From assembly GCA_949285135.1 (NCBI GenBank), contig CASDXO010000013.1, positions 62,001-126,000 of the forward strand: a stretch of DNA of 64,000 nt, read 5' to 3'. This DNA comes from an uncultured Phascolarctobacterium sp. (GTDB lineage: Bacteria > Bacillota > Negativicutes > Acidaminococcales > Acidaminococcaceae). The position numbers and the translations under genes are program-made. Below, one piece after another: positions 1 to 64,000 of the stretch; within the stretch, counting starts at the first letter, position 1, and each line of letters begins with the position of its first letter. The notes under the pieces are model-generated. The model was not told the origin of the DNA. It saw only the letters and a program-made list of their open reading frames with translations, and did not search any database.

Positions 1-2
1 TC

Positions 3-896
3 AAAAGGATGCTGCGTTTGGCGTTGCCGGTATCACTGTCCAGTCTGATGCTGCCGATTGGGGCGAATCTTGACCTTTTAATCGTACCCCAGCGTCTGGA
101 AGTGGCAGGTTTCAGTGTCAGGACTGCTACGGAATTGTTTGGTTATCTTACCGGTATGGCGGTGCCGCTGGTAAATTTGGCGGCAATTTTTACTGCTGCC
201 ATGACCATCAGCCTTGTGCCTTCTATTTCTGAGTCCAGAGCTTTGGGTAATCTTGATGCTATCAGAGAAAAAATCATGATTGCTTTCAGAGTTGCTATGA
301 TTATTACCTGCCCTTGTTTTATGGGACTGTATTTTCTGGCTGAGAAGGTCGCTGCGCTGATCTATAATGCGCCGGGAGCTGCTGATGCTATTCAGACCAT
401 GAGTATAGGCATTTTGTTCCTGGGCTTACACCAGATTAGTACCGGCATTCTGCAGGGACTCGGTAAAACGGCCATCCCTGTTATTAATATGATTTTAGCC
501 GGTGTAGTTAAAGTTGTGCTCAGCTGGACGCTGACGGCTGTGCCTGCTTTGGGTGTGAAAGGTGCTTCCATGGCGACTGTTGCTGATTTTGCCGTAGCAG
601 CCATTATTAATATGTGTTTTATCTATAAGTTTACGGGTTATCATCTCTCCTGTGGCAATCTGCTGAGGCCTTTGGCTGCTTCCGGAGTCATGGGGGCGGC
701 TATTTACGGGGTGCTGTATTTCTGTGACAGCTGGGGTGCATGGTCTATTCTGGTTGCGATGGCGGTTGCCGTGCCTTCCTATGCATTAGCGCTTACAGCC
801 TGCGGCGGACTGCACAGAGAGGATTTGGAAAATATACCTTTTGTAGGCGCAAGAATGCTGCGGGCCGGGCAGCGGTTTGGTTATTTTAAGGGATGA
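3..896 (+). CDS. SpoVB/MATE-like polysaccharide or lipid-linked precursor flippase, C-terminal part
   Basis: The reading frame is open at the left window edge, so only about the last 297 residues are present. The protein is a chain of hydrophobic helices separated by short loops. The sequence LVPSISESRALGNLDAIREK followed by a helical pair, then GILQGLGKTAIPVINM and GVKGASMATVADF, is the pattern of the C-terminal half of SpoVB/MurJ-type MOP-superfamily flippases. Such proteins move undecaprenyl-linked precursors across the inner membrane. An M23 peptidase starts four bases after the stop, so the two are probably cotranscribed. MurJ proper and a Wzx-type exporter cannot be separated from this fragment; the SpoVB type fits best. 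Confidence 0.75.
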   Translation, partial: KRMLRLALPVSLSSLMLPIGANLDLLIVPQRLEVAGFSVRTATELFGYLTGMAVPLVNLAAIFTAAMTISLVPSISESRALGNLDAIREKIMIAFRVAMIITCPCFMGLYFLAEKVAALIYNAPGAADAIQTMSIGILFLGLHQISTGILQGLGKTAIPVINMILAGVVKVVLSWTLTAVPALGVKGASMATVADFAVAAIINMCFIYKFTGYHLSCGNLLRPLAASGVMGAAIYGVLYFCDSWGAWSILVAMAVAVPSYALALTACGGLHREDLENIPFVGARMLRAGQRFGYFKG

Positions 897-900
897 GAAA

Positions 901-1860
901 ATGAAGATAACAGAAAACAATAATCACGATGAACAATGTGAAAGCTGCAGAATAATCCTGCCGGGTAATAAAGTTTTTTCCTGCAGTGCAGGCAGTTTTA
1001 AATGGTTGGTGGTGCTGGGAGCAATTATTATTCTGGCATCTGTATCGGCAGCAGGTTATTTCGGTTACCGTTTATATCAGTTTCGCAGTGAGCAGCAGGC
1101 TTTTGCCGAATATCAGCAGCATAAGGCTGAAGAGCAGGCTGCATTGCAGAAAATGCTGAATGATAATGAGAAAATGCTGCGTGATATGGCAGAGCTTTCC
1201 AACCTTGAGAAAAAATTGCGCCGTACTCTGATTCGTGAAGTTGACAGCAATAAATTTTTAAGCGGTAATGATGTGGCAAATGAGCAGCAGGAAGCTGCTC
1301 GCTATCTGGGACAGGGTGGTCCCAGAGAAAGTATGGGAGCCAATGAGATTAAGGCAGTGCTGCAGGCTCAGAATCAGAATATCGGGCAGATGATTGCAGA
1401 GAGGAAAAGCTCTGTTTCAGAGCTGCTGCAAATAATAGGCGGCAGCAGCGGTTCACTGGCAGCATTTCCTGATAAGTGGCCTGTACAGGATGGTGAAATC
1501 AGTTCGCCGTACGGCAGCCGTGTGGGCCCAATAGAAGGCGGTTATGAATGGCATCAGGGCATTGATATCGCTGTCGACTTTGGTGCTCCGGTATATGCCA
1601 GTGCGGCCGGCAAGGTTGAACAGGCTGGCTGGAATGGCGGTTATGGACGCTATGTGAGAATTGACCACGGTAACGGTTATGAAAGTGCTTACGGACATAT
1701 GAGCAGTATTGCCGTAGAAGCCGGGCAGCAGGTGTCCAAAGGTGAGATTATCGGTTTTGTTGGCAGCAGCGGTTACAGTACCGGGCCCCATGTACATTAT
1801 GAGGTTCTTGTAGACGGACAGGCAGTTGATCCTTATTATATGCTTAAAAGCAAAGAATAA
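901..1860 (+). CDS. Membrane-anchored M23 (LytM) family peptidase
   Basis: A 319-aa envelope protein. One transmembrane helix lies near residues 37-60, a coiled-coil stretch follows (about 70-185), then a C-terminal LytM domain. All zinc ligands and catalytic residues are visible: H218 and D222 in WHQGIDIA, and H297 and H299 in GPHVHYE. The fold should therefore be an active zinc endopeptidase acting on peptidoglycan crosslinks, or an amidase activator of the EnvC type. I chose ATG 901 rather than the in-frame TTG at 877 because AAGGG lies about eight bases upstream. A close paralogue lies at 12277-13233 with the same TM, coiled-coil and M23 layout. The preceding flippase gene suggests a role in wall assembly. 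Confidence 0.85.
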   Translation: MKITENNNHDEQCESCRIILPGNKVFSCSAGSFKWLVVLGAIIILASVSAAGYFGYRLYQFRSEQQAFAEYQQHKAEEQAALQKMLNDNEKMLRDMAELSNLEKKLRRTLIREVDSNKFLSGNDVANEQQEAARYLGQGGPRESMGANEIKAVLQAQNQNIGQMIAERKSSVSELLQIIGGSSGSLAAFPDKWPVQDGEISSPYGSRVGPIEGGYEWHQGIDIAVDFGAPVYASAAGKVEQAGWNGGYGRYVRIDHGNGYESAYGHMSSIAVEAGQQVSKGEIIGFVGSSGYSTGPHVHYEVLVDGQAVDPYYMLKSKE

Positions 1861-1862
1861 AT

Positions 1863-1903
1863 AAAAAAGCAGTTATATCCTTCAGGATATAACTGCTTTT
1901 TGC
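1863..1903. terminator. Bidirectional intrinsic terminator
   Basis: A perfect 13-bp stem (AGCAGTTATATCC with its complement) closes a TTCA loop. It is flanked by an A-run on the left and a T-run on the right, so it can stop the M23 gene (+) and purC (-), which converge here. Confidence 0.85.
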
Positions 1904-1916
1904 TGTTTGCGGTAAA

Positions 1917-2600
1917 TTATTTGCCGAGAATAATCTTGGTCAGATCCATGGGGTCAACGATTTTGCCGTCTTTGTAAACGCGCATATTGCCGCTGGCAAT
2001 TTCGTCAATCAGGATTACTTCATTGTTGTTGTAACCAAATTCAAATTTGATATCATACAGATCCAGACCTTTTTTAGCCAGATCAGCAGCAACGATATGG
2101 GTAATCTTCAAGGTTTGTTCTTTCATGCTTTCAAACATTTCGCGGGTCATGATGTGCAGTGCTTCCAGACCTTCACAGGTAACCAGCGGATCGCCTTTGG
2201 CATCATCTTTGAAAGTAGTTTCAACATAGCCGCCGGGCAGTTCGGTGCCGTCAGCAATGTAATCGCCGTAACGACGGATAAAGCTGCCGGTTGCTTTCAG
2301 GCGGCAGATAACTTCCAGACCTTTGCCGAATACTTTGGCAGGCAGAACTTCCATGGTAGCTTCGTCAACGTTTGCGGATACATAATGGGTTTTGATGCCT
2401 GCTTCTTTCAGGATTTCAAAGAAATGAATGGAGGTTTCCAGATTTGCTTTGCCGATACCTTCGATAGTCAGGCCGATGCTGTTTTCGCCCGGATCAAAAA
2501 CGCCGTCTTTACCGGTGCAGTCATCTTTAAATTTCAACAGTACATTACCGTTTTCCAGCTGATAAACGGTTTTGGTTTTACCTTCGTAAATTTTTTCCAT
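1917..2600 (-). CDS. purC: Phosphoribosylaminoimidazole-succinocarboxamide (SAICAR) synthase
   Basis: A 227-aa protein that ligates aspartate to CAIR with ATP in de novo purine synthesis (cytosol). The N-terminus [17 protein letters not shown] is the glycine-rich nucleotide-binding strand pair typical of Pur[22 protein letters not shown] and the late IKFEFG-VILIDEI segment match the CAIR/aspartate and metal-binding regions. It stands alone, away from other pur genes. The start is supported by AAAGGGTG upstream. A PurR homologue is encoded at 59255-60073, but I found no clear PurBox in the purC upstream region. The segment after DDCTGKDG differs from E. coli PurC, so a divergent subfamily is likely. 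Confidence 0.88.
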
Positions 2601-2643
2601 AATAGCACCCTTTCGTTAGTAACAAGTTTATCTGAACATATTT

Positions 2644-2672
2644 ATCCTATCACAAAGTGTTTTTTTGCTCAA
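2644..2672 (-). promoter_or_regulatory. Candidate sigma-70 promoter of purC
   Basis: Read on the minus strand: TTGAGC, a 17-base spacer, then TAGGAT, about 45 bases upstream of the purC start. The -10 box is imperfect. Confidence 0.4.
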
Positions 2673-2843
2673 GAAAATTGTAAAAAAATTTACTGCAGTA
2701 AAATGTTTGCGTTACCAATTGTCGGTCATAATTATTAGGAATAAAAGATATTCCGAAAAGCAATTTGCCATCCGTGTCGCTTATTTCTATAATATTGCCT
2801 GTCAGTGATACTGGCAAAATAGAGTATAAAAGAGATGGTTTAG

Positions 2844-4004
2844 TTGCAGATGCTTCTGCTTTTACGTGGTTTTGTTGTTTTAGGAGTTATGCTGATGCAT
2901 ACGGCCTGGTTTTTTCAGCAGGCAGCAAACAACACTTGGGAAACTGTTTCCGTGATGATTTTGGATATTATTTCGCTTTTTGCAGTACCGCTTTTTATGT
3001 TTGTTTCCGGATATTTGTTTATCAGCCGACATGGGCATGCTGATATGTACGGTAGAGATTTCTGCAAAAAGATGTTTCTGTCAGTCCTGTCGCCCTATTT
3101 ACTGTTTTCTCTGTTATATATTATTGGTGCCTGCTGGTTTAATCACAGTAATTATAGTGCAGCAGACATTGTTTGGATGATGGCTACCGGCAGTGCGGCG
3201 GTGCATATGGGATTTTTTCGGGCTCTGTTTGGCTTTTATGTTTTTTATCCGTTCATAATAAGGTGCTTTAAATACTGTCACAGGAAAAAATATTTGTTAC
3301 TGTATTTTGTCGCGGTAATATTTTTGCAGATATTATGGAAAAGTCTGAATAACATAACTTTTTCTGAACACATAACTTTTTATTTTATTCTGGTTTTTTC
3401 TTTTCTGCGCTATATAGCGTATTTTTCCTTTGGCATGGTGACCTATCTTTATCACAGGCGCATTTTAAAGTGGATAGGGCAATATTACGCAAGGCTGAAT
3501 CTGCTGCTTGTGCTGTTTGTACCCGCAATAGGCGGCTGCTGGTTTGCCAGGTATTATCTGCAGGATTACAGAATACTGGAATTTATCTGTTTCCCTTTAA
3601 ATCTTTTTCTGTATACCATACTTATAGCAATGCTTTTTTTCGTTGCCAGTCATCTTGTTAGAAAAAATAATTTCGGCAGGTATGCGGTGGCTTATCTTGG
3701 CAATTATTCTTTTGGCATTTTTTTACTGCACGTAATATTTATGTGTTGCGGGGACAGATTATTGTTATTGGCAGGTATTACGCCGGACAGACTGATATTT
3801 TATCCGCTGCTTTTTGCCATGATGCTTACGCTGAGTATTTTAGCCATGGAAATCATTATACATTTGCCATGTTGTGAATATTTGGTTGGAAAAGTAAGCA
3901 AGGTACATACTGCCGATAAGGAAGCTGTCGATTTAGGTTTTCTCGTCAGGAATCTGCTGCAGAGTTATTATGGTAAAGTAAATAGAAAAAAACATGGAGC
4001 ATGA
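2844..4004 (+). CDS. Acyltransferase 3 (OafA/WecH-like) membrane protein
   Basis: A polytopic protein of about 386 aa with some ten predicted membrane helices. The N-terminal LLLLRGFVVLGVMLMHTAWFF resembles the (D)xLRGxAxxxVxxxH signature of acyltransferase-3 enzymes, with the catalytic-type histidine present. Family members move acetyl or other acyl groups onto sugars or lipids at the membrane. The start is doubtful. A TAG stop sits directly before the TTG at 2844, the Shine-Dalgarno sequence is poor, and the usual acidic residue before LRG is missing, so the first about 5-10 residues may be lost or the start unusual. There is no obvious functional partner nearby, so the substrate is unknown. 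Confidence 0.7.
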   Translation: MQMLLLLRGFVVLGVMLMHTAWFFQQAANNTWETVSVMILDIISLFAVPLFMFVSGYLFISRHGHADMYGRDFCKKMFLSVLSPYLLFSLLYIIGACWFNHSNYSAADIVWMMATGSAAVHMGFFRALFGFYVFYPFIIRCFKYCHRKKYLLLYFVAVIFLQILWKSLNNITFSEHITFYFILVFSFLRYIAYFSFGMVTYLYHRRILKWIGQYYARLNLLLVLFVPAIGGCWFARYYLQDYRILEFICFPLNLFLYTILIAMLFFVASHLVRKNNFGRYAVAYLGNYSFGIFLLHVIFMCCGDRLLLLAGITPDRLIFYPLLFAMMLTLSILAMEIIIHLPCCEYLVGKVSKVHTADKEAVDLGFLVRNLLQSYYGKVNRKKHGA

Positions 4005-4029
4005 CGTATATGTCGTGCTCCATGTTTTT
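3991..4029. terminator. Bidirectional terminator between acyltransferase and LysR genes
   Basis: A stem of about 14-16 bp (CATGGAGCATGACG with its GU-tolerant complement) around TATA overlaps the acyltransferase stop codon and ends in a T-run. It also covers the 3' end of the convergent LysR gene. Confidence 0.8.
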
Positions 4030-4960
4030 ATATGCGCTCACGGCGCAGCAATTCTTCCAGATTGCAAACCTGCTGGGAATTACGTTTCTGGGCGTAAAAT
4101 TTTAAAAATTTTTGCGCGATAACAGAAAGTGGTCTGTCTTTAACCTTGACTATAGTCTTAAAAAGCCTGATATCCGGATCAGTTATTTTCTTTTTTATTA
4201 GCTGCGGACCAAGATTTTCTTCTGGTTCTGCAGGAACTATAGCAGCAGCGATATTGTCTATGGCCCATTGCAGAGCAGTGCTGCGAGTGGTGCTGATACA
4301 GACGATGTGCTTTAACGCAGGTAATTCGGAATGACGCTGTTTTAGCAGTTCCCAGCAGCCGGCAGAAATACTTACAGGGATTTCTGCCATAGAAGCTAAT
4401 TTTATGTCGGTATCAGCATTGTTTATTTGAGGTGCATCCTTATGAAAGACTGCAAATAACTCTTCTTTGCGTCTGAATAACACTTCAAAATTATTTTCGT
4501 GGGTGATGGGGACACTGAAAATACCAAGTTCAGTAATGCCGTTTAAAAGTTGCTGCACCTGGTCGGTAATGCCGCCTTCGTAAATTTCGTAGGTGATATT
4601 GGGGTGCTGAAGATGAAAGTCTTTCAGTACATTACTGATGAAAAGGGAAGAACGTGAATTAGCAGCACTTATCCTGAGCGTGCCAATAGCACCGCCTGTG
4701 ACGCTGTCAATTTCCATTTTGGCCAGGTCTTCCAGAGAGCAGATATATTTTGCTTTCTGATATAGAATATGACCGGCATCCGTAAGAATGAGCTGACGAC
4801 TTCCTCGTTGGGTTATAATCAGCTTGGTGCCGAAGTAATTTTCCAGTGCCTTGAGCTGCTTACTGAGAGCTGGTTGGGCCAGATGTACGCATTCCGCCGC
4901 ACCGGTAAAGCTGCCTGCCTCTATAATAGCAAGAAAATTTCTGTAGTTTTCTAATTCCAT
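4028..4960 (-). CDS. LysR-family transcriptional regulator
   Basis: A 310-aa regulator. The N-terminal winged helix (about residues 1-60) has the classical pattern NFLAIIEAGSFTGAAECVHLAQPALSKQLKALE. A linker helix and a periplasmic-binding-protein-like effector domain follow (about 90-295). A strong AGGAGG lies four bases before the ATG. The gene is transcribed away from the small ORF at 5172 and the transporter unit at 5642-7142. LysR proteins often control such divergent neighbours, so that unit is a candidate target. No effector can be deduced from sequence. Confidence 0.88.
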   Translation of the reverse strand: MELENYRNFLAIIEAGSFTGAAECVHLAQPALSKQLKALENYFGTKLIITQRGSRQLILTDAGHILYQKAKYICSLEDLAKMEIDSVTGGAIGTLRISAANSRSSLFISNVLKDFHLQHPNITYEIYEGGITDQVQQLLNGITELGIFSVPITHENNFEVLFRRKEELFAVFHKDAPQINNADTDIKLASMAEIPVSISAGCWELLKQRHSELPALKHIVCISTTRSTALQWAIDNIAAAIVPAEPEENLGPQLIKKKITDPDIRLFKTIVKVKDRPLSVIAQKFLKFYAQKRNSQQVCNLEELLRRERI

Positions 4961-5171
4961 TGTGCCTCCTAAACAGCATTAGTTACAGTATAAATTTATT
5001 TTATTGTAGCATCGCCAATACAGCTTGTAAATAATTTTATTAATTAGAAGTAAATACTAATAATTATATCTTTTATGCCTAACTGATATTTTTATTTCTG
5101 TGTTATTTTATATATAATTTAAAATACCTAAGAGAAATAAATATTATTTGATAGTAAAGGAAGTGAGCTTT

Positions 5172-5366
5172 ATGGCAGAAGGAAAATCTGACTGTAAATT
5201 ATTTGCAGCTGCTCATGGAAGCGGTATTTTAGAGCATTTATGCAAAAAAAGAAAACTGGCGGCAAGGGTATTTCCTCATTGTGGTGAACGTGGTTACGGT
5301 TTCAGCAGATTTGTACAGGGGCAAAAACTCAGTATGGCTTCTCTTAGGGCTTTAAAAAGGATTTAG
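5172..5366 (+). CDS. Small ORF of unknown function (possible gene remnant)
   Basis: 64 codons starting at an ATG preceded by AAAGGAAGTG. The product is basic and soluble, with two cysteines (one in SDCKLF, one in EHLCKK) plus one in HCGER. The segment ARVFPHCGERGYGF faintly recalls the [VIL]-P-D-x-G-E-R-Y tail of cysteine synthases, but the aspartate and tyrosine are not conserved, so this may be chance or a decayed 3' end. Upstream sequence to 4961 is AT-rich and shows no coding continuation. It is followed by a good terminator at 5476. Whether it is translated is uncertain. Confidence 0.35.
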   Translation: MAEGKSDCKLFAAAHGSGILEHLCKKRKLAARVFPHCGERGYGFSRFVQGQKLSMASLRALKRI

Positions 5367-5475
5367 ATTTATGTTGTACTGGACAATGTTATATCAGCTG
5401 CTGCAAACAAAGCGGCGGCTGATAACAGAACTTTATGATAGCTCTGTATTATAAGATTCTTATATAGTAAATAAC

Positions 5476-5511
5476 AAAAAAGCTCTTCCAGTTATCAGGA
5501 AGAGCTTTTTT
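5476..5511. terminator. Intrinsic terminator
   Basis: AGCTCTTCC and its complement form a 9-bp stem around an 8-base loop, with A-runs and T-runs on both flanks. It isolates the small ORF at 5172 from the transporter unit. The bases from 5367 to 5475 hold only a 27-codon ORF (start 5371) that I do not support. Confidence 0.75.
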
Positions 5512-5641
5512 GTTGCATGTATGCTTAAAATTCATATTTTTTATAAAAATTAGTTATTTTTCTTATTTAGGAATATTTTGTATAATTTTTACGAAAAGCA
5601 TGCAGCTGCTGTTTACAGGCATATTAAAGGAGGGAAGTGAT

Positions 5642-5857
5642 ATGGATAAATCAATCAATGATGCTGAGCAAATAGCGGAGCAGAAAGAACTGCATAAAAT
5701 AAAAAAATGTCTGCAGCAGGCTGACCAGTCCTGTTATCACAGGATTATCCAGCATCATAAAAGGCATGGTAAAACATTGCCGCATTATCGTGATCATGTA
5801 CATCTATTTTTGAATACATTTCAATATATTAATATTTTTAGCAGGAACAGGGGGTAA
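5642..5857 (+). CDS. Small hypothetical protein, coupled to the SLC13 transporter
   Basis: A 71-aa ORF with an excellent ribosome site (AAAGGAGGG, about eight bases before ATG). Its stop lies seven bases before the transporter start. The transporter's own Shine-Dalgarno (AGGGGG) is the last codons of this ORF, so translation is likely coupled. The product is hydrophilic and charged, rich in Lys, Gln and His (LHKIKKCLQQADQSCYHRII). It has no signal peptide and no membrane helix. I recognise no family. A TATAAT at 5581-5586 could be the -10 box of the pair. It could be a small regulator or partner of the transporter, or a leader peptide. Confidence 0.6.
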   Translation: MDKSINDAEQIAEQKELHKIKKCLQQADQSCYHRIIQHHKRHGKTLPHYRDHVHLFLNTFQYINIFSRNRG

Positions 5858-5864
5858 TAAATAT

Positions 5865-7142
5865 ATGACACCTGCAATTAAATGCTTGTTGCTGTTGGCA
5901 GTGGTAGCACTGCTGTTTATAACTGAACTTATTCCACTGGCTGTGACAGCCGTAGGTGCCGCTGTTGGCTGTTGGGTACTGGGACTGATTCCGGAAGAAC
6001 AAATCTTCATGGGGTTGGCTGATTCAACAGTCGTGCTGTTCGGCGGCATGTTTATTGTCGGTGCCGCCATGTTTTATACGGGTCTGGCTCAGCGCATCGG
6101 CGGTGCAGTAGTCAAAATGTGCGGTACGGGTGAAAACAGGCTGATGTTTGGTATCATGGCTGTTGCGGCAGTTATGTCTGCTTTTTTATCTAATACGGGG
6201 ACGACAGCATGTTTGATACCTGTTGTACTGGCAATTTGTGCCAATGCAAAAATATCGGCTTCGCGGGAGTTAATGCCGCTGGCTTTTGCAGCCGGGCTGG
6301 GAGGAACCATAACGCTGATTGGTACACCGCCTAATATACTTGCCAATGTGGCATTAAAAGCGGCAGGCATGCCGGAATTGCAATTTGGTTTTTTTGAATA
6401 TGCCTACATAGGTATTCCTATAACGATTGCGGGTATACTTTATATGATGTTTGTAGGAAAATATCTGCTGCCTAAAGAAATGCTTGCTGCTGATGCGGTA
6501 GCAGTAGAACAGGAAATTACTGCCAACAGTACCGATTCCCGCAAACAGGTTATCTGTGGTCTGATTATGGCAGGTGTTATCATATCTATGGCAGTGAATA
6601 TCATACCGCTGGAAATTGCTGCTGTGGTGGGTGCATTGCTCTGCGTACTGACTGGCTGCCTTACTGAAAGGCAGGCCTACAGCTCTATTGACTGGATTAC
6701 AATTTTTCTCTTTGCAGGCATGATACCGGTTGCTTCGGCTATGAATGCTACAGGTGCTGGCAAGCTGATTGCTGAAGCAACGGTCAGGATGCTGGGAGGT
6801 AATCCTTCTCCCTATCTTGTTACTGCAGTCTTATTCTGTCTGGCTGTTCTGCTGACGCAGTTTATGTCCAATACTGCTTCTAAAGCTTTGTTATGTCCTG
6901 TGGGCATTGCCCTTTCCTCACAGATGGGTGCTTCTCCGAAAGCTGTACTGATGGCTATTTTAATTGCTTCCAGTTGTGCTTTCGCTTCGCCGGTAGGAAC
7001 GCCGCCGAATACATTGGTGCTGGGGCCTGGTAGCTATAAATTTCTGGATTATGTTAAAGCAGGGTCTGGGCTGGTATTTGTCTGTCTGATTGTGTCTATT
7101 ATCGTTATTCCCGTAGTCTGGCCCTTTTTCCCGCAGGGATAA
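5865..7142 (+). CDS. DASS/SLC13-family sodium-coupled carboxylate transporter
   Basis: A 425-aa inner-membrane protein with two homologous halves. Each half has the family's substrate- and sodium-binding SNT signature: S109-N110-T111 in LSNTGTTA and S335-N336-T337 in MSNTASKAL. Each is followed by a GTPPN loop (GTPPNILANV, GTPPNTLVLG). These features match VcINDY-type di- and tricarboxylate symporters in this superfamily. The hydrophilic substitutions of ArsB-type relatives are absent. Succinate, fumarate, malate or citrate are plausible substrates. Succinate is attractive if the host is a succinate-consuming Phascolarctobacterium, but sequence alone does not fix it. It is cotranscribed with the 71-aa ORF and may be controlled by the LysR gene upstream. 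Confidence 0.85.
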   Translation: MTPAIKCLLLLAVVALLFITELIPLAVTAVGAAVGCWVLGLIPEEQIFMGLADSTVVLFGGMFIVGAAMFYTGLAQRIGGAVVKMCGTGENRLMFGIMAVAAVMSAFLSNTGTTACLIPVVLAICANAKISASRELMPLAFAAGLGGTITLIGTPPNILANVALKAAGMPELQFGFFEYAYIGIPITIAGILYMMFVGKYLLPKEMLAADAVAVEQEITANSTDSRKQVICGLIMAGVIISMAVNIIPLEIAAVVGALLCVLTGCLTERQAYSSIDWITIFLFAGMIPVASAMNATGAGKLIAEATVRMLGGNPSPYLVTAVLFCLAVLLTQFMSNTASKALLCPVGIALSSQMGASPKAVLMAILIASSCAFASPVGTPPNTLVLGPGSYKFLDYVKAGSGLVFVCLIVSIIVIPVVWPFFPQG

Positions 7143-7181
7143 ATTGTATTCGGTAATAAAATACAGTTAAAAGTGGTTATA

Positions 7182-7210
7182 TTGCATTGGTGCGGGTTGT
7201 ATGGTATAAT
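7182..7210 (+). promoter_or_regulatory. Promoter of tRNA-Gly
   Basis: TTGCAT (7182-7187), 17-base spacer, perfect TATAAT (7205-7210), 23 bases before the mature tRNA. Confidence 0.75.
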
Positions 7211-7233
7211 ACGGGAGAATTAAAATTATATCT

Positions 7234-7308
7234 GCGGGTATAGCTCAGTGGTAGAGCAGCGGCTTCCCAAGCCGCGTGTCACGAGTTCGAATCTCGCTAC
7301 CCGCTCCA
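7234..7308 (+). tRNA. tRNA-Gly (anticodon CCC)
   Basis: A 75-nt cloverleaf with encoded CCA. The acceptor stem is GCGGGTA/TACCCGC, the D-arm GCTC-AGTGGTA-GAGC, the anticodon stem GCGGC/GCCGC with loop TTCCCAA, and the T-loop TTCGAAT. The first T-stem pair (49-65) is A-C instead of a Watson-Crick pair. It reads GGG codons. Confidence 0.95.
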
Positions 7309-7317
7309 GAAAAAAGT

Positions 7318-7349
7318 ACGTCCCCCGAATTTTTCGGAGGACGTTTTTT
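7318..7349. terminator. Terminator after tRNA-Gly, shared with the convergent lipoprotein gene
   Basis: ACGTCC and CCGA pair with TCGG and GGACGT, with one bulged base and a T-rich loop, then a T-run. On the minus strand the same hairpin is followed by TTTTTT. Confidence 0.75.
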
Positions 7350-8238
7350 ATTTTGTTATAAAGATGTCGGCATAACTGCCATTTTCTATATCTTCGGGTT
7401 TGTTGTCGGAAAATACGGTGACAGCGTTCTTGTCAACAGATTGAATAAACCCGGGGAAAGGAGGAAATCCTTTAATATTTATTGTTACCTGTTGTTGAGG
7501 CTGCAGCTGTGCTGCTAAAGCCTTGTCAGGTGAGAAGGTAATGGTACAGGTATCAGTAGCAGTGACCGTCATTATTTTTTGACCGGCTTCTGCAGTGAAA
7601 TTATTTTCGGCTGTCTTTTCTGTAATAATACCGGTACATGGACTGGCTGCTTCGTTTTGCAGCTGCTTGTCCCGCAGCATTTGCTGCTCCGTCTGAAGCT
7701 GGCTGATAAGTTGTTTTTGTGAATTAATAGCTTCCGGAGACGATGGCTTGAGCAGAATATTATGCTGGCTTGCTGCCTGCAGTGCAGCCTGAGCAGCAGC
7801 AAGTTCTTCCTGTGCAGCTTGGGCCTGTCGGCGTGCAATGGCACCCTGGGCCAGTAATTTATTCATTTTTTCAGCATTTTGCCGTGCCAGATTGTACCTC
7901 TGCTGAGCGGCTGCAATATTGCCTGGATTCGTTCCGCTGCTGGATGGTTCTTCCATGCTTTTTAAATCAGCTTTAGCTTTGGCAAGCTTCGTAGTAATAA
8001 GCTCTTCCTGTCTGTCTGTTTCTTCATCGGCAATGGCGAATAAAGGCTGCCCTTTACTGATGCGTTCACCCTGTTCGCTGATCATACCTCTGATTTTGCC
8101 GGTTGCCGGCGCTTCAATGGTATATATCGGTATATCTATTTTTCCGCCGCCGATTTTTTTGCCGGCTGGATTGTTGTTGCTGCAGCCGCAGATTAGCATT
8201 ATCGCAGCCAATAGTATGGTTAAAATAATTTTTGGCAT
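7348..8238 (-). CDS. HlyD-like periplasmic adaptor (membrane fusion) lipoprotein
   Basis: A 296-aa exported lipoprotein. It has an N-terminal signal with lipobox LICGC, then a lipoyl/biotinyl half (PATGKIRGMISEQGERISKGQPLFAI). A long Ala/Gln-rich coiled-coil hairpin follows (about residues 75-185), then the second lipoyl half (ASPCTGIITEKTAENNFTAEAGQKIM) and a beta-barrel region. This is the architecture of adaptors that bridge an inner-membrane pump to an outer-membrane channel. No ABC, RND or MFS pump and no TolC gene lies nearby, so the partner is unknown. The ribosome site AAGGAGA sits nine bases upstream. Convergent with tRNA-Gly. Confidence 0.78.
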   Translation of the reverse strand: MPKIILTILLAAIMLICGCSNNNPAGKKIGGGKIDIPIYTIEAPATGKIRGMISEQGERISKGQPLFAIADEETDRQEELITTKLAKAKADLKSMEEPSSSGTNPGNIAAAQQRYNLARQNAEKMNKLLAQGAIARRQAQAAQEELAAAQAALQAASQHNILLKPSSPEAINSQKQLISQLQTEQQMLRDKQLQNEAASPCTGIITEKTAENNFTAEAGQKIMTVTATDTCTITFSPDKALAAQLQPQQQVTINIKGFPPFPGFIQSVDKNAVTVFSDNKPEDIENGSYADIFITK

Positions 8239-8556
8239 CTTAGTCAGTCTCCTTATTATTAAATAAACTATATCATAGACAACGGAAAAAATGAACTGCA
8301 GGACAAATGTTTTTGTACAGAAATTCCTGCTGACTCAAAGAATTTTCAAAAATATTTTACAATATAGAAGAAAATGCAAAAATCTATGTATCAAAAGTAA
8401 CAAAAAGTTCACTCAAGGGGAGTTACAAAAAAATAAAATTTTAGTATAATAGATTTTAGAAAAATAAATTTACTTTTCTGTAAATCGGCGCTGATTTGTT
8501 ACTGTAAAGTATCTGCAGTATTTTATTATTATGATTTGTTTATACAGGAGTTAGAT
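8239..8556. other. 318-base intergenic region without a supported gene
   Basis: AT-rich spacer between the divergent lipoprotein and radical SAM genes. TATAAT at 8445-8450, with a weak TTACAA 16 bases upstream, may be the promoter of the radical SAM gene. Short inverted repeats near 8467-8500 (TTTAC/GTAAA and AAATC/GATTT) could form small hairpins. Nothing else is supportable. Confidence 0.5.
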
Positions 8557-9456
8557 ATGTTTTTTGATACCTACGATACACCGGTTTTCAGACCGCCCAG
8601 TGAGGCGCGCAGTTTTATTTTAAGAGTGACACGCGGATGTGCTCATAATAAATGTACCTATTGTAATATGTACAGGGGAGTACCCTTTCAGATTTTGACT
8701 GACGAAAAAATTTCACGGCAGATCGCTCTTGCTGTTATGTATGGCAAGGAATCTGTCCGCCGCGTTTTTCTGGCTGATGGTGATGCTTTGGTGTTGCCTA
8801 CGGCTAAATTGCTGAAGATTTTGCAGGCGCTGCGGGAAAATTTCCCGAAGCTGCAGCGAGTAGCGTCCTATGCTGCGCCTAAAGATATTTTGCGTAAGAG
8901 TGAAGAAGAGCTGCGACAGCTGAAAGCTGCCGGACTGCAGCTGCTTTATTACGGTATGGAGACCGGTGACGATATTACGCTGAAAGCGGTTAATAAGGGA
9001 GTGAATGCGGCTGAAGCGATTGAGGCCGGCAGACGCGTAACTGCCAGTGGCATGAAGCTGTCCATGATGGTAATTTTAGGACTGGCAGGCAAAGAAGGTT
9101 CTCAGCGTCATGCGCTGGAAACTGCTAAAGCTATCAATATTATCCAGCCTGCGATGCTGAGTGCATTATGTCTGATGTTGTACAGAGGCAGCGAGTTGCT
9201 GGATCAGTTTGAAAATGGTCAGTTTGATCCGCTGTCACCGCAAGGGCTGATGGAAGAATTGCATCTGATGATGCAGCATATTGATTTGCCGCAGGATAAG
9301 CACTGTTTGTTCCGCAGCAACCATGTTTCCAACTATGTACAGCTGGCAGGAACGCTGCCGAAGGATAAAGATAGGCTGCTGCAGGAAATTTCCTATAGTG
9401 CCCGTCAGCTGGGCAAATTAAAAAGCTGGGATGTGTACAATAATACCCGTTATTGA
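8557..9456 (+). CDS. Radical SAM protein with a CX4CX2C cluster motif
   Basis: A 299-aa protein. The cluster motif is GCAHNKCTYCNMYRGVPF, giving Cys spacing CX4CX2C rather than the common CX3CX2C. This spacing recurs in a family of B12-domain-free Fe-S oxidoreductases (COG1032-like). Downstream, GMETGDD and MVILGLAG fit the SAM-binding barrel. No auxiliary cysteine cluster or known substrate domain was found. I took ATG 8557 because AGGAG lies six bases ahead; the in-frame start at 8536 lacks a site. It is followed within 23 bases by a cell-wall hydrolase, so cotranscription is possible, though the functions look unrelated. The reaction is unknown. Confidence 0.75.
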   Translation: MFFDTYDTPVFRPPSEARSFILRVTRGCAHNKCTYCNMYRGVPFQILTDEKISRQIALAVMYGKESVRRVFLADGDALVLPTAKLLKILQALRENFPKLQRVASYAAPKDILRKSEEELRQLKAAGLQLLYYGMETGDDITLKAVNKGVNAAEAIEAGRRVTASGMKLSMMVILGLAGKEGSQRHALETAKAINIIQPAMLSALCLMLYRGSELLDQFENGQFDPLSPQGLMEELHLMMQHIDLPQDKHCLFRSNHVSNYVQLAGTLPKDKDRLLQEISYSARQLGKLKSWDVYNNTRY

Positions 9457-9479
9457 TTTTTTACAGGAAGGTGATTGCT

Positions 9480-10160
9480 TTGCTGAAAAAGTGGCTGACA
9501 TTAATATCTGTTTTGAGCATACTTGTTTTGCCTCTGTCTGCAGATGCAAAAACCTATACCAGGGGAGATCATGACTGGAAGATAAAGGTAGCGCAGCAGA
9601 AGCTACAGACTTTAGGCTATTTGCAGGAAAAGCCCAGCGGTGACCTGACCGCTGCTACCGAAGAAGGTCTGAAAAAATTTCAGAAGAGCAATAAACTGAA
9701 AGCTAATGGTAAACTGGATGATAAAACCTATCAGAAGCTGAACTGGGCTGCCTTTACCCGAGAGGGGATTCAGAAGGTAAAAGGCAAGGATATAGTCAGG
9801 ACGGCGGCAAAATTCAAGGGCGTGCCTTATAAATTCGGCGGTACGACACCCAAAGGTTTTGACTGTTCAGGCTATGTGCAGTATGTGTTTAAAAAGCAGC
9901 ATGCAGATCTGCCGCGCAGTGCCGATGTACAGGTACTGGAAGGAATTTTTGTGCTGCAGAAGGATCTGAAGCCGGGCGATCTGGTTTTCTTTTCCACTTA
10001 TGCTCCCGGGGCTTCTCATGTGGGAATTTATGCCGGCAGCGGCAAGTTCTGGAGTGCTTCTACTTCTAAAGGCGTAGTGCTGTCATCTTTGCAAGACAGC
10101 TACTGGAAATCCAGGTACTATGGTGCGCGCCGGGTTTTGATAGAAAATGGCGAAGTATAA
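9480..10160 (+). CDS. Secreted NlpC/P60 cell-wall hydrolase with peptidoglycan-binding domain
   Basis: A 226-aa exported protein. A signal peptide (LLKKWLTLISVLSILVLPLSADA) is followed by a PG_binding_1 repeat (about residues 33-90: QQKLQTLGYL...TEEGLKKFQ). A C-terminal NlpC/P60 domain has C129 in FDCSGY and H180 in SHVGIY. Such enzymes cut D-Glu-diaminopimelate bonds of stem peptides. The third polar active-site residue, usually the His of an IHASSSKGV-like segment, is S192 here (GKFWSASTSKGV). The start is TTG 9480, placed about seven bases after AGGAAGGTG; GTG 9471 is an alternative. Confidence 0.82.
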   Translation: MLKKWLTLISVLSILVLPLSADAKTYTRGDHDWKIKVAQQKLQTLGYLQEKPSGDLTAATEEGLKKFQKSNKLKANGKLDDKTYQKLNWAAFTREGIQKVKGKDIVRTAAKFKGVPYKFGGTTPKGFDCSGYVQYVFKKQHADLPRSADVQVLEGIFVLQKDLKPGDLVFFSTYAPGASHVGIYAGSGKFWSASTSKGVVLSSLQDSYWKSRYYGARRVLIENGEV

Positions 10161-10205
10161 TTAAGATATGATGAAAAGCATGGTCATTCAAGGAGGGTTT
10201 TATTT

Positions 10206-12089
10206 ATGATTCGCGAACGGCGTAATAAGGAAAAGCTTGCTTCCTATTACAAAAAATTTATGGAAGAAGGGATTATCGATCCTAACGTACATCCCTGGGT
10301 AGCCGAGTCCTGGCAGCGCTGCCGGGCAATGAACCTGCCCCATGAAACAATGCCGAAAATCAATAAGCTCAGCAGAGAGGAAATCATTGAACATCAGAAG
10401 ACTCACGAGTTTATTGTAAAATATGTTGACGGTCTCTATGAGCAGAGCAAACAGCATTTTAATATTCATAATCTGAGCATGCTCCTGATAGACGAGGGAG
10501 GTTATGTAATTAAAAATTATGCTCTGCCTTTCTTTCAGCGTGTTATTGAAGATATTCAAGGTATGCGTGTACTGGAAGAGGATGTGGGAACTTCCAGCAT
10601 CAGTATTGCCCGTGAGCACAATGTACCGTTTCTTATGTTTGGACCGGAAATGTGGATTAAAGACAGCCATTCCGGTGATGCCTGCAGTGCGCCTATCTAT
10701 GTAAACGGTAAAATCAGGTATATTATTTCTTTCTTCTCACTGGATCAGAATGATTTACCTTATGATTTGCTGCTCAGTCTGCTGATGACCATGAAATATT
10801 CCATTGAGCAGCACCTGTCCATGCTGGAAAGCTGGAGCATTAACCAGATTATGATGGAACAGCTGCCTATTTCCGTTTACTGGATTGGTAAAAATGCCAA
10901 AATTAAATATTGCAATGAAAATGGCAGGAAACGTTTAGACGGTAAGGAAGAACTGGAAGATGTTTTCCTGAATTACGAACATATACCCATCAAAAAAGCT
11001 TTGCAGGGCGTTCCTACCTACAGACGTGAAATCACCTGGATAACTCAGGATCGTACTTATGAAGATATTACGACTGTTATGCCTATCAAGGTAGGCAGCG
11101 AAGTGGAAAGTGCGCTGGTATTGTCCATGTCCATTGAGGATTTGAAAACTACTATTGCTCATGCTACAGGCTACAGCTCTCGCTACAGTCTGTACAGCAT
11201 GGTGGGCGAAACCAGTGAATTTCTGGCGCTGCAACATAAAGCTACCCGTGTGGCACGTACAGACCACAATATCTTGCTGCAGGGCGAGCCCGGTACTGGC
11301 AAACAGCGTCTGGCTCACGGCATTCACCAGGCCAGCTCCCGTGCTGCCGCTCCTTTGATTGTTGTTAAGTGCTCCAATGCGCCGTTGGAAGAGCTGGAAG
11401 AAGAATTTTTCGGTCATATGGACGGTGACCAGCCGCTGGCTGGTAAGCTGGAGCTTTCACTTGGCGGTACCCTGTTCCTGGACGAAGTGGAAAAACTGCC
11501 TGTAGAAATGGGCGATAAGCTGGCTGATGCGCTTACTCATGGTATTGTCAACAAGAAAACAGGTATTACCAAAAAATTCAATGTTCGCGTAATCGCAGCC
11601 TGCGATTCTAATTTGAAGCGTCTGGCTGATAAGGGCTTGTTCTCCCGCAAGCTGTATGAACTGGTGCTTGATACAACTATGCGCGTGCCGCCGCTGCGTG
11701 AACGTGTTAAGGATATTGAGGTTATTGCTACCCATATTCTGGCAGAGATGTCAGCTCAGCATAATCTGCCGCCGAAAAAGCTGTCGCCTGAAGCAGTTGG
11801 TCTGCTGCTGAGCTGCAGCTGGCCAGGTAATATCAAGCAGCTGCAGGGCGTTATTGAGCAGGCGTTCTTCCACACTCCCGGCAGTATTATTGAAGCGGAA
11901 AATATCAAGCTGCCCGGTGACCGTACGCTGGAAAAATCATGGAAATATGATAAAGAATCCTTTATTGCGGCGTGGAAATCTGCCGGCGGCAATATCAGCA
12001 AATTAGCAAATATGCTGGATGTAAGCCGTGTAACCCTGTACCGTTATTTGAAAAAATATGGCCTGGGGCCGAAACATAAAGAAGACTGA
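10206..12089 (+). CDS. AcoR/sigma-54-activator-like regulator with a degenerate GAFTGA loop
   Basis: A 627-aa protein. A GAF-like sensor region covers about residues 60-210 and a PAS-like region about 215-305. A central AAA+ domain has Walker A GEPGTGK (360-366), Walker B GGTLFLDEVE and the arginine-finger segment VPPLRERVKDIE. A Fis-type helix-turn-helix lies at the C-terminus (GGNISKLANMLDVSRVTLYRYL). The layout matches AcoR/DhaR activators. The sigma-54 contact loop, normally GAFTGA, reads FGHMDGDQPLAGKLE here (from residue 402), so direct sigma-54 remodelling is doubtful. It may act on sigma-70 promoters, as TyrR does. No dehydrogenase or diol operon is adjacent, so the target and ligand are unknown. 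Confidence 0.82.
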   Translation: MIRERRNKEKLASYYKKFMEEGIIDPNVHPWVAESWQRCRAMNLPHETMPKINKLSREEIIEHQKTHEFIVKYVDGLYEQSKQHFNIHNLSMLLIDEGGYVIKNYALPFFQRVIEDIQGMRVLEEDVGTSSISIAREHNVPFLMFGPEMWIKDSHSGDACSAPIYVNGKIRYIISFFSLDQNDLPYDLLLSLLMTMKYSIEQHLSMLESWSINQIMMEQLPISVYWIGKNAKIKYCNENGRKRLDGKEELEDVFLNYEHIPIKKALQGVPTYRREITWITQDRTYEDITTVMPIKVGSEVESALVLSMSIEDLKTTIAHATGYSSRYSLYSMVGETSEFLALQHKATRVARTDHNILLQGEPGTGKQRLAHGIHQASSRAAAPLIVVKCSNAPLEELEEEFFGHMDGDQPLAGKLELSLGGTLFLDEVEKLPVEMGDKLADALTHGIVNKKTGITKKFNVRVIAACDSNLKRLADKGLFSRKLYELVLDTTMRVPPLRERVKDIEVIATHILAEMSAQHNLPPKKLSPEAVGLLLSCSWPGNIKQLQGVIEQAFFHTPGSIIEAENIKLPGDRTLEKSWKYDKESFIAAWKSAGGNISKLANMLDVSRVTLYRYLKKYGLGPKHKED

Positions 12090-12096
12090 GTTATTT

Positions 12097-12134
12097 AAAA
12101 CTGCTGTAAACGTTTTGTTTACAGCAGTTTTTTT
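12097..12134 (+). terminator. Intrinsic terminator after the AcoR-like gene
   Basis: A perfect 15-bp stem (AAAACTGCTGTAAAC and complement) with loop GTTTT is followed by a T-run. Confidence 0.88.
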
Positions 12135-12196
12135 ATCAGCAGTTGTAAAGAAAATGTTGCATAATCTTTAAAAATATTTTTTGACATTAGAAAAAT

Positions 12197-12225
12197 TTGA
12201 CGAATAATCTGTTCCGTTTTACAAT
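12197..12225 (+). promoter_or_regulatory. Promoter of the M23-trmB-ftsW-pbp unit
   Basis: TTGACG, 17-base spacer, TACAAT. A second -35-like TTGACA lies at 12181-12186. The M23 start follows 51 bases after the -10 box. Confidence 0.6.
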
Positions 12226-12276
12226 AAAAAGGATTGATTAAAATTATTTTAAAGAAATATTGTAGGAGCGCATTGC

Positions 12277-13233
12277 ATGACGACAGAAAAAGTGAAGGAG
12301 TTTTACAGAAAAATTAACGAATTATGGCGTAAAAACCATTATTTTACCTTTTGGTTTATACCCGGTAACGGACAGAATATCGCTAAAAAGAATATTGAGA
12401 AGAAACGGCTTAAATATGTTTTGTCCAGTATGGCTGCGGCAGGTGTATTATTTATGATTAGTTTTGGTGTTATGGCGCATATAGCCTACCAAAGCTATGT
12501 GCAGCAGCAGGAACTCAGGGAGTTTCAGCAGACAAAGCAGCAGCAGGAGCAAAAGCTGCAGGAGCTGGCGGCCATGGCGGAAAAGAATCAGAAAGAGCTC
12601 GCATATCTGGATAGCCTGGAAAAACAGCTGCGGCAGCAAATGGAAAAAAGCGGTGCGCAGTTGCCGCCTAAGGATGAGCAGGTAGCTTACGGTGGTAAAG
12701 GCGGCCCTATGGACGGCAAGCAGATATCCCAGCTAAATGTGATTTTGGAGCAGGAAAAAAATCTGCAGGCAGAGATGCAGGCTCAGAAAAAGAATATGGA
12801 AGGGCTGCTTGATGCAATAAGAAATGAAAATTATCGCCGGGAATTTACACCAGACTTATGGCCTACGGACAGTTATGATATTACTTCCAGTTTTGGCGGC
12901 AGAGTAAATCCTTTTGATAATTACAGTTCTGACTGGCATCCAGGTATTGATATAGCCAATAATTACGGGGCACCAGTATACGCCAGTGCTTCCGGTGTTG
13001 TAGCAAGTGCTGGCTGGTATGGAGGCTACGGCCGTTATATTAAGATTGAGCACGATTATGGCTATGAGACTGCTTATGGGCATCTGAGCAGTATAGCTGT
13101 CAGGTCCGGTGAGTATGTAGAAAAGGGACAGCTGATCGGACGTGTCGGCAGCAGTGGGTACAGTACAGGTCCGCACCTTCATTTTGAGGTGATTAAGTAC
13201 GGTGAACAGGTTAATCCGTCACAGGTAATATAG
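12277..13233 (+). CDS. Membrane-anchored M23 (LytM) family peptidase, second copy
   Basis: A 318-aa paralogue of the gene at 901. A transmembrane helix lies near residues 48-68 and a Gln/Glu-rich coiled coil at about 75-185. The LytM domain has H221 and D225 (WHPGIDIA) and H300 and H302 (GPHLHFE) intact. A zinc-dependent peptidoglycan endopeptidase or an amidase-activating factor is expected at the outer face of the inner membrane. It heads a row with trmB, ftsW and a class B PBP, which suggests a septal role. AGGAG precedes ATG 12277 by eight bases. Confidence 0.85.
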   Translation: MTTEKVKEFYRKINELWRKNHYFTFWFIPGNGQNIAKKNIEKKRLKYVLSSMAAAGVLFMISFGVMAHIAYQSYVQQQELREFQQTKQQQEQKLQELAAMAEKNQKELAYLDSLEKQLRQQMEKSGAQLPPKDEQVAYGGKGGPMDGKQISQLNVILEQEKNLQAEMQAQKKNMEGLLDAIRNENYRREFTPDLWPTDSYDITSSFGGRVNPFDNYSSDWHPGIDIANNYGAPVYASASGVVASAGWYGGYGRYIKIEHDYGYETAYGHLSSIAVRSGEYVEKGQLIGRVGSSGYSTGPHLHFEVIKYGEQVNPSQVI

Positions 13234-13248
13234 GAATGAGAGGGCATT

Positions 13249-13887
13249 ATGCGTTTAAGAAAAAAACCATGGATTGAAGAAGCAATCAAAGAGCTGCAGG
13301 GGGAATATGTTTATATGCACGATCTGGAAAAATTTAAAGGGCATTGGCAGGAGCTGTTTCCCGGTAAAAAGCTGTGTCTTGAGATAGGATGCGGTAAAGG
13401 CCGTTTTACTATTGGGATGGCGGAGCTTAATCCTGATAAGGCTTTTATTGGTGTTGAAACCCAGCAGGATGTGGCCTATTACCCTGCCCGCGCAGCTAAG
13501 GATAAGCAGCTTGACAATGTCAGGATTATCTGTGCTAATGCAGAAAATCTTACTGACTGGTTTGAGCCGGGAGAAATCAAAGAACTGTATCTTAATTTCA
13601 GTGATCCGTGGCCTAAAGCGCGTCATGCCAAAAGAAGACTGACGCATCGTAATTTCCTGGAAAAATACAGGCAATTGCTGGGTAAAGGCGGGCATTTGCG
13701 CTTTAAAACGGATAATCGTGGCCTTTTTGATTTTTCGGTGGAAGAATTTAAAGAATTTGGACTCGAAATAATTGCGTTAAGCTATGATTTGCACCATTCT
13801 GAATATGACAATCCTGTCCAGACGGAGTATGAACAAAAATTCAGTGCTCTGGGCACGCCTATCAATTTCTGTGAGGTTGTATTTTAG
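13249..13887 (+). CDS. trmB: tRNA (guanine-N7-)-methyltransferase
   Basis: A 212-aa class I SAM methyltransferase that makes m7G46 in tRNA. Motif I is LEIGCGKGRFTI and the SAM-binding acidic segment is IGVETQQD. The TrmB-specific block LNFSDPWPKARHAKRRLTHRNFL and the C-terminal TEYEQKF segment are complete. It lies 15 bases after the M23 gene and 24 before ftsW, apparently cotranscribed. Length is normal for the family. Confidence 0.95.
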   Translation: MRLRKKPWIEEAIKELQGEYVYMHDLEKFKGHWQELFPGKKLCLEIGCGKGRFTIGMAELNPDKAFIGVETQQDVAYYPARAAKDKQLDNVRIICANAENLTDWFEPGEIKELYLNFSDPWPKARHAKRRLTHRNFLEKYRQLLGKGGHLRFKTDNRGLFDFSVEEFKEFGLEIIALSYDLHHSEYDNPVQTEYEQKFSALGTPINFCEVVF

Positions 13888-13911
13888 GTCTGCGTAAGCA
13901 AAAGGAAGAAA

Positions 13912-15078
13912 ATGTTTGCATTACTTAATAATCCTAAGAAATTAATATATTTTCTGGTAGTAATACTGATAAGTATCGGTGCGATAAATGTACTGAGCGC
14001 CAGTTATCTGGAAAATGGTTATGCCTATTTTATCAGGCATTTCATTTACGGTGCTATTGGCTTTACTGTCATGCATCTTATCAGTCGTCAGGATTACCAT
14101 GTTTTTTTGCGGAAAAATTTTCTGCAGTTAGCCTATGTGGGAGTACTGGGGCTGCTGATACTGGTAGATGCCATAGGTGCGGTTAATAAAGGTGCACAGC
14201 GCTGGCTTTATCTGGGACCTTTTTCAGTACAGCCGTCAGAGTTTGCCAAGCTGATAGTAATTATGCTGTCATCGAAAATACTTGGTAATATGCTGTATAA
14301 AGGTGAATATATCAGTCTGATCAGCGGCAAAGGCAGCAGAGGCTTTCTGGCAGCAGTAATTTTGTCGGCACTGGTGTATATGCAGCCTGATCTGGGGACG
14401 GCAGCCATTATCTTTGCGCTGATGCTGTGCGTTTATATTGTGGCCGGACTTTCCTATAAAGAAATATTCACCATCCTCGGCGTAGGTATGGCAGGAGCGG
14501 TACTTTTTACACTTTCTACTCCTTACCGCCTGGAACGCATCAAGGTATGGTTTGACCCCTGGCTTGATGAAGTCGGCGCAGGCTATCAGATGGTGCTGTC
14601 GCTGCTGACTATAGGCAGCGGCGGTCTTGTAGGTGCCGACTGGGGGCAGGGCAGCGGTAAGTATCTGTATCTGCCGGAATCACATACGGACTTTGCTTTT
14701 GCTGTTTTCTGTCAGGAAAACGGTTTTATTGGTGCGGCTGTGTTGATAGCACTTTTCCTGCTTTTAGGGTGTGCTTTTCTGAAAATTGCCATTAGCACCA
14801 GAGATAAACGCGGTTTTCTGCTGGTAACGGGAGTAAGTTTCCTGATAGTAGGTCAGGCTATTGCCAATATGGCCATGGTCTGCGGCATTTTTCCCGTTAT
14901 CGGTGTCCCGTTGGTTTTTATCAGTTATGGCGGTACTTCGATGATTGTTTCCATGGCAGGTATCGGGCTGGCGTTATCTGTCTATAATGAAGAAATGAAG
15001 CAGCGCCTGCAGCAGGAAACAGAGCAGCTGTCGCCGCAGACAAGACGGTATGATTTGCGCGTAGTAGGCAGGAGGTAG
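13912..15078 (+). CDS. ftsW: FtsW/RodA/SpoVE-family peptidoglycan glycosyltransferase
   Basis: A 388-aa SEDS protein with about ten membrane helices. It polymerises lipid II together with its class B PBP partner. The family signatures are present: GAQRWLYLGPFSVQPSEFAKL, YQMVLSLLTIGSGGLVGADWGQGSGKYLYLPESHTDFAFAV (split by loops; the catalytic-type Asp lies in HTDFAF), and PLVFISYGGTSMI. The immediately following class B PBP (7-base gap) is the expected partner, so FtsW is preferred to RodA. The loop residue before NGFIG is Gln where many homologues have Glu. Confidence 0.88.
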   Translation: MFALLNNPKKLIYFLVVILISIGAINVLSASYLENGYAYFIRHFIYGAIGFTVMHLISRQDYHVFLRKNFLQLAYVGVLGLLILVDAIGAVNKGAQRWLYLGPFSVQPSEFAKLIVIMLSSKILGNMLYKGEYISLISGKGSRGFLAAVILSALVYMQPDLGTAAIIFALMLCVYIVAGLSYKEIFTILGVGMAGAVLFTLSTPYRLERIKVWFDPWLDEVGAGYQMVLSLLTIGSGGLVGADWGQGSGKYLYLPESHTDFAFAVFCQENGFIGAAVLIALFLLLGCAFLKIAISTRDKRGFLLVTGVSFLIVGQAIANMAMVCGIFPVIGVPLVFISYGGTSMIVSMAGIGLALSVYNEEMKQRLQQETEQLSPQTRRYDLRVVGRR

Positions 15079-15084
15079 CGGCTG

Positions 15085-17100
15085 ATGAGCAAACGTTTTA
15101 AAGTAAATACGGCCGGACGTTACGTTGTACTCTGCCTGGTAGTATGTATTCTTGCAGTTATGGTTATTGGGCGGCTGGGCTGGCTGCAGCTGGTTAAAGC
15201 GCAGGAACTGTCGCAGAAGGCGGCAGATAAACTGACTGCCAGCGGCATGCAGAAAAATCCGCGCGGCAAGATTGTTGACCGTAACGGAGAAGAACTGGCC
15301 GTCAGCATTATGACGGGTACGCTTTATGCTGATCCGCTTGCCATGGAAGATTCTGAAGATGACAGAAAGAATAAACCGGGACGTGATGTGCGCAAACTAA
15401 GCGCTGAGCTGCTGGCTCCCGTATTGAAAATGGATGCAGCGGAATTATACAGGGATTTTAACGAACAGCTGCATTTTATCTATATTAAAAGAGCCATGGA
15501 GCCGAGAGAATATGAAGCTGTGCAGAAAATTATCAAAGATAATAAACTGCCGGGGCTGCATTTTCTGAAAGAAAGTAAACGGTACTATACCAAGCAGCAC
15601 GCCGCAGCACAGGTCATCGGCTTTGTCGGTACCGATGACAAGGGGTTAAGCGGTATCGAACTGCAGCTTGATTCGGTACTGCAGGGGAAAGAAACAAAAT
15701 ATAAAGCTTTTTACGATTTGGCTGGTAAGCGTATTTTAGGCAGCGAGTACGAAAAGGGAGAACAGAAAAGCAACCTTTCTACTGTTTATCTGACTCTTGA
15801 CAGCAAGATGCAATATGTGCTGGAAGATGCCATGGATGATGCGATTAAACGTACTAAAGCCAAAGGGGCTGCTGCTATCATCATGGATCCTTATACGGGT
15901 GAAATACTTGGTATGGCCAGCCGCCCTACTTTTGACCCCAATACTTTTTATAAATTTGCACCCAGCAGCTGGAGCAATAAGGCTGTTTCCATGATTTATG
16001 AACCTGGTTCCGTCTTCAAGCCTATTGTAGGCTGTATGGGACTGACAGAGGGAGTTATTACTCCTGAAACGCTGATTCAGGATAACGGCAGCATCAAGAT
16101 TGCAGACCGTATTATTCATAACTGGGACGGAGAAGGCATGGGGCTTGTGCCCTTTACCGAGGTCATTAAGTTTTCTATCAATACGGGCATGGTGCAGCTG
16201 GGGATGAAGTTAGGTGCTGAACGCCTTATTGATTATAGTAAGAAATTCGGTTTCGGCAAACCTACAGGCATTGATCTGCCAGGCGAGGAGTCAGGTATTC
16301 TTTACCGTGCGGAGGATATGTATGAGCCGGATATTGCTACCATGTCCATCGGACAGGGTATTGCCGTAACACCGCTGCAGATGCTGCGTGCAATCTGCGC
16401 TATTGCCAACGGCGGCGAACTGCTGCAACCGTATATTGTGAAAAAGGTTGTGGATGCAGACGGTAATACGGTAAGTGAAGGTCAGAAAAAAATTGTCAGT
16501 CGTGTACTGACGGAACAAGTTGCGGCCCAGATGCGCGGTATGATGGAAAAAGTTGTCAGTGAGGGCGGCGGCAAACCTGCTGCTATTCGCGGGTACCGTA
16601 TTGCAGGCAAGACAGGTACGGCAGAAAAGCTTGCCGAAGGGGGCGGTTATGCAGCAGGTGAATATATTGCATCCTTTGTTGGTTTTGTACCTGCCGATAA
16701 GCCTAAATATGCCATGCTGGTAATGCTTGATACGCCGCAGGGGGCGTTCTATGGTTCGCAGGTGTCTGCACCTATTTTCCGTGATACGCTGCAGCAGATA
16801 CTGGTTGCCAAAGGCATCCAGCCTGTAAGCAGCGAAGGACTGCCGTCTTTCAGCGAGATGAATGCGCAGCAGAATGCGGTGGAAAAAGCGCCTCAGAAAA
16901 TGCCGGAGCTGCAGCTGCTGCCAGGCGGCAAAGTGAAGCTGCCGGACTTTTCAGGTATTAATATGCGTAAGGCAGCTGAACTGCTGCAGTATGGCAAATT
17001 AAGACTGCAGCCTTATGGCAGCGGCATTGCTTATCAGCAGAAGCCTGCTGCCGGTACGGAGGTTGAGGAAGGAACGGTTGTGGAAATCTGGTTTAAATAG
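15085..17100 (+). CDS. Class B penicillin-binding protein (FtsI/SpoVD type) with a C-terminal PASTA domain
   Basis: A 671-aa transpeptidase. One N-terminal membrane anchor (about residues 10-32) is followed by a pedestal/dimerisation region (about 55-215), then the transpeptidase domain. The active-site set is complete: S309-x-x-K312 (SVFK), S364-I-N366 and K509-T-G511. A single PASTA domain ends the protein (from about residue 615, VKLPDFSGINMRKAAELL), as in SpoVD and PBP2x-like proteins. It crosslinks septal peptidoglycan with the FtsW encoded just upstream. Confidence 0.92.
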   Translation: MSKRFKVNTAGRYVVLCLVVCILAVMVIGRLGWLQLVKAQELSQKAADKLTASGMQKNPRGKIVDRNGEELAVSIMTGTLYADPLAMEDSEDDRKNKPGRDVRKLSAELLAPVLKMDAAELYRDFNEQLHFIYIKRAMEPREYEAVQKIIKDNKLPGLHFLKESKRYYTKQHAAAQVIGFVGTDDKGLSGIELQLDSVLQGKETKYKAFYDLAGKRILGSEYEKGEQKSNLSTVYLTLDSKMQYVLEDAMDDAIKRTKAKGAAAIIMDPYTGEILGMASRPTFDPNTFYKFAPSSWSNKAVSMIYEPGSVFKPIVGCMGLTEGVITPETLIQDNGSIKIADRIIHNWDGEGMGLVPFTEVIKFSINTGMVQLGMKLGAERLIDYSKKFGFGKPTGIDLPGEESGILYRAEDMYEPDIATMSIGQGIAVTPLQMLRAICAIANGGELLQPYIVKKVVDADGNTVSEGQKKIVSRVLTEQVAAQMRGMMEKVVSEGGGKPAAIRGYRIAGKTGTAEKLAEGGGYAAGEYIASFVGFVPADKPKYAMLVMLDTPQGAFYGSQVSAPIFRDTLQQILVAKGIQPVSSEGLPSFSEMNAQQNAVEKAPQKMPELQLLPGGKVKLPDFSGINMRKAAELLQYGKLRLQPYGSGIAYQQKPAAGTEVEEGTVVEIWFK

Positions 17101-17201
17101 GCAAATAGTTTACTGCAGCGGCAGGAAAAAGCTGTCAATATACAGAAGTAATAATAATTACGTTTGTATTTTTAAGAAGATATTTGGAGGAGGGCTTGAA
17201 T

Positions 17202-18872
17202 ATGTTGTCTGATATTGAAATTGCTCAGCAGGCTAAAATGCTGAAAATTACCGAGGTTGCTTCCAAACTGGGTATCGGTGAAGATGATATCGAGATGTAT
17301 GGTCGTTATAAAGCAAAATTATCCATGGATTTGATCCGCTCTCTGGAAGAGAAAAAAGCAGGTAAGCTGATTCTGGTTACTGCGATTACACCTACACCGG
17401 CCGGTGAAGGTAAATCCACTACAACCGTAGGTCTTGCCCAGGGTCTGGCAAAGCTTGATAAAAAGGTTATTGTAGCGCTGCGTGAGCCTTCTCTTGGACC
17501 CTGCATGGGCATTAAAGGCGGCGCTGCTGGCGGCGGCTATTCCCAGGTTGTACCTATGGAAGATATCAATCTGCATTTTACCGGTGACTTTCATGCTATT
17601 ACGTCTGCACATATGCTGCTGAGTGCAATGCTGGACAACCATATTCAGCAGGGCAACAGTCTGAATATCGACCCGCGCCGTATCGTGTGGAAACGTGTAG
17701 TTGATATGAATGATCGTGAACTGCGTAACATAGTTGTAGGTCTTGGCGGTAAGGCCCATGGCGTGCCGCGTCAGGATGGTTTTGATATTACAGTTGCTTC
17801 CGAGGTTATGGCAATTTTGTGTCTGGCTACTGACCTGCATGATCTGAAAGAACGTCTCAGCAAAATTATTGTTGCCTATGATTATAACGGTCAGCCTGTT
17901 ACAGCCGGACAGCTGAAGGCGCATGGCGCAATGGCTGCACTGTTGAAAGATGCTGTTAAACCTAATCTGGTGCAGACATTAGAAAATGTACCTGCTATTA
18001 TTCACGGCGGGCCCTTTGCCAATATCGCTCATGGCTGCAACAGCGTTATGGCTACCAAGACGGCTATGAAACTGGCTGACTATACTATTACTGAGGCTGG
18101 TTTTGGTGCTGACCTCGGAGCGGAAAAATTCTTTGATATAAAATGTCGTTATGCAGGACTGAAGCCTGATGCCGTAGTACTGGTGGCAACGGTGCGTGCG
18201 CTGAAGATGCATGGCGGCGTGCCCAAGACAGAATTGGCAGTGCCCAATGTGGAAGCTGTGAAAAAGGGTATTGTTAATCTGGAAAAACATATTGAAAACG
18301 TTAAGAAATTTGGCGTGCCTCTGGTTGTGGCTATCAATATATTTGCCCAGGATACTCCGGAAGAACTGGAAGCAGTGCGTGAACACTGCGCTAAACACGG
18401 TGTTAATGTAGCGCTGTCCGATGTTTTTGCACGCGGCGGTGAGGGTGGCATGGAGCTTGCTCGTGAGGTTATTGCTCTTGCTGAAAGCGGTGCTGCTGAT
18501 TTTAAACCGCTGTACGGCAGTGAGCTTTCTCTGAAAGAAAAAATTGAGACTATTGCCAGAGAAATTTACGGTGCCGACGGTGTCAGCTACAGCAAGGACG
18601 CCGATAAAGCTTTGAAAGAATTTGAGGAAATGGGCTATGGTTCTTTGCCTGTCTGCATGGCAAAGACTCAGTATTCTTTCTCTGATGATCCGGCGCTGTT
18701 AGGGCGTCCCAGTGGCTTTAAGATTACCATTAAAAACTGCCGCATTGCAGCAGGAGCTGGCTTTGTTGTAGTATTAACCGGTGATATTATGACCATGCCC
18801 GGACTGCCTAAAGTACCTGCAGCCGAAAAAATTGATGTCAGCGATGCAGGTGTAATCAGTGGTCTGTTCTAA
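17202..18872 (+). CDS. fhs: Formate-tetrahydrofolate ligase
   Basis: A 556-aa cytosolic enzyme: formate + ATP + THF to 10-formyl-THF. The nucleotide-binding loop [11 protein letters not shown], the block [36 protein letters not shown] (in segments) and [13 protein letters not shown] are all characteristic, and the length is normal. The start is ATG 17202, eight bases after GGAGGAGGG. The in-frame TTG at 17184 sits ahead of the ribosome site. It is followed after 10 bases by folD, forming a one-carbon unit that links formate to methylene-THF. Confidence 0.97.
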
Positions 18873-18882
18873 GGAGAAGAAT

Positions 18883-19716
18883 ATGGAAACATTGTTGATG
18901 AAAGGCAGACCGGTTGCCGATGCATATCGAGAAAGCATTACTGCCAAGATAGCTACGGCAAAAGCACATGGAAATATGCCGACACTGGTCATTGTTTTGG
19001 TAGGCGATGATCCTGCTTCCTGTGTTTATACCGACAGGCTGGCAAAGCTTACCGAAAGTCTGGGAGCAGCGGCTAAGATTGTACGGTTGCCGGAAGAAAC
19101 AACGGAAGAAGAAGTTATCAACCTTATCCGGAAAATGAACCGCAACAGATATATTACCGGCATACTGCCCATGATGCCGATGCCGAAACATATTAACAGT
19201 GATGCGGTGGGTGCTGCGGTAACGAAACATAAAGACGTGGATTGTCTTAATCCGACCAATGCCGGCGAGTTTTATCTGGGGCGCAGAAGCTGGGCACCCT
19301 GCACTGCCAGAGCCTGCATGGCAGCACTTGAATATTATAAGATAGATTTACAGGGTAAGCACGCAGTCGTTATCGGACGCAGCAATGTTATTGGTAAACC
19401 AGTGGCGCTGCTGCTGCTGCAAAAGCATGCTACAGTAACTGTCTGCCATTCTAAAACAAAGGATCTTGCTGATATTGTCAAACAGGCGGATGTCATCATT
19501 GCTGCTGTAGGTAAGGCAGGCTTTGTTACGGCAGATATGGTAAAAGAAGGCGCTGTTATTATTGATGTAGGCATTAATGAAGTGGATGGAATGCTTGTGG
19601 GCGATGTTGCACCGGAAGCTGCTGCAAAAGCGTCTGCGTTCACACCGGTACCGGGCGGTATAGGTGTCATCAGCAATATGATGGTTATGGAATGTCTGGC
19701 TGCTTACGCTAAATAA
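18883..19716 (+). CDS. folD: FolD-like methylene-THF dehydrogenase/cyclohydrolase with altered active site
   Basis: A 277-aa member of the FolD family by position and overall sequence (KDVDCLNPTNAGEF, VVIGRSNVIGKPVALLLL, GAVIIDVGIN, TPVPGGIG). The YxxxK catalytic motif reads Y49-T-D-R-L53, so the lysine needed for cyclohydrolase chemistry is leucine. The GILVQLPLP motif reads GILPMMPMP, with M97 in place of the conserved Gln. D120 is kept. CTPRG is CTARA and GVGPMT is GIGVIS. These are the positions that differ in monofunctional dehydrogenases such as yeast Mtd1. It may therefore be a dehydrogenase without cyclohydrolase activity, or a divergent bifunctional type. AAGGAG precedes ATG 18883. 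Confidence 0.85.
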   Translation: METLLMKGRPVADAYRESITAKIATAKAHGNMPTLVIVLVGDDPASCVYTDRLAKLTESLGAAAKIVRLPEETTEEEVINLIRKMNRNRYITGILPMMPMPKHINSDAVGAAVTKHKDVDCLNPTNAGEFYLGRRSWAPCTARACMAALEYYKIDLQGKHAVVIGRSNVIGKPVALLLLQKHATVTVCHSKTKDLADIVKQADVIIAAVGKAGFVTADMVKEGAVIIDVGINEVDGMLVGDVAPEAAAKASAFTPVPGGIGVISNMMVMECLAAYAK

Positions 19717-19725
19717 GGTGAGATT

Positions 19726-20154
19726 ATGCAGAAAGTATTGTGGGCTATCCTGCTGGTAGCTTTTACCCTGCTGATTTTTTTAAGTTCGTCTCTGCCGATG
19801 TCTGAGTCAGGCAGGCTGAGCTCGCTGGCCGCCGATTTTCTGCAGCGGCTTTTGGCGCTGGCAGACATATCGGTAGATGGCAATCTGGAGCATCTGCTGC
19901 GCAAGTTAACGCATTTTACTGCTTTTGCTGTACAGGGATGGCTGTTATGCCGTACGTTCAGTGAGTTTAGATTAGCCGGCAGAGCCGCAAACGGATATGT
20001 ACTGTTTCTGGGGCTGCTGACAGCGGTCGTGGATGAATATATTCAGGGCTTTTCGGCTGGGCGGACTTCCGCAGTTAATGATGTATTACTTGATTTCAGC
20101 GGTACGCTGTCCATGTGGCTTGCCTGTCGTATCTGGCAGTGGAGCAGGCATTAA
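19726..20154 (+). CDS. VanZ-like family membrane protein
   Basis: A 142-aa small integral membrane protein with about four helices. The VanZ-like signature is seen in LTHFTAFAVQGWLL, then LTAVVDEYIQGFSAGRTSAVNDVLLDFSGTL, with the DE-Q-GR-DV-G pattern. Function in the wider family is poorly defined; VanZ itself gives low-level teicoplanin resistance. It starts nine bases after folD and is probably the last gene of the fhs unit. Confidence 0.8.
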   Translation: MQKVLWAILLVAFTLLIFLSSSLPMSESGRLSSLAADFLQRLLALADISVDGNLEHLLRKLTHFTAFAVQGWLLCRTFSEFRLAGRAANGYVLFLGLLTAVVDEYIQGFSAGRTSAVNDVLLDFSGTLSMWLACRIWQWSRH

Positions 20155-20157
20155 TAA

Positions 20158-20198
20158 GAAACTCTGCTTTCCGGTAACATACGGAAGGCAGAGTTTTT
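20158..20198 (+). terminator. Intrinsic terminator after the vanZ-like gene
   Basis: AACTCTGC-TTTCCG pairs with CGGAAG-GCAGAGTT around a short loop, followed by a T-run. Confidence 0.8.
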
Positions 20199-20328
20199 TG
20201 TTACAAAGATTATAAAAAGAAGGACATTTACAAAAAAATATAAAATTAGCCGCGCAGCGTTGACCGGCGCGATATTGGATGTTATACTCGAAAATAGTAT
20301 TTAAAAATATTATTGTGAGGCGTAAAAA

Positions 20329-20901
20329 ATGGACGAGAAGAAAAAAGATATACCTCAGTTGATAGAGATAGAACCGCTGCAGGATGGCTATCGTTGGGTG
20401 GCGATTACAGCAATGCTCCTTGCTATCGGTATTATTCTGCATACTGTAAGTCCCAATGTAGGCGGTGTTACACCGAACTGGACAATTGCCATGTATTCCA
20501 TTGTTATTAATCTTACCAATCCTAAGTTATCGCAGGCTCTTGGTATTGGCTTTATTGCGGGACTGACGCTGGTGCCTTCTTCCAAGTCTGCTTTTCCTCT
20601 GGGGAATCTTGCCAGTGAAATTGCCGGGGCAACTGTGTGCTGCATTTTGGTTAAAGCCATGCTGACAGCCGGCCTTGGCAGCTGGCGTCTGCGTCCTTTT
20701 ATTACAGGATTTGTGGCGACCATGGTAAGCGGCGGACTGTTTACCTTTATTTTAAAAATTGTTCTGGGATTACCGCTGAATGTATGGGTATATGCCATGC
20801 TGCCGGTAGTGGCAATAGTGGGTGTGTTGAATGCACTGATAACCTTTCTGTTATACGCGCCCGTGCGTAAGCTGTTTTTTGTACAGGAGGATGAAAGATG
20901 A
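20329..20901 (+). CDS. ECF transporter S component, possibly TrpP-like
   Basis: A 190-aa membrane protein with about five or six helices after a charged N-terminal tail. The stretch LAIGIILHTVSP-GGVTPNWTIAMYSIVINL, followed by GIGFIAGLTLVPSSKSAFPLGNLASEIAG, resembles S components of the TrpP (tryptophan) group. It overlaps the first ATPase gene by four bases and is followed by a second ATPase and an EcfT, giving a dedicated S-A-A-T transporter. The substrate is uncertain; tryptophan is only a weak guess. The upstream gap (20199-20328) shows no T-box or recognised riboswitch. Confidence 0.75.
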   Translation: MDEKKKDIPQLIEIEPLQDGYRWVAITAMLLAIGIILHTVSPNVGGVTPNWTIAMYSIVINLTNPKLSQALGIGFIAGLTLVPSSKSAFPLGNLASEIAGATVCCILVKAMLTAGLGSWRLRPFITGFVATMVSGGLFTFILKIVLGLPLNVWVYAMLPVVAIVGVLNALITFLLYAPVRKLFFVQEDER

Positions 20902-21761
20902 TGGAAAGTGCTATCCAACTGCAGAATTTCTATTTTGCCTATAAAAAATCAGATATCGTCCTGCATGACATCAATATCAATGTCCGCAAAGGCAGTTTTA
21001 CCGTACTGGCCGGACCCAGCGGTGCCGGTAAAACAACTTTGTGCAAGGCTATGACTGGTATCGTGCCTTATTATATGGGAGGACGCTACAGCGGCGACGT
21101 GAAAGTGCTGGGAGAATCTACCAAGGGACGGCGAGTATCAGATATTGCCATGCGCGTTGGTTTTATCATGGAAGATTATGAAAGCCAGCTGGTATCGCTG
21201 ACTGCAGGTGAGGAAATTGCCTTCAGTCTGTTAAATCACGGCTTTTCTGCCAAAGAAGTGGCAGAGCGTACCAGAAAGGCACTGGAAGATGTTGGTTTGC
21301 CGGGCAGAGAAAGCTATCAGTTAGATGAACTGAGCGGTGGTCAGCGTCAGCGCTTGCTGCTTGCTGCGACCCTTGCCGTACATCCGGAAATCATTGTATT
21401 GGATGAACCTGTATCCGCTATGGATCCGGACGGTGCTATTTCCCTTTATAAGCTGGTATATGATATTCATAAAACTTATGGTACTACCATAGTAGCCGTA
21501 GAACACAGGACAGACTACCTGCTGCCCTATATTACTGATTTGATTGCCTTAAAAGAAGGCAGGGTGATTGCCAGTGACAGCTTTGAAGCTGCAGCACCGA
21601 AAATGTATGCTGATCCTGAGCTGCGTTGCCTGCTGCCGTCTCTGTGGCAGGTAAAACTGGGACTGGAAGAAAGATTTGGCGTGGATCTGGGCGACTGGCG
21701 CAGTGAACAGGATGCGCTGGCGGATTTGAAAACATATAAATTTGAGAGGAGGGCTGACTGA
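20898..21761 (+). CDS. ECF transporter ATPase, first copy (EcfA-like)
   Basis: A 287-aa ABC ATPase. Walker A is GPSGAGKT, the Q-loop region MEDYESQLVSLT, the signature LSGGQRQR and Walker B IIVLDEP with D-loop SAMD. The H-loop is VAVEH. It starts at ATG 20898 inside the S-component stop (ATGA), after AGGAGG. A C-terminal extension past residue 230 carries the helical tail usual for EcfA proteins. It forms a heterodimer with the next ATPase. Confidence 0.9.
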   Translation: MMESAIQLQNFYFAYKKSDIVLHDININVRKGSFTVLAGPSGAGKTTLCKAMTGIVPYYMGGRYSGDVKVLGESTKGRRVSDIAMRVGFIMEDYESQLVSLTAGEEIAFSLLNHGFSAKEVAERTRKALEDVGLPGRESYQLDELSGGQRQRLLLAATLAVHPEIIVLDEPVSAMDPDGAISLYKLVYDIHKTYGTTIVAVEHRTDYLLPYITDLIALKEGRVIASDSFEAAAPKMYADPELRCLLPSLWQVKLGLEERFGVDLGDWRSEQDALADLKTYKFERRAD

Positions 21762-22570
21762 TGCTGGAAGCTAAAGAAGTTAATTTTGCCTATCTGCGCG
21801 GGCAGCCTGTAATCAACGATATGGATATCCGTATTGAAGACGGAGAATTTGTGGCACTGCTGGGACATAACGGCAGCGGCAAGACTACACTGAGTCGACT
21901 GTTTATGGCGCTGTGTCATCCGCGCAGCGGGCAGATATTAATTGACGGTGAAGATATCGTAAAAAAAGAGCCTGCCGACCTGGCTGATAAAATAGGCTAT
22001 GTTTTTCAAAATCCGGATCTGCAGATTTTGGAAGATACGGTTTATGACGAGGTTGCCTACGGCCCGCGGGCCAAAAAACTGACGGAAGAAACTATTGACA
22101 GGCAAGTACTGGAAGCGCTGGAGGCCATGGGACTGACAGAATTGAGAGAAGAATATCCTCGTCTGCTTTCCTTCGGACAAAAGCGCAGGCTGGGTGTTGC
22201 TGCTGCGCTGGCTTTGAATCCGCGGACACTGATACTTGATGAGATTACTAACGGGCAGGATGCTCTTGAAAAAGTGCGCATGATGGAATATCTGCAGGCA
22301 ATTAACGAAAAGCGCGGAATGACCATTGTGCTTATTTCCCACGATATGGAGATTGTGCGCCGTTATGCCCGCAGGGTACTGGTACTGCATCGAGGTAATC
22401 TGGTATTTGACGGAACTCCGCAAGAGCTTTTTAATGGTTCGCATCCTGTGGAACGCTGGGGTCTGCATAAACCGGTAGTAGCATCTTTGGCGGCGGCCTT
22501 TGATATTGACGCGGCACAGGCAGAGGAATTCTGTGATGCAGTATGTATAAAAGAAGGTGAGCGCAAATGA
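21761..22570 (+). CDS. ECF transporter ATPase, second copy
   Basis: A 269-aa ABC ATPase. Walker A is GHNGSGKT and the Q-loop VFQNPDLQI is the typical EcfA form. The signature is LSFGQKRR instead of LSGGQ, and Walker B reads LILDEITNGQD, where most homologues have LDEPTxGLD. The catalytic Glu is kept, so the site should bind and cleave ATP; the altered signature suggests an asymmetric heterodimer with the first ATPase. Its ATG overlaps the preceding stop, and its stop overlaps the EcfT start. Confidence 0.9.
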   Translation: MLEAKEVNFAYLRGQPVINDMDIRIEDGEFVALLGHNGSGKTTLSRLFMALCHPRSGQILIDGEDIVKKEPADLADKIGYVFQNPDLQILEDTVYDEVAYGPRAKKLTEETIDRQVLEALEAMGLTELREEYPRLLSFGQKRRLGVAAALALNPRTLILDEITNGQDALEKVRMMEYLQAINEKRGMTIVLISHDMEIVRRYARRVLVLHRGNLVFDGTPQELFNGSHPVERWGLHKPVVASLAAAFDIDAAQAEEFCDAVCIKEGERK

Positions 22571-23235
22571 AACTTACGGCTTTTACACAAATCATAGTTA
22601 CGATTGCAGTGACTGCCTGGGTATTCATCCTTCCGGTAGAGGCTGTGGCTACCATACTTGTTATTGAACTGGCACTGCTCCTGTATATCAAGCATGACAG
22701 AATGACGATGGCGGCTATCGGCGGACTTGCAGTTTTTACCGGTACGATGGTGCTGCTGCAGCTGCTTTTTGGCACACCACTGGAACAGTCGCTGATTGGC
22801 GGTCTGCGCATGCTGGTTATGACTATGGCGTTTTTATGTATGCTGGCCGCTACCAGAATACAGGATATTGCCAAGGCGTTGGTAGACAGATTCCGTTTGC
22901 CGTGTGAATATGCCTTTATGCTTACGACAGCGCTGCGTTTTGTGCCGAACTTTCTTACAGACAGTGCTATTACACTGGATGCACAGAGCTGCCGTGGTTA
23001 TTCCAACCGTGGCAATATTATCAAACGATTTCTTGCTTATCTGGTAGTTATCAGACCGCTGGTTATGCGTGCAGTTGCCAAGTCGGAAACACTGGCGCTC
23101 AGCATGGAACTGAAGGGCTTTGGCGGGAATACTTATAAGAATATGCCCTCAGAACCCCTTAGTATTGCTGATTACCTGGTATTGCTCTTGGTTGTTGTTT
23201 TGAGTACTTATCCGTTCTGGATTGATTGCATATAA
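22567..23235 (+). CDS. ecfT: ECF transporter transmembrane protein EcfT
   Basis: A 222-aa membrane scaffold with N-terminal helices and a cytoplasmic coupling region. Two coupling helices contact the ATPases. The first shows ITLDAQSCRGYS, the second LALSMELKGFGG, so the usual Ala-Arg-Gly motifs are C-R-G and L-K-G here. It is the last gene of the S-A-A-T operon, with a four-base overlap to the second ATPase and a terminator right after it. Confidence 0.85.
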   Translation: MKLTAFTQIIVTIAVTAWVFILPVEAVATILVIELALLLYIKHDRMTMAAIGGLAVFTGTMVLLQLLFGTPLEQSLIGGLRMLVMTMAFLCMLAATRIQDIAKALVDRFRLPCEYAFMLTTALRFVPNFLTDSAITLDAQSCRGYSNRGNIIKRFLAYLVVIRPLVMRAVAKSETLALSMELKGFGGNTYKNMPSEPLSIADYLVLLLVVVLSTYPFWIDCI

Positions 23236-23240
23236 AAAGT

Positions 23241-23279
23241 AAAGGCTTCTGCAATTTATTTGCAGAAGCCTTTTAATTT
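23241..23279. terminator. Terminator between the ECF operon and the Spy-like gene
   Basis: AAAGGCTTCTGCAA pairs with TTGCAGAAGCCTTT around TTTAT, followed by TTTTAATTTTT. The minus strand also ends in T-rich sequence, so it can serve both convergent genes. Confidence 0.85.
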
Positions 23280-23289
23280 TTAGCTGTAT

Positions 23290-23832
23290 TTATTTATCAG
23301 CTGCAGCACTGTCAGCAGTGGTGTTGAACGGGCAGTCGGCCGGCGGAGCCATGCGGAAATGTTTGCCGTGATGTCTGAAGCCGGGGCCGTAGGCACGAAG
23401 TGCCTGACGTTGTTCCGGGGTCATCTGTGCAACACGTTCACGCATAGCCTGACGCTGCTGGTTGCTATCCTGAATGAATTGCTCTACTTGCTGGCGTTGT
23501 TCATCAGTCAGCTTACTGAGGCATTCTTCTCTGTATTTTTCGCGTTCAGCCTGCCATTGTTCACGAGCCTGCTGACGTTGTTCCGGGGTCATGTTTTGCC
23601 ATTCAGCATGTTTTGCCTGCCACTGCTGTCTTTGTTCTTCAGTAGGACGGAAGTTTCTGTGGTGACCGTAACCATAACCGCCATCAGTACGGCAGTGCAG
23701 CATTGCTGCTGGACAGCCATTGCCGTTAGCAGGAGGGGTCTGTACTGCGTCAGCAGCGAAAACTGCACCTGCACAAAGGGAAGTTAATACAGCAGCGGTC
23801 AACAAAGTTTTTTTAAGATTTAATTTCAACAT
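23290..23832 (-). CDS. His-rich Spy/CpxP/ZraP-like periplasmic protein
   Basis: A 180-aa exported protein. A clear signal peptide (NLKKTLLTAAVLTSLCAGAVFAADA) is followed by a Gln/Arg-rich helical domain with repeated LTxxQ-type motifs: PTEEQRQQW, MTPEQRQQAREQW, LTDEQRQQVEQF and MTPEQRQALRAY. These mark the Spy/CpxP/ZraP superfamily of periplasmic chaperones and metal or envelope-stress sensors. Histidine clusters (YGHHRNF, FRHHGKHF) favour metal binding. The real start is ATG 23832, with AAGGAG eight bases upstream. It is divergent from a two-component system starting at 24030, a CpxRA-Spy-like or ZraSR-ZraP-like arrangement. Confidence 0.82.
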   Translation of the reverse strand: MLKLNLKKTLLTAAVLTSLCAGAVFAADAVQTPPANGNGCPAAMLHCRTDGGYGYGHHRNFRPTEEQRQQWQAKHAEWQNMTPEQRQQAREQWQAEREKYREECLSKLTDEQRQQVEQFIQDSNQQRQAMRERVAQMTPEQRQALRAYGPGFRHHGKHFRMAPPADCPFNTTADSAAADK

Positions 23833-24029
23833 ATTTATCACTCCTTGAGTTTTATTTATTAGGTTCCTTTGTTTGATTTTATTGTAAGGGTGATTTATGG
23901 CAAAATAATGTTTTTTAAAAATAAATATAAAAATTTTTTTAGCCTGTTTTGGCAAGATTATGACACATTTTCTAATTATAATTTATAATATTGATATAAA
24001 AGCAAGCAGATTGTGCCGGAGGTGCTGGT

Positions 24030-24728
24030 ATGAATAAGATTTTGATTGCAGATGATAATAAACAGATTACATCTATCCTGGCTGGCTACGCCAGAAAGGA
24101 AGGACTGGAGCCAGTGATTGCTTTGGATGGTAAAGAGGCTTTGGAAGCCTATGCCAGATACGGTGATGAGATAGTAATGGTACTGCTGGATGTTATGATG
24201 CCGGAAGTAGATGGGTTTGAGGTCTGCCGCCGCCTGCGTAAGGAATCAATGGTTCCCATCATCATGGTTACGGCCCGCGGTGAAGATTATGATAAAATTA
24301 TGGGGCTTGATATTGGTGCTGACGATTATATTTTAAAACCGTTTTCTGCCAACGAAGTTATGGCCAGGGTTCGTGCCGTACTGCGCCGCATACAGGTACA
24401 GGAACAGCAGAAACAAAATATTTATCAGGCTGGCAGTTTATTTATTGATCTTGACCGGTATTTGGTAAGGATTAACGAAGAAGAGGTGCCGCTGACCAAA
24501 AAGGAAATAGAGCTTTTGTGGACACTGGCAAAAAATAAGACCAAAGTTTTCAGCAGAGAGAACCTTTTGGACAGTATCTGGGGCTATGATTATTATGGTG
24601 ACAGTCGCACAGTTGATTCTCATATTAAAAGGCTGCGGGCCAAATTGGAGAAATATGAGCATACCGGCTGGGAAATTAAGACTATCTGGGGCGTAGGCTA
24701 CAGATTTGAGGAGAAAAAGGATGAATAA
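24030..24728 (+). CDS. OmpR/PhoB-family response regulator
   Basis: A 232-aa protein. The receiver domain has the phosphoacceptor D54 in LLDVMMPEVDGF and the conserved Lys in LKPFSANE. A C-terminal winged helix follows (about 130-228; VPLTKKEIELLWTLAKNKTKVFSRENLLDSIWGYD). It overlaps its kinase gene by eight bases. The divergent Spy-like gene is the most likely target, and the 197-base gap between them should hold the operator. Confidence 0.93.
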   Translation: MNKILIADDNKQITSILAGYARKEGLEPVIALDGKEALEAYARYGDEIVMVLLDVMMPEVDGFEVCRRLRKESMVPIIMVTARGEDYDKIMGLDIGADDYILKPFSANEVMARVRAVLRRIQVQEQQKQNIYQAGSLFIDLDRYLVRINEEEVPLTKKEIELLWTLAKNKTKVFSRENLLDSIWGYDYYGDSRTVDSHIKRLRAKLEKYEHTGWEIKTIWGVGYRFEEKKDE

Positions 24729-26229
24729 CAGGATTGCCTGGAAACTGACGGCTTATTTTGCCGTGGTGCTGGTGCTGTTTTCTCTGGTAGTGGGCGTTGC
24801 CTTTGCTCATTTTTTCAGGCAGCATACAGTGGAAATAAAGAAAAAGGAAATGCAGGTACGTGCCGTAAGAATAGCGGAAGTAATCAGTGACAATATGAGC
24901 TTTCTGCAGGAACGGTACGGTAACAGTATTTCTAACAGCAGATTTATTCAGTATCTGGATAATGTCACGATGGAAGATGTCTGGGTGGTAGATGTGCAGC
25001 GGAACCTGAATATGCCTGCTGCTGCAGCTCATCACATGCAGAACAGGCAGCAGGGACAGGGGCGATGGCATCACCGCATCCAGCTGGAAAATAATCCGCG
25101 GGCTGCCTATGATGCATTGTCTGCTGCGGCTAAAAGCCATATAGATGAGGTGTTTCAGGGAAAGTCTTTTACAATAGAAGAGTATAATCCTGTTCTGGAG
25201 GATATCGTCGTTACGGTGGGCGTGCCTGTTTATGACCAGAACGGACAGATACGTGCAGCGGTGCTGCTCAACTCCTCGGTGCAGGGGATGCGGGAGGCTG
25301 CGTGGGAAGGTATACGTCTGCTGTTAATCAGCGGTATGGTGGCACTGCTGATGGTAATTGTGCTCAGTATTGTTTTTTCCTGGCATTTTACCAGACCGCT
25401 CAATATTATGAAGGACATAGCCGGACGCCTGGCTGATAGAGATTATGAAGCAAGATGTAATATTGTGCGCAATGATGAAATTGGTGCCCTGGCGGCTACG
25501 ATAGATGAACTTTCCGGCAGGCTGCAGAAGGCTGATGAAGAAAGTCAGAAGCTGGAGAAGCTACGGCGGGAGTTTATTGCTAATATCTCCCATGAACTGA
25601 GGACGCCTGTGACGGTTATCCGGGGCAGTCTGGAGGCATTGCAGGATGGTGTGGTTACTGATGCAGAAGAGGTAAAATACTATTATGAGCAGATGCATAG
25701 AGAAAGTCTTTTTTTACAGCGTCTGATTAATGATTTGCTGGATCTTTCGCGGCTGCAGAATGTAGATTTTCCCATTGAAAAGGAGTTGCTCAATCTGTGT
25801 GATGTAATTCAGGATGTACTGCGCAGCAGCAGACAGTTGGGCGCTGAAAAGCAGCTGCAGATAACTGCCGGAACCGATACTGATGTTTATGTTATTAACG
25901 GAGATTACGGCAGGCTGCGTCAGATGTTAATGATCTTTTTGCAGAACAGCATTAAATTTTCTGCGGTAAATGGCAGCATTGAGATAGAACTGAGTGACAA
26001 CAAACTGACGGTTACTGATCATGGCTGCGGCATCAGACAGGAAGATTTGCAGCATGCGTTTGACCGTTTTTATAAGGCGCGCAACGAGCATAATAAATCC
26101 GGCAGCGGACTGGGGCTGGCCATAGCCAAACAGATAGCCCTGCGTCATGACATGCAGCTGGAACTGGAAAGCAGGGAGCATGAGTATACTAAGGTAACGG
26201 TAATCCTGCCCCCGAAAGAAAAGGTATAA
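24721..26229 (+). CDS. Membrane sensor histidine kinase
   Basis: A 502-aa kinase. Two membrane helices (about 10-30 and 200-222) frame a periplasmic sensor region that contains a His-rich stretch (AAAHHMQNRQQG, RWHHRI). A HAMP linker, a HisKA domain with H291 in NISHELRTPVTV, and a HATPase with VTDHGCGI and GSGLGLAIAKQI follow. The phosphoacceptor and ATP motifs are intact. The His-rich periplasmic loop matches the His-rich Spy-like protein next door and hints at metal sensing. ATG 24721 is chosen over the in-frame codon at 24706 because GAGGAG lies between them. Confidence 0.92.
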   Translation: MNNRIAWKLTAYFAVVLVLFSLVVGVAFAHFFRQHTVEIKKKEMQVRAVRIAEVISDNMSFLQERYGNSISNSRFIQYLDNVTMEDVWVVDVQRNLNMPAAAAHHMQNRQQGQGRWHHRIQLENNPRAAYDALSAAAKSHIDEVFQGKSFTIEEYNPVLEDIVVTVGVPVYDQNGQIRAAVLLNSSVQGMREAAWEGIRLLLISGMVALLMVIVLSIVFSWHFTRPLNIMKDIAGRLADRDYEARCNIVRNDEIGALAATIDELSGRLQKADEESQKLEKLRREFIANISHELRTPVTVIRGSLEALQDGVVTDAEEVKYYYEQMHRESLFLQRLINDLLDLSRLQNVDFPIEKELLNLCDVIQDVLRSSRQLGAEKQLQITAGTDTDVYVINGDYGRLRQMLMIFLQNSIKFSAVNGSIEIELSDNKLTVTDHGCGIRQEDLQHAFDRFYKARNEHNKSGSGLGLAIAKQIALRHDMQLELESREHEYTKVTVILPPKEKV

Positions 26230-26245
26230 GCGAAAGGGAAATATT

Positions 26246-27001
26246 ATGAACAGATATGGCTGCGAAGGACTGAATATAGTTATCAGCGGCGGTACGTCTG
26301 GAATCGGGCTTGCTGTTGCTGAAAAAATGCTGCGTGACGAAGCAGCGGCGGTATATCTTTTGGGACGAAGTGAAGAAAGAGGTGCAGCTGCGGTAAAAAG
26401 TCTGTATGAGGCAACAGGCAGGCAGGCGGTTTATTTACAATGTGATGTTGCCGTACAAGAGGAGTGCCAAAAGACATTGGCGGCAATGACGGACAGGGTT
26501 GATGTGCTGGTGGCTTGCGCAGGTGTTTATGCCGAAGAAAGACTGGAGCAGGTTACGGAGCAGAGTCTGACACAGATTATGGATACCAATGTCAAAGGCA
26601 CTGTGTATTTCCTGCAGGCCGGCCTGCCATATATCAGAAGCGGCGGCAGTATTGTAACTGTTGCTTCTGATGCAGGAATCAGCGGTAATTACGGCTGTCC
26701 GGTTTATTGTGCTTCCAAAGGGGCGGTAGTGGCACTGACCAGAGCACTGGCCCTCGATCTGGCGCCAGGAGTGCGGGTGAACTGCGTCTGCCCTGCCGAT
26801 GTAGATACACCTTTGCTGCATAGACAGTTACAGCAATGCGGAGAAAGCTATAATATAGAGGATATGAGCTCCGTATATCCGCTGCAGAGGATTGCCAATG
26901 TCGATGAAATTGCTCATGTTATCTGCTCGGTAGCGTCACCGCAGAACAGCTTTATGACCGGAAGCATCATTGCCGTTGATGGCGGTCTTACAGCAAAATA
27001 A
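26246..27001 (+). CDS. Short-chain dehydrogenase/reductase
   Basis: A 251-aa classical SDR. The cofactor loop reads SGGTSGIG, and LVACAGVYAE corresponds to the NNAG strand. The catalytic Ser lies in VTVASDAGIS, and Y-x-x-x-K in YCASKGAV. The C-terminal GSIIAVDGGLTAK is typical of FabG-like members. It starts 16 bases after the kinase gene and ends at a terminator, so it is probably part of the two-component transcript. The substrate is unknown; FabG is less likely given this isolated setting. Confidence 0.85.
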   Translation: MNRYGCEGLNIVISGGTSGIGLAVAEKMLRDEAAAVYLLGRSEERGAAAVKSLYEATGRQAVYLQCDVAVQEECQKTLAAMTDRVDVLVACAGVYAEERLEQVTEQSLTQIMDTNVKGTVYFLQAGLPYIRSGGSIVTVASDAGISGNYGCPVYCASKGAVVALTRALALDLAPGVRVNCVCPADVDTPLLHRQLQQCGESYNIEDMSSVYPLQRIANVDEIAHVICSVASPQNSFMTGSIIAVDGGLTAK

Positions 27002-27010
27002 AAGAAAAGG

Positions 27011-27041
27011 AAAAAGCTCTGCCTGATGGCAGAGCTTTTTT
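27011..27041 (+). terminator. Intrinsic terminator after the SDR gene
   Basis: AAAAAGCTCTGCC pairs with GGCAGAGCTTTTT around TGAT, ending in a T-run. Confidence 0.88.
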
Positions 27042-27107
27042 AGCCTAAAGAAGTAAAGCGTGTTATAATATAATATTGTAATCTTTATATATTGTGAGGG
27101 GATTTTT

Positions 27108-27908
27108 ATGAATAGGGATTTACCTGTAGGGGTTATAGACTCCGGTGTTGGCGGTCTGTCCGTACTTAAATGTCTGCGTCAGGCATTGCCTGATGAACAG
27201 TTTATCTATATAGGCGATACGGCGCGTACTCCATATGGCTCACGCAGTGAAGCAGAGGTACGGGCCTTTGTAGAGGAAATACTCTGCTGGCTGGATGCAC
27301 AGCAGATAAAAATGGCAGTAATTGCCTGCAATACAATTACTGTTCTGGGAACTACTACCTTGCAGCAGGGGCATGATTTTCCGCTTGTAGGCATGTCTAA
27401 AGGAGAGACTCTTGTTTTGCGTGCCAGTGAAAATAAAAAGATAGGTGTTATGGCTACGCCTTTTACCGTAAGTACTCAGGCCCATAAAAAAGCTATTTTG
27501 GCACAAAATCCGTTGGCGCAGGTTTATGCTCAGGCGTGTCCAGATTTTGTACCTTTAATTGAGCGTGAGATTTTATCAGGACCGGATATTCAACAGGCAG
27601 TAGCTAAATATGCTAAACCATTGAAAGATTTTGGTGCTGATACGGTAATTCTTTCCTGTACTCATTATCCTTTTATTAAAAATATTATCAGCAAGGAGCT
27701 GGGTACGGAGGTTAAGGTAATAGATCCGGCTGAGGAAACTGCTGCCATAGTAAAGCAGCAGCTGAAAGATAAAGGATTGCTCAGGACTGCAGCTGCTGCT
27801 GACAGCATTATCTGCAGCACGGCTGATATTAACAGAGTACGGCGACTGGCTGAATATATGCTGCCGCAGGGAGATTATATTTATCGACAGGTTAATCTGA
27901 CTGAGTAA
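27108..27908 (+). CDS. murI: Glutamate racemase
   Basis: A 266-aa cofactor-independent racemase giving D-glutamate for peptidoglycan. Family motifs VIDSGVGGLSVLK, GDTARTPYGSR, IACNTITV with catalytic C74, and LSCTHYPF with catalytic C184 are all present. Monocistronic in appearance. Tandem TATAAT boxes (27064-27069 and 27069-27074) lie upstream, but I see no convincing -35 box. Length is normal. Confidence 0.95.
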   Translation: MNRDLPVGVIDSGVGGLSVLKCLRQALPDEQFIYIGDTARTPYGSRSEAEVRAFVEEILCWLDAQQIKMAVIACNTITVLGTTTLQQGHDFPLVGMSKGETLVLRASENKKIGVMATPFTVSTQAHKKAILAQNPLAQVYAQACPDFVPLIEREILSGPDIQQAVAKYAKPLKDFGADTVILSCTHYPFIKNIISKELGTEVKVIDPAEETAAIVKQQLKDKGLLRTAAAADSIICSTADINRVRRLAEYMLPQGDYIYRQVNLTE

Positions 27909-28162
27909 TAACAAAAGTTATTTACATTTTTTTTACAAAGTTGTAAAAAAAGCAGGATTTTAAGGATTTATGTCTAAATACATAAAAAGTATTGAAGGAG
28001 GTTAGAAGGTAACTGACTTCAACTGATGACTGCATTTGTAAATATGGCCGTGGTTAAAGAAGCAGATGCCGGTTTCACAATAAACTATTGTGAAAGCGGT
28101 ATTCTGTTTGATTTTGCAGCTGCTGTGATTTAGATAATCTTGGAAAAAGAAAGGTGGTAACC
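27909..28162 (+). promoter_or_regulatory. Structured leader of the Mrp-type antiporter operon
   Basis: No family-level gene is seen here. The leader holds a strong, orphan Shine-Dalgarno-like GAAGGAGG (27993-28000) with no start codon at proper distance. A GTTA/TAAC hairpin lies around 27998-28013. A long hairpin spans 28065-28103: a 10-bp perfect stem TTTCACAATA/TATTGTGAAA, extended by about six more pairs after one G-G mismatch. A 35-codon ORF (28026-28133) overlaps the hairpin but lacks a ribosome site. Such a leader may be a cation-responsive riboswitch or an attenuator, but I cannot match it to a known class. Confidence 0.45.
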
Positions 28163-28738
28163 GTGGAAAAACAAAGTGTTTTACATGATGAAAGGATAGT
28201 CGGTTCCCCGGTAGTACATTTAGTTGGTATGGCAATAGTTCTGTTTGCTTTCTGGATGATTTTGGCAGGCCGTACGGAAGTTAAATTTATAGTTTATGGT
28301 ATTTTGACAAGCGTGGTTACCTCCTGGATAACTTATCCGCTGCTTTTGATACCGAATAAAGATGGCAGCAAAAAGTACTTTGTTTTCGGCATCTCTCTGC
28401 CAAAGCTGCTGAAATATTCTCTGTGGCTGTTGTGGCAGCTGGTACTGGCCAATATTGATGTTGCCAGAGCTACTACCAGTCAGGAACTTGAGATTGACCC
28501 TAAGGTTGTACGCTTTTACTTCAGAACAGATAATCCTATGGCAGAAGTAGTGCTGGCGGACTCAATTACATTGACACCCGGTACGGTAACCATTAATGTT
28601 ACGGACGATGGACTGTTTGAAATTCATGCGCTGACTGCAGGTGCTGCTGCCGGAGTTTTAGATGGCAGCATGCAGAAGCAGGTAGCAGATCTGTTTGGAG
28701 AAAAACTTGATTTTGCAGTTGCAGAAGGTGAGGACTGA
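28163..28738 (+). CDS. mnhE: Na+/H+ antiporter subunit MnhE/MrpE (MbhA-like)
   Basis: A 191-aa membrane protein. Two N-terminal helices are followed by a long soluble part with the MnhE block SITLTPGTVTINVTDDGLFEIHAL. GTG 28163 is chosen because AAAGGTGG lies seven bases ahead. It is the first gene of a tightly packed eleven-gene operon whose order (E-F-G-split A-B-C-D) follows archaeal Mbh/Mbs clusters and not the canonical Bacillus Mrp A-to-G order. Confidence 0.88.
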   Translation: MEKQSVLHDERIVGSPVVHLVGMAIVLFAFWMILAGRTEVKFIVYGILTSVVTSWITYPLLLIPNKDGSKKYFVFGISLPKLLKYSLWLLWQLVLANIDVARATTSQELEIDPKVVRFYFRTDNPMAEVVLADSITLTPGTVTINVTDDGLFEIHALTAGAAAGVLDGSMQKQVADLFGEKLDFAVAEGED

Positions 28739-28740
28739 TT

Positions 28741-29004
28741 ATGAACATTATCTTTGCTATCCTGATGGTTTCCATTATCTTTGTCATCGCCATGATGCTG
28801 CAGCGGGTATTTCAGGGACCTACTATTTATGACCGTATGAACGGCCTGGGCGTTATAGGTGCAGATACCATCCTGCTGCTGGTACTGTTTGGCTATATAG
28901 ATCAGCGTCCGGACATGTACGTAGACATTGCCATATCCTATGCAATGCTTGGTTTTGTTGGTTCTGTCATTGTTGCTAAATATTTGGGAGGCAAGAACAT
29001 ATGA
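28741..29004 (+). CDS. mnhF: Antiporter subunit MnhF/MrpF (MbhB-like)
   Basis: An 87-aa protein with three helices. The MrpF signature RVFQGPTIYDRMNGLGVIGADTILLL is followed by DIAISYAMLGFVGSVIVAKYL. It starts two bases after mnhE and overlaps mnhG by four. Confidence 0.9.
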   Translation: MNIIFAILMVSIIFVIAMMLQRVFQGPTIYDRMNGLGVIGADTILLLVLFGYIDQRPDMYVDIAISYAMLGFVGSVIVAKYLGGKNI

Positions 29005-29357
29005 TGTTTGATTTTACTGCCAGAGAATTTTTTGCAGCGGTCTTTATGCTGGGTGGCGCTATTTTCTTTCTGGCTTCTGCTATCGGTATGATGCGTCTGC
29101 CTGACTTTTACAGCAGGATTCATGCTTCCGGCAACAGTGAGACTTTGGGCTGCATGCTTTCCTTTATAGGACTGATGATTTATGAGGGAGCCACGCTTAC
29201 TACTGTGAAGATGGCTCTGGTATTTATTATTGTATTTTTGGCCAATCCTATTGGCTCACATATTCTCAGCAAGGCTGCCTATAAGTCCGGGCATAAGATA
29301 TGGACTTTAAAAGATATGCAAAAGGAGGAAGATGAAGATGCAGATTTACATCATTGA
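29001..29357 (+). CDS. mnhG: Antiporter subunit MnhG/MrpG (MbhC-like)
   Basis: A 118-aa, three-helix protein. GMMRLPDFYSRIHASGNSETLG and a late NPIGSHILSKAAYKSG segment are diagnostic for MrpG. It overlaps both neighbours, so translation is coupled along the operon. Confidence 0.9.
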   Translation: MMFDFTAREFFAAVFMLGGAIFFLASAIGMMRLPDFYSRIHASGNSETLGCMLSFIGLMIYEGATLTTVKMALVFIIVFLANPIGSHILSKAAYKSGHKIWTLKDMQKEEDEDADLHH

Positions 29358-29580
29358 AGCGGTTTTGCTTATTTTCCTCATCCTGATTACCTGTGCAGTT
29401 ATTTTCTGTAAGGATATTTTAAGTGCAGCTATTATCTACAGTGCGTTCAGTTTTTGTGCGGTACTCCTATATCTGATGATGGGTGCGCCCGACGTTGCCT
29501 TTACAGAGGCTGTTATTGGTACTATTTCGACCATCTTTTTTGTAGCTTCGCTGAAGAAAATTGACAGGTGGTGTAAATAA
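29338..29580 (+). CDS. DUF4040 subunit (MbhD-like; detached part of MrpA)
   Basis: An 80-aa protein with three helices. DILSAAIIYSAFSFCAVLLYLMMGAPDVAFTEAVIG (in segments) matches the DUF4040/MbhD domain that forms part of the C-terminal region of MrpA in canonical Mrp. Its presence as a separate gene shows that MrpA is split here. ATG 29338 has AGGAGG at nine bases; the earlier ATG 29332 is too close to it. Confidence 0.85.
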   Translation: MQIYIIEAVLLIFLILITCAVIFCKDILSAAIIYSAFSFCAVLLYLMMGAPDVAFTEAVIGTISTIFFVASLKKIDRWCK

Positions 29581-29906
29581 TGCGTGGATTAGTAGCTGTA
29601 TTGCTGGCTGTTATTACCAGCATGTTCTGTACCTTTGTAACCTATCTGCCGGAAATCGGCGATGCTAACACTGCTCCGAATCAGCATGTCACACCTACAT
29701 ATATTTCCCGCAGTGCTGAAGATACCGGTTCGCCTAATATCGTTACCGGCGTTATTATTGATTACAGGGGTTTTGATACCATGTGGGAAACATCAGTAAT
29801 GTTTCTGGCAGGCCTGACAACCGTATTGATACTTACCAGCAATACTGTAGGCAGACGCCCTGAAGAAGAGCCGGAAGATCCGGATGAAGGGGAGGTAATA
29901 AAATGA
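29580..29906 (+). CDS. MbhE-like subunit (second detached part of MrpA)
   Basis: A 108-aa protein with an N-terminal and a central helix. NIVTGVIIDYRGFDTMWETSVMFLAGL is the conserved segment of MbhE and the MrpA tail. The C-terminus is acidic (RRPEEEPEDPDEGEV). Its ATG shares a base with the preceding stop. Confidence 0.83.
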   Translation: MRGLVAVLLAVITSMFCTFVTYLPEIGDANTAPNQHVTPTYISRSAEDTGSPNIVTGVIIDYRGFDTMWETSVMFLAGLTTVLILTSNTVGRRPEEEPEDPDEGEVIK

Positions 29907-30352
29907 GAGGTCCTTTTGGCGGTCTGATTTTAAATATTGCCTTTCGCATGTTGGTACCGTTTACTATCGTTTATGGTATTTATGTACTTTGTTTGGGAGA
30001 GTTTTCTCCGGGCGGTGGCTTCCAGGCGGGAGCTCTGCTGTCAGTAGGTGTATTGCTGGCGCGCATGATTCTTGGCGAGAATGCCAGATTTAATGTTCTG
30101 GGTAAGACTTCTGTAGTGCTGGCTGGCGTAGGAACTTTTCTGTATACTTTGACTGGCTGGCTGACGATATTTGGTGGCGGCAGATTTTTGGAATATGATT
30201 TCATGCCCATCCGTATGGAACCAGCTCATGAGATGCACGCCATGGCCATCTTTATGATTGAAATAGGCGTTGCTGTCTGCGTTATGATGACTATTATCAA
30301 TCTGATGGATGCAATCATAAAAAGGGGGGACGAAGATGGAAGTAGTAAATGA
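29903..30352 (+). CDS. mnhB: Antiporter subunit MnhB/MrpB (MbhF-like)
   Basis: A 149-aa, four-helix protein. The MrpB motif GEFSPGGGFQAGALLSVGVLLARMI is unmistakable. It overlaps the preceding gene by four bases and mnhC by 17. Confidence 0.9.
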   Translation: MRGPFGGLILNIAFRMLVPFTIVYGIYVLCLGEFSPGGGFQAGALLSVGVLLARMILGENARFNVLGKTSVVLAGVGTFLYTLTGWLTIFGGGRFLEYDFMPIRMEPAHEMHAMAIFMIEIGVAVCVMMTIINLMDAIIKRGDEDGSSK

Positions 30353-30710
30353 ATTCTTGAAAACTAAAGGCATCTATTCCCTGGTTATGATTTTGTTTTT
30401 CCTGGGTGTATATGGTATGGTTCTGAGTAAAAATTACATGAAGAAGCTGATGGCAATGAATGTTATGCAGGTTGCCGTTATTTATTTTTATCTGTGCTTT
30501 GCTCAGAAAGATGGTGGCATGATACCTATCCTGAATGGGGTTACAACTGATCCTGATGCCTATATCAATCCTCTGCCGCATGGTCTTATGCTGACAGCTA
30601 TTGTTGTCAGCCTTGGTACTACCGGCGTAGCTATTGCACTGCTGATGCGCATTAAGGAAATCTACGGCTCTGTAGAAGAGGTCGAGGTTTTAAGGAGGGC
30701 CAGCAAATGA
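30336..30710 (+). CDS. mnhC: Antiporter subunit MnhC/MrpC (NuoK/MbhG-like)
   Basis: A 124-aa NuoK-like membrane protein. FFLGVYGMVLSKNYMKKLMAMNVMQVAVIYFYL and DPLPHGL-like INPLPHGLMLTAIVVSLGTTGVAIALLMRI are typical. AAGGGGGG gives its ribosome site within the end of mnhB. Confidence 0.9.
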   Translation: MEVVNEFLKTKGIYSLVMILFFLGVYGMVLSKNYMKKLMAMNVMQVAVIYFYLCFAQKDGGMIPILNGVTTDPDAYINPLPHGLMLTAIVVSLGTTGVAIALLMRIKEIYGSVEEVEVLRRASK

Positions 30711-32200
30711 TGCAGCATGCTCCTGTAATGATTGTTTTGTTGCCAGTATCGGCAGCTCTGCTGTGTATGCTGTTCAGCAGGATCAGTAAAAATCTTGGCT
30801 CCTGGCTTGTCATAGCTTCTATTTTTGGTGCATTTCTCAGTGCCGTAAGTGCTTTGCAGCAGGTAATTGCCAATCATGGTGCGGCAATCCATTACTGGAT
30901 GGGTGGCTGGCAGCCTCCTGTCGGTATTGAATTTGCCATTGATCCTTTGAGTGGCATTTTGGCAGTGCTGATAACGTTTATTGCTCTGCTGGTTTCTATT
31001 TACAGCCGGCCTTTTGTCAAGGATGAAGATTGGCTGCATATAGGCGGTTATTATACGCTGTTCGGCCTGATGACGGTCGGTATGTGCGGTATGGTAATTA
31101 CCGGCGACGTATTTAATCTTTATGTATATCTGGAAGTAATGTCTTTGTCCGGCTATGGCCTCATTGCTCTGGGTGGCAAGAAATCCATGCTGGCTGCGTT
31201 CAGATATCTTCTGATAGGGACCATTGGTGCTTCTCTGTATTTGCTGGGTGTAGGTTATATGTATGCCATGACCGGTACTTTGAACATGGCAGATATGGCA
31301 GCCTTGTCTGCCGCACACCTGCATTCGCCGCTTTTTGCCATGGCAGTGGGCTGTTTCGTTATCGGTTTCGGTATTAAGATGGCACTGTTTCCTCTGCACG
31401 GCTGGCAGCCGGATGCCTATACCTATGCTCACCCCGGTGCAGCAGCGCTTATTGCAGGTATTATGAGCAAGATACCTTCTTACGCAATGATCAGATTCCT
31501 GTTTTATATGTTTAAAATAGATAATCCTGTAGTAAGCAGTGCTCTTAATGTTCTCGGCATCATGGGTGTTGCAGGTATTTTGATTGGTTCCGTCATGGCA
31601 CTGGCTCAGTACGATTTCCGCCGCATGCTTGCTTATTCCAGTGTGGCACAGATCGGTTATATTGCTATTGGTCTGGCTATGGGTAATATGTATGGCTTTA
31701 TTGGCGCCGTGCTGCATATTATTAACCATGCTTTTATGAAATGTGCTTTGTTCCTCGTTATCGGCGGTATTGAATACCGCTTCGGTGAAGTAAACCTGTA
31801 TCGCTTAGGCGGCCTAAATAAAAAGATGACTATCAGTACGATAACAGTTACCTTTGCAGCGTTGTCCATGATTGGCCTGCCGCCGACAGCAGGATTTTTC
31901 AGCAAATGGTATCTGCTGCTTGGTGCCTATACCGGAGCGCAGTACTTCTATATCGGCGTATTGGTTATCAGCAGCCTGCTGAATGCTATCTATTTCTTCC
32001 GTATTCTTGAGCAGATGTTTATCCAGAGGGAAGCATCGCTTACAGAAGTACACAGACATAAAGGGAAATTGGGACTGCCTGTTGAAATGGCGGTGCCTAT
32101 TTTCGTGGTCGGTATCGGTATTCTGGCTTTAGGTTTCTACAGTGTAGATATTGTTACTGATATAATCAAACTTGGCTTGCCGGAGGTGTTTCTGAGATGA
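30707..32200 (+). CDS. mnhD: Antiporter subunit MnhD/MrpD (MbhH-like)
   Basis: A 497-aa member of the NuoL/M/N-MrpA/D proton channel family with about fourteen helices. The key membrane-buried residues are visible: the Glu in NLYVYLEVMSLSGYGL (TM5 type) and K224 in FGIKMALFPLHGWQPDAY (TM7 type), with the conserved His after it. A further lysine lies in AGIMSKIPSYAMIR. It should conduct protons or couple Na+ exchange in the complex. It overlaps both neighbours by four bases. Confidence 0.9.
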   Translation: MMQHAPVMIVLLPVSAALLCMLFSRISKNLGSWLVIASIFGAFLSAVSALQQVIANHGAAIHYWMGGWQPPVGIEFAIDPLSGILAVLITFIALLVSIYSRPFVKDEDWLHIGGYYTLFGLMTVGMCGMVITGDVFNLYVYLEVMSLSGYGLIALGGKKSMLAAFRYLLIGTIGASLYLLGVGYMYAMTGTLNMADMAALSAAHLHSPLFAMAVGCFVIGFGIKMALFPLHGWQPDAYTYAHPGAAALIAGIMSKIPSYAMIRFLFYMFKIDNPVVSSALNVLGIMGVAGILIGSVMALAQYDFRRMLAYSSVAQIGYIAIGLAMGNMYGFIGAVLHIINHAFMKCALFLVIGGIEYRFGEVNLYRLGGLNKKMTISTITVTFAALSMIGLPPTAGFFSKWYLLLGAYTGAQYFYIGVLVISSLLNAIYFFRILEQMFIQREASLTEVHRHKGKLGLPVEMAVPIFVVGIGILALGFYSVDIVTDIIKLGLPEVFLR

Positions 32201-33702
32201 CTATTATAGACTGCAGACCATTTCTGGCCGTTGGTGTATCTTTCCTGGCTGCTGTACTTATTGCTTTCAGCCGCAAGTATCCTAATTTGCGTGAAACCTG
32301 GAGTGCTATCGCTTCGGTTATCAAGTTTGGTATTATTCTGTCCATGGTGCCTGCGGTACTGGACGGCAATTATTATGAATGGACACTGTGCCAGATAACT
32401 GATACAGTGGGCCTTACACTGCGCACGGATCCGGCAGGTATGATTTTTGCCGTGTTGGCATCCATGCTGTGGGTGCCGATGAATTTTTATTCTATCGGTT
32501 ATATGCGCTGCAATAACGAAAAGGAACAGACGGGTTATTTTGCTGCTTTTGCTATCTGTATGAGCTCGGTCATGGGTATTGCCATGGCAGCAAACCTTCT
32601 GACTTTCTTTATGTTTTATGAATTGCTGACCTTGGCCAGCTATCCGCTGGTACTGCATAAGCGTAATGAAGAAGCGCTTATGGCCAGCCGTAAATATTTG
32701 ATTTACACTTTGATTTCCGGACAGCTATTTCTGGCCGGCATTGTTGCCGTTTACTGTATTTCCGGTACGATGGACTTTACGGCAGGCGGTTTCCTGACAA
32801 CCGAGATGGCGCCTCGCTGGGTATTGCAGGCTATCTTTGTACTGATGATTCTGGCCGGGTCTGTAAAAGCTGCGGTAATGCCGCTGCACGGCTGGCTGCC
32901 TGCTGCTATGATTGCACCGACACCGGTCAGTGCGCTGTTGCATGCTGTAGCCGTAGTTAAAACCGGTGTTTTCTGCGTACTGAGGGTTATCGGTTTCGTC
33001 TTTGGTCCTAAGCTGCTGGCTGAGATAGGTACGGTAGATGCTCTGGCATGGGCTGCGGCAGCAAGTATCCTTATTTCATCACTTATTGCCCTGCGGCAGG
33101 ATCATTTGAAACGCAGACTGGCATTTTCAACAATCGGACAGCTTTCTTATATTGTCCTTGGTGCGGCACTGCTGTCACCGTTGAGCATTAAAGGTGCTTA
33201 TCTGCATCTGGTAGCACATGCAGTAATGAAGATTACTCTCTTTATGTGCGCGGGACTTATCATTGCCCGTACGCACCGCAACAATATCAGTGAATTATAT
33301 GGCATAGGCAAGAAGCTGCCGGTAACAATGGCATGCTTTACCATAGCTTCGCTGGGTATTGCCGGGATGCCCTTCCTTGTGGGCTTTATCAGTAAGTGGA
33401 ACCTGGCGCTGGGCGCATTGCAGGCGGGTAAACCGCTGTATGTACTGGTATGGGTAGCAAGTGCCTTGCTGGCTGCCGGTTATCTGATTCCTGTGTGTCA
33501 GATGGCTTATTTGAAAAAAGATCCGCAGGAAGATATCCGTGAATACGGTGCTATAAGTTACAGAATGCTGATACCAATCTGTATTACTACGGCAATGGCA
33601 GTTATTCTGGGTATTATGCCTGATATTTATCCGCATTTTTATGAACTGGCAACAATGGCTTCTCAGGCTATTTGTTCCGGCTGGACAGGAGGATGGCTGT
33701 AA
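32197..33702 (+). CDS. Second MrpD/NuoM-like proton-conducting subunit
   Basis: A 501-aa paralogue of mnhD. TM5-type Glu lies in FMFYELLTLASYPL and K224 in AGSVKAAVMPLHGWLPAAM, followed by the usual APTPVSALLHAVAVVKTGVF. The proton pathway residues are therefore present. Canonical Mrp has one MrpD and one MrpA; the order here suggests this subunit takes the place of the large MrpA channel domain or adds a further pump module. Confidence 0.88.
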   Translation: MTIIDCRPFLAVGVSFLAAVLIAFSRKYPNLRETWSAIASVIKFGIILSMVPAVLDGNYYEWTLCQITDTVGLTLRTDPAGMIFAVLASMLWVPMNFYSIGYMRCNNEKEQTGYFAAFAICMSSVMGIAMAANLLTFFMFYELLTLASYPLVLHKRNEEALMASRKYLIYTLISGQLFLAGIVAVYCISGTMDFTAGGFLTTEMAPRWVLQAIFVLMILAGSVKAAVMPLHGWLPAAMIAPTPVSALLHAVAVVKTGVFCVLRVIGFVFGPKLLAEIGTVDALAWAAAASILISSLIALRQDHLKRRLAFSTIGQLSYIVLGAALLSPLSIKGAYLHLVAHAVMKITLFMCAGLIIARTHRNNISELYGIGKKLPVTMACFTIASLGIAGMPFLVGFISKWNLALGALQAGKPLYVLVWVASALLAAGYLIPVCQMAYLKKDPQEDIREYGAISYRMLIPICITTAMAVILGIMPDIYPHFYELATMASQAICSGWTGGWL

Positions 33703-33938
33703 TGACTGAAAAATCGGTATATATTCTGGTTGGCGTTATTCTGCTGCTGTCTGCTGTTGCGGAATTTTTCGGCATACATCTGCACAGTCCGGCGTGGTGG
33801 CCGCTGCCCTTCGGATATAACATCTTCTTTGGCTTTGTCGGCTGCTGGGTATTGATAATTGCGGCTAAAATGATTATGGCGCCGCTGCTGCAGCGTGAAG
33901 AAGATTATTATGATGACAGAGGTGACGATAATGATTGA
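33702..33938 (+). CDS. Small membrane protein of the antiporter operon
   Basis: A 78-aa protein with two helices (YILVGVILLLSAVAEFFGI and IFFGFVGCWVLIIAAKMIM) and a charged tail (QREEDYYDDRGDDND). It starts inside the preceding stop codon, with AGGAGG eight bases ahead, and overlaps the next gene by eight bases. I do not recognise a family. Its place between two antiporter subunits suggests a structural or assembly subunit. Confidence 0.75.
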   Translation: MTEKSVYILVGVILLLSAVAEFFGIHLHSPAWWPLPFGYNIFFGFVGCWVLIIAAKMIMAPLLQREEDYYDDRGDDND

Positions 33939-35670
33939 CGGAATTCTTCACCCGGGTCTGATTTTAATATGCGTCGGCTTTTTGGCGCTGGCCGTTCCGA
34001 AAGCTTTGCGGAAGGTGCTGCTGGCCTGTGGACCATTGGTAGGATTGTATGCTGCCTGGCAGCTTGTTCCCGGCACTGATATCATCATACCGTTTGTCAA
34101 CGATTATAAACTGGGCGTAATTTTTGTTGATAAGCTCAGCTGGATTTTTACCTTTATCTTTGCCCTGATGGCAGCCATCGGCGGTATTTATTCCGCTCAT
34201 AATGAAAACAGGATGGAAGCTTTATGCTCCATGTCATATGCAGGCTGCGCCATCGGCGTAACATTGGCTAAAGACTGGCTGACTATGATCTTTTTCTGGG
34301 AAATGCTGGCTATTACCTCATTGTTTCTGATTTGGTGCCGTAAGACTCCGGCGTCCCGCAGAGCAGGTTTCCGGTATCTGCTGGTGCATATGTTTGGCGG
34401 CAATCTGCTTTTGGCAGGTATCTTTTTGAAAATAAGCAGCGGAGATGCTCTGATTTGTAATCTGGTCAGTGGTGCTCACGATTATGCCTTCTGGCTTATC
34501 CTTGTCGGTGTTGCCATTAATGCTGCTGTGCCGCCGATTAATGCCTGGCTGGTAGATGCCTATCCTGAAGGTACGATAACTGGCAGCGTATTTTTAAGCT
34601 CCTTTACCACGAAAGTTGCTGTCTACTGCCTGATCCGCATCTTTGCAGGCGAATATTTCCTGATGGGTATAGGCGCATTTATGGCTTTGTATGGAGCCTG
34701 CTATGCGGTTATCGAAAATGATATGCGGCGTTTGCTGGGCTACCATATCATCAGTCAGGTTGGCTTCATGGTGGCCGGTGCCGGTATTGGTACTGCCATG
34801 GCGCTTAACGGTGCAACGGCACATGCTTTTTCCCATATCCTGTATAAATCACTGCTCTTTATGTGTGCCGGTGCCATAATTTATGCGACCGGCATCAGAA
34901 AAATTAACCAGATTGGCGGACTGGCAAAGAAGATGCCTTTTGTAACTGTGTGCTTCTTTATTGCCGCGTTCTCCATTTCCGGCATACCTCTTTTTAACGG
35001 CTTTATCAGCAAGACTATTACTGTAAGCGCAGCGCAGCTGGCAGGGCATGATACGATTTTTAATCTGCTGGAGCTTGCCAGTGTCGGTACTTTTTTATCG
35101 ATAACTTTGAAGATGGGATATTTCATCTTCCTGCGTAAAACAGATATTGATGTAGAAATTAAGCAGGCATTGCCGAAAAATATGTATGTGGGCATGGGAC
35201 TGGGAGCATTCTTCTGCTGCCTGTACGGTGTTTGTCCTGATCTTTTGTATCGGTATCTTCCCTTTGATGCTCCGGCATATCAACCATTTCTGCCGGAACA
35301 TATCCTGCAGTATATTCAGATGCTGGGTATGACCATGATACCGTTTATGATGTATCTGCCCAAGATGGAACCGCACACTGCCATTTCACTGGACACGGAC
35401 TGGTTCTACCGTAAGCCTGTCAGAGGCATCATTATGGAGTGCAGTTACGTTTTCTGTGCACTTTGCAGCGCTTTAGGTTCAGCCTGGAATATGCTGTATG
35501 AGAAGTTTATGGAACTTACTTCCAATCCGATGGAATTTCTTGATGCACGGCCTTTCCGCGTCAGCAAGAAATATAATCCGGAAAATTACCGCACATCCAT
35601 TGCTGATCCGATGATGATCACACTGACGGTGCTCACCTTTGCAATCGGTTATTTTGTAACTTCCATGTAG
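33931..35670 (+). CDS. Third NuoL/MrpD-like subunit lacking the TM7-type lysine
   Basis: A 579-aa protein of the NuoL/M/N family with about fourteen helices and a C-terminal extension (from about residue 490). The TM5-type Glu is kept (IFFWEMLAITSLF). At the site of K224 in the two paralogues it has N197 (GVAINAAVPPINAWLVDAYPEG), and the following His is N204. A lysine in SSFTTKVAVYC remains. ATG 33931 overlaps the small gene before it. The subunit may be a non-pumping or altered channel, or may use another residue. Confidence 0.85.
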   Translation: MIDGILHPGLILICVGFLALAVPKALRKVLLACGPLVGLYAAWQLVPGTDIIIPFVNDYKLGVIFVDKLSWIFTFIFALMAAIGGIYSAHNENRMEALCSMSYAGCAIGVTLAKDWLTMIFFWEMLAITSLFLIWCRKTPASRRAGFRYLLVHMFGGNLLLAGIFLKISSGDALICNLVSGAHDYAFWLILVGVAINAAVPPINAWLVDAYPEGTITGSVFLSSFTTKVAVYCLIRIFAGEYFLMGIGAFMALYGACYAVIENDMRRLLGYHIISQVGFMVAGAGIGTAMALNGATAHAFSHILYKSLLFMCAGAIIYATGIRKINQIGGLAKKMPFVTVCFFIAAFSISGIPLFNGFISKTITVSAAQLAGHDTIFNLLELASVGTFLSITLKMGYFIFLRKTDIDVEIKQALPKNMYVGMGLGAFFCCLYGVCPDLLYRYLPFDAPAYQPFLPEHILQYIQMLGMTMIPFMMYLPKMEPHTAISLDTDWFYRKPVRGIIMECSYVFCALCSALGSAWNMLYEKFMELTSNPMEFLDARPFRVSKKYNPENYRTSIADPMMITLTVLTFAIGYFVTSM

Positions 35671-35682
35671 GGAAGCGGACAG

Positions 35683-35711
35683 ACGGCTGTCTTTTCAGGC
35701 AGCCGTTTATT
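35683..35711 (+). terminator. Terminator of the antiporter operon
   Basis: ACGGCTGTC pairs with GGCAGCCGT around TTTTCA, followed by a T-rich tail, 13 bases after the last stop. Confidence 0.75.
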
Positions 35712-35766
35712 TATATATAAAACCAAAATGCTAACATGAAAAATTTTCAGGGAAGGAGAAAGGTGA

Positions 35767-36648
35767 ATGAAGCAAAGATTTTTGCGCGGCGTACTGCTGA
35801 TTGTTGCTGCAGCGACTGCCTGGGGCATGGGTGGCGTAGCCGGCCAGTATCTTTTTCAAAACTATCAGGCAGACGCAGTCTGGCTGGTTATGGTACGGCA
35901 GATTATTGCCGGCTTTCTCTTTCTGTTATTTGCCTGGCTGCAAAAGCAGGATGTGCTGCGCATAATGCGGGAAGATTTAAAAGCCATAGCGGCCTTTTCG
36001 TTCATCGGTGTTTTAGGTGCGCAGCTGGGTTTTTACCACACTATATCCCTGTGTAACGCGGCTACGGCTACGGTGCTGCAGTACATGGCACCTGTCTTTG
36101 TGATGCTGTGGATGTCGCTGAAGAACAAAACACTGCCGGAAGGCAGAGAATTTATAGGTATCTTCTTTGCTGTTATTGGTGTCTTTTTGATTTCTACCCA
36201 CGGAAATATAGATACAGTTGTGCTTTCACCTGCAGCACTGGCAGTGGGCATTTATTCGGCAATAGCCTACGCTTATTACACGGTGATGCCTGTTGAGCTG
36301 CTGCAAAAATATTCGGCGACTGTAGTCATTGGCTGGGGTCAGTTGCTTTCCGGCTTAGGACTTATATTTTTCCGTAGCCCGGCAGCCTTTCCTTCCTGTT
36401 GGGATAATCAGGCAACTATGGCGTTTTTATACCTGCTTTTTGGTGCAACCATTGCCAGTTACAGTCTGTATCTGGCAGGTCTGAAAATCGTAGGGCCTAC
36501 CAAGGCCAGCCTTATCTCCTGCGCTGAACCGCTGGCTTCGATAATTGCGGTGGTACTGTTGCTGGGAACGGTACTGACGGCGGAAGACCTGATTGGGATG
36601 GGCTGCATTATTTTTACAGTGCTGCTTTTATCGTTGCCGAAAAAATAG
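35767..36648 (+). CDS. EamA/DMT-superfamily permease
   Basis: A 293-aa protein with ten helices in two EamA repeats. Typical marks are ATAWGMGGVAGQYLF at the N-terminus, FYHTISLCNAATATVLQYMAPVFVMLW in repeat one and LISCAEPLASIIAVVLLLG in repeat two. It is probably a metabolite exporter of unknown substrate. GGAAGGAG precedes ATG 35767. It is separated from the antiporter operon by a terminator and has no clear partner. Confidence 0.82.
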   Translation: MKQRFLRGVLLIVAAATAWGMGGVAGQYLFQNYQADAVWLVMVRQIIAGFLFLLFAWLQKQDVLRIMREDLKAIAAFSFIGVLGAQLGFYHTISLCNAATATVLQYMAPVFVMLWMSLKNKTLPEGREFIGIFFAVIGVFLISTHGNIDTVVLSPAALAVGIYSAIAYAYYTVMPVELLQKYSATVVIGWGQLLSGLGLIFFRSPAAFPSCWDNQATMAFLYLLFGATIASYSLYLAGLKIVGPTKASLISCAEPLASIIAVVLLLGTVLTAEDLIGMGCIIFTVLLLSLPKK

Positions 36649-36719
36649 CGTAAATGCTCCCCAAATACAATTCTTTATGCTACAATGAAATTAACAAAAG
36701 AGTTTATGGGGGTGTTGAT

Positions 36720-37997
36720 ATGACTAAAGCAGATTATTCCTATAAATACGGACATGGTTATAAAAATTTTTCTCTTGAGCAGGAGCGTGTCATGGCAGAA
36801 ATAAAGGTTGCCGAAATGACGCCGCTTACTGATTTAAAGCAGGCAGTACTGGACGCTGTTTATCATCCCATTGCCAGCAAGCCTTTAAACGAACTGCTGC
36901 AGCCGGGACAGAAAGTTGCCTTTATCTGCAATGACCCTACCCGTGTTGCTAACAGCCATGATTTTATGCCGATTTTGGTGGAAGAATTAAACAAATTAGG
37001 TATCAAAGACGAAGATATGCGCATTGTCTTTGCTTTAGGCACTCACCGGAAAATGACACAGGAAGAAATGGTGGAAGCTGTAGGTGAAGATGTTGCCAAA
37101 AGACTGCCCATGTATAACAGCGACTGCAACAGGCAGGAAGATTTCGAGTATTTTGGCGAGACCTCTTTTGGAACACCTGTCTGGCTTAACAAGCTGATTT
37201 GTGATGTAGACCTGGTAATTATGACCGGTACGATTGTGCACCATTTCTTCAGCGGTTTTGGCGGCGGACGCAAGGCTGTACTGCCCGGTGTGGCTGCTAT
37301 GGAAACCATCAGACGTAATCACAGCCTGATGATGAGTCCTGATTCACAGCTGGGCAAACTGCATGGTAATCCTGTTTATGACGACCAGATGGAAGGAGTA
37401 CGCCTTTTTGCCAAAGAGCACAGACTGTTTTTATTCAATGCCGTATTGGATGCCAAAAAGCAGTTTTTAAAAATTTTTGCCGGTGACTGGGAACAGGCGC
37501 ATTTGGAAGCCTGCAAATTTGTAGATAAAGTATACGGTGTAGAAATTGAAGCGCCTGCTGATATCGTTATCGCCAGCTGCGGCGGTTATCCCAAAGATAT
37601 TAACGTTTATCAGCTGCAAAAAACCATGGATAATGCCTGGTGTGCAGTAAAAGAAGGTGGCGCAGTCATCATTATTGGTGAATGTGAGGAAGGCAGCGGC
37701 AGTGCAGCGCTGGAAAAAGCTTTACAGGAGCATCCGTCGCCGGATGCCATTAAGGCGCAGCTGGAAAAGAATTTTGTTATTGGTGCGCACAAGGCTTTTG
37801 CCATTACACGTTTAATGAAGAAAGCAAAATTTATCCTTGTTTCGGCGTTAGATAAGAAGATTGCCAAAGATTTGTTGTTTGATGCCGCCGACAGTGTGGA
37901 TGAAGCACTTGCACTGGCAGAAAAATACGTTGGCAGCGATTATAAAATTATCTTGATGCCGCAGGGAAGCCTGACAGTACCGTTGCTTAAAAAATAA
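36720..37997 (+). CDS. larA: LarA-family nickel-pincer racemase (lactate racemase type)
   Basis: A 425-aa protein. LarA marks are NDPTRVANSHDF, FALGTHRKMT, the cofactor block HHFFSGFGGGRKAVLPGV with its His and Lys, RRNHSLM, and ASCGGYPKDINVYQLQKTMD. The family racemises lactate or other short 2-hydroxyacids using a nickel pincer nucleotide. The maturation genes larB, larC and larE are not in the window. Substrate differs among LarA homologues, so lactate is not certain. The chosen ATG follows GGGGGTG; the longer frame from 36654 has no site. Confidence 0.85.
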   Translation: MTKADYSYKYGHGYKNFSLEQERVMAEIKVAEMTPLTDLKQAVLDAVYHPIASKPLNELLQPGQKVAFICNDPTRVANSHDFMPILVEELNKLGIKDEDMRIVFALGTHRKMTQEEMVEAVGEDVAKRLPMYNSDCNRQEDFEYFGETSFGTPVWLNKLICDVDLVIMTGTIVHHFFSGFGGGRKAVLPGVAAMETIRRNHSLMMSPDSQLGKLHGNPVYDDQMEGVRLFAKEHRLFLFNAVLDAKKQFLKIFAGDWEQAHLEACKFVDKVYGVEIEAPADIVIASCGGYPKDINVYQLQKTMDNAWCAVKEGGAVIIIGECEEGSGSAALEKALQEHPSPDAIKAQLEKNFVIGAHKAFAITRLMKKAKFILVSALDKKIAKDLLFDAADSVDEALALAEKYVGSDYKIILMPQGSLTVPLLKK

Positions 37998-38032
37998 ATT
38001 ATCTGTGATATATAAATTAGCTGACTTAACCC

Positions 38033-38061
38033 TTGCCTTAAAGAAGTTTTTCCGCTATAAT
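38033..38061 (+). promoter_or_regulatory. Promoter of the XRE regulator (and possibly tRNA-Thr)
   Basis: TTGCCT, 17-base spacer, perfect TATAAT, 76 bases before the GTG start. Confidence 0.6.
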
Positions 38062-38136
38062 ATCTAATACTGATGTGTATTAAGTACGGCAGTTTATGCC
38101 GAGTTGATATATATGGTAACTGGAGGAGAGGGTTTA

Positions 38137-38514
38137 GTGAAGATGGATATTGATTATAAGGCAATAGGTGTGAGGATAAAAGCGGCACGTACACGCAAAG
38201 GTGTGACTCAGGGAAATATCGCCAGGATTACCGGGCTGTCCACGCCGCATATCAGTAACATCGAAACCGGCAATACCAAGCTGGGTCTGCCGACAATCAT
38301 CCATTTAGCTAATGTATTAGATGTTTCTGTTGATGAGTTGCTGTGCGATAACATCCATCGCAGCGAGAAGATTTTTCACAATGAGCTGAGTGAGCTGCTG
38401 CAGGACTGCACAGTTGACGAACTGCACATCATTGCAGAGCTGGCTAAGGTGATTAAAAAATCCGGTATCAACAGCGTAAAAAAAGTCAGAACAAGAAAAG
38501 CGAAAGCAGAATAG
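38137..38514 (+). CDS. XRE-family (HTH_3) transcriptional regulator
   Basis: A 125-aa protein. An N-terminal helix-turn-helix (GVRIKAARTRKGVTQGNIARITGLSTPHISNIETGNTKLGLPTI) covers about residues 7-65. A helical tail ends in a basic segment (KKVRTRKAKAE). The start is taken as GTG 38137 after GGAGGAGAGGG; ATG 38143 is equally possible. It lies eight bases before tRNA-Thr. No effector domain, so the target cannot be deduced. Confidence 0.85.
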   Translation: MKMDIDYKAIGVRIKAARTRKGVTQGNIARITGLSTPHISNIETGNTKLGLPTIIHLANVLDVSVDELLCDNIHRSEKIFHNELSELLQDCTVDELHIIAELAKVIKKSGINSVKKVRTRKAKAE

Positions 38515-38522
38515 GTTTATTT

Positions 38523-38598
38523 GCTACTGTAGCTCAGTTGGTAGAGCAGCTGATTCGTAATCAGCAGGTCGCAGGTTCGAGTCCCGTCAGTAGCTCCA
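38523..38598 (+). tRNA. tRNA-Thr (anticodon CGT)
   Basis: A 76-nt cloverleaf with encoded CCA. The acceptor stem is GCTACTG/CAGTAGC, the anticodon stem GCTGA/TCAGC with loop TTCGTAA, and the T-loop TTCGAGT. The T-stem GCAGG/CCCGT has a G-U first pair and an A-C mismatch in the middle. It reads ACG codons. Confidence 0.95.
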
Positions 38599-38610
38599 GA
38601 TAAAAAGCAG

Positions 38611-38637
38611 CGCCGCAGTTAGTCTGCGGCGTTTTTG
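38611..38637 (+). terminator. Terminator after tRNA-Thr
   Basis: CGCCGCAG pairs with CTGCGGCG around TTAGT, followed by TTTTTGTTT. Confidence 0.88.
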
Positions 38638-38707
38638 TTTAAACAGATTTATTTGCAACATACATGTTCAGATGACATTAAAAGTTTCCGTGAAATGAGG
38701 AGTCGCG

Positions 38708-39199
38708 ATGCAACAAACAGACACTTTATATCTTGCTATGCTGCAATATTTTGCCGGTGATGCTAAACGCTGCCAGCATTTTATCAAGGTGCACAGTCTG
38801 GCGGCGCTGATTGGCAGAGCAGAAGGGATAGATGAGCATACGCAGCTCTTACTGGAAGCGGCGGCACTGGTACATGACTGCGGTATTAAGCCTGGTGAAG
38901 CCAAATATGGCCGTAACGACGGCAAGATACAGGAGCAGGAAGGTCCGGCTGTGGCAGAGGTGCTTTTAGCTGATGCAGGCTTTGCTCTGCAGGACAGAGA
39001 GCGCATCTGTTATCTGGTGGGGCATCATCACACCTATAGTAATATTGATGGACTGGATTATCAGATTTTAGTCGAGGCAGATTTTCTGGTAAACTTTTAT
39101 GAAGATAAACTGCCGCCAGCAAATATTAAAATATGTACGGAGAAAATTTTTAAGACTGCGACAGGTATCAAGCTGGCGCGGACCATGTTTGGAATATAG
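38708..39199 (+). CDS. HD-domain phosphohydrolase
   Basis: A 163-aa protein. HD ligands are visible in HFIKVHSLAALIG, AALVHDCGI, LVGHHHTYS and the late ILVEADFLVNF, the order typical of small HD-domain metal phosphohydrolases. GAGGAG precedes ATG 38708. It probably hydrolyses a nucleotide or another phosphoester; the substrate is unknown. The TIGR04076 gene follows after 12 bases and is likely cotranscribed. Confidence 0.83.
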   Translation: MQQTDTLYLAMLQYFAGDAKRCQHFIKVHSLAALIGRAEGIDEHTQLLLEAAALVHDCGIKPGEAKYGRNDGKIQEQEGPAVAEVLLADAGFALQDRERICYLVGHHHTYSNIDGLDYQILVEADFLVNFYEDKLPPANIKICTEKIFKTATGIKLARTMFGI

Positions 39200-39211
39200 G
39201 GAGGGAAAATA

Positions 39212-39478
39212 ATGCGTCCGCAAATAAAACTTACGCTTATTGAGCAAAAAGGCTGCCGTGGCTGTCATCGTGGTCATAAGGTTGGTGATACCTTTGATTT
39301 TGATACGCAGCGGGGCAAACTTTGCCCCATGGCGCTGCATGCAGGTTTTCCTTACATAGATATTCTGCGCTATGGTGGCAGTATTCCCGGGGAACCGGAG
39401 GGGACGGCACGTTTTTGCTGTCCTGACCCTGATACGATTAACGTCTTTAAAGTAGAGATAGTGGGCGGGACCAGTTGA
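39212..39478 (+). CDS. TIGR04076-family protein
   Basis: An 88-aa, cysteine-rich protein. KGCRGCHRGHKVGDTFDF, CPMALHAGFPYIDILRYGG and a late CCPDPDTINVFKVEIV match the TIGR04076 family, whose function is unknown. The four to six cysteines could bind a metal or cluster. Its last codons contain the -35 box of the next promoter. Confidence 0.85.
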   Translation: MRPQIKLTLIEQKGCRGCHRGHKVGDTFDFDTQRGKLCPMALHAGFPYIDILRYGGSIPGEPEGTARFCCPDPDTINVFKVEIVGGTS

Positions 39479-39502
39479 CTGCCTGCCGGAAGTATGTATA
39501 AT
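39475..39502 (+). promoter_or_regulatory. Promoter of the preQ1-regulated operon
   Basis: TTGACT (39475-39480, overlapping the TIGR04076 stop), 16-base spacer, perfect TATAAT (39497-39502). Transcription should begin near 39509, some 15 bases before the aptamer. Confidence 0.75.
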
Positions 39503-39523
39503 ATATTTATTGACAAGTGCATA

Positions 39524-39560
39524 AGACAGTTCGTAACCATCCTGTCTTAAAATAAAACTA
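39524..39560 (+). promoter_or_regulatory. preQ1-I riboswitch aptamer
   Basis: A small H-type pseudoknot aptamer. The perfect 6-bp stem AGACAG/CTGTCT encloses the loop TTCGTAACCATC, followed by the A-rich tail TTAAAATAAAACTA. Order and sequence match preQ1-I aptamers of the Bacillus queC and Thermoanaerobacter (TTE) type, including GTAACC and the AAAACTA tail that closes the pseudoknot. It lies directly before a terminator and genes for a radical SAM enzyme and a YhhQ transporter, a known context for this class. Binding of preQ1 should turn the operon off. Confidence 0.85.
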
Positions 39561-39567
39561 CGGATAT

Positions 39568-39593
39568 AAAGGGTGCCGTGGTGCGCCCTTTTT
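39568..39593 (+). terminator. Riboswitch-controlled terminator (expression platform)
   Basis: AAAGGGTGC pairs with GCGCCCTTT around CGTGGT and is followed by more T residues, eight bases after the aptamer. It lies just before the ribosome site GGAGG (39599-39603), so it can act as an attenuator. Confidence 0.7.
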
Positions 39594-39610
39594 ACTTTGG
39601 AGGTAAGAAT

Positions 39611-40330
39611 ATGGGAACGGTACCTTTTGAGTGCAGGTACGCCTGCATCGACGAAAAAAATTCCCGGGAAATAGTGTTGCTGCGCGGCAGCGGCTGTAAA
39701 TGGCGGCGTTGTCGTTTTTGCGACTATCATCTTGATTTTTCTTTAAATGAAGCAGAAAATTTTCGCCTGAACAGTAAAGTGCTGCAGCAGGTAACAGGTA
39801 AATATGGACGTTTGGAGGTTATCAATTCCGGCAGTTTTTGTGATTTGGATGCGGCAACGATTCAGTTACTGATAGAAATTTGTCAGAAACTTCACATTAC
39901 GAACGTATATTTTGAAAGCCACTGGCTGCACAGAGAGCTTATTGCTGCATGGCGACAGCGTTTTGCCGCTGCGGGTATTACGGTTAAGATGAAGATTGGC
40001 GTGGAAACCTTTGACAGCCTGTTTCGTGAAAGTTATCTGGATAAAGGGATGGGCATGGCTGCGCCGCAGGAGATTGCCGCGTATTTTGATCAGGTATGTC
40101 TGCTGCAGGGTCTGCCTGGGCAGACTAAGGAAAGTATGCTACGTGATATTGAGCTGGGGCTGCAGTATTTTGAACGGGTCTGCATTAATATCATGGTAGC
40201 CAATACCAGGCCTGTGTTGCCGGATGCGGGTGTCAGAGACATTTTTATTAAAGAGATATATCCTTTGTATAAGGATAACGAGCGGGTAGATATCCTGCTC
40301 AATAATACTGATTTCGGGGTTGGTGTATGA
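39611..40330 (+). CDS. Radical SAM protein, candidate queuine lyase (QueL-like)
   Basis: A 239-aa protein. The cluster motif is GSGCKWRRCRFCDYHLDFS, spacing CX4CX2C. Conserved-looking blocks VINSGSFCDLD, VYFESHWLHRE, KIGVETFDSLFRESYLDKGMG and LLQGLPGQTKESM suit a SAM barrel. The gene sits behind a preQ1-I riboswitch and overlaps a YhhQ-type queuosine-precursor transporter. In Clostridioides-type salvage, QueL is a radical SAM enzyme that converts queuine to preQ1, which fits this context. The assignment rests on context, not on sequence signatures I could verify. ATG 39611 has GGAGG seven bases upstream. Confidence 0.72.
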   Translation: MGTVPFECRYACIDEKNSREIVLLRGSGCKWRRCRFCDYHLDFSLNEAENFRLNSKVLQQVTGKYGRLEVINSGSFCDLDAATIQLLIEICQKLHITNVYFESHWLHRELIAAWRQRFAAAGITVKMKIGVETFDSLFRESYLDKGMGMAAPQEIAAYFDQVCLLQGLPGQTKESMLRDIELGLQYFERVCINIMVANTRPVLPDAGVRDIFIKEIYPLYKDNERVDILLNNTDFGVGV

Positions 40331-41037
40331 TGCAGAATGAGTATTTGCTGCTCCTTAATCTGGCAGTTGTATACGGTGGCGTGCTGGTATGGCAGGTGCT
40401 GTTTAAGGATAAAGGTTTGTATTGCTGGACGGTGCTGGCGACCATTGCTGCCAATATCGAGGTAATGATACTTATCAAGGCCTTTGGTATGCAGCAGACG
40501 CTGGGCAATATTCTATTTGCTTCTACCTTTTTGGTAACGGATATTTTAAGTGAGCTGTACGGCAGAAAACAGGCTGACAGGGCGGTGAATATGGGTATTG
40601 CCGCTTCGGTAAGCTTTATCCTGCTGTCGCAGTTCTGGCTGCATTATCAGCCGGACAGTGCAGATACGGTTTTTCCGCATATTGCAGCAGTTTTTACCAA
40701 TACGCCGCGCATTATGCTGACAGGCCTGATAGTTTATGGTATTGTGCAAAAATTTGACGTGTGGCTGTATCATTGGTGGTGGGAGTTTACCAGAAAAAGA
40801 TATGGTGATGCGGAACGTTTTCTGTGGCTGCGTAATAATGGTTCCACGCTTATTTCTCAGTTTCTGAATACGGTACTGTTTACGTTAGGTGCTTTTTATG
40901 GTGTGTATGAACAGTCTGTACTGACAGATATTATTTTATTCAGTTATGTTATCTTTATTGTTACAAGTATTGCCGATACGCCTGTAGTTTATCTGGCACG
41001 TTATCTGCACAGGAAATATGCTGCCGAGACAAAATAA
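40327..41037 (+). CDS. yhhQ: YhhQ/VUT-family queuosine precursor transporter
   Basis: A 236-aa inner-membrane protein with about six helices. Family marks are FLVTDILSELYGRKQADRAVNMG and LRNNGSTLISQFLNTVLF. YhhQ moves preQ0 and preQ1 in E. coli, and homologues can take up queuine. Its ATG lies within the stop of the radical SAM gene (ATGA). With the preQ1 riboswitch upstream it forms an uptake-and-conversion pair for 7-deazaguanine salvage. A terminator follows at once. Confidence 0.9.
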   Translation: MMQNEYLLLLNLAVVYGGVLVWQVLFKDKGLYCWTVLATIAANIEVMILIKAFGMQQTLGNILFASTFLVTDILSELYGRKQADRAVNMGIAASVSFILLSQFWLHYQPDSADTVFPHIAAVFTNTPRIMLTGLIVYGIVQKFDVWLYHWWWEFTRKRYGDAERFLWLRNNGSTLISQFLNTVLFTLGAFYGVYEQSVLTDIILFSYVIFIVTSIADTPVVYLARYLHRKYAAETK

Positions 41038-41064
41038 AAACCGCCCTTGGGGGGCGGTTTTTTT
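41036..41064. terminator. Terminator after yhhQ, shared with the convergent gene
   Basis: AAACCGCCC pairs with GGGCGGTTT around TTGG, with A and T runs outside. The T-run reaches the stop codon of the minus-strand gene at 41063. Confidence 0.85.
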
Positions 41065-42595
41065 ACATTAAGTTGTTTTTATCAGGACTATCGTTACCGT
41101 CAAGCAGAAGGTTACCAAGCATTTCGCGATGTACTGACGACTGGATATGTGCCTGCGCTGCTACAATAGCCTGTTTGAGCGGCAGCGTCAGATACTGATA
41201 GGGCCATTCTCTCAGTACGTGATAAGCCATACCGATAAGTATTTCATTTTCTGCTTGCAGCAGACGGAGCAGGATATTGTTGCCCTGACCGGGATTATCG
41301 CGCAAATAGGCAAGAGGAGTGAGCAGTGTAAGAGGATAGAACATATAATAATCCATATGCTGCTCAATAATGGCAAGTACGTCATTAAGCTGCTGCGGAT
41401 CACCGCTGCTGAACAGATAAACCAGCAGTTCATGGTCTTCGGGATGCGCGACGAAATAGTCGTAAACTGGCTGCCAGATATCCAGTTCCAGATATTTGGC
41501 AAAATCACAGATGAGATGATTTATTTTGCCGTCTTCAGTAAACAGCTGTGTCTGGATTTCAGCTTTCCAGTCCTTCTGGTAAATAATGCTGTCGCAGGCT
41601 GCTACAAAAGCATGACACTGATTGGCTGATAAATGGCTCCAGTTTTCTTCTTCGATAAGCTGCTGCAGCTGTTCACTGATGAAAATAATGGGCATGAGCG
41701 TTTCCGGTGAAACCGCATGGCGGTGTGCGTGACGGAAAAATGCGGGCAGCAGTGCCTGCAGATCAACATGGCTGACAGGAAAGAATTTTTCCAGCCTGTT
41801 CAGGTCGTAGGAAGTCAGCAGTTCCAGAAAATTAAGGATGGCAAAGGCTGCTCCGTGGAAAAGCTCATAGTCGAGTTCATCGGCAGCAAGTTCCCTGGCA
41901 AGCTCACAGTCCAGAATTATTTTTACTGCAAGGGGCGGATAGTCAGCATTAGTGTCAAGGGCGTTTTTAATGCACCACAGTTTTTGTTCATGGGTGGAGA
42001 TTACAGCTTCTTCCAGAGCAAAAATACGGCCCCAGTTTTTGGTATGGTAGATGATTTCCCACAGTTCTTCCTGCAGTTCAGCAAGGTCGGAGCGTGCAGC
42101 CAGAACAAAAAAGTAGGTAAATTCCTCGCAGCGTGCTGCCAGCAGCAAATCATGCCAGAGTTCAGGATTATTCTTTTTAATATTAAGCATTCCCGAGCAG
42201 GAAAAGAGCAGATAGGCCAGTTTCAGGGACTGGCGGCAGCCGGAATTGTAAAAAAGCTCCTGTGCGAGTATGAGCATGTTGCTGTTATAGTCTTCGTTGG
42301 TAAATTTTGTTGAAAAACCATACAGTACTTCAATCATAACCAGTTCAGAAAGGGTGTTTTCAATCTGCTGCCTGTTTTCTTCTGTAGGGAAAGCAGCGTA
42401 TTGTCTCAGTTCTGTCAGCAGCTGGTCGGCACTGTCGGGATCTTTGGGAATGCCGTTGGTGAAGTAGTGACCATCTTCATCACCGAGCAGGTAGGCTATT
42501 TCCGGTTCCGTGTCATCGGGCAGTACTGGTGAGGCAAAAAAGCCGTCTGCACTCATATGTGTTTTTATATAATCAAAAATACTTTCTTTTTTCAT
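41063..42595 (-). CDS. Large hypothetical protein, helical, unknown function
   Basis: A 510-aa soluble, acidic, Leu-rich protein. It shows no signal peptide, no membrane helix and no catalytic motif I recognise. The sequence is mostly amphipathic helices with repeating Leu/Ala patterns and looks like a helical-repeat (HEAT- or TPR-like) scaffold. Start is ATG 42595 with AAAGGAAAG upstream; the longer frame to 42679 has no site. It is flanked by terminators on both sides and so stands alone. I cannot assign a function. Confidence 0.7.
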   Translation of the reverse strand: MKKESIFDYIKTHMSADGFFASPVLPDDTEPEIAYLLGDEDGHYFTNGIPKDPDSADQLLTELRQYAAFPTEENRQQIENTLSELVMIEVLYGFSTKFTNEDYNSNMLILAQELFYNSGCRQSLKLAYLLFSCSGMLNIKKNNPELWHDLLLAARCEEFTYFFVLAARSDLAELQEELWEIIYHTKNWGRIFALEEAVISTHEQKLWCIKNALDTNADYPPLAVKIILDCELARELAADELDYELFHGAAFAILNFLELLTSYDLNRLEKFFPVSHVDLQALLPAFFRHAHRHAVSPETLMPIIFISEQLQQLIEEENWSHLSANQCHAFVAACDSIIYQKDWKAEIQTQLFTEDGKINHLICDFAKYLELDIWQPVYDYFVAHPEDHELLVYLFSSGDPQQLNDVLAIIEQHMDYYMFYPLTLLTPLAYLRDNPGQGNNILLRLLQAENEILIGMAYHVLREWPYQYLTLPLKQAIVAAQAHIQSSVHREMLGNLLLDGNDSPDKNNLM

Positions 42596-42704
42596 CAATA
42601 ATCTTTCCTTTGATAAATCAGTTATAGCAAAGAATATTATAGCATATCTGCTGCTTTTTGCCTGTGACGGTATTATCACAATTGTGAATTTTTCAGCAAA
42701 TACA

Positions 42705-42733
42705 AAGAAAAGCCCTTAAAAAGGGCTTTTCAG
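42705..42733 (-). terminator. Terminator of pyc
   Basis: GAAAAGCCCTT pairs with AAGGGCTTTTC around a short A-rich loop. On the minus strand it lies 16 bases after the pyc stop. Confidence 0.75.
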
Positions 42734-42748
42734 ATTATTTTTATGCTT

Positions 42749-45700
42749 TTATGCTACAGGTGTTATTTCCAGCAGGCAGTCGCCGCTGTCCACACGTTCA
42801 CCGGCAGAGACGTGGATGGCACTTACAGTGCCGTCAACAGGAGCAGAAAGAGTGGTTTCCATTTTCATGGCTTCAGTTACAATCAGCGGGGTGCCTTTGG
42901 TAATTTGCTGTCCTGTCTGAACCAGTACTTTGACTACTGAACCGGAAAGGGAGGCGCCTATCTGACCGACTGCTGCTTTATCTGCTTTCTTGCGGCTGAC
43001 GTTGGCAGTCTTGACGTTACGGTCTTTGATTTCAATTTCGCGGGGCAGACCATTAAATTCAAAGGAAACAGTACGCATACCGTTAGCGTTAGCTTCTGAA
43101 ATATGGTCAAGTTTGATAATCAGTACTTTACCCTGTTCAATCTCTACACGGATTTCTTCGCCAGGCTTCATGCCGAAGAAGAAGGTAGGAGTATCCAACA
43201 CGGAAACATCACCAAAATTATTGTAGCGTTCTACCCAGTCGGTGAATACTTTTGGATAGAGACAGTAGGAACTTACTGCTTCATCGGTAGTAGGTGCGCC
43301 GATTTCTGCCAGTTTGGTACGTACGTCTTCAAAATCAACAGGCGGCAGTACGGCACCCGGACGCACGGTAATAGCAGGGCGACCTTTGAGGATGATTTTT
43401 TGCAGTTTTTCCGGGAATCCCTGATAAGGCACGCCTATGCGTCCTTCGAAGAATTCTACTACGGAAGCGGGGAAGTCCAGCACATCGCCTTTGGCGTAAA
43501 CATCTTCCTCGGTCAGATCATTTTGTACCATAAAGAGAGCCATGTCACCGACAATCTTGGAGGAAGGAGTTACCTTGATTAAGTCGCCGAACATCATGGA
43601 AACGCGATGGTACATATCTTTGATTTCTTCCCAGCGATGGATGAGGCCGAGAGCCTGTGCCTGCTGTTTGAGGTTGGTATACTGTCCGCCGGGCATTTCA
43701 TGTACATATACTTCCGGATTGGGGAAGTTTTCGGTTTTGTCAGCTGCTTTGTAGTAGGGACGGACGGTTTCCCAGTAGCGGGACAGTTCGTTCATAGCGT
43801 CTACGTCCAGATGCGGCTGACGCGGATGTCCGCTGAGAGCATAGTAGAGGCTGCTGCCGCTGGGCTGAGATGTGCCGCTGCTCATGGCGCTCATGGCAGT
43901 ATCGACAATATCTACGCCGGCGTCGATAGCGCGGGCATAGGTATAGATAGCATTGCCGCTGCCTTCATGGGTATGCAGATGGATGGGCACGCCTACATAG
44001 GATTTCAGGCTGCTTACCAGGCGGAAGGCTGCTTCGGGTTTTAAAAGACCGGCCATATCTTTGATGGCGATAATGTTGGCTCCGGCTTTTTCCAGCTCTT
44101 TGGCCATATTTACATAGTATTTGAGGTCATATTTATCGCGGCTGGGGTCAAGAATATCGCCAGTATAGCAAAGAGCTGCTTCGGCAACCTTACCGGTTTC
44201 GCGTACGGTATCAATGGAAAGACGCATATTATCCAGTCCGTTCAGACTGTCAAAGATACGGAAGATATCAATGCCGTTTTTAGCTGCCAGCCTGATAAAT
44301 TCTTTGACTACGTTATCAGGATAGCTGGTGTAGCCTACAGCGTTAGCGCCGCGCAGCAGCATTTGCAGCATAATATTGGGTGCTGCTTCTCTGAATTGTG
44401 CCAGACGCTGCCAGGGGCTTTCGTCCAGAAAACGGTATGCTACGTCGAAAGTAGCACCACCCCAGCATTCAAAGGAAAAGAGATTGGGCAGCTTGCCTGC
44501 CGTATCACGCATAACTTTCAGCATATCATTGGTACGCAGACGGGTGGCGAATAAGGATTGATGAGCATCACGGAAGGTAGTATCAGTAATGAGTACTTCT
44601 TTCTGATCCATTACCCAGTCGGCAAGGCCTTCGGCTCCGCGCGCGTCGAGGATATGTTTGGCACCCAGTGCGGGAATGCCGGTAAAGGGTTTAGGCATAT
44701 TCAGCGGCGCAAAGTTCGGTTTGGGCTGCACGCCTACATTGGAATAGCCGTTGACAGTGATGTCTGCGATATAGCTCAGCAGTTTGGTGCCGCGGTCTAA
44801 AGTTTTGGGGAAGATAAACAGTTCAGTATTTTCATCTACGAAATTGGTAGAGTAATCGCCGTTGGCAAAATGTTCATTTTGCAGTACGTTTTCCAGAAAC
44901 TGGATATTGGTCTTAACGCCGCGGATACGGAATTCTTTCAGGCAGCGCAGCATCTTGGTAATGGCTATCTGATGGGTCAGACCCCAGGTGGTTGCCTTAA
45001 CCAAGAGAGAATCATAGTAGGGAGTAATGACGGAACCGGTGAAGGCGTTACCGCCGTCCAGACGGATGCCAAAGCCGCCGCCGCTGCGGTAAGCAATGAG
45101 CTTGCCGGTATCAGGCATGAAATTATTGGCAGGGTCTTCCGTAGTAATACGGCACTGGATGGCATGACCATGATAACGGATATCTTCCTGATGGGGAATA
45201 GCAATTTCAGGGTCATGGAGAGCGTAGCCTTCGGCAATCTTGATTTGGGACTGTACGATATCGATACCGGTGATTTCTTCGGTTACGGTGTGTTCTACCT
45301 GGATACGCGGATTAACTTCGATAAAATAGAATTTACCGTCACCGGTAGCCAGAAATTCTACGGTACCGGCACTGATGTAATTTACGTTCTTCATCAGCTT
45401 TACTGCAGCATCGCAGATAGCCTGACGCTGCTCAACGGGCAGGGAGAAGGCGGGAGCGATTTCTACCAGCTTCTGATGGCGGCGCTGTACGGAGCAGTCG
45501 CGTTCAAAAAGATGTACCAGATTGCCGTACTGGTCACCGATAATTTGTACTTCTATATGCTTGGGGTCCTGCAGATATTTTTCCAGATAGATTTCATCGC
45601 TGCCAAAAGCTTTTTTTGCTTCACTGCGGGCCATATCGTAGGCAGAGGGGACTTCGTCGGCGCTGTGCACTACGCGCATGCCGCGGCCGCCGCCGCCGTT

Positions 45701-46189
45701 GACTGCTTTAATTATAATAGGATAGCCATATTGTTCACCAAAGCTCAGCACTTCTTCTACAGATTCCACATTGCCGTTGCTGCCGGGAATCATGGGAATA
45801 CCGGCCAGCTCAGCCTGATGACGGGCGTTCAACTTGTCACCAAACATGATAAGATGTTCCAGACGCGGGCCGATAAAGACGAACCCTTCCTCTTCACAGC
45901 GGCGGGCAAGATTACTGTTTTCAGACAGGAAGCCATAGCCGGGATGGATGGCGTCTACGTCATGTTCTTTGGCAATTTTCAGGATGCCTTCGATATCAAG
46001 GTAAGCTTCGGTAGGGCTTTTACCTTCGCCGACCAGATAGGCTTCGTCTGCTTTATTGCGATGCAGAGACAGCGTATCTTCTTTAGAGTATATAGCAACG
46101 GTACGGATACCAAGTTCATTGCAGGCACGGAAGACGCGGATGGCAATTTCACCGCGGTTTGCCACTAAGACGGTTTTAATTTTTTGCAT
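42749..46189 (-). CDS. pyc: Pyruvate carboxylase
   Basis: A full-length 1146-aa biotin enzyme: pyruvate + bicarbonate + ATP to oxaloacetate. Domains in order are biotin carboxylase (about 1-450; VLVANRGEIAIRVFRACNELG, the ATP loop KAVNGGGGRGMRVV and the EVNPRIQVEHTVTEEITG active site), the carboxyltransferase barrel (about 530-830; DTTFRDAHQSLFATR with metal ligands and HLHTHEGSG), the PC-conserved domain, and the biotinyl domain with K1109 in TEAMKMET. ATG 46189 follows AGGAGGAG; the longer frame to 46270 has no site. Oxaloacetate feeds the reductive branch to succinate or propionate in fermenters. Confidence 0.96.
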   Translation of the reverse strand: MQKIKTVLVANRGEIAIRVFRACNELGIRTVAIYSKEDTLSLHRNKADEAYLVGEGKSPTEAYLDIEGILKIAKEHDVDAIHPGYGFLSENSNLARRCEEEGFVFIGPRLEHLIMFGDKLNARHQAELAGIPMIPGSNGNVESVEEVLSFGEQYGYPIIIKAVNGGGGRGMRVVHSADEVPSAYDMARSEAKKAFGSDEIYLEKYLQDPKHIEVQIIGDQYGNLVHLFERDCSVQRRHQKLVEIAPAFSLPVEQRQAICDAAVKLMKNVNYISAGTVEFLATGDGKFYFIEVNPRIQVEHTVTEEITGIDIVQSQIKIAEGYALHDPEIAIPHQEDIRYHGHAIQCRITTEDPANNFMPDTGKLIAYRSGGGFGIRLDGGNAFTGSVITPYYDSLLVKATTWGLTHQIAITKMLRCLKEFRIRGVKTNIQFLENVLQNEHFANGDYSTNFVDENTELFIFPKTLDRGTKLLSYIADITVNGYSNVGVQPKPNFAPLNMPKPFTGIPALGAKHILDARGAEGLADWVMDQKEVLITDTTFRDAHQSLFATRLRTNDMLKVMRDTAGKLPNLFSFECWGGATFDVAYRFLDESPWQRLAQFREAAPNIMLQMLLRGANAVGYTSYPDNVVKEFIRLAAKNGIDIFRIFDSLNGLDNMRLSIDTVRETGKVAEAALCYTGDILDPSRDKYDLKYYVNMAKELEKAGANIIAIKDMAGLLKPEAAFRLVSSLKSYVGVPIHLHTHEGSGNAIYTYARAIDAGVDIVDTAMSAMSSGTSQPSGSSLYYALSGHPRQPHLDVDAMNELSRYWETVRPYYKAADKTENFPNPEVYVHEMPGGQYTNLKQQAQALGLIHRWEEIKDMYHRVSMMFGDLIKVTPSSKIVGDMALFMVQNDLTEEDVYAKGDVLDFPASVVEFFEGRIGVPYQGFPEKLQKIILKGRPAITVRPGAVLPPVDFEDVRTKLAEIGAPTTDEAVSSYCLYPKVFTDWVERYNNFGDVSVLDTPTFFFGMKPGEEIRVEIEQGKVLIIKLDHISEANANGMRTVSFEFNGLPREIEIKDRNVKTANVSRKKADKAAVGQIGASLSGSVVKVLVQTGQQITKGTPLIVTEAMKMETTLSAPVDGTVSAIHVSAGERVDSGDCLLEITPVA

Positions 46190-46219
46190 GATTAACTCCT
46201 CCTTCAGTGTTACAGAACC

Positions 46220-46248
46220 ATTGTATATAAAACTTTGTACCTTTGCAA
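46220..46248 (-). promoter_or_regulatory. Promoter of pyc
   Basis: On the minus strand: TTGCAA (46248-46243), a 17-base spacer, TACAAT (46225-46220). The ATG lies about 30 bases further. The TGTATACA boxes described next lie upstream of the -35 box. Confidence 0.7.
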
Positions 46249-46252
46249 TAAG

Positions 46253-46301
46253 AGACAGAAATGTATACATAATTCTTATTTCTGTCTGTACACTGTATAC
46301 A
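46253..46301. promoter_or_regulatory. Operator-like region upstream of pyc: two TGTATACA boxes and an inverted repeat
   Basis: Perfect 8-bp palindromes TGTATACA lie at 46262-46269 and 46294-46301, centres 32 bases apart (about three helical turns). A perfect 10-bp inverted repeat AGACAGAAAT/ATTTCTGTCT (46253-46262 and 46278-46287, 15-base gap) brackets the first box. The same TGTATACA core overlaps the ispE-gntR promoter at 56875-56895. The region lies between pyc and ftsH and could act on either; a TATAAT at 46357-46362 may belong to ftsH. Confidence 0.5.
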
Positions 46302-46407
46302 CGAAAAAGAATTTACAGCTTTTTCACTTGCATGTTTTTAAAGTTCGGTTTAATATTATAATGAATTAATTGATATAGATAACATATTTACCGAGGAGAT
46401 GAATAAT

Positions 46408-48258
46408 TTGGGCGACAGTAAGAAACCGCAAAAACCAATGATTTATTATTATGCGATGACGCTGCTGTTCATACTTTTGCTGAATACGGTAATCTTACCG
46501 ACTTTTTTCAGTCCGAAAGTAAACGAGATTTCATATGGCAATTTTCTGCAGATGGTTGATGAAGGCAGGATTTCCAAAGTAGAAATCACCGACAATAAGA
46601 TTGCTTCTGTCTGCAAAGATGACAGTGAAGGCAAGATTTATGTGACGGGGCGTGTGGAAGATCCGCAGCTGGTAGACCGTCTGATTAAGAGCAAGGTGGA
46701 ATTTTCGCAGGTAATACCGAAAGAAAATTCTCCTATTGTTAATTTCTTCCTGAACTGGATTATGCCTATTTTGATTTTCTTTGCCCTGGGGCAGCTTTTC
46801 ATGCGCTATATGGGCAACAGGATGGGCGGTAATGCCATGACTTTCGGTAAGAGCAATGCCAAGGTTTATGTTGAAGCTCAGACAGGTAAGAGTTTTGCTG
46901 ATGTGGCAGGTCAGGATGAAGCCAAGGAAGCATTGATGGAATTGGTGGATTTTCTCCACAATCCGGATAAATACAAAGCCATTGGAGCTAATATGCCGAA
47001 AGGAGCGCTGCTGGTAGGGCCTCCTGGTACTGGTAAGACACTGCTGGCTAAAGCGGTTGCCGGTGAAGCGAAGGTTCCGTTCTTTTCCATCAGCGGCAGT
47101 GAATTTATCGAAATGTTTGTCGGCATGGGTGCAGCCAGAGTGCGCGACCTGTTCAAGCAGGCGCAGGAAAAGGCTCCCTGCATCGTGTTTATTGACGAAA
47201 TTGATGCTATCGGTAAAAAACGTGATACCGGTAAATTTGGCGGCAATGACGAGCGTGAACAGACACTTAACCAGCTGCTTTCAGAAATGGATGGTTTCGA
47301 CGGCAGTAAGGGTGTTGTAATTCTGGCGGCAACTAACAGACCGGAAACATTGGACAAAGCGCTGCTGCGTCCGGGTCGTTTCGACAGACGTGTGCCGGTC
47401 GAGCTGCCTGATTTAAAAGGCCGTGAAGCAATTCTGCGCGTGCATGCTCAGAATGTCAAGATTGCTGATAATATTGACTTCAATGCATTGGCAAGGGCTA
47501 CTTCCGGTGCCTCCGGTGCTGAACTGGCCAATATCGTTAATGAAGCGGCACTGCGTGCCGTGAAGATGAACAGACAGTGTGTAGAACAAGCCGATCTGGA
47601 AGAATCTATTGAAGTGGTTATTGCAGGTTATCAACGTAAAGGAGCAGTAATTTCTCCGGAAGAAAAACGTGTTATTGCCTACCATGAAATCGGTCATGCG
47701 CTGGTTGCTGCCATGCAGAAAAATTCTGCTCCGGTGCATAAAATCACCATTATTCCCCGTACCAACGGTGCGTTGGGTTATACTATGCAGATCAGCGAAA
47801 ATGACTCTGTCCTGATGAAGAAGGAAGAGCTGTTCAATAAAATTGTGACGATTACCGGCGGGCGCAGTGCTGAAGAAATCGTATTCGGTTCCATTACCTC
47901 AGGTGCTGCCAATGATATTGAGCAGGCTACCAAGATTGCCCGCAGCATGGTTACCCGGCTGGGTATGACGGAAGAATTTGACATGATGGCAACGGAAATT
48001 ATGAGTAATGTATATCTGGGCGGCGATGCATCGCTGCAATGCAGTGAAACCACAGCTGGTAAGATTGATGCCAAAGTACTGGCTATCATCAAGGAAGCAC
48101 ACGCTAAGGCGCGCCAGATTTTGCTGGATAATCGTACGAAGCTTGATAAGCTGGCGCAGTTCCTGCTGGAAAAAGAAACTATTACCGGCGATGAATTTAT
48201 GACGCTGCTGCGTCAGGAAGAAGCCGAAGAGGCAAGTGTAAAAGAGCCGCAGGCTTAA
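46408..48258 (+). CDS. ftsH: ATP-dependent zinc metalloprotease FtsH
   Basis: A 616-aa inner-membrane protease. Two membrane helices (about 14-36 and 110-132) flank an extracytoplasmic segment. The AAA domain has Walker A GPPGTGKT, Walker [12 protein letters not shown] and the second region of homology with arginine fingers (RPGRFDRRV). The zinc site is HEIGH in [14 protein letters not shown]. It degrades damaged membrane proteins and some regulators. I chose TTG 46408 because GAGGAG lies nine bases ahead; the in-frame ATG 46399 directly abuts that site. The segment before HEIGH ([10 protein letters not shown]) differs from E. coli FtsH, so a second FtsH elsewhere is possible. Confidence 0.93.
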
Positions 48259-48265
48259 AAAATAA

Positions 48266-48300
48266 AAAACGCTTCTCGCAGAGAAGCGTTTTTATTTTTT
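48266..48300. terminator. Bidirectional terminator between ftsH and the DUF523 gene
   Basis: AAAACGCTTCTC pairs with GAGAAGCGTTTT around GCA, with A and T runs outside. It overlaps the 3' end of the convergent gene. Confidence 0.88.
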
Positions 48301-48780
48301 CGTATCTGCTGCTAATAAATTTAGCAGCAATTCTTCTGTTAAATCTTCTTCACTGTATAGCCTGTAACCGAGGCTGGAAAAACAGGCGGCGGTAACTCCC
48401 TGCCCCGGCAGCGTCTTTTTGCTGAAACTTCCGTCATAAACTGCGTGTACACCGCAGGACGGACTGCGTTCTTTGAAAATAACGGCCGTCACCGTATGCT
48501 TTTTGGCAAGCTTGGCGCAGACCAGTGCTCCCTGACAGAAATTTTTGGTAACATCAAGGCCGCTGCTGTCCATTACGCGGCATTTTCCCTGCCATACCAA
48601 AGCGCCGTTTCCGTGCTGTATTTCGGCAGGCGGACGGGGGATGGGCAGTTTGCCGGCGCATTCCGGGCAGACAGGAAGGAAATGCCCGCAGTTTTTGTAT
48701 TTTACCAGCAGCGGATGTGGTTTGGAATGACCGTCAAAACGTGCAGAATTGCCTAACAGGCAGGAACTTATTAAAATCAT
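48292..48780 (-). CDS. DUF523/TudS-family protein (thiouracil desulfidase type)
   Basis: A 162-aa protein. The family blocks ISSCLLGNSARFDG, PVCPECAGKLPIPRPPAEI and FKERSPSCGVHAVYDGSFS are complete, with the three cluster-type cysteines (CLL, CPE, SCG). TudS, a DUF523 member, uses an iron-sulfur cluster to desulfurise 2-thiouracil. The present protein may remove sulfur from thiolated bases, but family members may differ in substrate. GGAG lies eight bases before the ATG. Divergent from the fluoride-riboswitch unit. Confidence 0.85.
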   Translation of the reverse strand: MILISSCLLGNSARFDGHSKPHPLLVKYKNCGHFLPVCPECAGKLPIPRPPAEIQHGNGALVWQGKCRVMDSSGLDVTKNFCQGALVCAKLAKKHTVTAVIFKERSPSCGVHAVYDGSFSKKTLPGQGVTAACFSSLGYRLYSEEDLTEELLLNLLAADTKK

Positions 48781-48809
48781 TGTTATTTCTCCGGTTTGTA
48801 GTTTTTGGA

Positions 48810-48838
48810 TTGACTGAATGTCATGCGTATGGTATCTT
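48810..48838 (+). promoter_or_regulatory. Promoter of the crcB fluoride-riboswitch unit
   Basis: TTGACT, a 17-base spacer, TATCTT. Predicted transcription start near 48845 coincides with the 5' edge of the aptamer. Confidence 0.65.
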
Positions 48839-48845
48839 AATAGAA

Positions 48846-48908
48846 CAGGGAATGAGGTTCTCCCGGGATATTTACATCCGAACCGCTTTAAGCTGATGAC
48901 TTCTGCTC
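48846..48908 (+). promoter_or_regulatory. Fluoride riboswitch (crcB motif)
   Basis: The aptamer has the characteristic GGGAATGAGGTTCTCCC stem-loop, a short variable hairpin (GGGATATTTACATCC), then GAACCGC and AAGCTGATGACTTCTGC. Order and conserved bases match the crcB motif; in the T. petrophila type the corresponding parts are GGCGATGAGG, AAC-GCC and GGCTGATGGCCTC. It precedes a crcB/fluC gene and is followed by an overlapping terminator, so fluoride should relieve termination. Confidence 0.9.
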
Positions 48909-48931
48909 TTGGCAGGAGTGTCAGCTTTTTT
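48891..48931 (+). terminator. Fluoride-riboswitch terminator
   Basis: The 3' part of the aptamer (AGCTGATGACTTCTGC) pairs with GCAGGAGTGTCAGCT, followed by a T-run. Aptamer folding and this hairpin are mutually exclusive, which gives the switch. Confidence 0.8.
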
Positions 48932-48953
48932 ATTTTGTCTGGAGGTTTTTCTG

Positions 48954-49328
48954 ATGGAAGGATTAGTTAGTATTGCTTTAGGCGGAGCACTGGGAGCAGT
49001 GTGCCGATATGAGGCCGGCAATCTGGCCGTAAAACATCTGGGGGATGGTTTGCCGTACGGTACCTTCCTGATTAATCTGGCAGGATGTTTTTGCATGGGA
49101 CTTTTAATGACGTTGATTGTAGATAAAGGATTGCTGCCTCCTGCCTGGCGTCTGTTTTTGTGTGTGGGCTTCCTGGGCGGTTTTACAACTTTCTCATCTT
49201 TTGGTTATGAAACATTTACCTTATTTGCCGAAGGCAATCTTTTTATGGCGGCAGTTTACGCAGCAGGCAGTACACTGCTGGGATTTTTAGCAGCGGCTGT
49301 TGGTGTTCTGGCAGCCAATATTTTTTGA
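48954..49328 (+). CDS. crcB: Fluoride channel CrcB/FluC
   Basis: A 124-aa, four-helix dual-topology fluoride channel. Family motifs are GGALGAVCRYEAGNL, PYGTFLINLAGCFCMGLLM and GFLGGFTTFSSFGYET, with the phenylalanine-box region FTTFSSF. It exports fluoride to protect enolase and pyrophosphatase. ATG 48954 has GGAGG eight bases upstream. The last 42 bases overlap the 3' end of the convergent permease gene. A single gene of normal length suggests a homodimer. Confidence 0.95.
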   Translation: MEGLVSIALGGALGAVCRYEAGNLAVKHLGDGLPYGTFLINLAGCFCMGLLMTLIVDKGLLPPAWRLFLCVGFLGGFTTFSSFGYETFTLFAEGNLFMAAVYAAGSTLLGFLAAAVGVLAANIF

Positions 49329-50186
49329 AGGTAGATTAAGGATGATAACGGAAGCCAGAATAAGAGCAATACCTGATAGTTTTTGCCAGGTGACTGGTTC
49401 GCCGAAACAGATGATGCCCACACAGGCTGCAACCAGCGGTTCTACTGTAGCCAGAATGGAGGCCTGCGTGGCTTCTACTTCCTGCAGACCACGATTATAA
49501 AGCAGGTAAGGTATAACTGCGCACAGTCCGCCGATGCCGAGCGATGCCAGCAGCGTCGTCATATCCCAGCGCCCGCTGCCGGAGGAAAAGTCTGCCAGCG
49601 GCAGCGAAGAAATTGTGCTGAAGTAAAAGGTATAGGCAGAAATAGTAGCAGAAGAATATTTTCTGACTGCAAATTTGCCGAAGATACTGTATAAAGCATA
49701 GCCGATACCGCTGCCCAGTCCGAATAAGAGCGCGGTAAGGGAAATGCCTGAGGCCGCATTCATTATTCCCGTAATCAGCGCACAGCCGATAAAGGTGGTC
49801 AGCAGGGCAATGCCTTTGGGCAGGGTGAACTGCTCGTGAAACAGTAACAGCGACAGCAGCATGACGAAGATAGGTGCTGTATAAAGCAGCAGAGCAGCAG
49901 CGGCTAATGAGCTGGCGTTGATGCAATTAAAATAACAGTAATTGAAAAAGGTAAGGCTGAGGATGCCGGTACCTATAAAAAGCCAGATATCACGCCAGGA
50001 TATCCGAAAATATTCTTTGCCCAGTCGTAACAGGACAACAGTGATGCAGGCTGCCGAGGCAAGAGAACGCAGTGCTACAATCTGCATGGAAGAAAAGCCC
50101 TGCGCTGATAGTATTTTGACAAACAGGCCGATCAGACCCCAGAGGGAGGCAGCGGCAAGAATATAAAGATAAGCTGTTAATTTCAT
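49287..50186 (-). CDS. EamA/DMT-superfamily permease, second copy
   Basis: A 299-aa protein with ten helices in two EamA repeats. Marks include AAASLWGLIGLFVKIL, LLYTAPIFVMLLSLLLFHEQ, SIFGKFAVRKYS and ASILATVEPLVAACVGIICFGE. Substrate unknown; RhaT/YdcZ-type exporters are relatives. AGGAG lies six bases before the ATG. Its last 13 codons (SKNIGCQNTNSRC) run antisense to the end of crcB, so the two genes overlap tail to tail and leave no room for a terminator between them. Confidence 0.85.
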   Translation of the reverse strand: MKLTAYLYILAAASLWGLIGLFVKILSAQGFSSMQIVALRSLASAACITVVLLRLGKEYFRISWRDIWLFIGTGILSLTFFNYCYFNCINASSLAAAALLLYTAPIFVMLLSLLLFHEQFTLPKGIALLTTFIGCALITGIMNAASGISLTALLFGLGSGIGYALYSIFGKFAVRKYSSATISAYTFYFSTISSLPLADFSSGSGRWDMTTLLASLGIGGLCAVIPYLLYNRGLQEVEATQASILATVEPLVAACVGIICFGEPVTWQKLSGIALILASVIILNLPSKNIGCQNTNSRC

Positions 50187-50272
50187 GTTTAGCTCCTGTA
50201 ATCAGATATCGTTTTTAGTGTAGCACAATTATTGGGCAGATTCAAAAGATATTGATGCAGAAAAGAAAATAC

Positions 50273-50302
50273 AAAAGGAATACGCAAAGCGTATTCCTTT
50301 TT
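50273..50302 (-). terminator. Terminator of sbcC
   Basis: AAAGGAATACGC pairs with GCGTATTCCTTT around AAA. On the minus strand it directly follows the sbcC stop. Confidence 0.8.
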
Positions 50303-50306
50303 CTGT

Positions 50307-53300
50307 TTACAGAGTAGTGATGCTAATAGAGCTGCCAGGTCCCTGACGCAGTTTATTTTTCGTAACGATGATTTTTTTGCCAATCATTTCCTTGAGGTCG
50401 CTGACGTGGGAAATAATCCCTACCAGACGATTATTTTCCGACAGTGTGTTAAGGGCACGTACAGCCTGGGTGAGTGCTTCCTCGTCAAGAGAGCCGAATC
50501 CTTCGTCGATAAACATGGTATCCAGCTGGATGCCGCCGGCTGCAGACTGTACCTCATCGGAAAGACCGAGAGCAAGCGACAGAGAGGCTTCAAAGGATTC
50601 ACCTCCGGAAAGTGTTTTGACGCTGCGTTCACTGCCGTTATAGTGATCGATGACATTCAGCTCCAGTCCGGCCTTGCTGCGTTTGCTGCTGCCGTCAGCT
50701 TCACGTTTCAGTTCGTACTGGCCGTTACTCATGGTCATCAGACGCAGATTGGCACGGCGAATGATGCGGTCAAAATAGGTCATCTGGATATATGTTTCCA
50801 GCTCTATCTTTCTTTTGCCGGTAAGTGTACCGTTAGCTGTATCAGAAAGTGTTTTCAGCCAGCTAAATTCCGTTTCTACGGCCTCAAGCTGCTGTTGTTT
50901 GCTGCTGACAGCATTAAATATTTTTTGGTTGGCGGTATGGGCGGCAAAGATATCTTTCTGCTCTTTTTCCAGTCTGATAAGTTCCTGCTCCAGCTGCAGC
51001 CTTTCTGTTTGCAGTAAATCAAGCTGCAGGCTGTCTGCGTCTTCAAGTTGTCTGGACAAGGTGTCTGCTGCTGCCATAAGGTTGCTGCATTGCTCTGCAA
51101 GATTTTGGTACTGTTCGCCAGCTTCTTTTTCAGCGGCAAGTAAAGCCGCTCTCTGTTTTTGCAGAGTGTTAAGCTGCTGCAGATTTTCTTCGCGGGTAAG
51201 AGCGCCCAGTTCCTGCTGCAGTTCAGTCAGCAGGCGTTCAGACTGAGCATGTTCTGTTGCAAGCCGTGTAAGTTCTATGGTTACCGCCGACGCAGCATCT
51301 ACGAGTGATGCAAGTTCTTTTTCCTGCTGCGGCAGCAATGCTTCCAGAAGCTTTTTCTGCTGCAGTTTAGCATTGATTTCGCTCAGCTGTTCGGCAAGCT
51401 GACTGATTTGGTCCTGTAAGGCTGACAGGTAAAGGTGGGCTGCTTTTGCAGAATCTGTATCTGTAGGTGTGGGCAGTCTGTTTGTCAGCTGCGCCTGCTG
51501 GTCAAGCAGTTTGCTCTGCAGGATGCTGCTGTCTGTTTGCAGCTGCTGTAACAGTTTTTCAGTTTCGTCAGTCAGCTTGCTCAGCTGTTCTTCCTGCTTT
51601 TTAACGGTTTCTTTTATGTCCAGCTGCTTCTGCAGCTGATGCTGTTGTTTCCGGTTTTCCATGAGCAGCTGCTGCAGATTAGTCTCTGTTTCGTCGGCAT
51701 CGGTGTCTGCAGGCAGCTGCAGAGCAAGCGCTGTTTGCCGTACTGTTTCTGTAAGCTGAGCTGCCTGCTTGTACTGCTGTTCTTCGTTGGCAGAAAGACA
51801 CGCGGCTGTTTCCTGCAATTTTTCTTTATTTGCTTGTTGCAGCTGCAGCAGCGATTGCAACTTATCCTGCAGTTCAGCTTTTTTCTGCGAATCCTGTTCA
51901 GCCTGCAGCAGCTTTTTGGTGCAGTTATTGCAGTAATCTTCCAGCTGCTGCAGCAGAAAGCTTATGGTATCTGCCGGCAAAAGTGTGGTTTCCTGCAGTT
52001 GACGGTATGGCTGCAGGCTTGTAAGCTCGTCTAAATCTGCGGTATCAAGTAAGCGAAGCAGCTGTGACTGCTGTTGCTGTGAATTACCACAGTTTTGTGC
52101 CAGTGCCTGTTCTTTCTGAGCTTTATATTTCTGCTGTTCAAGCAGTTGTTTTTGGATGGCATCGGCCTGTTGCTGCTGTTGGGGAGCTGCTTGCAGCAGT
52201 TGCTGCATGGCTGCTTCTTGTTGGGCAATTGTGTCTAACTGGGCTTTGATTTCGTCCTTACGTTTTTGCGCCTGCTGCTGTTTATAGCTGATGGAATCGT
52301 CAGCAAAAAGCTGATTTTCGCCCGGTAGAAGCTGTTCTGTTGCCTCCTGCAGCTGTTCCTGCAGTATCAGCGCTTTGCTGCTCAGTCCTATTGTCCGGCT
52401 ATGGCAAGTATCAAGTTCAGCTTTTAAGTTATCAAGAAATATTTTTTCAGGTACTTGCCCGGGAAGCAGTGCCGGCTGAGGATGATGGGTGGAGCCGCAG
52501 ACGGGGCATGGCTCACCTTCTTTTAAGTTAGCAGCTAAAAGACCTGCCTGTGCATCTAAAAACAGTTTTTCCTGTCTGCTGTATTCCTGCTGGCAGTGTT
52601 TATAAGTTTCGGAGGCAGAAATATATTCCTGCTGAATGACAGCAAGTTCTTGCTGTAATACTTTGTGGCTTTCAATTTGCTGCAGAAGCTGGTCCAGCTG
52701 CAATATTTCGTTAGTTAAGGTGTTTTTTTCTGCTGCTGCCTGAGCCAAAGATAAGTTAGCACTGCTGGCAGCAGCCAGTTTGATCGCAAGCTGTTCCTGC
52801 TCCTGCTGCAGCTTATCTGTCTGGCTGCTGCAGGTGTTGATGTCGCTTTGCAGCTTGTCCTGCAGAGCCTGAGCCGCGTTTAACTGTGTTGCTGCTTCCC
52901 TGAAATCGGCGACGATATTTTTGAGAGCGTTGTTTTTGTATTCCAAATTGATTTTTAACGAATTGGTATCGCCAAGTGCTGCTGCTGATTCTGATAGGGT
53001 AAGTACTTCACTGTCAAGTGCTGCAATTTCCGCTGATAGCCTGTCTTTAGTTTGGCGGAGGGTAAGAGAAGCCGCTGTAAGGGAAGCCAGTTCCTGTTTT
53101 TGTGCAGTAAGACTTTCATGCCATGATTGCAGCAGCATACCTTGCTGTTTCTGCTGTAAAAGTTTTATTTCCTCTTCCTGCAGCTGTTCAAGCTGCTGCC
53201 GCAGGCAAAGCAGTTGTTGCCTGTGGATAGCGGCAGTCCTGCTTTCCTGAAGTAAAGCCTGCTCTTTTTGCTGCAGTTGTTGTTTTGTTGTGCTGAGCTG

Positions 53301-54545
53301 ATGCATCAGGCTGCAGATTTCCGTACTTTGCTGTGTCAGGCTGTCGTGCTGAGCAGTAAGTTTTTCCTTTGCCGCACTGACATCGCTGAGAGCAGCCAGA
53401 CAGTCTTTGTTGGCAGCATATTCTTGTTGCAGCTGCTGGATATTGTTTGTGAGCAAGGTTTTACTGGCTTTTTTTTCTTTCAGCTGCCTGCTTTCATCAT
53501 TACATAGCTGTTGGCAAGCAGCAAGCTGTTGAAACTTTTCTTCCCGTGCGGCGGCACTGCGTACAGCTTCTTCCAGTTGGGGACAGACTGAGGCAGCTGA
53601 TTGTGCCTGCTGCCAGTTCAGTTCTGCGGCCTGCTTTTGGCTGAGAAACTGTTCAAGCTGCTGCTTTTTTTCCTTCAGCTGCATTTTTAAACTGTCATAA
53701 TGGCGTACTTTTCCAAGAAGCTGGTCTTTGGTCTGAATTTTATCAGACAAAGTTTTTATATCAGTATCATATTTAGCAAGTAAATTGGCGTCCTGCTGCA
53801 GCAGAGCATGCAGCAGCTCCAGACCACGGACGAGCTGTCCGGCAAATTTTTCTTCTTGAAGCTGTCTCAGCTCCGCAGTAAGCTCCGTATTTTTGCTGAT
53901 GCTGATATTTTCCATATACTGGACAATGCTGCGGCTGATTTCCTCATATTCACTGCTTTTTTTGCTTTGCAGGGTTTTCAGCTGGGCCTGTAATTGCTGA
54001 TAAATATCCGTATGAAAAATCTGACGGAAGATTTCGCTGCGTTCGGCAGTACCGGCTAAAAGGATTTTCTGAAAATCTCCCTGGGCAATCAGAGCAATCT
54101 GGGTAAATTGTTTGTAATCCAGTCCCAGCAGGTCAATAACGGCTTTAGTGACATCTTTGTATCTTGTCACCGGCTGCCGCTGGTCAGGATATATCAGTTC
54201 AGCTTCTGCTTTCTGCGTAGTCATACCGCTGCCGCGTTCTTTGGGACGCTGATATTCTGGCTTGCGGATAATCTTATATTCCTGACCACGATATTCAAAG
54301 ATAAATTCTACAAAGGTAGGAACCGCGGCGGCTGCATACTGGCTGCGCAGCATGGCGGCTTCGCGATTACGGCCGCTTGCTTCGCCATATAAAGCGAAAG
54401 TAATGGCGTCGAAAATGGTAGTCTTGCCGGCACCGGTATCGCCTGTTATCAGATAAAGACCGTTAGAGCCGAGTTTGGTGAAATCTATTTCCGTTCTTTC
54501 GGCGTAGGGGCCGAAAGCGCTGATAATAAGGTGTTTTGGTTTCAT
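50307..54545 (-). CDS. sbcC: SbcC exonuclease subunit, unusually long (1412 aa)
   Basis: Rad50-type ATPase of the SbcCD nuclease that trims hairpins and DNA-protein blocks. The N-terminal lobe has Walker A GDTGAGKTT. A very long Gln/Leu-rich coiled coil surrounds the zinc hook C680-P-V-C683 (EPCPVCGSTHHP). The C-terminal lobe has the signature LSGGESFEASLSLALGLSDE and Walker B FIDEGFGSLDE. The hook lies near the middle, so both arms are extended evenly. E. coli SbcC has about 1050 residues, so this protein is some 350 longer. The gene follows sbcD by 33 bases, with a weak ribosome site, so translation may depend on sbcD. Confidence 0.93.
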   Translation of the reverse strand: MKPKHLIISAFGPYAERTEIDFTKLGSNGLYLITGDTGAGKTTIFDAITFALYGEASGRNREAAMLRSQYAAAAVPTFVEFIFEYRGQEYKIIRKPEYQRPKERGSGMTTQKAEAELIYPDQRQPVTRYKDVTKAVIDLLGLDYKQFTQIALIAQGDFQKILLAGTAERSEIFRQIFHTDIYQQLQAQLKTLQSKKSSEYEEISRSIVQYMENISISKNTELTAELRQLQEEKFAGQLVRGLELLHALLQQDANLLAKYDTDIKTLSDKIQTKDQLLGKVRHYDSLKMQLKEKKQQLEQFLSQKQAAELNWQQAQSAASVCPQLEEAVRSAAAREEKFQQLAACQQLCNDESRQLKEKKASKTLLTNNIQQLQQEYAANKDCLAALSDVSAAKEKLTAQHDSLTQQSTEICSLMHQLSTTKQQLQQKEQALLQESRTAAIHRQQLLCLRQQLEQLQEEEIKLLQQKQQGMLLQSWHESLTAQKQELASLTAASLTLRQTKDRLSAEIAALDSEVLTLSESAAALGDTNSLKINLEYKNNALKNIVADFREAATQLNAAQALQDKLQSDINTCSSQTDKLQQEQEQLAIKLAAASSANLSLAQAAAEKNTLTNEILQLDQLLQQIESHKVLQQELAVIQQEYISASETYKHCQQEYSRQEKLFLDAQAGLLAANLKEGEPCPVCGSTHHPQPALLPGQVPEKIFLDNLKAELDTCHSRTIGLSSKALILQEQLQEATEQLLPGENQLFADDSISYKQQQAQKRKDEIKAQLDTIAQQEAAMQQLLQAAPQQQQQADAIQKQLLEQQKYKAQKEQALAQNCGNSQQQQSQLLRLLDTADLDELTSLQPYRQLQETTLLPADTISFLLQQLEDYCNNCTKKLLQAEQDSQKKAELQDKLQSLLQLQQANKEKLQETAACLSANEEQQYKQAAQLTETVRQTALALQLPADTDADETETNLQQLLMENRKQQHQLQKQLDIKETVKKQEEQLSKLTDETEKLLQQLQTDSSILQSKLLDQQAQLTNRLPTPTDTDSAKAAHLYLSALQDQISQLAEQLSEINAKLQQKKLLEALLPQQEKELASLVDAASAVTIELTRLATEHAQSERLLTELQQELGALTREENLQQLNTLQKQRAALLAAEKEAGEQYQNLAEQCSNLMAAADTLSRQLEDADSLQLDLLQTERLQLEQELIRLEKEQKDIFAAHTANQKIFNAVSSKQQQLEAVETEFSWLKTLSDTANGTLTGKRKIELETYIQMTYFDRIIRRANLRLMTMSNGQYELKREADGSSKRSKAGLELNVIDHYNGSERSVKTLSGGESFEASLSLALGLSDEVQSAAGGIQLDTMFIDEGFGSLDEEALTQAVRALNTLSENNRLVGIISHVSDLKEMIGKKIIVTKNKLRQGPGSSISITTL

Positions 54546-54578
54546 GGTATTATTGGTTCACGCTTTCTGTAAATTTAC

Positions 54579-55709
54579 TTACGACGATTTCAGAGAGTCA
54601 AGCAGTTCCTGCACCAGCTGCTGCTGACTGCTGTTCATGCCAGTGCCGTTTTGCAGCTCAAAAAATTCTTGGAAAAGTTCCAGCTCAGACTTTTGGGTAA
54701 TCTGCTCTGCTGCCGTAATTTCTGTGGAAGTACGGGTACGACGGTTATCGTATTCCAGCTGCATCAGATTGGGATAGACAGTACGCAGTTTTTTGACTGC
54801 ATCCAGTACATCATCTTCGTCAGTAAGGGTAATATGGAAATAGTTATCGCGATTAAGAGTTTTATAAAAGCTCAGTGAGGTCAGCTCCATGTACGTACCT
54901 TTTAGTTTCTGCAGATCATGCAGCGGCTGCAGTGGCAGGCAGCGGATGCTAAGGCTGCCTTTTGACCCCAGCTCTGCTACGGTCACTGATTTTTGCTGCG
55001 CTGCTTCGGAAAAAGAGTATTTTAAGGGCGTGCCGCAATAGCGGACTTTTTCGCTGCCAATATTTTGCGGGCTGTGTATATGGCCCAGCGCCGTATAGTC
55101 GAAAATATCGAATAGAGAGGCATCAACATTATCAAGACCGCCGACAAAGATTTCCTCAGATTCGCTGCGGGCAGCTCCCGTAACAAACTGATGAGCTACA
55201 AGAACATTGCGCTGGGAGGTATCTATGTCCATATGCGACAGTACAGTGTGCAGTGCTTCGTTAAAGCTGCCTGCAGGAGCATCTTCAAATACTTTTCGTA
55301 CAAGCGATGGTTTAATGAAAGGCAGCAGGTGAATATATACTTTACCGTATGCATCAGAGAGGGCGCAGCAGGGAACCGTACCATCATAAAGACTGGAAAA
55401 ATGAATATTACTCCTGCAGAGCAGGCGGGAACCAAACGCAAGCCGTTCTGCTGAATCATGATTGCCGCTGATAATAAATACGGGTTTTTCGGTTGCGGCA
55501 AGCCGGGTAAGAAAATCATCCAGCAGCTGCACTGCTTCAACTGATGGAATGGCTTTATCATAAATGTCGCCGGCAATAATTATTCCGTCCGGCTGTTCCT
55601 GTCTGATAAGGTCAAGTATCTGAGTAAGAATATGTCTCTGATCATCCAATAGCGAGAATTCATTGAGTTTTTTGCCTATATGTAAATCGGACAGATGGAT
55701 AAGTTTCAT
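54579..55709 (-). CDS. sbcD: SbcD exonuclease subunit
   Basis: A 376-aa Mre11-type nuclease. Metallophosphoesterase motifs are complete: LSDLHIG, AGDIYD, SGNHDS, AHQFVTG and GHIHSPQ. It forms the SbcC2D2 complex with the downstream gene. AAGGAG lies before the ATG. Length is near normal (E. coli about 400). Confidence 0.95.
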   Translation of the reverse strand: MKLIHLSDLHIGKKLNEFSLLDDQRHILTQILDLIRQEQPDGIIIAGDIYDKAIPSVEAVQLLDDFLTRLAATEKPVFIISGNHDSAERLAFGSRLLCRSNIHFSSLYDGTVPCCALSDAYGKVYIHLLPFIKPSLVRKVFEDAPAGSFNEALHTVLSHMDIDTSQRNVLVAHQFVTGAARSESEEIFVGGLDNVDASLFDIFDYTALGHIHSPQNIGSEKVRYCGTPLKYSFSEAAQQKSVTVAELGSKGSLSIRCLPLQPLHDLQKLKGTYMELTSLSFYKTLNRDNYFHITLTDEDDVLDAVKKLRTVYPNLMQLEYDNRRTRTSTEITAAEQITQKSELELFQEFFELQNGTGMNSSQQQLVQELLDSLKSS

Positions 55710-55768
55710 GTTAAATCTCCTTGTGCAAAGCTTTCTGTTTTATTATAACATGCGGTGCAGACAGAAAA

Positions 55769-55800
55769 AATAAAGGGCAGGTCTTATTCCTGCCCTTTAT
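55769..55800 (-). terminator. Terminator of the YitT gene
   Basis: AAAGGGCAGG pairs with CCTGCCCTTT around TCTTATT; on the minus strand a long T-rich tail follows. The hairpin overlaps the YitT stop codon. Confidence 0.8.
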
Positions 55801-56710
55801 GTGCATGTTTTTGTTCAATATATTTTTTTGCGTATTCCGGTCGCGGGTTATGAGGGCCGGAGGGCTTGAGGGTGAAGCCTCTGCCAAATACGTCGTTAAC
55901 GTCGTGAATTATCATGAAGGCATTGGGATCAATTTCACGGCACAGCGACTTTATCTTGGCCGTCTGCGTCAGCTTGGCTACAACAAAAAGAATTTCACGG
56001 TTCTGATGGGTAAAGGCGCCTTCGCCATGCAGATAGGTAACACCGCGCCCTACAACCTTGATGATTTCTTCAGCAATATCGTCTGCCTTATCGCTGATAA
56101 TGATGATGTTTTTCTTGAAATCAAAACCGACAATGAAGGTGTTGCAGGTCTTGGTCATCACAAAAAAGGTGAGCAGCGTATATAATACTGGCTCAATACC
56201 AAAGAAAAAGGTACTGATGGTCAGCAGCAGTATATTGAACATAAAATTGGTGTTGCTGACAGTAATGGAATAATTTTTCTGAATGATGGCACCGATAATA
56301 TCGGTACCGCCGCTGCTGCCACCGGAGCGATACATACAGGCAGCGCCGATGCCGTAAAGTACGCCGCCTGCGATACAGGCCAGCATGGTATCATGTACGG
56401 GACGATAGGAAGAAAGAAAATGAAAAAAGTCCAGAGAGAAAGCAAAAAATAACATGCCAAACAGAGCATTAAGCGTATATTCTCTGTCCATGTATTTATA
56501 GGCAATAAAAAATAAAGGAATATTGCAGATAATACTGGTTAAACCCATGGGCATGCCGGAGATATAGTATGACAGTACGGCAACGCCGCCGATACCGCCG
56601 CTGAGCAGTTTGTTGGGCATGTAAAAGGTATTGAGGGCAATACCCATTATTGAACAGCCTAATGCTGTCATGATATAGCGATGCAGGATCATTTTGGTGT
56701 ATTTATTCAT
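55784..56710 (-). CDS. YitT-family membrane protein
   Basis: A 308-aa protein. Five or six N-terminal helices form the YitT_membrane part (LLSGGIGGVAVLSYYISGMPMG, GGVLYGIGAACMYRSGGSSGGTDIIG). A soluble DUF2179 domain follows (about 205-285; IIISDKADDIAEEIIKVVGRGVTYLHGEGAFT). The family is widespread in Firmicutes and its function is unclear. The gene is monocistronic and divergent from ispE. Confidence 0.9.
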   Translation of the reverse strand: MNKYTKMILHRYIMTALGCSIMGIALNTFYMPNKLLSGGIGGVAVLSYYISGMPMGLTSIICNIPLFFIAYKYMDREYTLNALFGMLFFAFSLDFFHFLSSYRPVHDTMLACIAGGVLYGIGAACMYRSGGSSGGTDIIGAIIQKNYSITVSNTNFMFNILLLTISTFFFGIEPVLYTLLTFFVMTKTCNTFIVGFDFKKNIIIISDKADDIAEEIIKVVGRGVTYLHGEGAFTHQNREILFVVAKLTQTAKIKSLCREIDPNAFMIIHDVNDVFGRGFTLKPSGPHNPRPEYAKKYIEQKHAHKGQE

Positions 56711-56854
56711 ATTAGGTTCCTTTACTGAAATTTATATATTAGTATAGTAACATTTTTAACAAAAAAAGCAACCGGCAGTCGCTTTCTTTTGCAGCAATTT
56801 ACTGAAAAAGCAAATAAAAAAAGAAATGTACGAATTTAATGTTCGAAAATTAGC

Positions 56855-56895
56855 TTGCGGTGTAGATTAAAGCAGTATACAATAATATTGTATAC
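56855..56895 (+). promoter_or_regulatory. ispE-gntR promoter with an overlapping perfect palindrome
   Basis: TTGCGG (56855-56860), a 17-base spacer, TACAAT (56878-56883). A perfect 21-bp palindrome at 56875-56895, with half-sites GTATACAAT and ATTGTATAC around AAT, covers the -10 box. It is the sort of site bound by dimeric GntR/FadR-type repressors, and the second gene of this operon encodes such a regulator, so autoregulation is likely. Confidence 0.65.
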
Positions 56896-56919
56896 AAAAA
56901 TATTTAAGGTGTGCTGAAA

Positions 56920-57783
56920 ATGAAGAAGATTATTGAATCTGCATATGCAAAAATAAATCTTGGCCTGAAGATCCTTGGCAAACGCAGTGACGGGTATCAT
57001 GAAGTAAGTATGATCATGCAAAGCGTAGGGTTGAAGGATGAAATTATCATTGAGCCAGGCAGGGGTATAGAACTGAAATGTAATCTGCCCGGACTCAGCT
57101 GCGGTGCTGATAATCTTGCCTGTAAAGCGGCAAGACTGCTGGCCGACAGGTATCAGATAATTCCGAACGTTCACATTACATTGAACAAAAAAATTTTTCT
57201 GGCAGCCGGACTGGCTGGCGGCAGCAGCGATGCGGCGGCGGTACTGCGCGGATTGAATAAATACTGGGAGCTTGATCTCAGACTGTCTGAACTGGAAAAG
57301 CTGGCAGCCGAAATCGGCAGTGACGTGCCGTTTTGCATTAGCGGTGGCACGGCGCTGGCCAAAGGACGCGGCGAGGTAATCATTCCGCTTGCTGATATGC
57401 CGGAAACGATTGTTGTACTGGCTAAACCACGCAGCCTTGAAGTTTCTACCGCCTGGGTATATAAAAATTATGACCGCGGCAGGGTGGTGCAGATGCCGTG
57501 CATCTGGAACATGATGGAAAAACTGCCTCAGGGAGGACATGCTATCGTACCCTGTATGGGTAATGTGCTGGAAACGGTGACAATTCCGGCGCATCCGGAA
57601 ATTGCTTCGATTAAAGCGGCAATGCTGTCGGCAGGAGCCTATTATGCCATGATGAGTGGCAGCGGACCTACTGTTTTTGCTCTGGCAGATGATATGAAGA
57701 CGGCAGAGCGTATAGAAGCGTCTTTAGGTGATTTTGATGTAGAAACAGCCATAACGGTTACTACAGGAAGGATGAAGATATAA
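56920..57783 (+). CDS. ispE: 4-diphosphocytidyl-2-C-methyl-D-erythritol kinase
   Basis: A 287-aa GHMP kinase of the MEP isoprenoid pathway. Motifs are SAYAKINLGLKILGKRSDGYHEV, the ATP loop AGLAGGSSDAAAVLRGLN and the C-terminal MSGSGPTVFAL. ATG 56920 has AAGGTG nine bases upstream; the in-frame GTG 56911 lacks spacing. It heads the operon ispE-gntR-NTase-purR-glmU. Confidence 0.95.
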   Translation: MKKIIESAYAKINLGLKILGKRSDGYHEVSMIMQSVGLKDEIIIEPGRGIELKCNLPGLSCGADNLACKAARLLADRYQIIPNVHITLNKKIFLAAGLAGGSSDAAAVLRGLNKYWELDLRLSELEKLAAEIGSDVPFCISGGTALAKGRGEVIIPLADMPETIVVLAKPRSLEVSTAWVYKNYDRGRVVQMPCIWNMMEKLPQGGHAIVPCMGNVLETVTIPAHPEIASIKAAMLSAGAYYAMMSGSGPTVFALADDMKTAERIEASLGDFDVETAITVTTGRMKI

Positions 57784-58460
57784 TGGCAGGACATTTACAA
57801 CCAATCAAACTTGACAGTTATAAACCCCTGCGTGAACTGGTATGCGAAAATATCAGGCAGGCAATTATTGACGGTACCTTCAGTCCCGGAGAGCGTCTGA
57901 TGGAGATCCAGCTGGCGGATGAAATGGGCGTCAGCCGTACCCCGGTCAGAGAGGCCATCAGAAAGCTGGAGCTGGAAGGCTTTGTAGTAATGATTCCGCG
58001 CCGCGGTACCTATGTTGCAGACATTTCCATCAGAGATATTACGGAGATTTATGAAATTCGTACCTGTCTGGATGTGCTGTCAGCAGGCCTTGCAGCTGAG
58101 CGTATTACCGACGAGGAACTGGAAGCACTGAACCGTTTGCTGGTAGAAATCGGCCAGTATATGGCTGAGAATAATATGGAAAAGATTGTCGAGGCGGATA
58201 CTGCCTTTCACGATATCCTGTATCAGGCAAGCCGCAATGAAAGGCTGCGTTCCATTATAAATAATCTGCGTGAACAGCTCACCGGTATCCGTGGTCGTTC
58301 CATGAGCTATCCCGGCCGTCTGGTGGAAACCATGGATGAACACAGGGCGCTGGTGGACAGCATCGCGGCCAGAGATGTGGAGCGTGCTCAGGAAGCGGCA
58401 AGAGCACATATTGAAAATGCTGAACACACACTGATGAAATCTCTGACAATGGCAAAATAA
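57783..58460 (+). CDS. GntR/FadR-family (FCD domain) transcriptional regulator
   Basis: A 225-aa protein. The winged helix (about 10-75) includes LADEMGVSRTPVREAIRKLELEGFVVMIPRRGTYVA, and the FCD effector domain (about 90-218) follows. The likely metal ligands are seen in ADTAFHDILY, MDEHRALVD and AARAHIENAEH. Such regulators bind short carboxylates or related metabolites. Its ATG overlaps the ispE stop. GTATAC palindromes at its own promoter and upstream of pyc are candidate operators. Confidence 0.9.
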   Translation: MAGHLQPIKLDSYKPLRELVCENIRQAIIDGTFSPGERLMEIQLADEMGVSRTPVREAIRKLELEGFVVMIPRRGTYVADISIRDITEIYEIRTCLDVLSAGLAAERITDEELEALNRLLVEIGQYMAENNMEKIVEADTAFHDILYQASRNERLRSIINNLREQLTGIRGRSMSYPGRLVETMDEHRALVDSIAARDVERAQEAARAHIENAEHTLMKSLTMAK

Positions 58461-58462
58461 TT

Positions 58463-59233
58463 ATGAAAAAAACGTATGATGCAGTTATCCTGGCTGGCGG
58501 TTATGCGCCCTGGCTGAAAGAGAAAGCGGGTACGGATATTCGTTGTCTGGCCAGACTGAATGACAAAAGAATTCTTGACTATCTTACGGATGCTCTGCAG
58601 GGCAGTGGGCGCATCAGAAGGATTATGCTGGCAGCGCCTGCCGGAGCGATAGCCAGAGAAGATTTGCCTCTGGGCGTAGAACTGTGCGAGGCAGAACAGG
58701 ATATGCCGACTACGGCAAAGAAAGCAGCTGATGCACTGATTTGCAGAGAAAAGCTGCTGTTTGTCTGTGATGATATCCCCATGCTGCATGCAGCGGCGGT
58801 AAATGATTTTTTAGATAAATGTGAGGAATATCCTGACAGTCAGGTATATTATCCTGTTATTCCTAAGGAAGTATGCGTGAAGGATTATCCGCAGGCACAG
58901 AGAACATATGCGAAACTGGCAGACGGTATTTTTACCGGCGGCAATATGATGGTAGTAGATGCCTCCATCATACCGCAGGGGCTTGCCAAAGCCAGAGAGA
59001 TTTTTGCCAGAAGAAAGCAGCCGTTTCAGCTGTGCAGGTGGCTGGGGTTCGGGTTTATTTTTAAGTTTCTGCTGCACAGGCTGACACTGGCGGAGGCAGA
59101 AAAAAGAACAGGTGAGTTGCTGGAACTGCCTTGCAAGGTAGTAGTAAGCAGTTATGCAGAAGTAGGCATGGATATAGATAAGCCGGCTGACTGGGATCTG
59201 ATTGCCGGCTATCTTGCCGCAGACAGAAAATAA
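58463..59233 (+). CDS. MobA-like NTP-transferase family protein
   Basis: A 256-aa protein. The N-terminal nucleotide-binding pattern is DAVILAGGYAPWLKEKAGTDIRCLARLNDKRILDYLTDAL, where a GTKxxR-like segment is partly altered. VCDDIPML carries the metal-binding Asp pair, and GMDIDKPADWDLI ends the domain. It probably transfers a nucleotide to a sugar phosphate or cofactor. The exact substrate cannot be told. It lies two bases after the gntR stop and 21 bases before purR. Confidence 0.75.
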   Translation: MKKTYDAVILAGGYAPWLKEKAGTDIRCLARLNDKRILDYLTDALQGSGRIRRIMLAAPAGAIAREDLPLGVELCEAEQDMPTTAKKAADALICREKLLFVCDDIPMLHAAAVNDFLDKCEEYPDSQVYYPVIPKEVCVKDYPQAQRTYAKLADGIFTGGNMMVVDASIIPQGLAKAREIFARRKQPFQLCRWLGFGFIFKFLLHRLTLAEAEKRTGELLELPCKVVVSSYAEVGMDIDKPADWDLIAGYLAADRK

Positions 59234-59254
59234 TGCAGAGAAAAGAGGGCGATT

Positions 59255-60073
59255 ATGGGAAGGGCAAAAAGAATGGAGCGAGTGGTGGCTTTAACCAAGC
59301 AGTTAACGGATCATCCGCACCAATTATTTTCATTTTCCTATTTTTGCAAAAAATTTGAAATAGCAAAATCAACTTTGAGTGAGGATGTGCTGGCAGTTAA
59401 GACTGGTCTTGAGCTTTACGGGCTGGGAAGGGTGGAAACTCTGGCCGGAGCGGCTGGCGGAGTGCGCTTTATTCCGGGTCGCTCGGCGAAGGAAGATCAT
59501 GATTTTCTGCAGGATCTGGCTATCAAGCTTTCCGTTCCGGACAGGATTCTGCCGGGAGGATTACTGTATACGACAGACCTGCTCTGTATTCCTGACGTAG
59601 TGGTGCGTCTTGGGGAAATCATTATGAAACACACGCGGCATCTGGAGCCGGACTGTATCATGACGGTGGAAACCAGGGGCATACCGCTGGCGCTGTTTGT
59701 TGCCAGAGCTTTTAATGTACCTCTCGTAATGGCGCGGCACAGCAGTCAGATAACGGAAGGTTCCGCGGTGAATATTAACTATGTCAGTGGTTCTTCCAAG
59801 ATGATTCAGACTATGGCCATGCCCAAAAGAGCATTGCAGCCAGGCAGCAGGGTGCTGATGGTAGACGATTTCATGAAAGGCGGCGGTACTGCCAGAGGCA
59901 TGCTGAATCTGGCTAAGGAAGTAGGCGCCGAGGTAGTTGGCAAGGCCTTTATGATTGTTACCGCAGAGCCGGAAAATAAAATGGTGGATGATTACACGGC
60001 CCTGTTTATGCTGCACAGTGTAAACGAGTTGGAAAATAAAATATTTATTGAACCTGTACAGGTGAAGGAGTAA
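59255..60073 (+). CDS. purR: Pur operon repressor PurR (Bacillus type)
   Basis: A 272-aa protein. An N-terminal winged helix (about 1-75; KRMERVVALTKQLTDHP, FEIAKSTLSEDV) precedes a phosphoribosyltransferase-like domain with the PRPP motif VLMVDDFMKGGGTARG. In Bacillus, PRPP binding releases the repressor from PurBoxes. It sits between ispE and glmU as in Bacillus, although yabJ and spoVG are absent. purC at 1917-2600 is a potential target, but no PurBox was found there. Confidence 0.94.
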   Translation: MGRAKRMERVVALTKQLTDHPHQLFSFSYFCKKFEIAKSTLSEDVLAVKTGLELYGLGRVETLAGAAGGVRFIPGRSAKEDHDFLQDLAIKLSVPDRILPGGLLYTTDLLCIPDVVVRLGEIIMKHTRHLEPDCIMTVETRGIPLALFVARAFNVPLVMARHSSQITEGSAVNINYVSGSSKMIQTMAMPKRALQPGSRVLMVDDFMKGGGTARGMLNLAKEVGAEVVGKAFMIVTAEPENKMVDDYTALFMLHSVNELENKIFIEPVQVKE

Positions 60074-60077
60074 ACAA

Positions 60078-61448
60078 ATGTCAGAATTAAGAGCTGTAAT
60101 TTTAGCTGCCGGTAAGGGTACAAGGATGCGCAGTAAACTGCCTAAAGTTTTACATAAAGTGGGAGGTAAGCCCATGCTGCAGCATGTGTTGGATGCAGCT
60201 GATGCAGCAGGTGCTGCTGAAAAAATTGTTATTGTGGGACACGAAGCAGAACTGGTGGAAACCATGGTTGGCGAGCAGGGCAGGATAGTCCTGCAGGCTG
60301 AGCAGCTGGGTACCGGTCATGCAGTAATGCAGACAAAAGATGTACTGGCAGGCTTTACAGGTACTGCCATGATTTTGTGCGGCGATACGCCGCTTTTGGA
60401 CGGTGCAGAACTGAAAAAATTCTATGAGGCTCATGTACAGTCAGGTGCTGCTGCTACCGTGCTGACTGCTTTCATGGACAATCCCTTTGGCTATGGCCGT
60501 ATAGTGCGCGATGCTGACGGCAATGTGCAGGGCATTGTGGAAGAAAAAGATGCTGATGCGCAGCAGAAGCTGATTAAGGAAATCAATACCGGTATTTACT
60601 GTCTGGAATGTCCGCTGATGTTTGACGTGCTGGCAACGCTGACCTGCGATAATGCGCAGGGTGAATATTATCTTACTGATGTATTGACCAAGCTGAATGC
60701 AGCAGGCAAAAAAGTGGGCGGCGTCGTTACCGAAGACAGCGACATGGTTATGGGGATCAATTCCCGCCGTCAGCTGGCAGAGGCCGAAAGCGTTATGCGC
60801 GTGCGTATTCTGAACAGGCTGATGGATGACGGTGTGACCATCATGGATCCAGCAAGTACCTTTATTGAGGGCAGCGTAAAGATAGGCCGCGATACCATTA
60901 TTTATCCGTTCACCTGGCTGGAAGGCAGTACGGAGATTGGCGAAGATTGCGAAATCGGGCCTAATGTACGTCTGACTAACGTAGAAGTGGGCAATGGTAC
61001 TCATCTGCAGTTTGTTTATGGGCATGACTGCAAAGTATGTGACGAAGTTACCGCAGGTCCTTATGTACATCTGCGTCCGGATACGGTTATCGGCAATAAG
61101 GTGAAGATTGGTAATTTTGTAGAAGTAAAAAATTCCAATATCGGCATCGGAACCAAACTGCCGCATCTTACCTATATTGGCGACAGTGATATTGGCAGCG
61201 GCGTAAATATGGGTTGCGGCTGTATTACTGTTAATTATGACGGCAAGAAAAAGCATCGTACAGTTGTAGAAGATAATGCTTTTGTAGGCTGCAATACCAA
61301 TCTGGTGGCACCGGTAACTGTTAAAGCAGGCAGCTATATTGGCGCCGGTTCTACGATTACCAAAGAGGTGCCGGAAAACAGCCTGGGTATTGCCAGAGCC
61401 AAACAGAAGAATCTTGAAGGCTGGGCTGAGAAGTATCGTAATCAATAA
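60078..61448 (+). CDS. glmU: Bifunctional GlcN-1-P acetyltransferase/GlcNAc-1-P uridylyltransferase
   Basis: A 456-aa protein. The N-terminal pyrophosphorylase has LAAGKGTRMRSKLPKVLHKVGG and ILCGDTPLL. The C-terminal left-handed beta-helix has hexapeptide repeats (GSVKIGRDTIIYPFTWLEG onward) and the acetyltransferase block NYDGKKKHRTVVEDNAFVGCNTNLVAPV. It makes UDP-GlcNAc for peptidoglycan and lipopolysaccharide. It starts four bases after purR. Confidence 0.96.
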   Translation: MSELRAVILAAGKGTRMRSKLPKVLHKVGGKPMLQHVLDAADAAGAAEKIVIVGHEAELVETMVGEQGRIVLQAEQLGTGHAVMQTKDVLAGFTGTAMILCGDTPLLDGAELKKFYEAHVQSGAAATVLTAFMDNPFGYGRIVRDADGNVQGIVEEKDADAQQKLIKEINTGIYCLECPLMFDVLATLTCDNAQGEYYLTDVLTKLNAAGKKVGGVVTEDSDMVMGINSRRQLAEAESVMRVRILNRLMDDGVTIMDPASTFIEGSVKIGRDTIIYPFTWLEGSTEIGEDCEIGPNVRLTNVEVGNGTHLQFVYGHDCKVCDEVTAGPYVHLRPDTVIGNKVKIGNFVEVKNSNIGIGTKLPHLTYIGDSDIGSGVNMGCGCITVNYDGKKKHRTVVEDNAFVGCNTNLVAPVTVKAGSYIGAGSTITKEVPENSLGIARAKQKNLEGWAEKYRNQ

Positions 61449-61475
61449 GCAATTGTAAAAGAGTTTACAAAAAAC

Positions 61476-61504
61476 TTGTTAAAGACTTGCTTTTTGGGTA
61501 TAAT
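61476..61504 (+). promoter_or_regulatory. Promoter of prs
   Basis: TTGTTA (61476-61481), 17-base spacer, perfect TATAAT (61499-61504), 54 bases before the prs ATG. Confidence 0.7.
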
Positions 61505-61557
61505 TAAACAGAGGATTAAATATTGACCAACAAGGTACAATTTGGAGGGATTGGGAC

Positions 61558-62517
61558 ATGTTGTCAGATGAAAATAAGTTTAGAATTTTTGCAGGTAATG
61601 CCAACCCAGATTTAGCACGTGAAATTGCCGCTTATCTTGGTACTACCGTAGGCGATGCCGTTATTAACCGTTTCAATAACGGCGAAGTGCAGGTTATGAT
61701 TAACGAAAGCGTACGCGGCAAAGATATCTTTATCGTGCAGCCTACCTGTGGCCCGATTGTTAATGACAATGTAATGGAACTGCTGATTATGGCAGATGCT
61801 TTCAAACGTGCGTCCGCACAGCATATTACAGCAGTTATACCGTACTATGGCTATGCTCGTCAGGATCGTAAAGCCCGCGGCCGTGAGCCTATTACAGCTA
61901 AACTTATGGCTGATCTGCTGGAAACTGCAGGTATTACTCGTGTAGTTACTATTGACCTGCATGCTGCACAGATTCAGGGCTTCTTCAACATTCCTTTCGA
62001 CCATATGCCTGGCGGTCCGCTTTTGGCTGAATATATTAAGAGCAAGAAGCTGGATGATATGGTTGTTGTATCTCCTGACCTTGGCGGCGTAGGTCGTGCG
62101 CGTGGATTTGCAGAGATGCTGCAGTGCCCGCTGGCAATTATTGATAAACGTCGTCCGGAACCCGGTGTGGCAGAGGTTATGAACCTTATCGGCAACGTAG
62201 AAGGCAAGACTGCCATCATGGTTGATGATATGGTAGATACAGCTGGTTCTCTGACTGAAGGTGCGCGTGCGCTGAAAAAATTGGGCGCTAAAGAAATTTA
62301 TGCCTGCTGCACCCACCCCATTCTGACGGACCCGGCACTGTCCCGTATCGCTCAGTCCGATATTACGGAACTGGTTGTTACCAATACAATTCCGCTGCCG
62401 CCTAACAAGAAACATCCCAAGATTAAAGTGCTGTCTATTGCTCCGATTCTTGCGGAAACTGTTCTGCGTATTTACAATGACTGGTCTGTAAGCCAATTAT
62501 TTGATACCCATAAATAA
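61558..62517 (+). CDS. prs: Ribose-phosphate pyrophosphokinase
   Basis: A 319-aa enzyme: ribose-5-phosphate + ATP to PRPP + AMP. Motifs are FAGNANPDLAREIA, the flexible loop GYARQDRKARGREPITAK, the PP loop VVSPDLGGVGRARGFAE and the PRPP loop IMVDDMVDTAGSL. PRPP is also the effector of PurR encoded just upstream. GGAGGG precedes ATG 61558. A weak hairpin terminator follows. Confidence 0.96.
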   Translation: MLSDENKFRIFAGNANPDLAREIAAYLGTTVGDAVINRFNNGEVQVMINESVRGKDIFIVQPTCGPIVNDNVMELLIMADAFKRASAQHITAVIPYYGYARQDRKARGREPITAKLMADLLETAGITRVVTIDLHAAQIQGFFNIPFDHMPGGPLLAEYIKSKKLDDMVVVSPDLGGVGRARGFAEMLQCPLAIIDKRRPEPGVAEVMNLIGNVEGKTAIMVDDMVDTAGSLTEGARALKKLGAKEIYACCTHPILTDPALSRIAQSDITELVVTNTIPLPPNKKHPKIKVLSIAPILAETVLRIYNDWSVSQLFDTHK

Positions 62518-62523
62518 AATAAC

Positions 62524-62556
62524 AGGGGCTTGCCGTGATGGCAGGCCCTTTTCTTT
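62524..62556 (+). terminator. Intrinsic terminator after prs
   Basis: GGGCTTGCC pairs with GGCAGGCCC around GTGAT, followed by TTTTCTTT. Confidence 0.75.
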
Positions 62557-62568
62557 GGAAAGCAACGG

Positions 62569-63378
62569 TTGCTGAAGATGAGACTTATCTATATTGTTGC
62601 CTGCTGCGGCATTTTTGGAGTACTGGCTTTGTGGCTGGGAAAATTTAATATCATTAAAAGGCGTACGGCGCTGTTGGCGGCAGCAGCCGGAGTGCTGACG
62701 GCCGGAGTACTGACGCTGCTGGCAGTACTGCCGAATAATAATTTTTATGGACAGGTCATTTGCCAGGTTCCAGTTCAGAAAAAACTTATCGCACTGACTT
62801 ATGATGACGGGCCATATCTGCCCTATACGTTGGAGCTGCTGCAGGTGCTGCAGGAAAAGCAGGTTAAAGCCACCTTTTTTATGGTAGGTGATAACGCGTT
62901 TAAAAGGCAGGAGGCAGTAAGGCAGGTAAGCAGGCAGGGACATGAAGTTGCTCTGCATGCAGGCAGTCACCGCGATTTGCTGAAGCTGGACGGAGAGGCG
63001 GTGGCAGCCAATATTGACAGCGGCAAGACTACGCTGGAATGGCTGACTGGCAAAAAAATACAATATATGCGTCCGCCTCATGGATTCCGTGACTGGGCGG
63101 TAATGAAAGATATAAACCAGGCTGGGCTGACGGCTGTAAACTGGAGCGTTATTCCGCGCGACTGGACGAATCCGGGCAGTGATGTGATTGCAGACAGAGT
63201 GTGCAGTAAAGCATTTCCGGGAGCTATTATCCTGTTGCATGATGGTGACAGTCCTAAAAATATCGCTTCCCGACAGCAAACCGTCGAAGCAACTGCTGCT
63301 ATTATTGACCGGCTGCGGGCAGAAGGTTATGAGTTTGTTACAGTCAGTCAGTTGCTGGCTGCAAAGGAGGAAAAATAA
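62569..63378 (+). CDS. Membrane-anchored polysaccharide deacetylase (NodB domain)
   Basis: A 269-aa protein. Two N-terminal hydrophobic helices (to about residue 65) are followed by a NodB/CE4 domain. Motifs: ALTYDDGPYLPYT (catalytic Asp and metal Asp), VALHAGSHRDLL (H-x3-H metal ligands), MRPPHGFRDW and AIILLHDGD (catalytic His). It probably removes N-acetyl groups from peptidoglycan or an envelope glycan. The start is TTG 62569 or ATG 62578; GGAAAG suits the TTG better. It is inserted between prs and pth, where Bacillus has ctc. Confidence 0.85.
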   Translation: MLKMRLIYIVACCGIFGVLALWLGKFNIIKRRTALLAAAAGVLTAGVLTLLAVLPNNNFYGQVICQVPVQKKLIALTYDDGPYLPYTLELLQVLQEKQVKATFFMVGDNAFKRQEAVRQVSRQGHEVALHAGSHRDLLKLDGEAVAANIDSGKTTLEWLTGKKIQYMRPPHGFRDWAVMKDINQAGLTAVNWSVIPRDWTNPGSDVIADRVCSKAFPGAIILLHDGDSPKNIASRQQTVEATAAIIDRLRAEGYEFVTVSQLLAAKEEK

Positions 63379-63383
63379 AATTT

Positions 63384-63959
63384 ATGAAACTGATTGTCGG
63401 CTTAGGCAATGTGGGCAGGGAATATGCCAATACGCGTCATAACATCGGCTTTATGGTTGTAGATGAGCTGGCCAGACGCTGGGGTGTTAGTTTTGACCGT
63501 ACGGATCGTAATGCCATGTATGCGGAATACCGTTTGCCGGAGAAGGTACTGCTGTTAAAGCCTACTACCTATATGAATCTGAGCGGTGTGGCAGTGGGTG
63601 CGTATGCTGATTTTTATAATATTGCGCCGGAAGATATCGCTGTAATCCAGGATGATATGGATATGCCCTGCGGGCAGCTGCGTATTCGCCGTAAAGGCAG
63701 TGCCGGAGGGCATAACGGTATTAAATCTGTGCAGCAGCATCTGGGGACAGGTGAGTTTCCGCGTTTTAAGATTGGCATAGGGCATCCTGAACGCAGCAGT
63801 CAGGCTGTAGTAAATCATGTATTGCATGCTTTCCAGAACGAGGAAAAAGAGCTGATCGAAAAGGCTGTACAGGAAATGGCAGATGCAGTTGAATGCTGGC
63901 TGCGGGAAGATATCGAAGCAGCCATGCAGAAGTATAATAAAAAAGCTGCTAAAAAATAG
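63384..63959 (+). CDS. pth: Peptidyl-tRNA hydrolase
   Basis: A 191-aa enzyme that recycles peptidyl-tRNA. Motifs KLIVGLGNVGREYANTRHNIGFMVVD with the catalytic His, LLKPTTYMNLSGVAV, VIQDDMDMPCGQLRIRRKGSAGGHNGIKSV with the catalytic Asp, and RFKIGIGHPE are complete. It starts five bases after the deacetylase gene. The family's usual GNPG reads GNVG here. Confidence 0.95.
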   Translation: MKLIVGLGNVGREYANTRHNIGFMVVDELARRWGVSFDRTDRNAMYAEYRLPEKVLLLKPTTYMNLSGVAVGAYADFYNIAPEDIAVIQDDMDMPCGQLRIRRKGSAGGHNGIKSVQQHLGTGEFPRFKIGIGHPERSSQAVVNHVLHAFQNEEKELIEKAVQEMADAVECWLREDIEAAMQKYNKKAAKK

Positions 63960-63960
63960 A

Positions 63961-63990
63961 AAAAGCACTTCAGTATGAAGTGCTTTTTTC
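63961..63990 (+). terminator. Intrinsic terminator after pth
   Basis: AAAAGCACTTCA pairs with TGAAGTGCTTTT around GTA, followed by a T-run, directly after the pth stop. Confidence 0.88.
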
Positions 63991-64000
63991 TTGCTCAAAT

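Follow-up and report, generated by a model that had tools for sequence, protein, structure and literature searches.

The window, that is the whole stretch of 64,000 nucleotides analysed here (G000:C13:62001-126000), belongs to a genome of 1.89 Mb, for which the record gives a completeness of 100% and a contamination of 0.27%. Its plus strand carries a two-gene unit preceded by a regulatory leader, with the following features (window positions):

39475-39502, plus strand: sigma-70-like promoter, TTGACT-N16-TATAAT, agreeing with 11 of 12 consensus positions (a consensus match only)
39522-39566, plus strand: preQ1-I riboswitch aptamer (Rfam RF00522, lineage covariance model, P1 covariation)
within 39522-39566, plus strand: aptamer parts, namely P1 (AAGACAG/CTGTCTT), loop TTCGTAACCATC and A-rich tail AAAATAAAACTACGG
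39557-39563, plus strand: predicted antiterminator 5' arm ACUACGG, overlapping the aptamer tail (folding, complement test in relatives)
39568-39591, plus strand: intrinsic terminator hairpin of 9 bp with a 6-nt loop, followed by a T-rich tract (terminator scan, folding)
39576-39582, plus strand: predicted antiterminator 3' arm CCGUGGU, within the terminator (folding, complement test in relatives)
39599-39603, plus strand: ribosome-binding site GGAGG (sequence reading)
39611-40330, plus strand: queL, radical SAM protein of 239 aa, homologue of queuine lyase, with C29-x4-C34-x2-C37
40327-41037, plus strand: yhhQ/QPTR, 236 aa, queuosine-precursor transporter family
41036-41062, no strand assigned (minus strand in the scan): terminator-like inverted repeat 3' of yhhQ (terminator scan)

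The promoter, the preQ1-I aptamer, the terminator and the radical SAM gene overlapping yhhQ, as proposed in a preliminary description of this DNA, were all found in place. The two genes overlap by 4 nt (ATGA). An earlier GTG start is possible in the queL frame at 39578, within the terminator; a close queL homologue of a genome of the same genus begins at the ATG equivalent to 39611. Upstream of the aptamer, an HD-domain gene and a TIGR04076 gene (38708-39478, plus strand) lie between a tRNA-Thr gene and the leader; they were matched in the same-genus genome and in none of the stretches compared from the genus g9. A fluoride riboswitch is located elsewhere in the window (48839-48912, plus strand; RF01734, 46.3 bits, above the gathering score). 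All further genes of the genome were sought family by family rather than in a single whole-genome scan.

The comparison of the aptamer with Rfam gave a divided answer: RF00522 matched over the full length and on the correct strand, but the 21.2 bits obtained fell short of the gathering score of 39, and a search at gathering level missed both the window aptamer and the aptamers of its relatives. Since a second aptamer of the same genome, located upstream of a queDE-folE-queCF operon (L061 1749-1796), reached only 11.3 bits with this model, the Rfam cut-off misses this lineage; the gathering score serves to classify matches and does not describe a feature of the structure. The P1 stem, the C-containing loop and the A-rich tail are present in the right order. 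Using a lineage covariance model built from 31 related aptamers, the window aptamer among them, we obtained a score of 66.2 bits for this site, which was the sole match of the window at E <= 1. Across the relatives 99.5% of the P1 cells were paired and two pairs showed changes on both sides; pair 3-29 was seen as A-U, G-C, C-G and G-U and pair 5-27 as A-U and U-A, and the covariation score of P1 was reached by none of 500 shuffles. The candidate P2 pseudoknot positions look invariant among the aligned relatives. At E <= 0.1 the lineage model detected an aptamer in 39 of the 47 genome_contigs loci, in every case near the 5' end of queL and on its strand, and gave no match beyond these 39 in 377,521 bases; since most of these sites had served to train the model, the count is a measure of conservation and not an independent test. 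In locus L050 the aptamer falls inside an extended 5' end of queL, as drawn by the automatic frame call. Matches of the leader to the Rfam families STnc40, STnc70 and mcrA were rejected as sub-threshold overlaps. The match to the lineage model, the covariation in P1 and the recurrence at queL together support the identification as a preQ1-I riboswitch.

The leader has the anatomy of a transcriptional switch. The terminator region alone folded with -13.2 kcal/mol, and in an alternative fold ACUACGG (39557-39563) pairs with CCGUGGU (39576-39582). Among the relatives with a C-type tail, 12 of 15 contained a downstream complement of comparable strength, compared with 8.8% of shuffled leaders; relatives with G or T tails did not show it in the same shuffle-controlled test. 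As the pairing is kept in most of the C-tail relatives, the switching mechanism is well supported for this lineage, although as an inference. With preQ1 scarce, the aptamer tail would pair with the complementary segment of the terminator and transcription would go on; with preQ1 bound, the tail would be locked in the pseudoknot, the terminator would form and transcription would stop.

The preliminary description had noted the absence of queC, queD, queE and queF from the window and had suggested a gut bacterium that lives on queuine from its host or from the diet. The first statement holds for the window, but the rest of the genome encodes these genes: contig C1 contains a complete queD-queE-folE-queC-queF operon (1874-4733), whose products all exceed the NCBIfam curated cut-offs (QueD 92.8 against 89.25; QueE, TIGR03963, 336.8 against 260.1; FolE 222.5 against 162; QueC 179.2 against 150.3; QueF-II 177.3 against 86.9). 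The operon is preceded by an aptamer of its own (C1:1749-1796), the only other match of the lineage model in this genome, with 58.7 bits from a model that had this aptamer in its training set. In a genome of the same genus (G058) queD, queC and queF are arranged alike and both aptamers are present. Given this complete de novo operon and the preQ1-I aptamer in front of it, the idea that the organism depends on queuine is wrong for this genome. The expected genome-wide lack of queC, queD, queE and queF was contradicted, and a queuine-dependent salvager of the Clostridium difficile type without de novo synthesis was rejected on this ground. A complete de novo pathway combined with a lack of queuine-dependent tRNA modification had been named as an observation that would speak against salvage; the first half of this is true here. 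On paper the complete pathway makes salvage dispensable. Since the queL-yhhQ unit and the de novo operon each carry a preQ1-I aptamer, preQ1 is predicted to dampen its own supply by either route. Besides queD the genome contains two more genes of the PTPS family (G000:C1:128730-129077 and C11:65330-65743), and the type of the former is found in almost every genome of the order.

The same pair of genes is found again in Lachnospiraceae and in other Clostridia, which together make up most of the queL hosts; several of the records name an animal gut. In 43 of the 47 genome_contigs loci the gene that directly follows queL encodes a YhhQ homologue; in two Bacteroidales loci (L055 and L057) the homologue lies upstream of queL, and in loci L039 and L046 none was detected beside it. 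A search of the related loci for a third conserved gene beside queL-yhhQ yielded none; the largest clusters were antisense frames.

The coexistence of queL with queC seems to be unusual. A search for QueC in 29 other queL genomes at E <= 1e-15 found none. Within the order, queL was present in 7 of 63 genomes: both queL genomes of the window's genus contain queC and queF; in the four of genus g9 neither a full-length queC nor queF was found; and the remaining genome (G062) has queF and no full-length queC. QueC thus accompanies queL in the order only in the window's genus, a provisional statement, like the queC and queF absences themselves, because several of the genomes are draft assemblies. 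In the window's genus and in g9, queL occupies a syntenic site next to tRNA-Thr(CGT) and to one and the same helix-turn-helix gene. The QueL proteins of the two genera group as a single clade that is nested within those of Clostridia; the G062 protein is placed elsewhere in the tree. The simplest reading, which is not proven, is that queL was gained once before the two genera split and that queC and queF were then lost in g9. In one g9 genome (G026; L069, L009) queL lacks about residues 84-149 in frame, leaving a frame of 148 aa, and this shortened copy reflects either decay of the gene or a collapse in the assembly. Operons composed of a preQ1-I aptamer, QueT and queF were seen instead in the other genera of the order that were inspected (L071, L075, L084, including G062).

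The assignment of the second gene to the YhhQ transporter family was confirmed, since its product passed the cut-offs of TIGR00697 (170.9 against 50.95 bits) and of Pfam Vut_1 (151.3 against 27.2). The cargo of this family varies and comprises preQ0/preQ1 in E. coli and queuine in Chlamydia (PMC11570991). We consider it most likely that in this gut bacterium, a relative of Phascolarctobacterium, the queL-yhhQ pair imports queuine and cuts it to preQ1. YhhQ would import queuine, QueL would cut it by radical SAM chemistry to preQ1, as expected from its homology to a QueL with bound queuine, and the TGT, QueA and QueH of the organism, whose genes were found, would then rebuild Q in tRNA. On contig C8, tgt (254930-255991) and queA (256065-257069), both of which had been anticipated for this genome, are adjacent, and queH (258443-258946) lies nearby. 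The TGT has the pocket motif GGLSVG, of a type tied to preQ1 insertion; queuine-inserting TGTs have GG[LS][AS]G, and the E. coli enzyme has GGLAVG (PMC11570991). The TGT of this genome therefore looks preQ1-specific, because its motif is of the preQ1 type, unlike the queuine type. With tgt, queA and queH encoded and a TGT pocket of the preQ1 type, preQ1 made by QueL could become Q, and thus a conversion of queuine to preQ1 makes sense in this organism. A search of the seven queL genomes of the order for a PF01156 nucleoside hydrolase, as a stand-in for QueK, gave no match; unless there is some other hydrolase, the pair could therefore use the free base only.

The strongest competing explanation assigns different substrates to the two proteins: YhhQ would import preQ0/preQ1 and QueL would act on queuine from turnover of the cell's own tRNA, which would make the unit a recycling and precursor-uptake operon. 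Such a division would agree with the cargo of E. coli YhhQ (PMC11570991), with the fact that this yhhQ is the only PF02592 gene of the genome and with the presence of a QueF to use preQ0. The window protein, however, reached only 28.2 bits with the E. coli-type model, far under the cut-off of 252, and a yhhQ homologue is also paired with queL in genomes without detected QueC, which suggests a substrate shared by QueL and YhhQ. We regard this division of substrates as unlikely, though it deserves to be kept in mind beside the import of queuine.

The identification of the first gene product as QueL is supported by its sequence, its predicted structure and the conserved operon. No match was obtained with Pfam, and the NCBIfam matches were weak, the best being those to RaSEA (TIGR01210) and to a QueE model. 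Using phmmer the protein aligned over residues 9-238 with the solved QueL 6p78 (E 4.2e-49), the queuine lyase from Clostridium spiroforme bound to SAM and queuine. A structure model predicted from 28 homologues (mean pLDDT 94.4) had 6p78 as its nearest PDB entry in Foldseek (E 1.5e-25, TM 0.92/0.95, about 41% identity) and superimposed on it with Z 33.8 and an rmsd of 1.3 Å over 230 residues, compared with Z 13.6 for the next entry. Forty-two invariant positions, including the cysteines of the CX4CX2C motif, are common to the window protein, 6p78 and Bacteroidales homologues, and C29, C34 and C37 are invariant across 18 sequences including 6p78. The associations expected of a QueL, Q salvage genes and preQ1 control, were found alongside it. 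The closest named relative is a protein of an uncultured Phascolarctobacterium (91% identity). In the tree, which includes 6p78 and leaves out the C. difficile QueL, 6p78 is distant from the window protein, with a branch of about 3.9 changes per site. Because of this distance and of the absence of the C. difficile QueL from the tree, a shifted substrate is possible, and the protein could be a QueL paralogue acting on another, related 7-deazaguanine such as a queuine derivative. The long branch and the identity of about 41% would fit a paralogue, as would the missing PF01156 partner, but the very close predicted fold, the full-length alignment and the many invariant residues argue against it, and preQ1-I control together with the pairing with a precursor transporter fits a supply of preQ1. 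We therefore consider a paralogue of this kind improbable, and the window QueL is likely to be isofunctional with 6p78. An archaeosine-type (RaSEA) or QueE-like enzyme in place of a lyase is hardly credible, and both assignments were rejected, since the scores of 32.7 bits (TIGR01210) and 15.5 bits (QueE model) are far under the curated cut-offs of 212.15 and 300, a separate QueE above its cut-off is encoded in the de novo operon, and the QueL structure 6p78 is by far the nearest match.

The unit resembles several known systems. In C. difficile a preQ1-I riboswitch is located upstream of queK-qrtT-queL (Yuan et al. 2019, cited in PMC11477304 and PMC11570991). As far as that operon is described in the citing papers, it shares with the window unit the riboswitch upstream of queL and of a queuosine-precursor transporter gene, as well as the indirect route from queuine to preQ1, which is used by a canonical TGT. 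It differs, within the same accounts, in having the ECF component QrtT in place of YhhQ and in containing queK, whereas the window operon has no queK and no PF01156 hydrolase was found in the genome; moreover, C. difficile is described there as unable to make preQ1, whereas the window genome has complete de novo synthesis. With the QueL of C. spiroforme the window protein has the fold and the CX4CX2C motif in common, but it is distant from it in the tree, and the activity of the homologue is a predicted one. The aptamer belongs to the same class, with the same transcription-termination logic, as the preQ1-I riboswitches of queCDEF operons (PMC11625349), of which the genome has an example on its de novo operon; unlike these, the window aptamer is predicted to control a salvage operon and scores under the Rfam gathering cut-off. 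YhhQ is a member of the same family (TIGR00697/PF02592) as the E. coli and Chlamydia proteins, but it scores far under the threshold set for the E. coli-type preQ0/preQ1 model.

Taken together, the unit is very probably a preQ1-feedback-regulated queuine salvage operon which supplements a complete de novo preQ1 operon, and its description as a salvage operon of known type whose prototrophic setting is unusual is well supported. Real preQ1-I aptamers of this family escape the RF00522 cut-off. In the queL genomes examined, queL is almost always found without detectable QueC, and the window's genus has both systems, each behind a preQ1-I aptamer. It may be, and we offer this tentatively, that a Q maker here keeps a second, riboswitch-gated route from environmental queuine to preQ1 and that the lineage is a live intermediate between maker and salvager, with a sister genus without queC and queF. 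The window's genus with both systems and g9 with queL and without queC and queF form a natural comparison for the transition from makers to salvagers, which also bears on the question whether Q makers consume queuine too. Queuine is a vitamin-like base which animals obtain as a micronutrient from their gut bacteria and their food. If this tentative reading is correct, the bacterium would be a rival for queuine both to its animal host and to gut microbes that salvage it.
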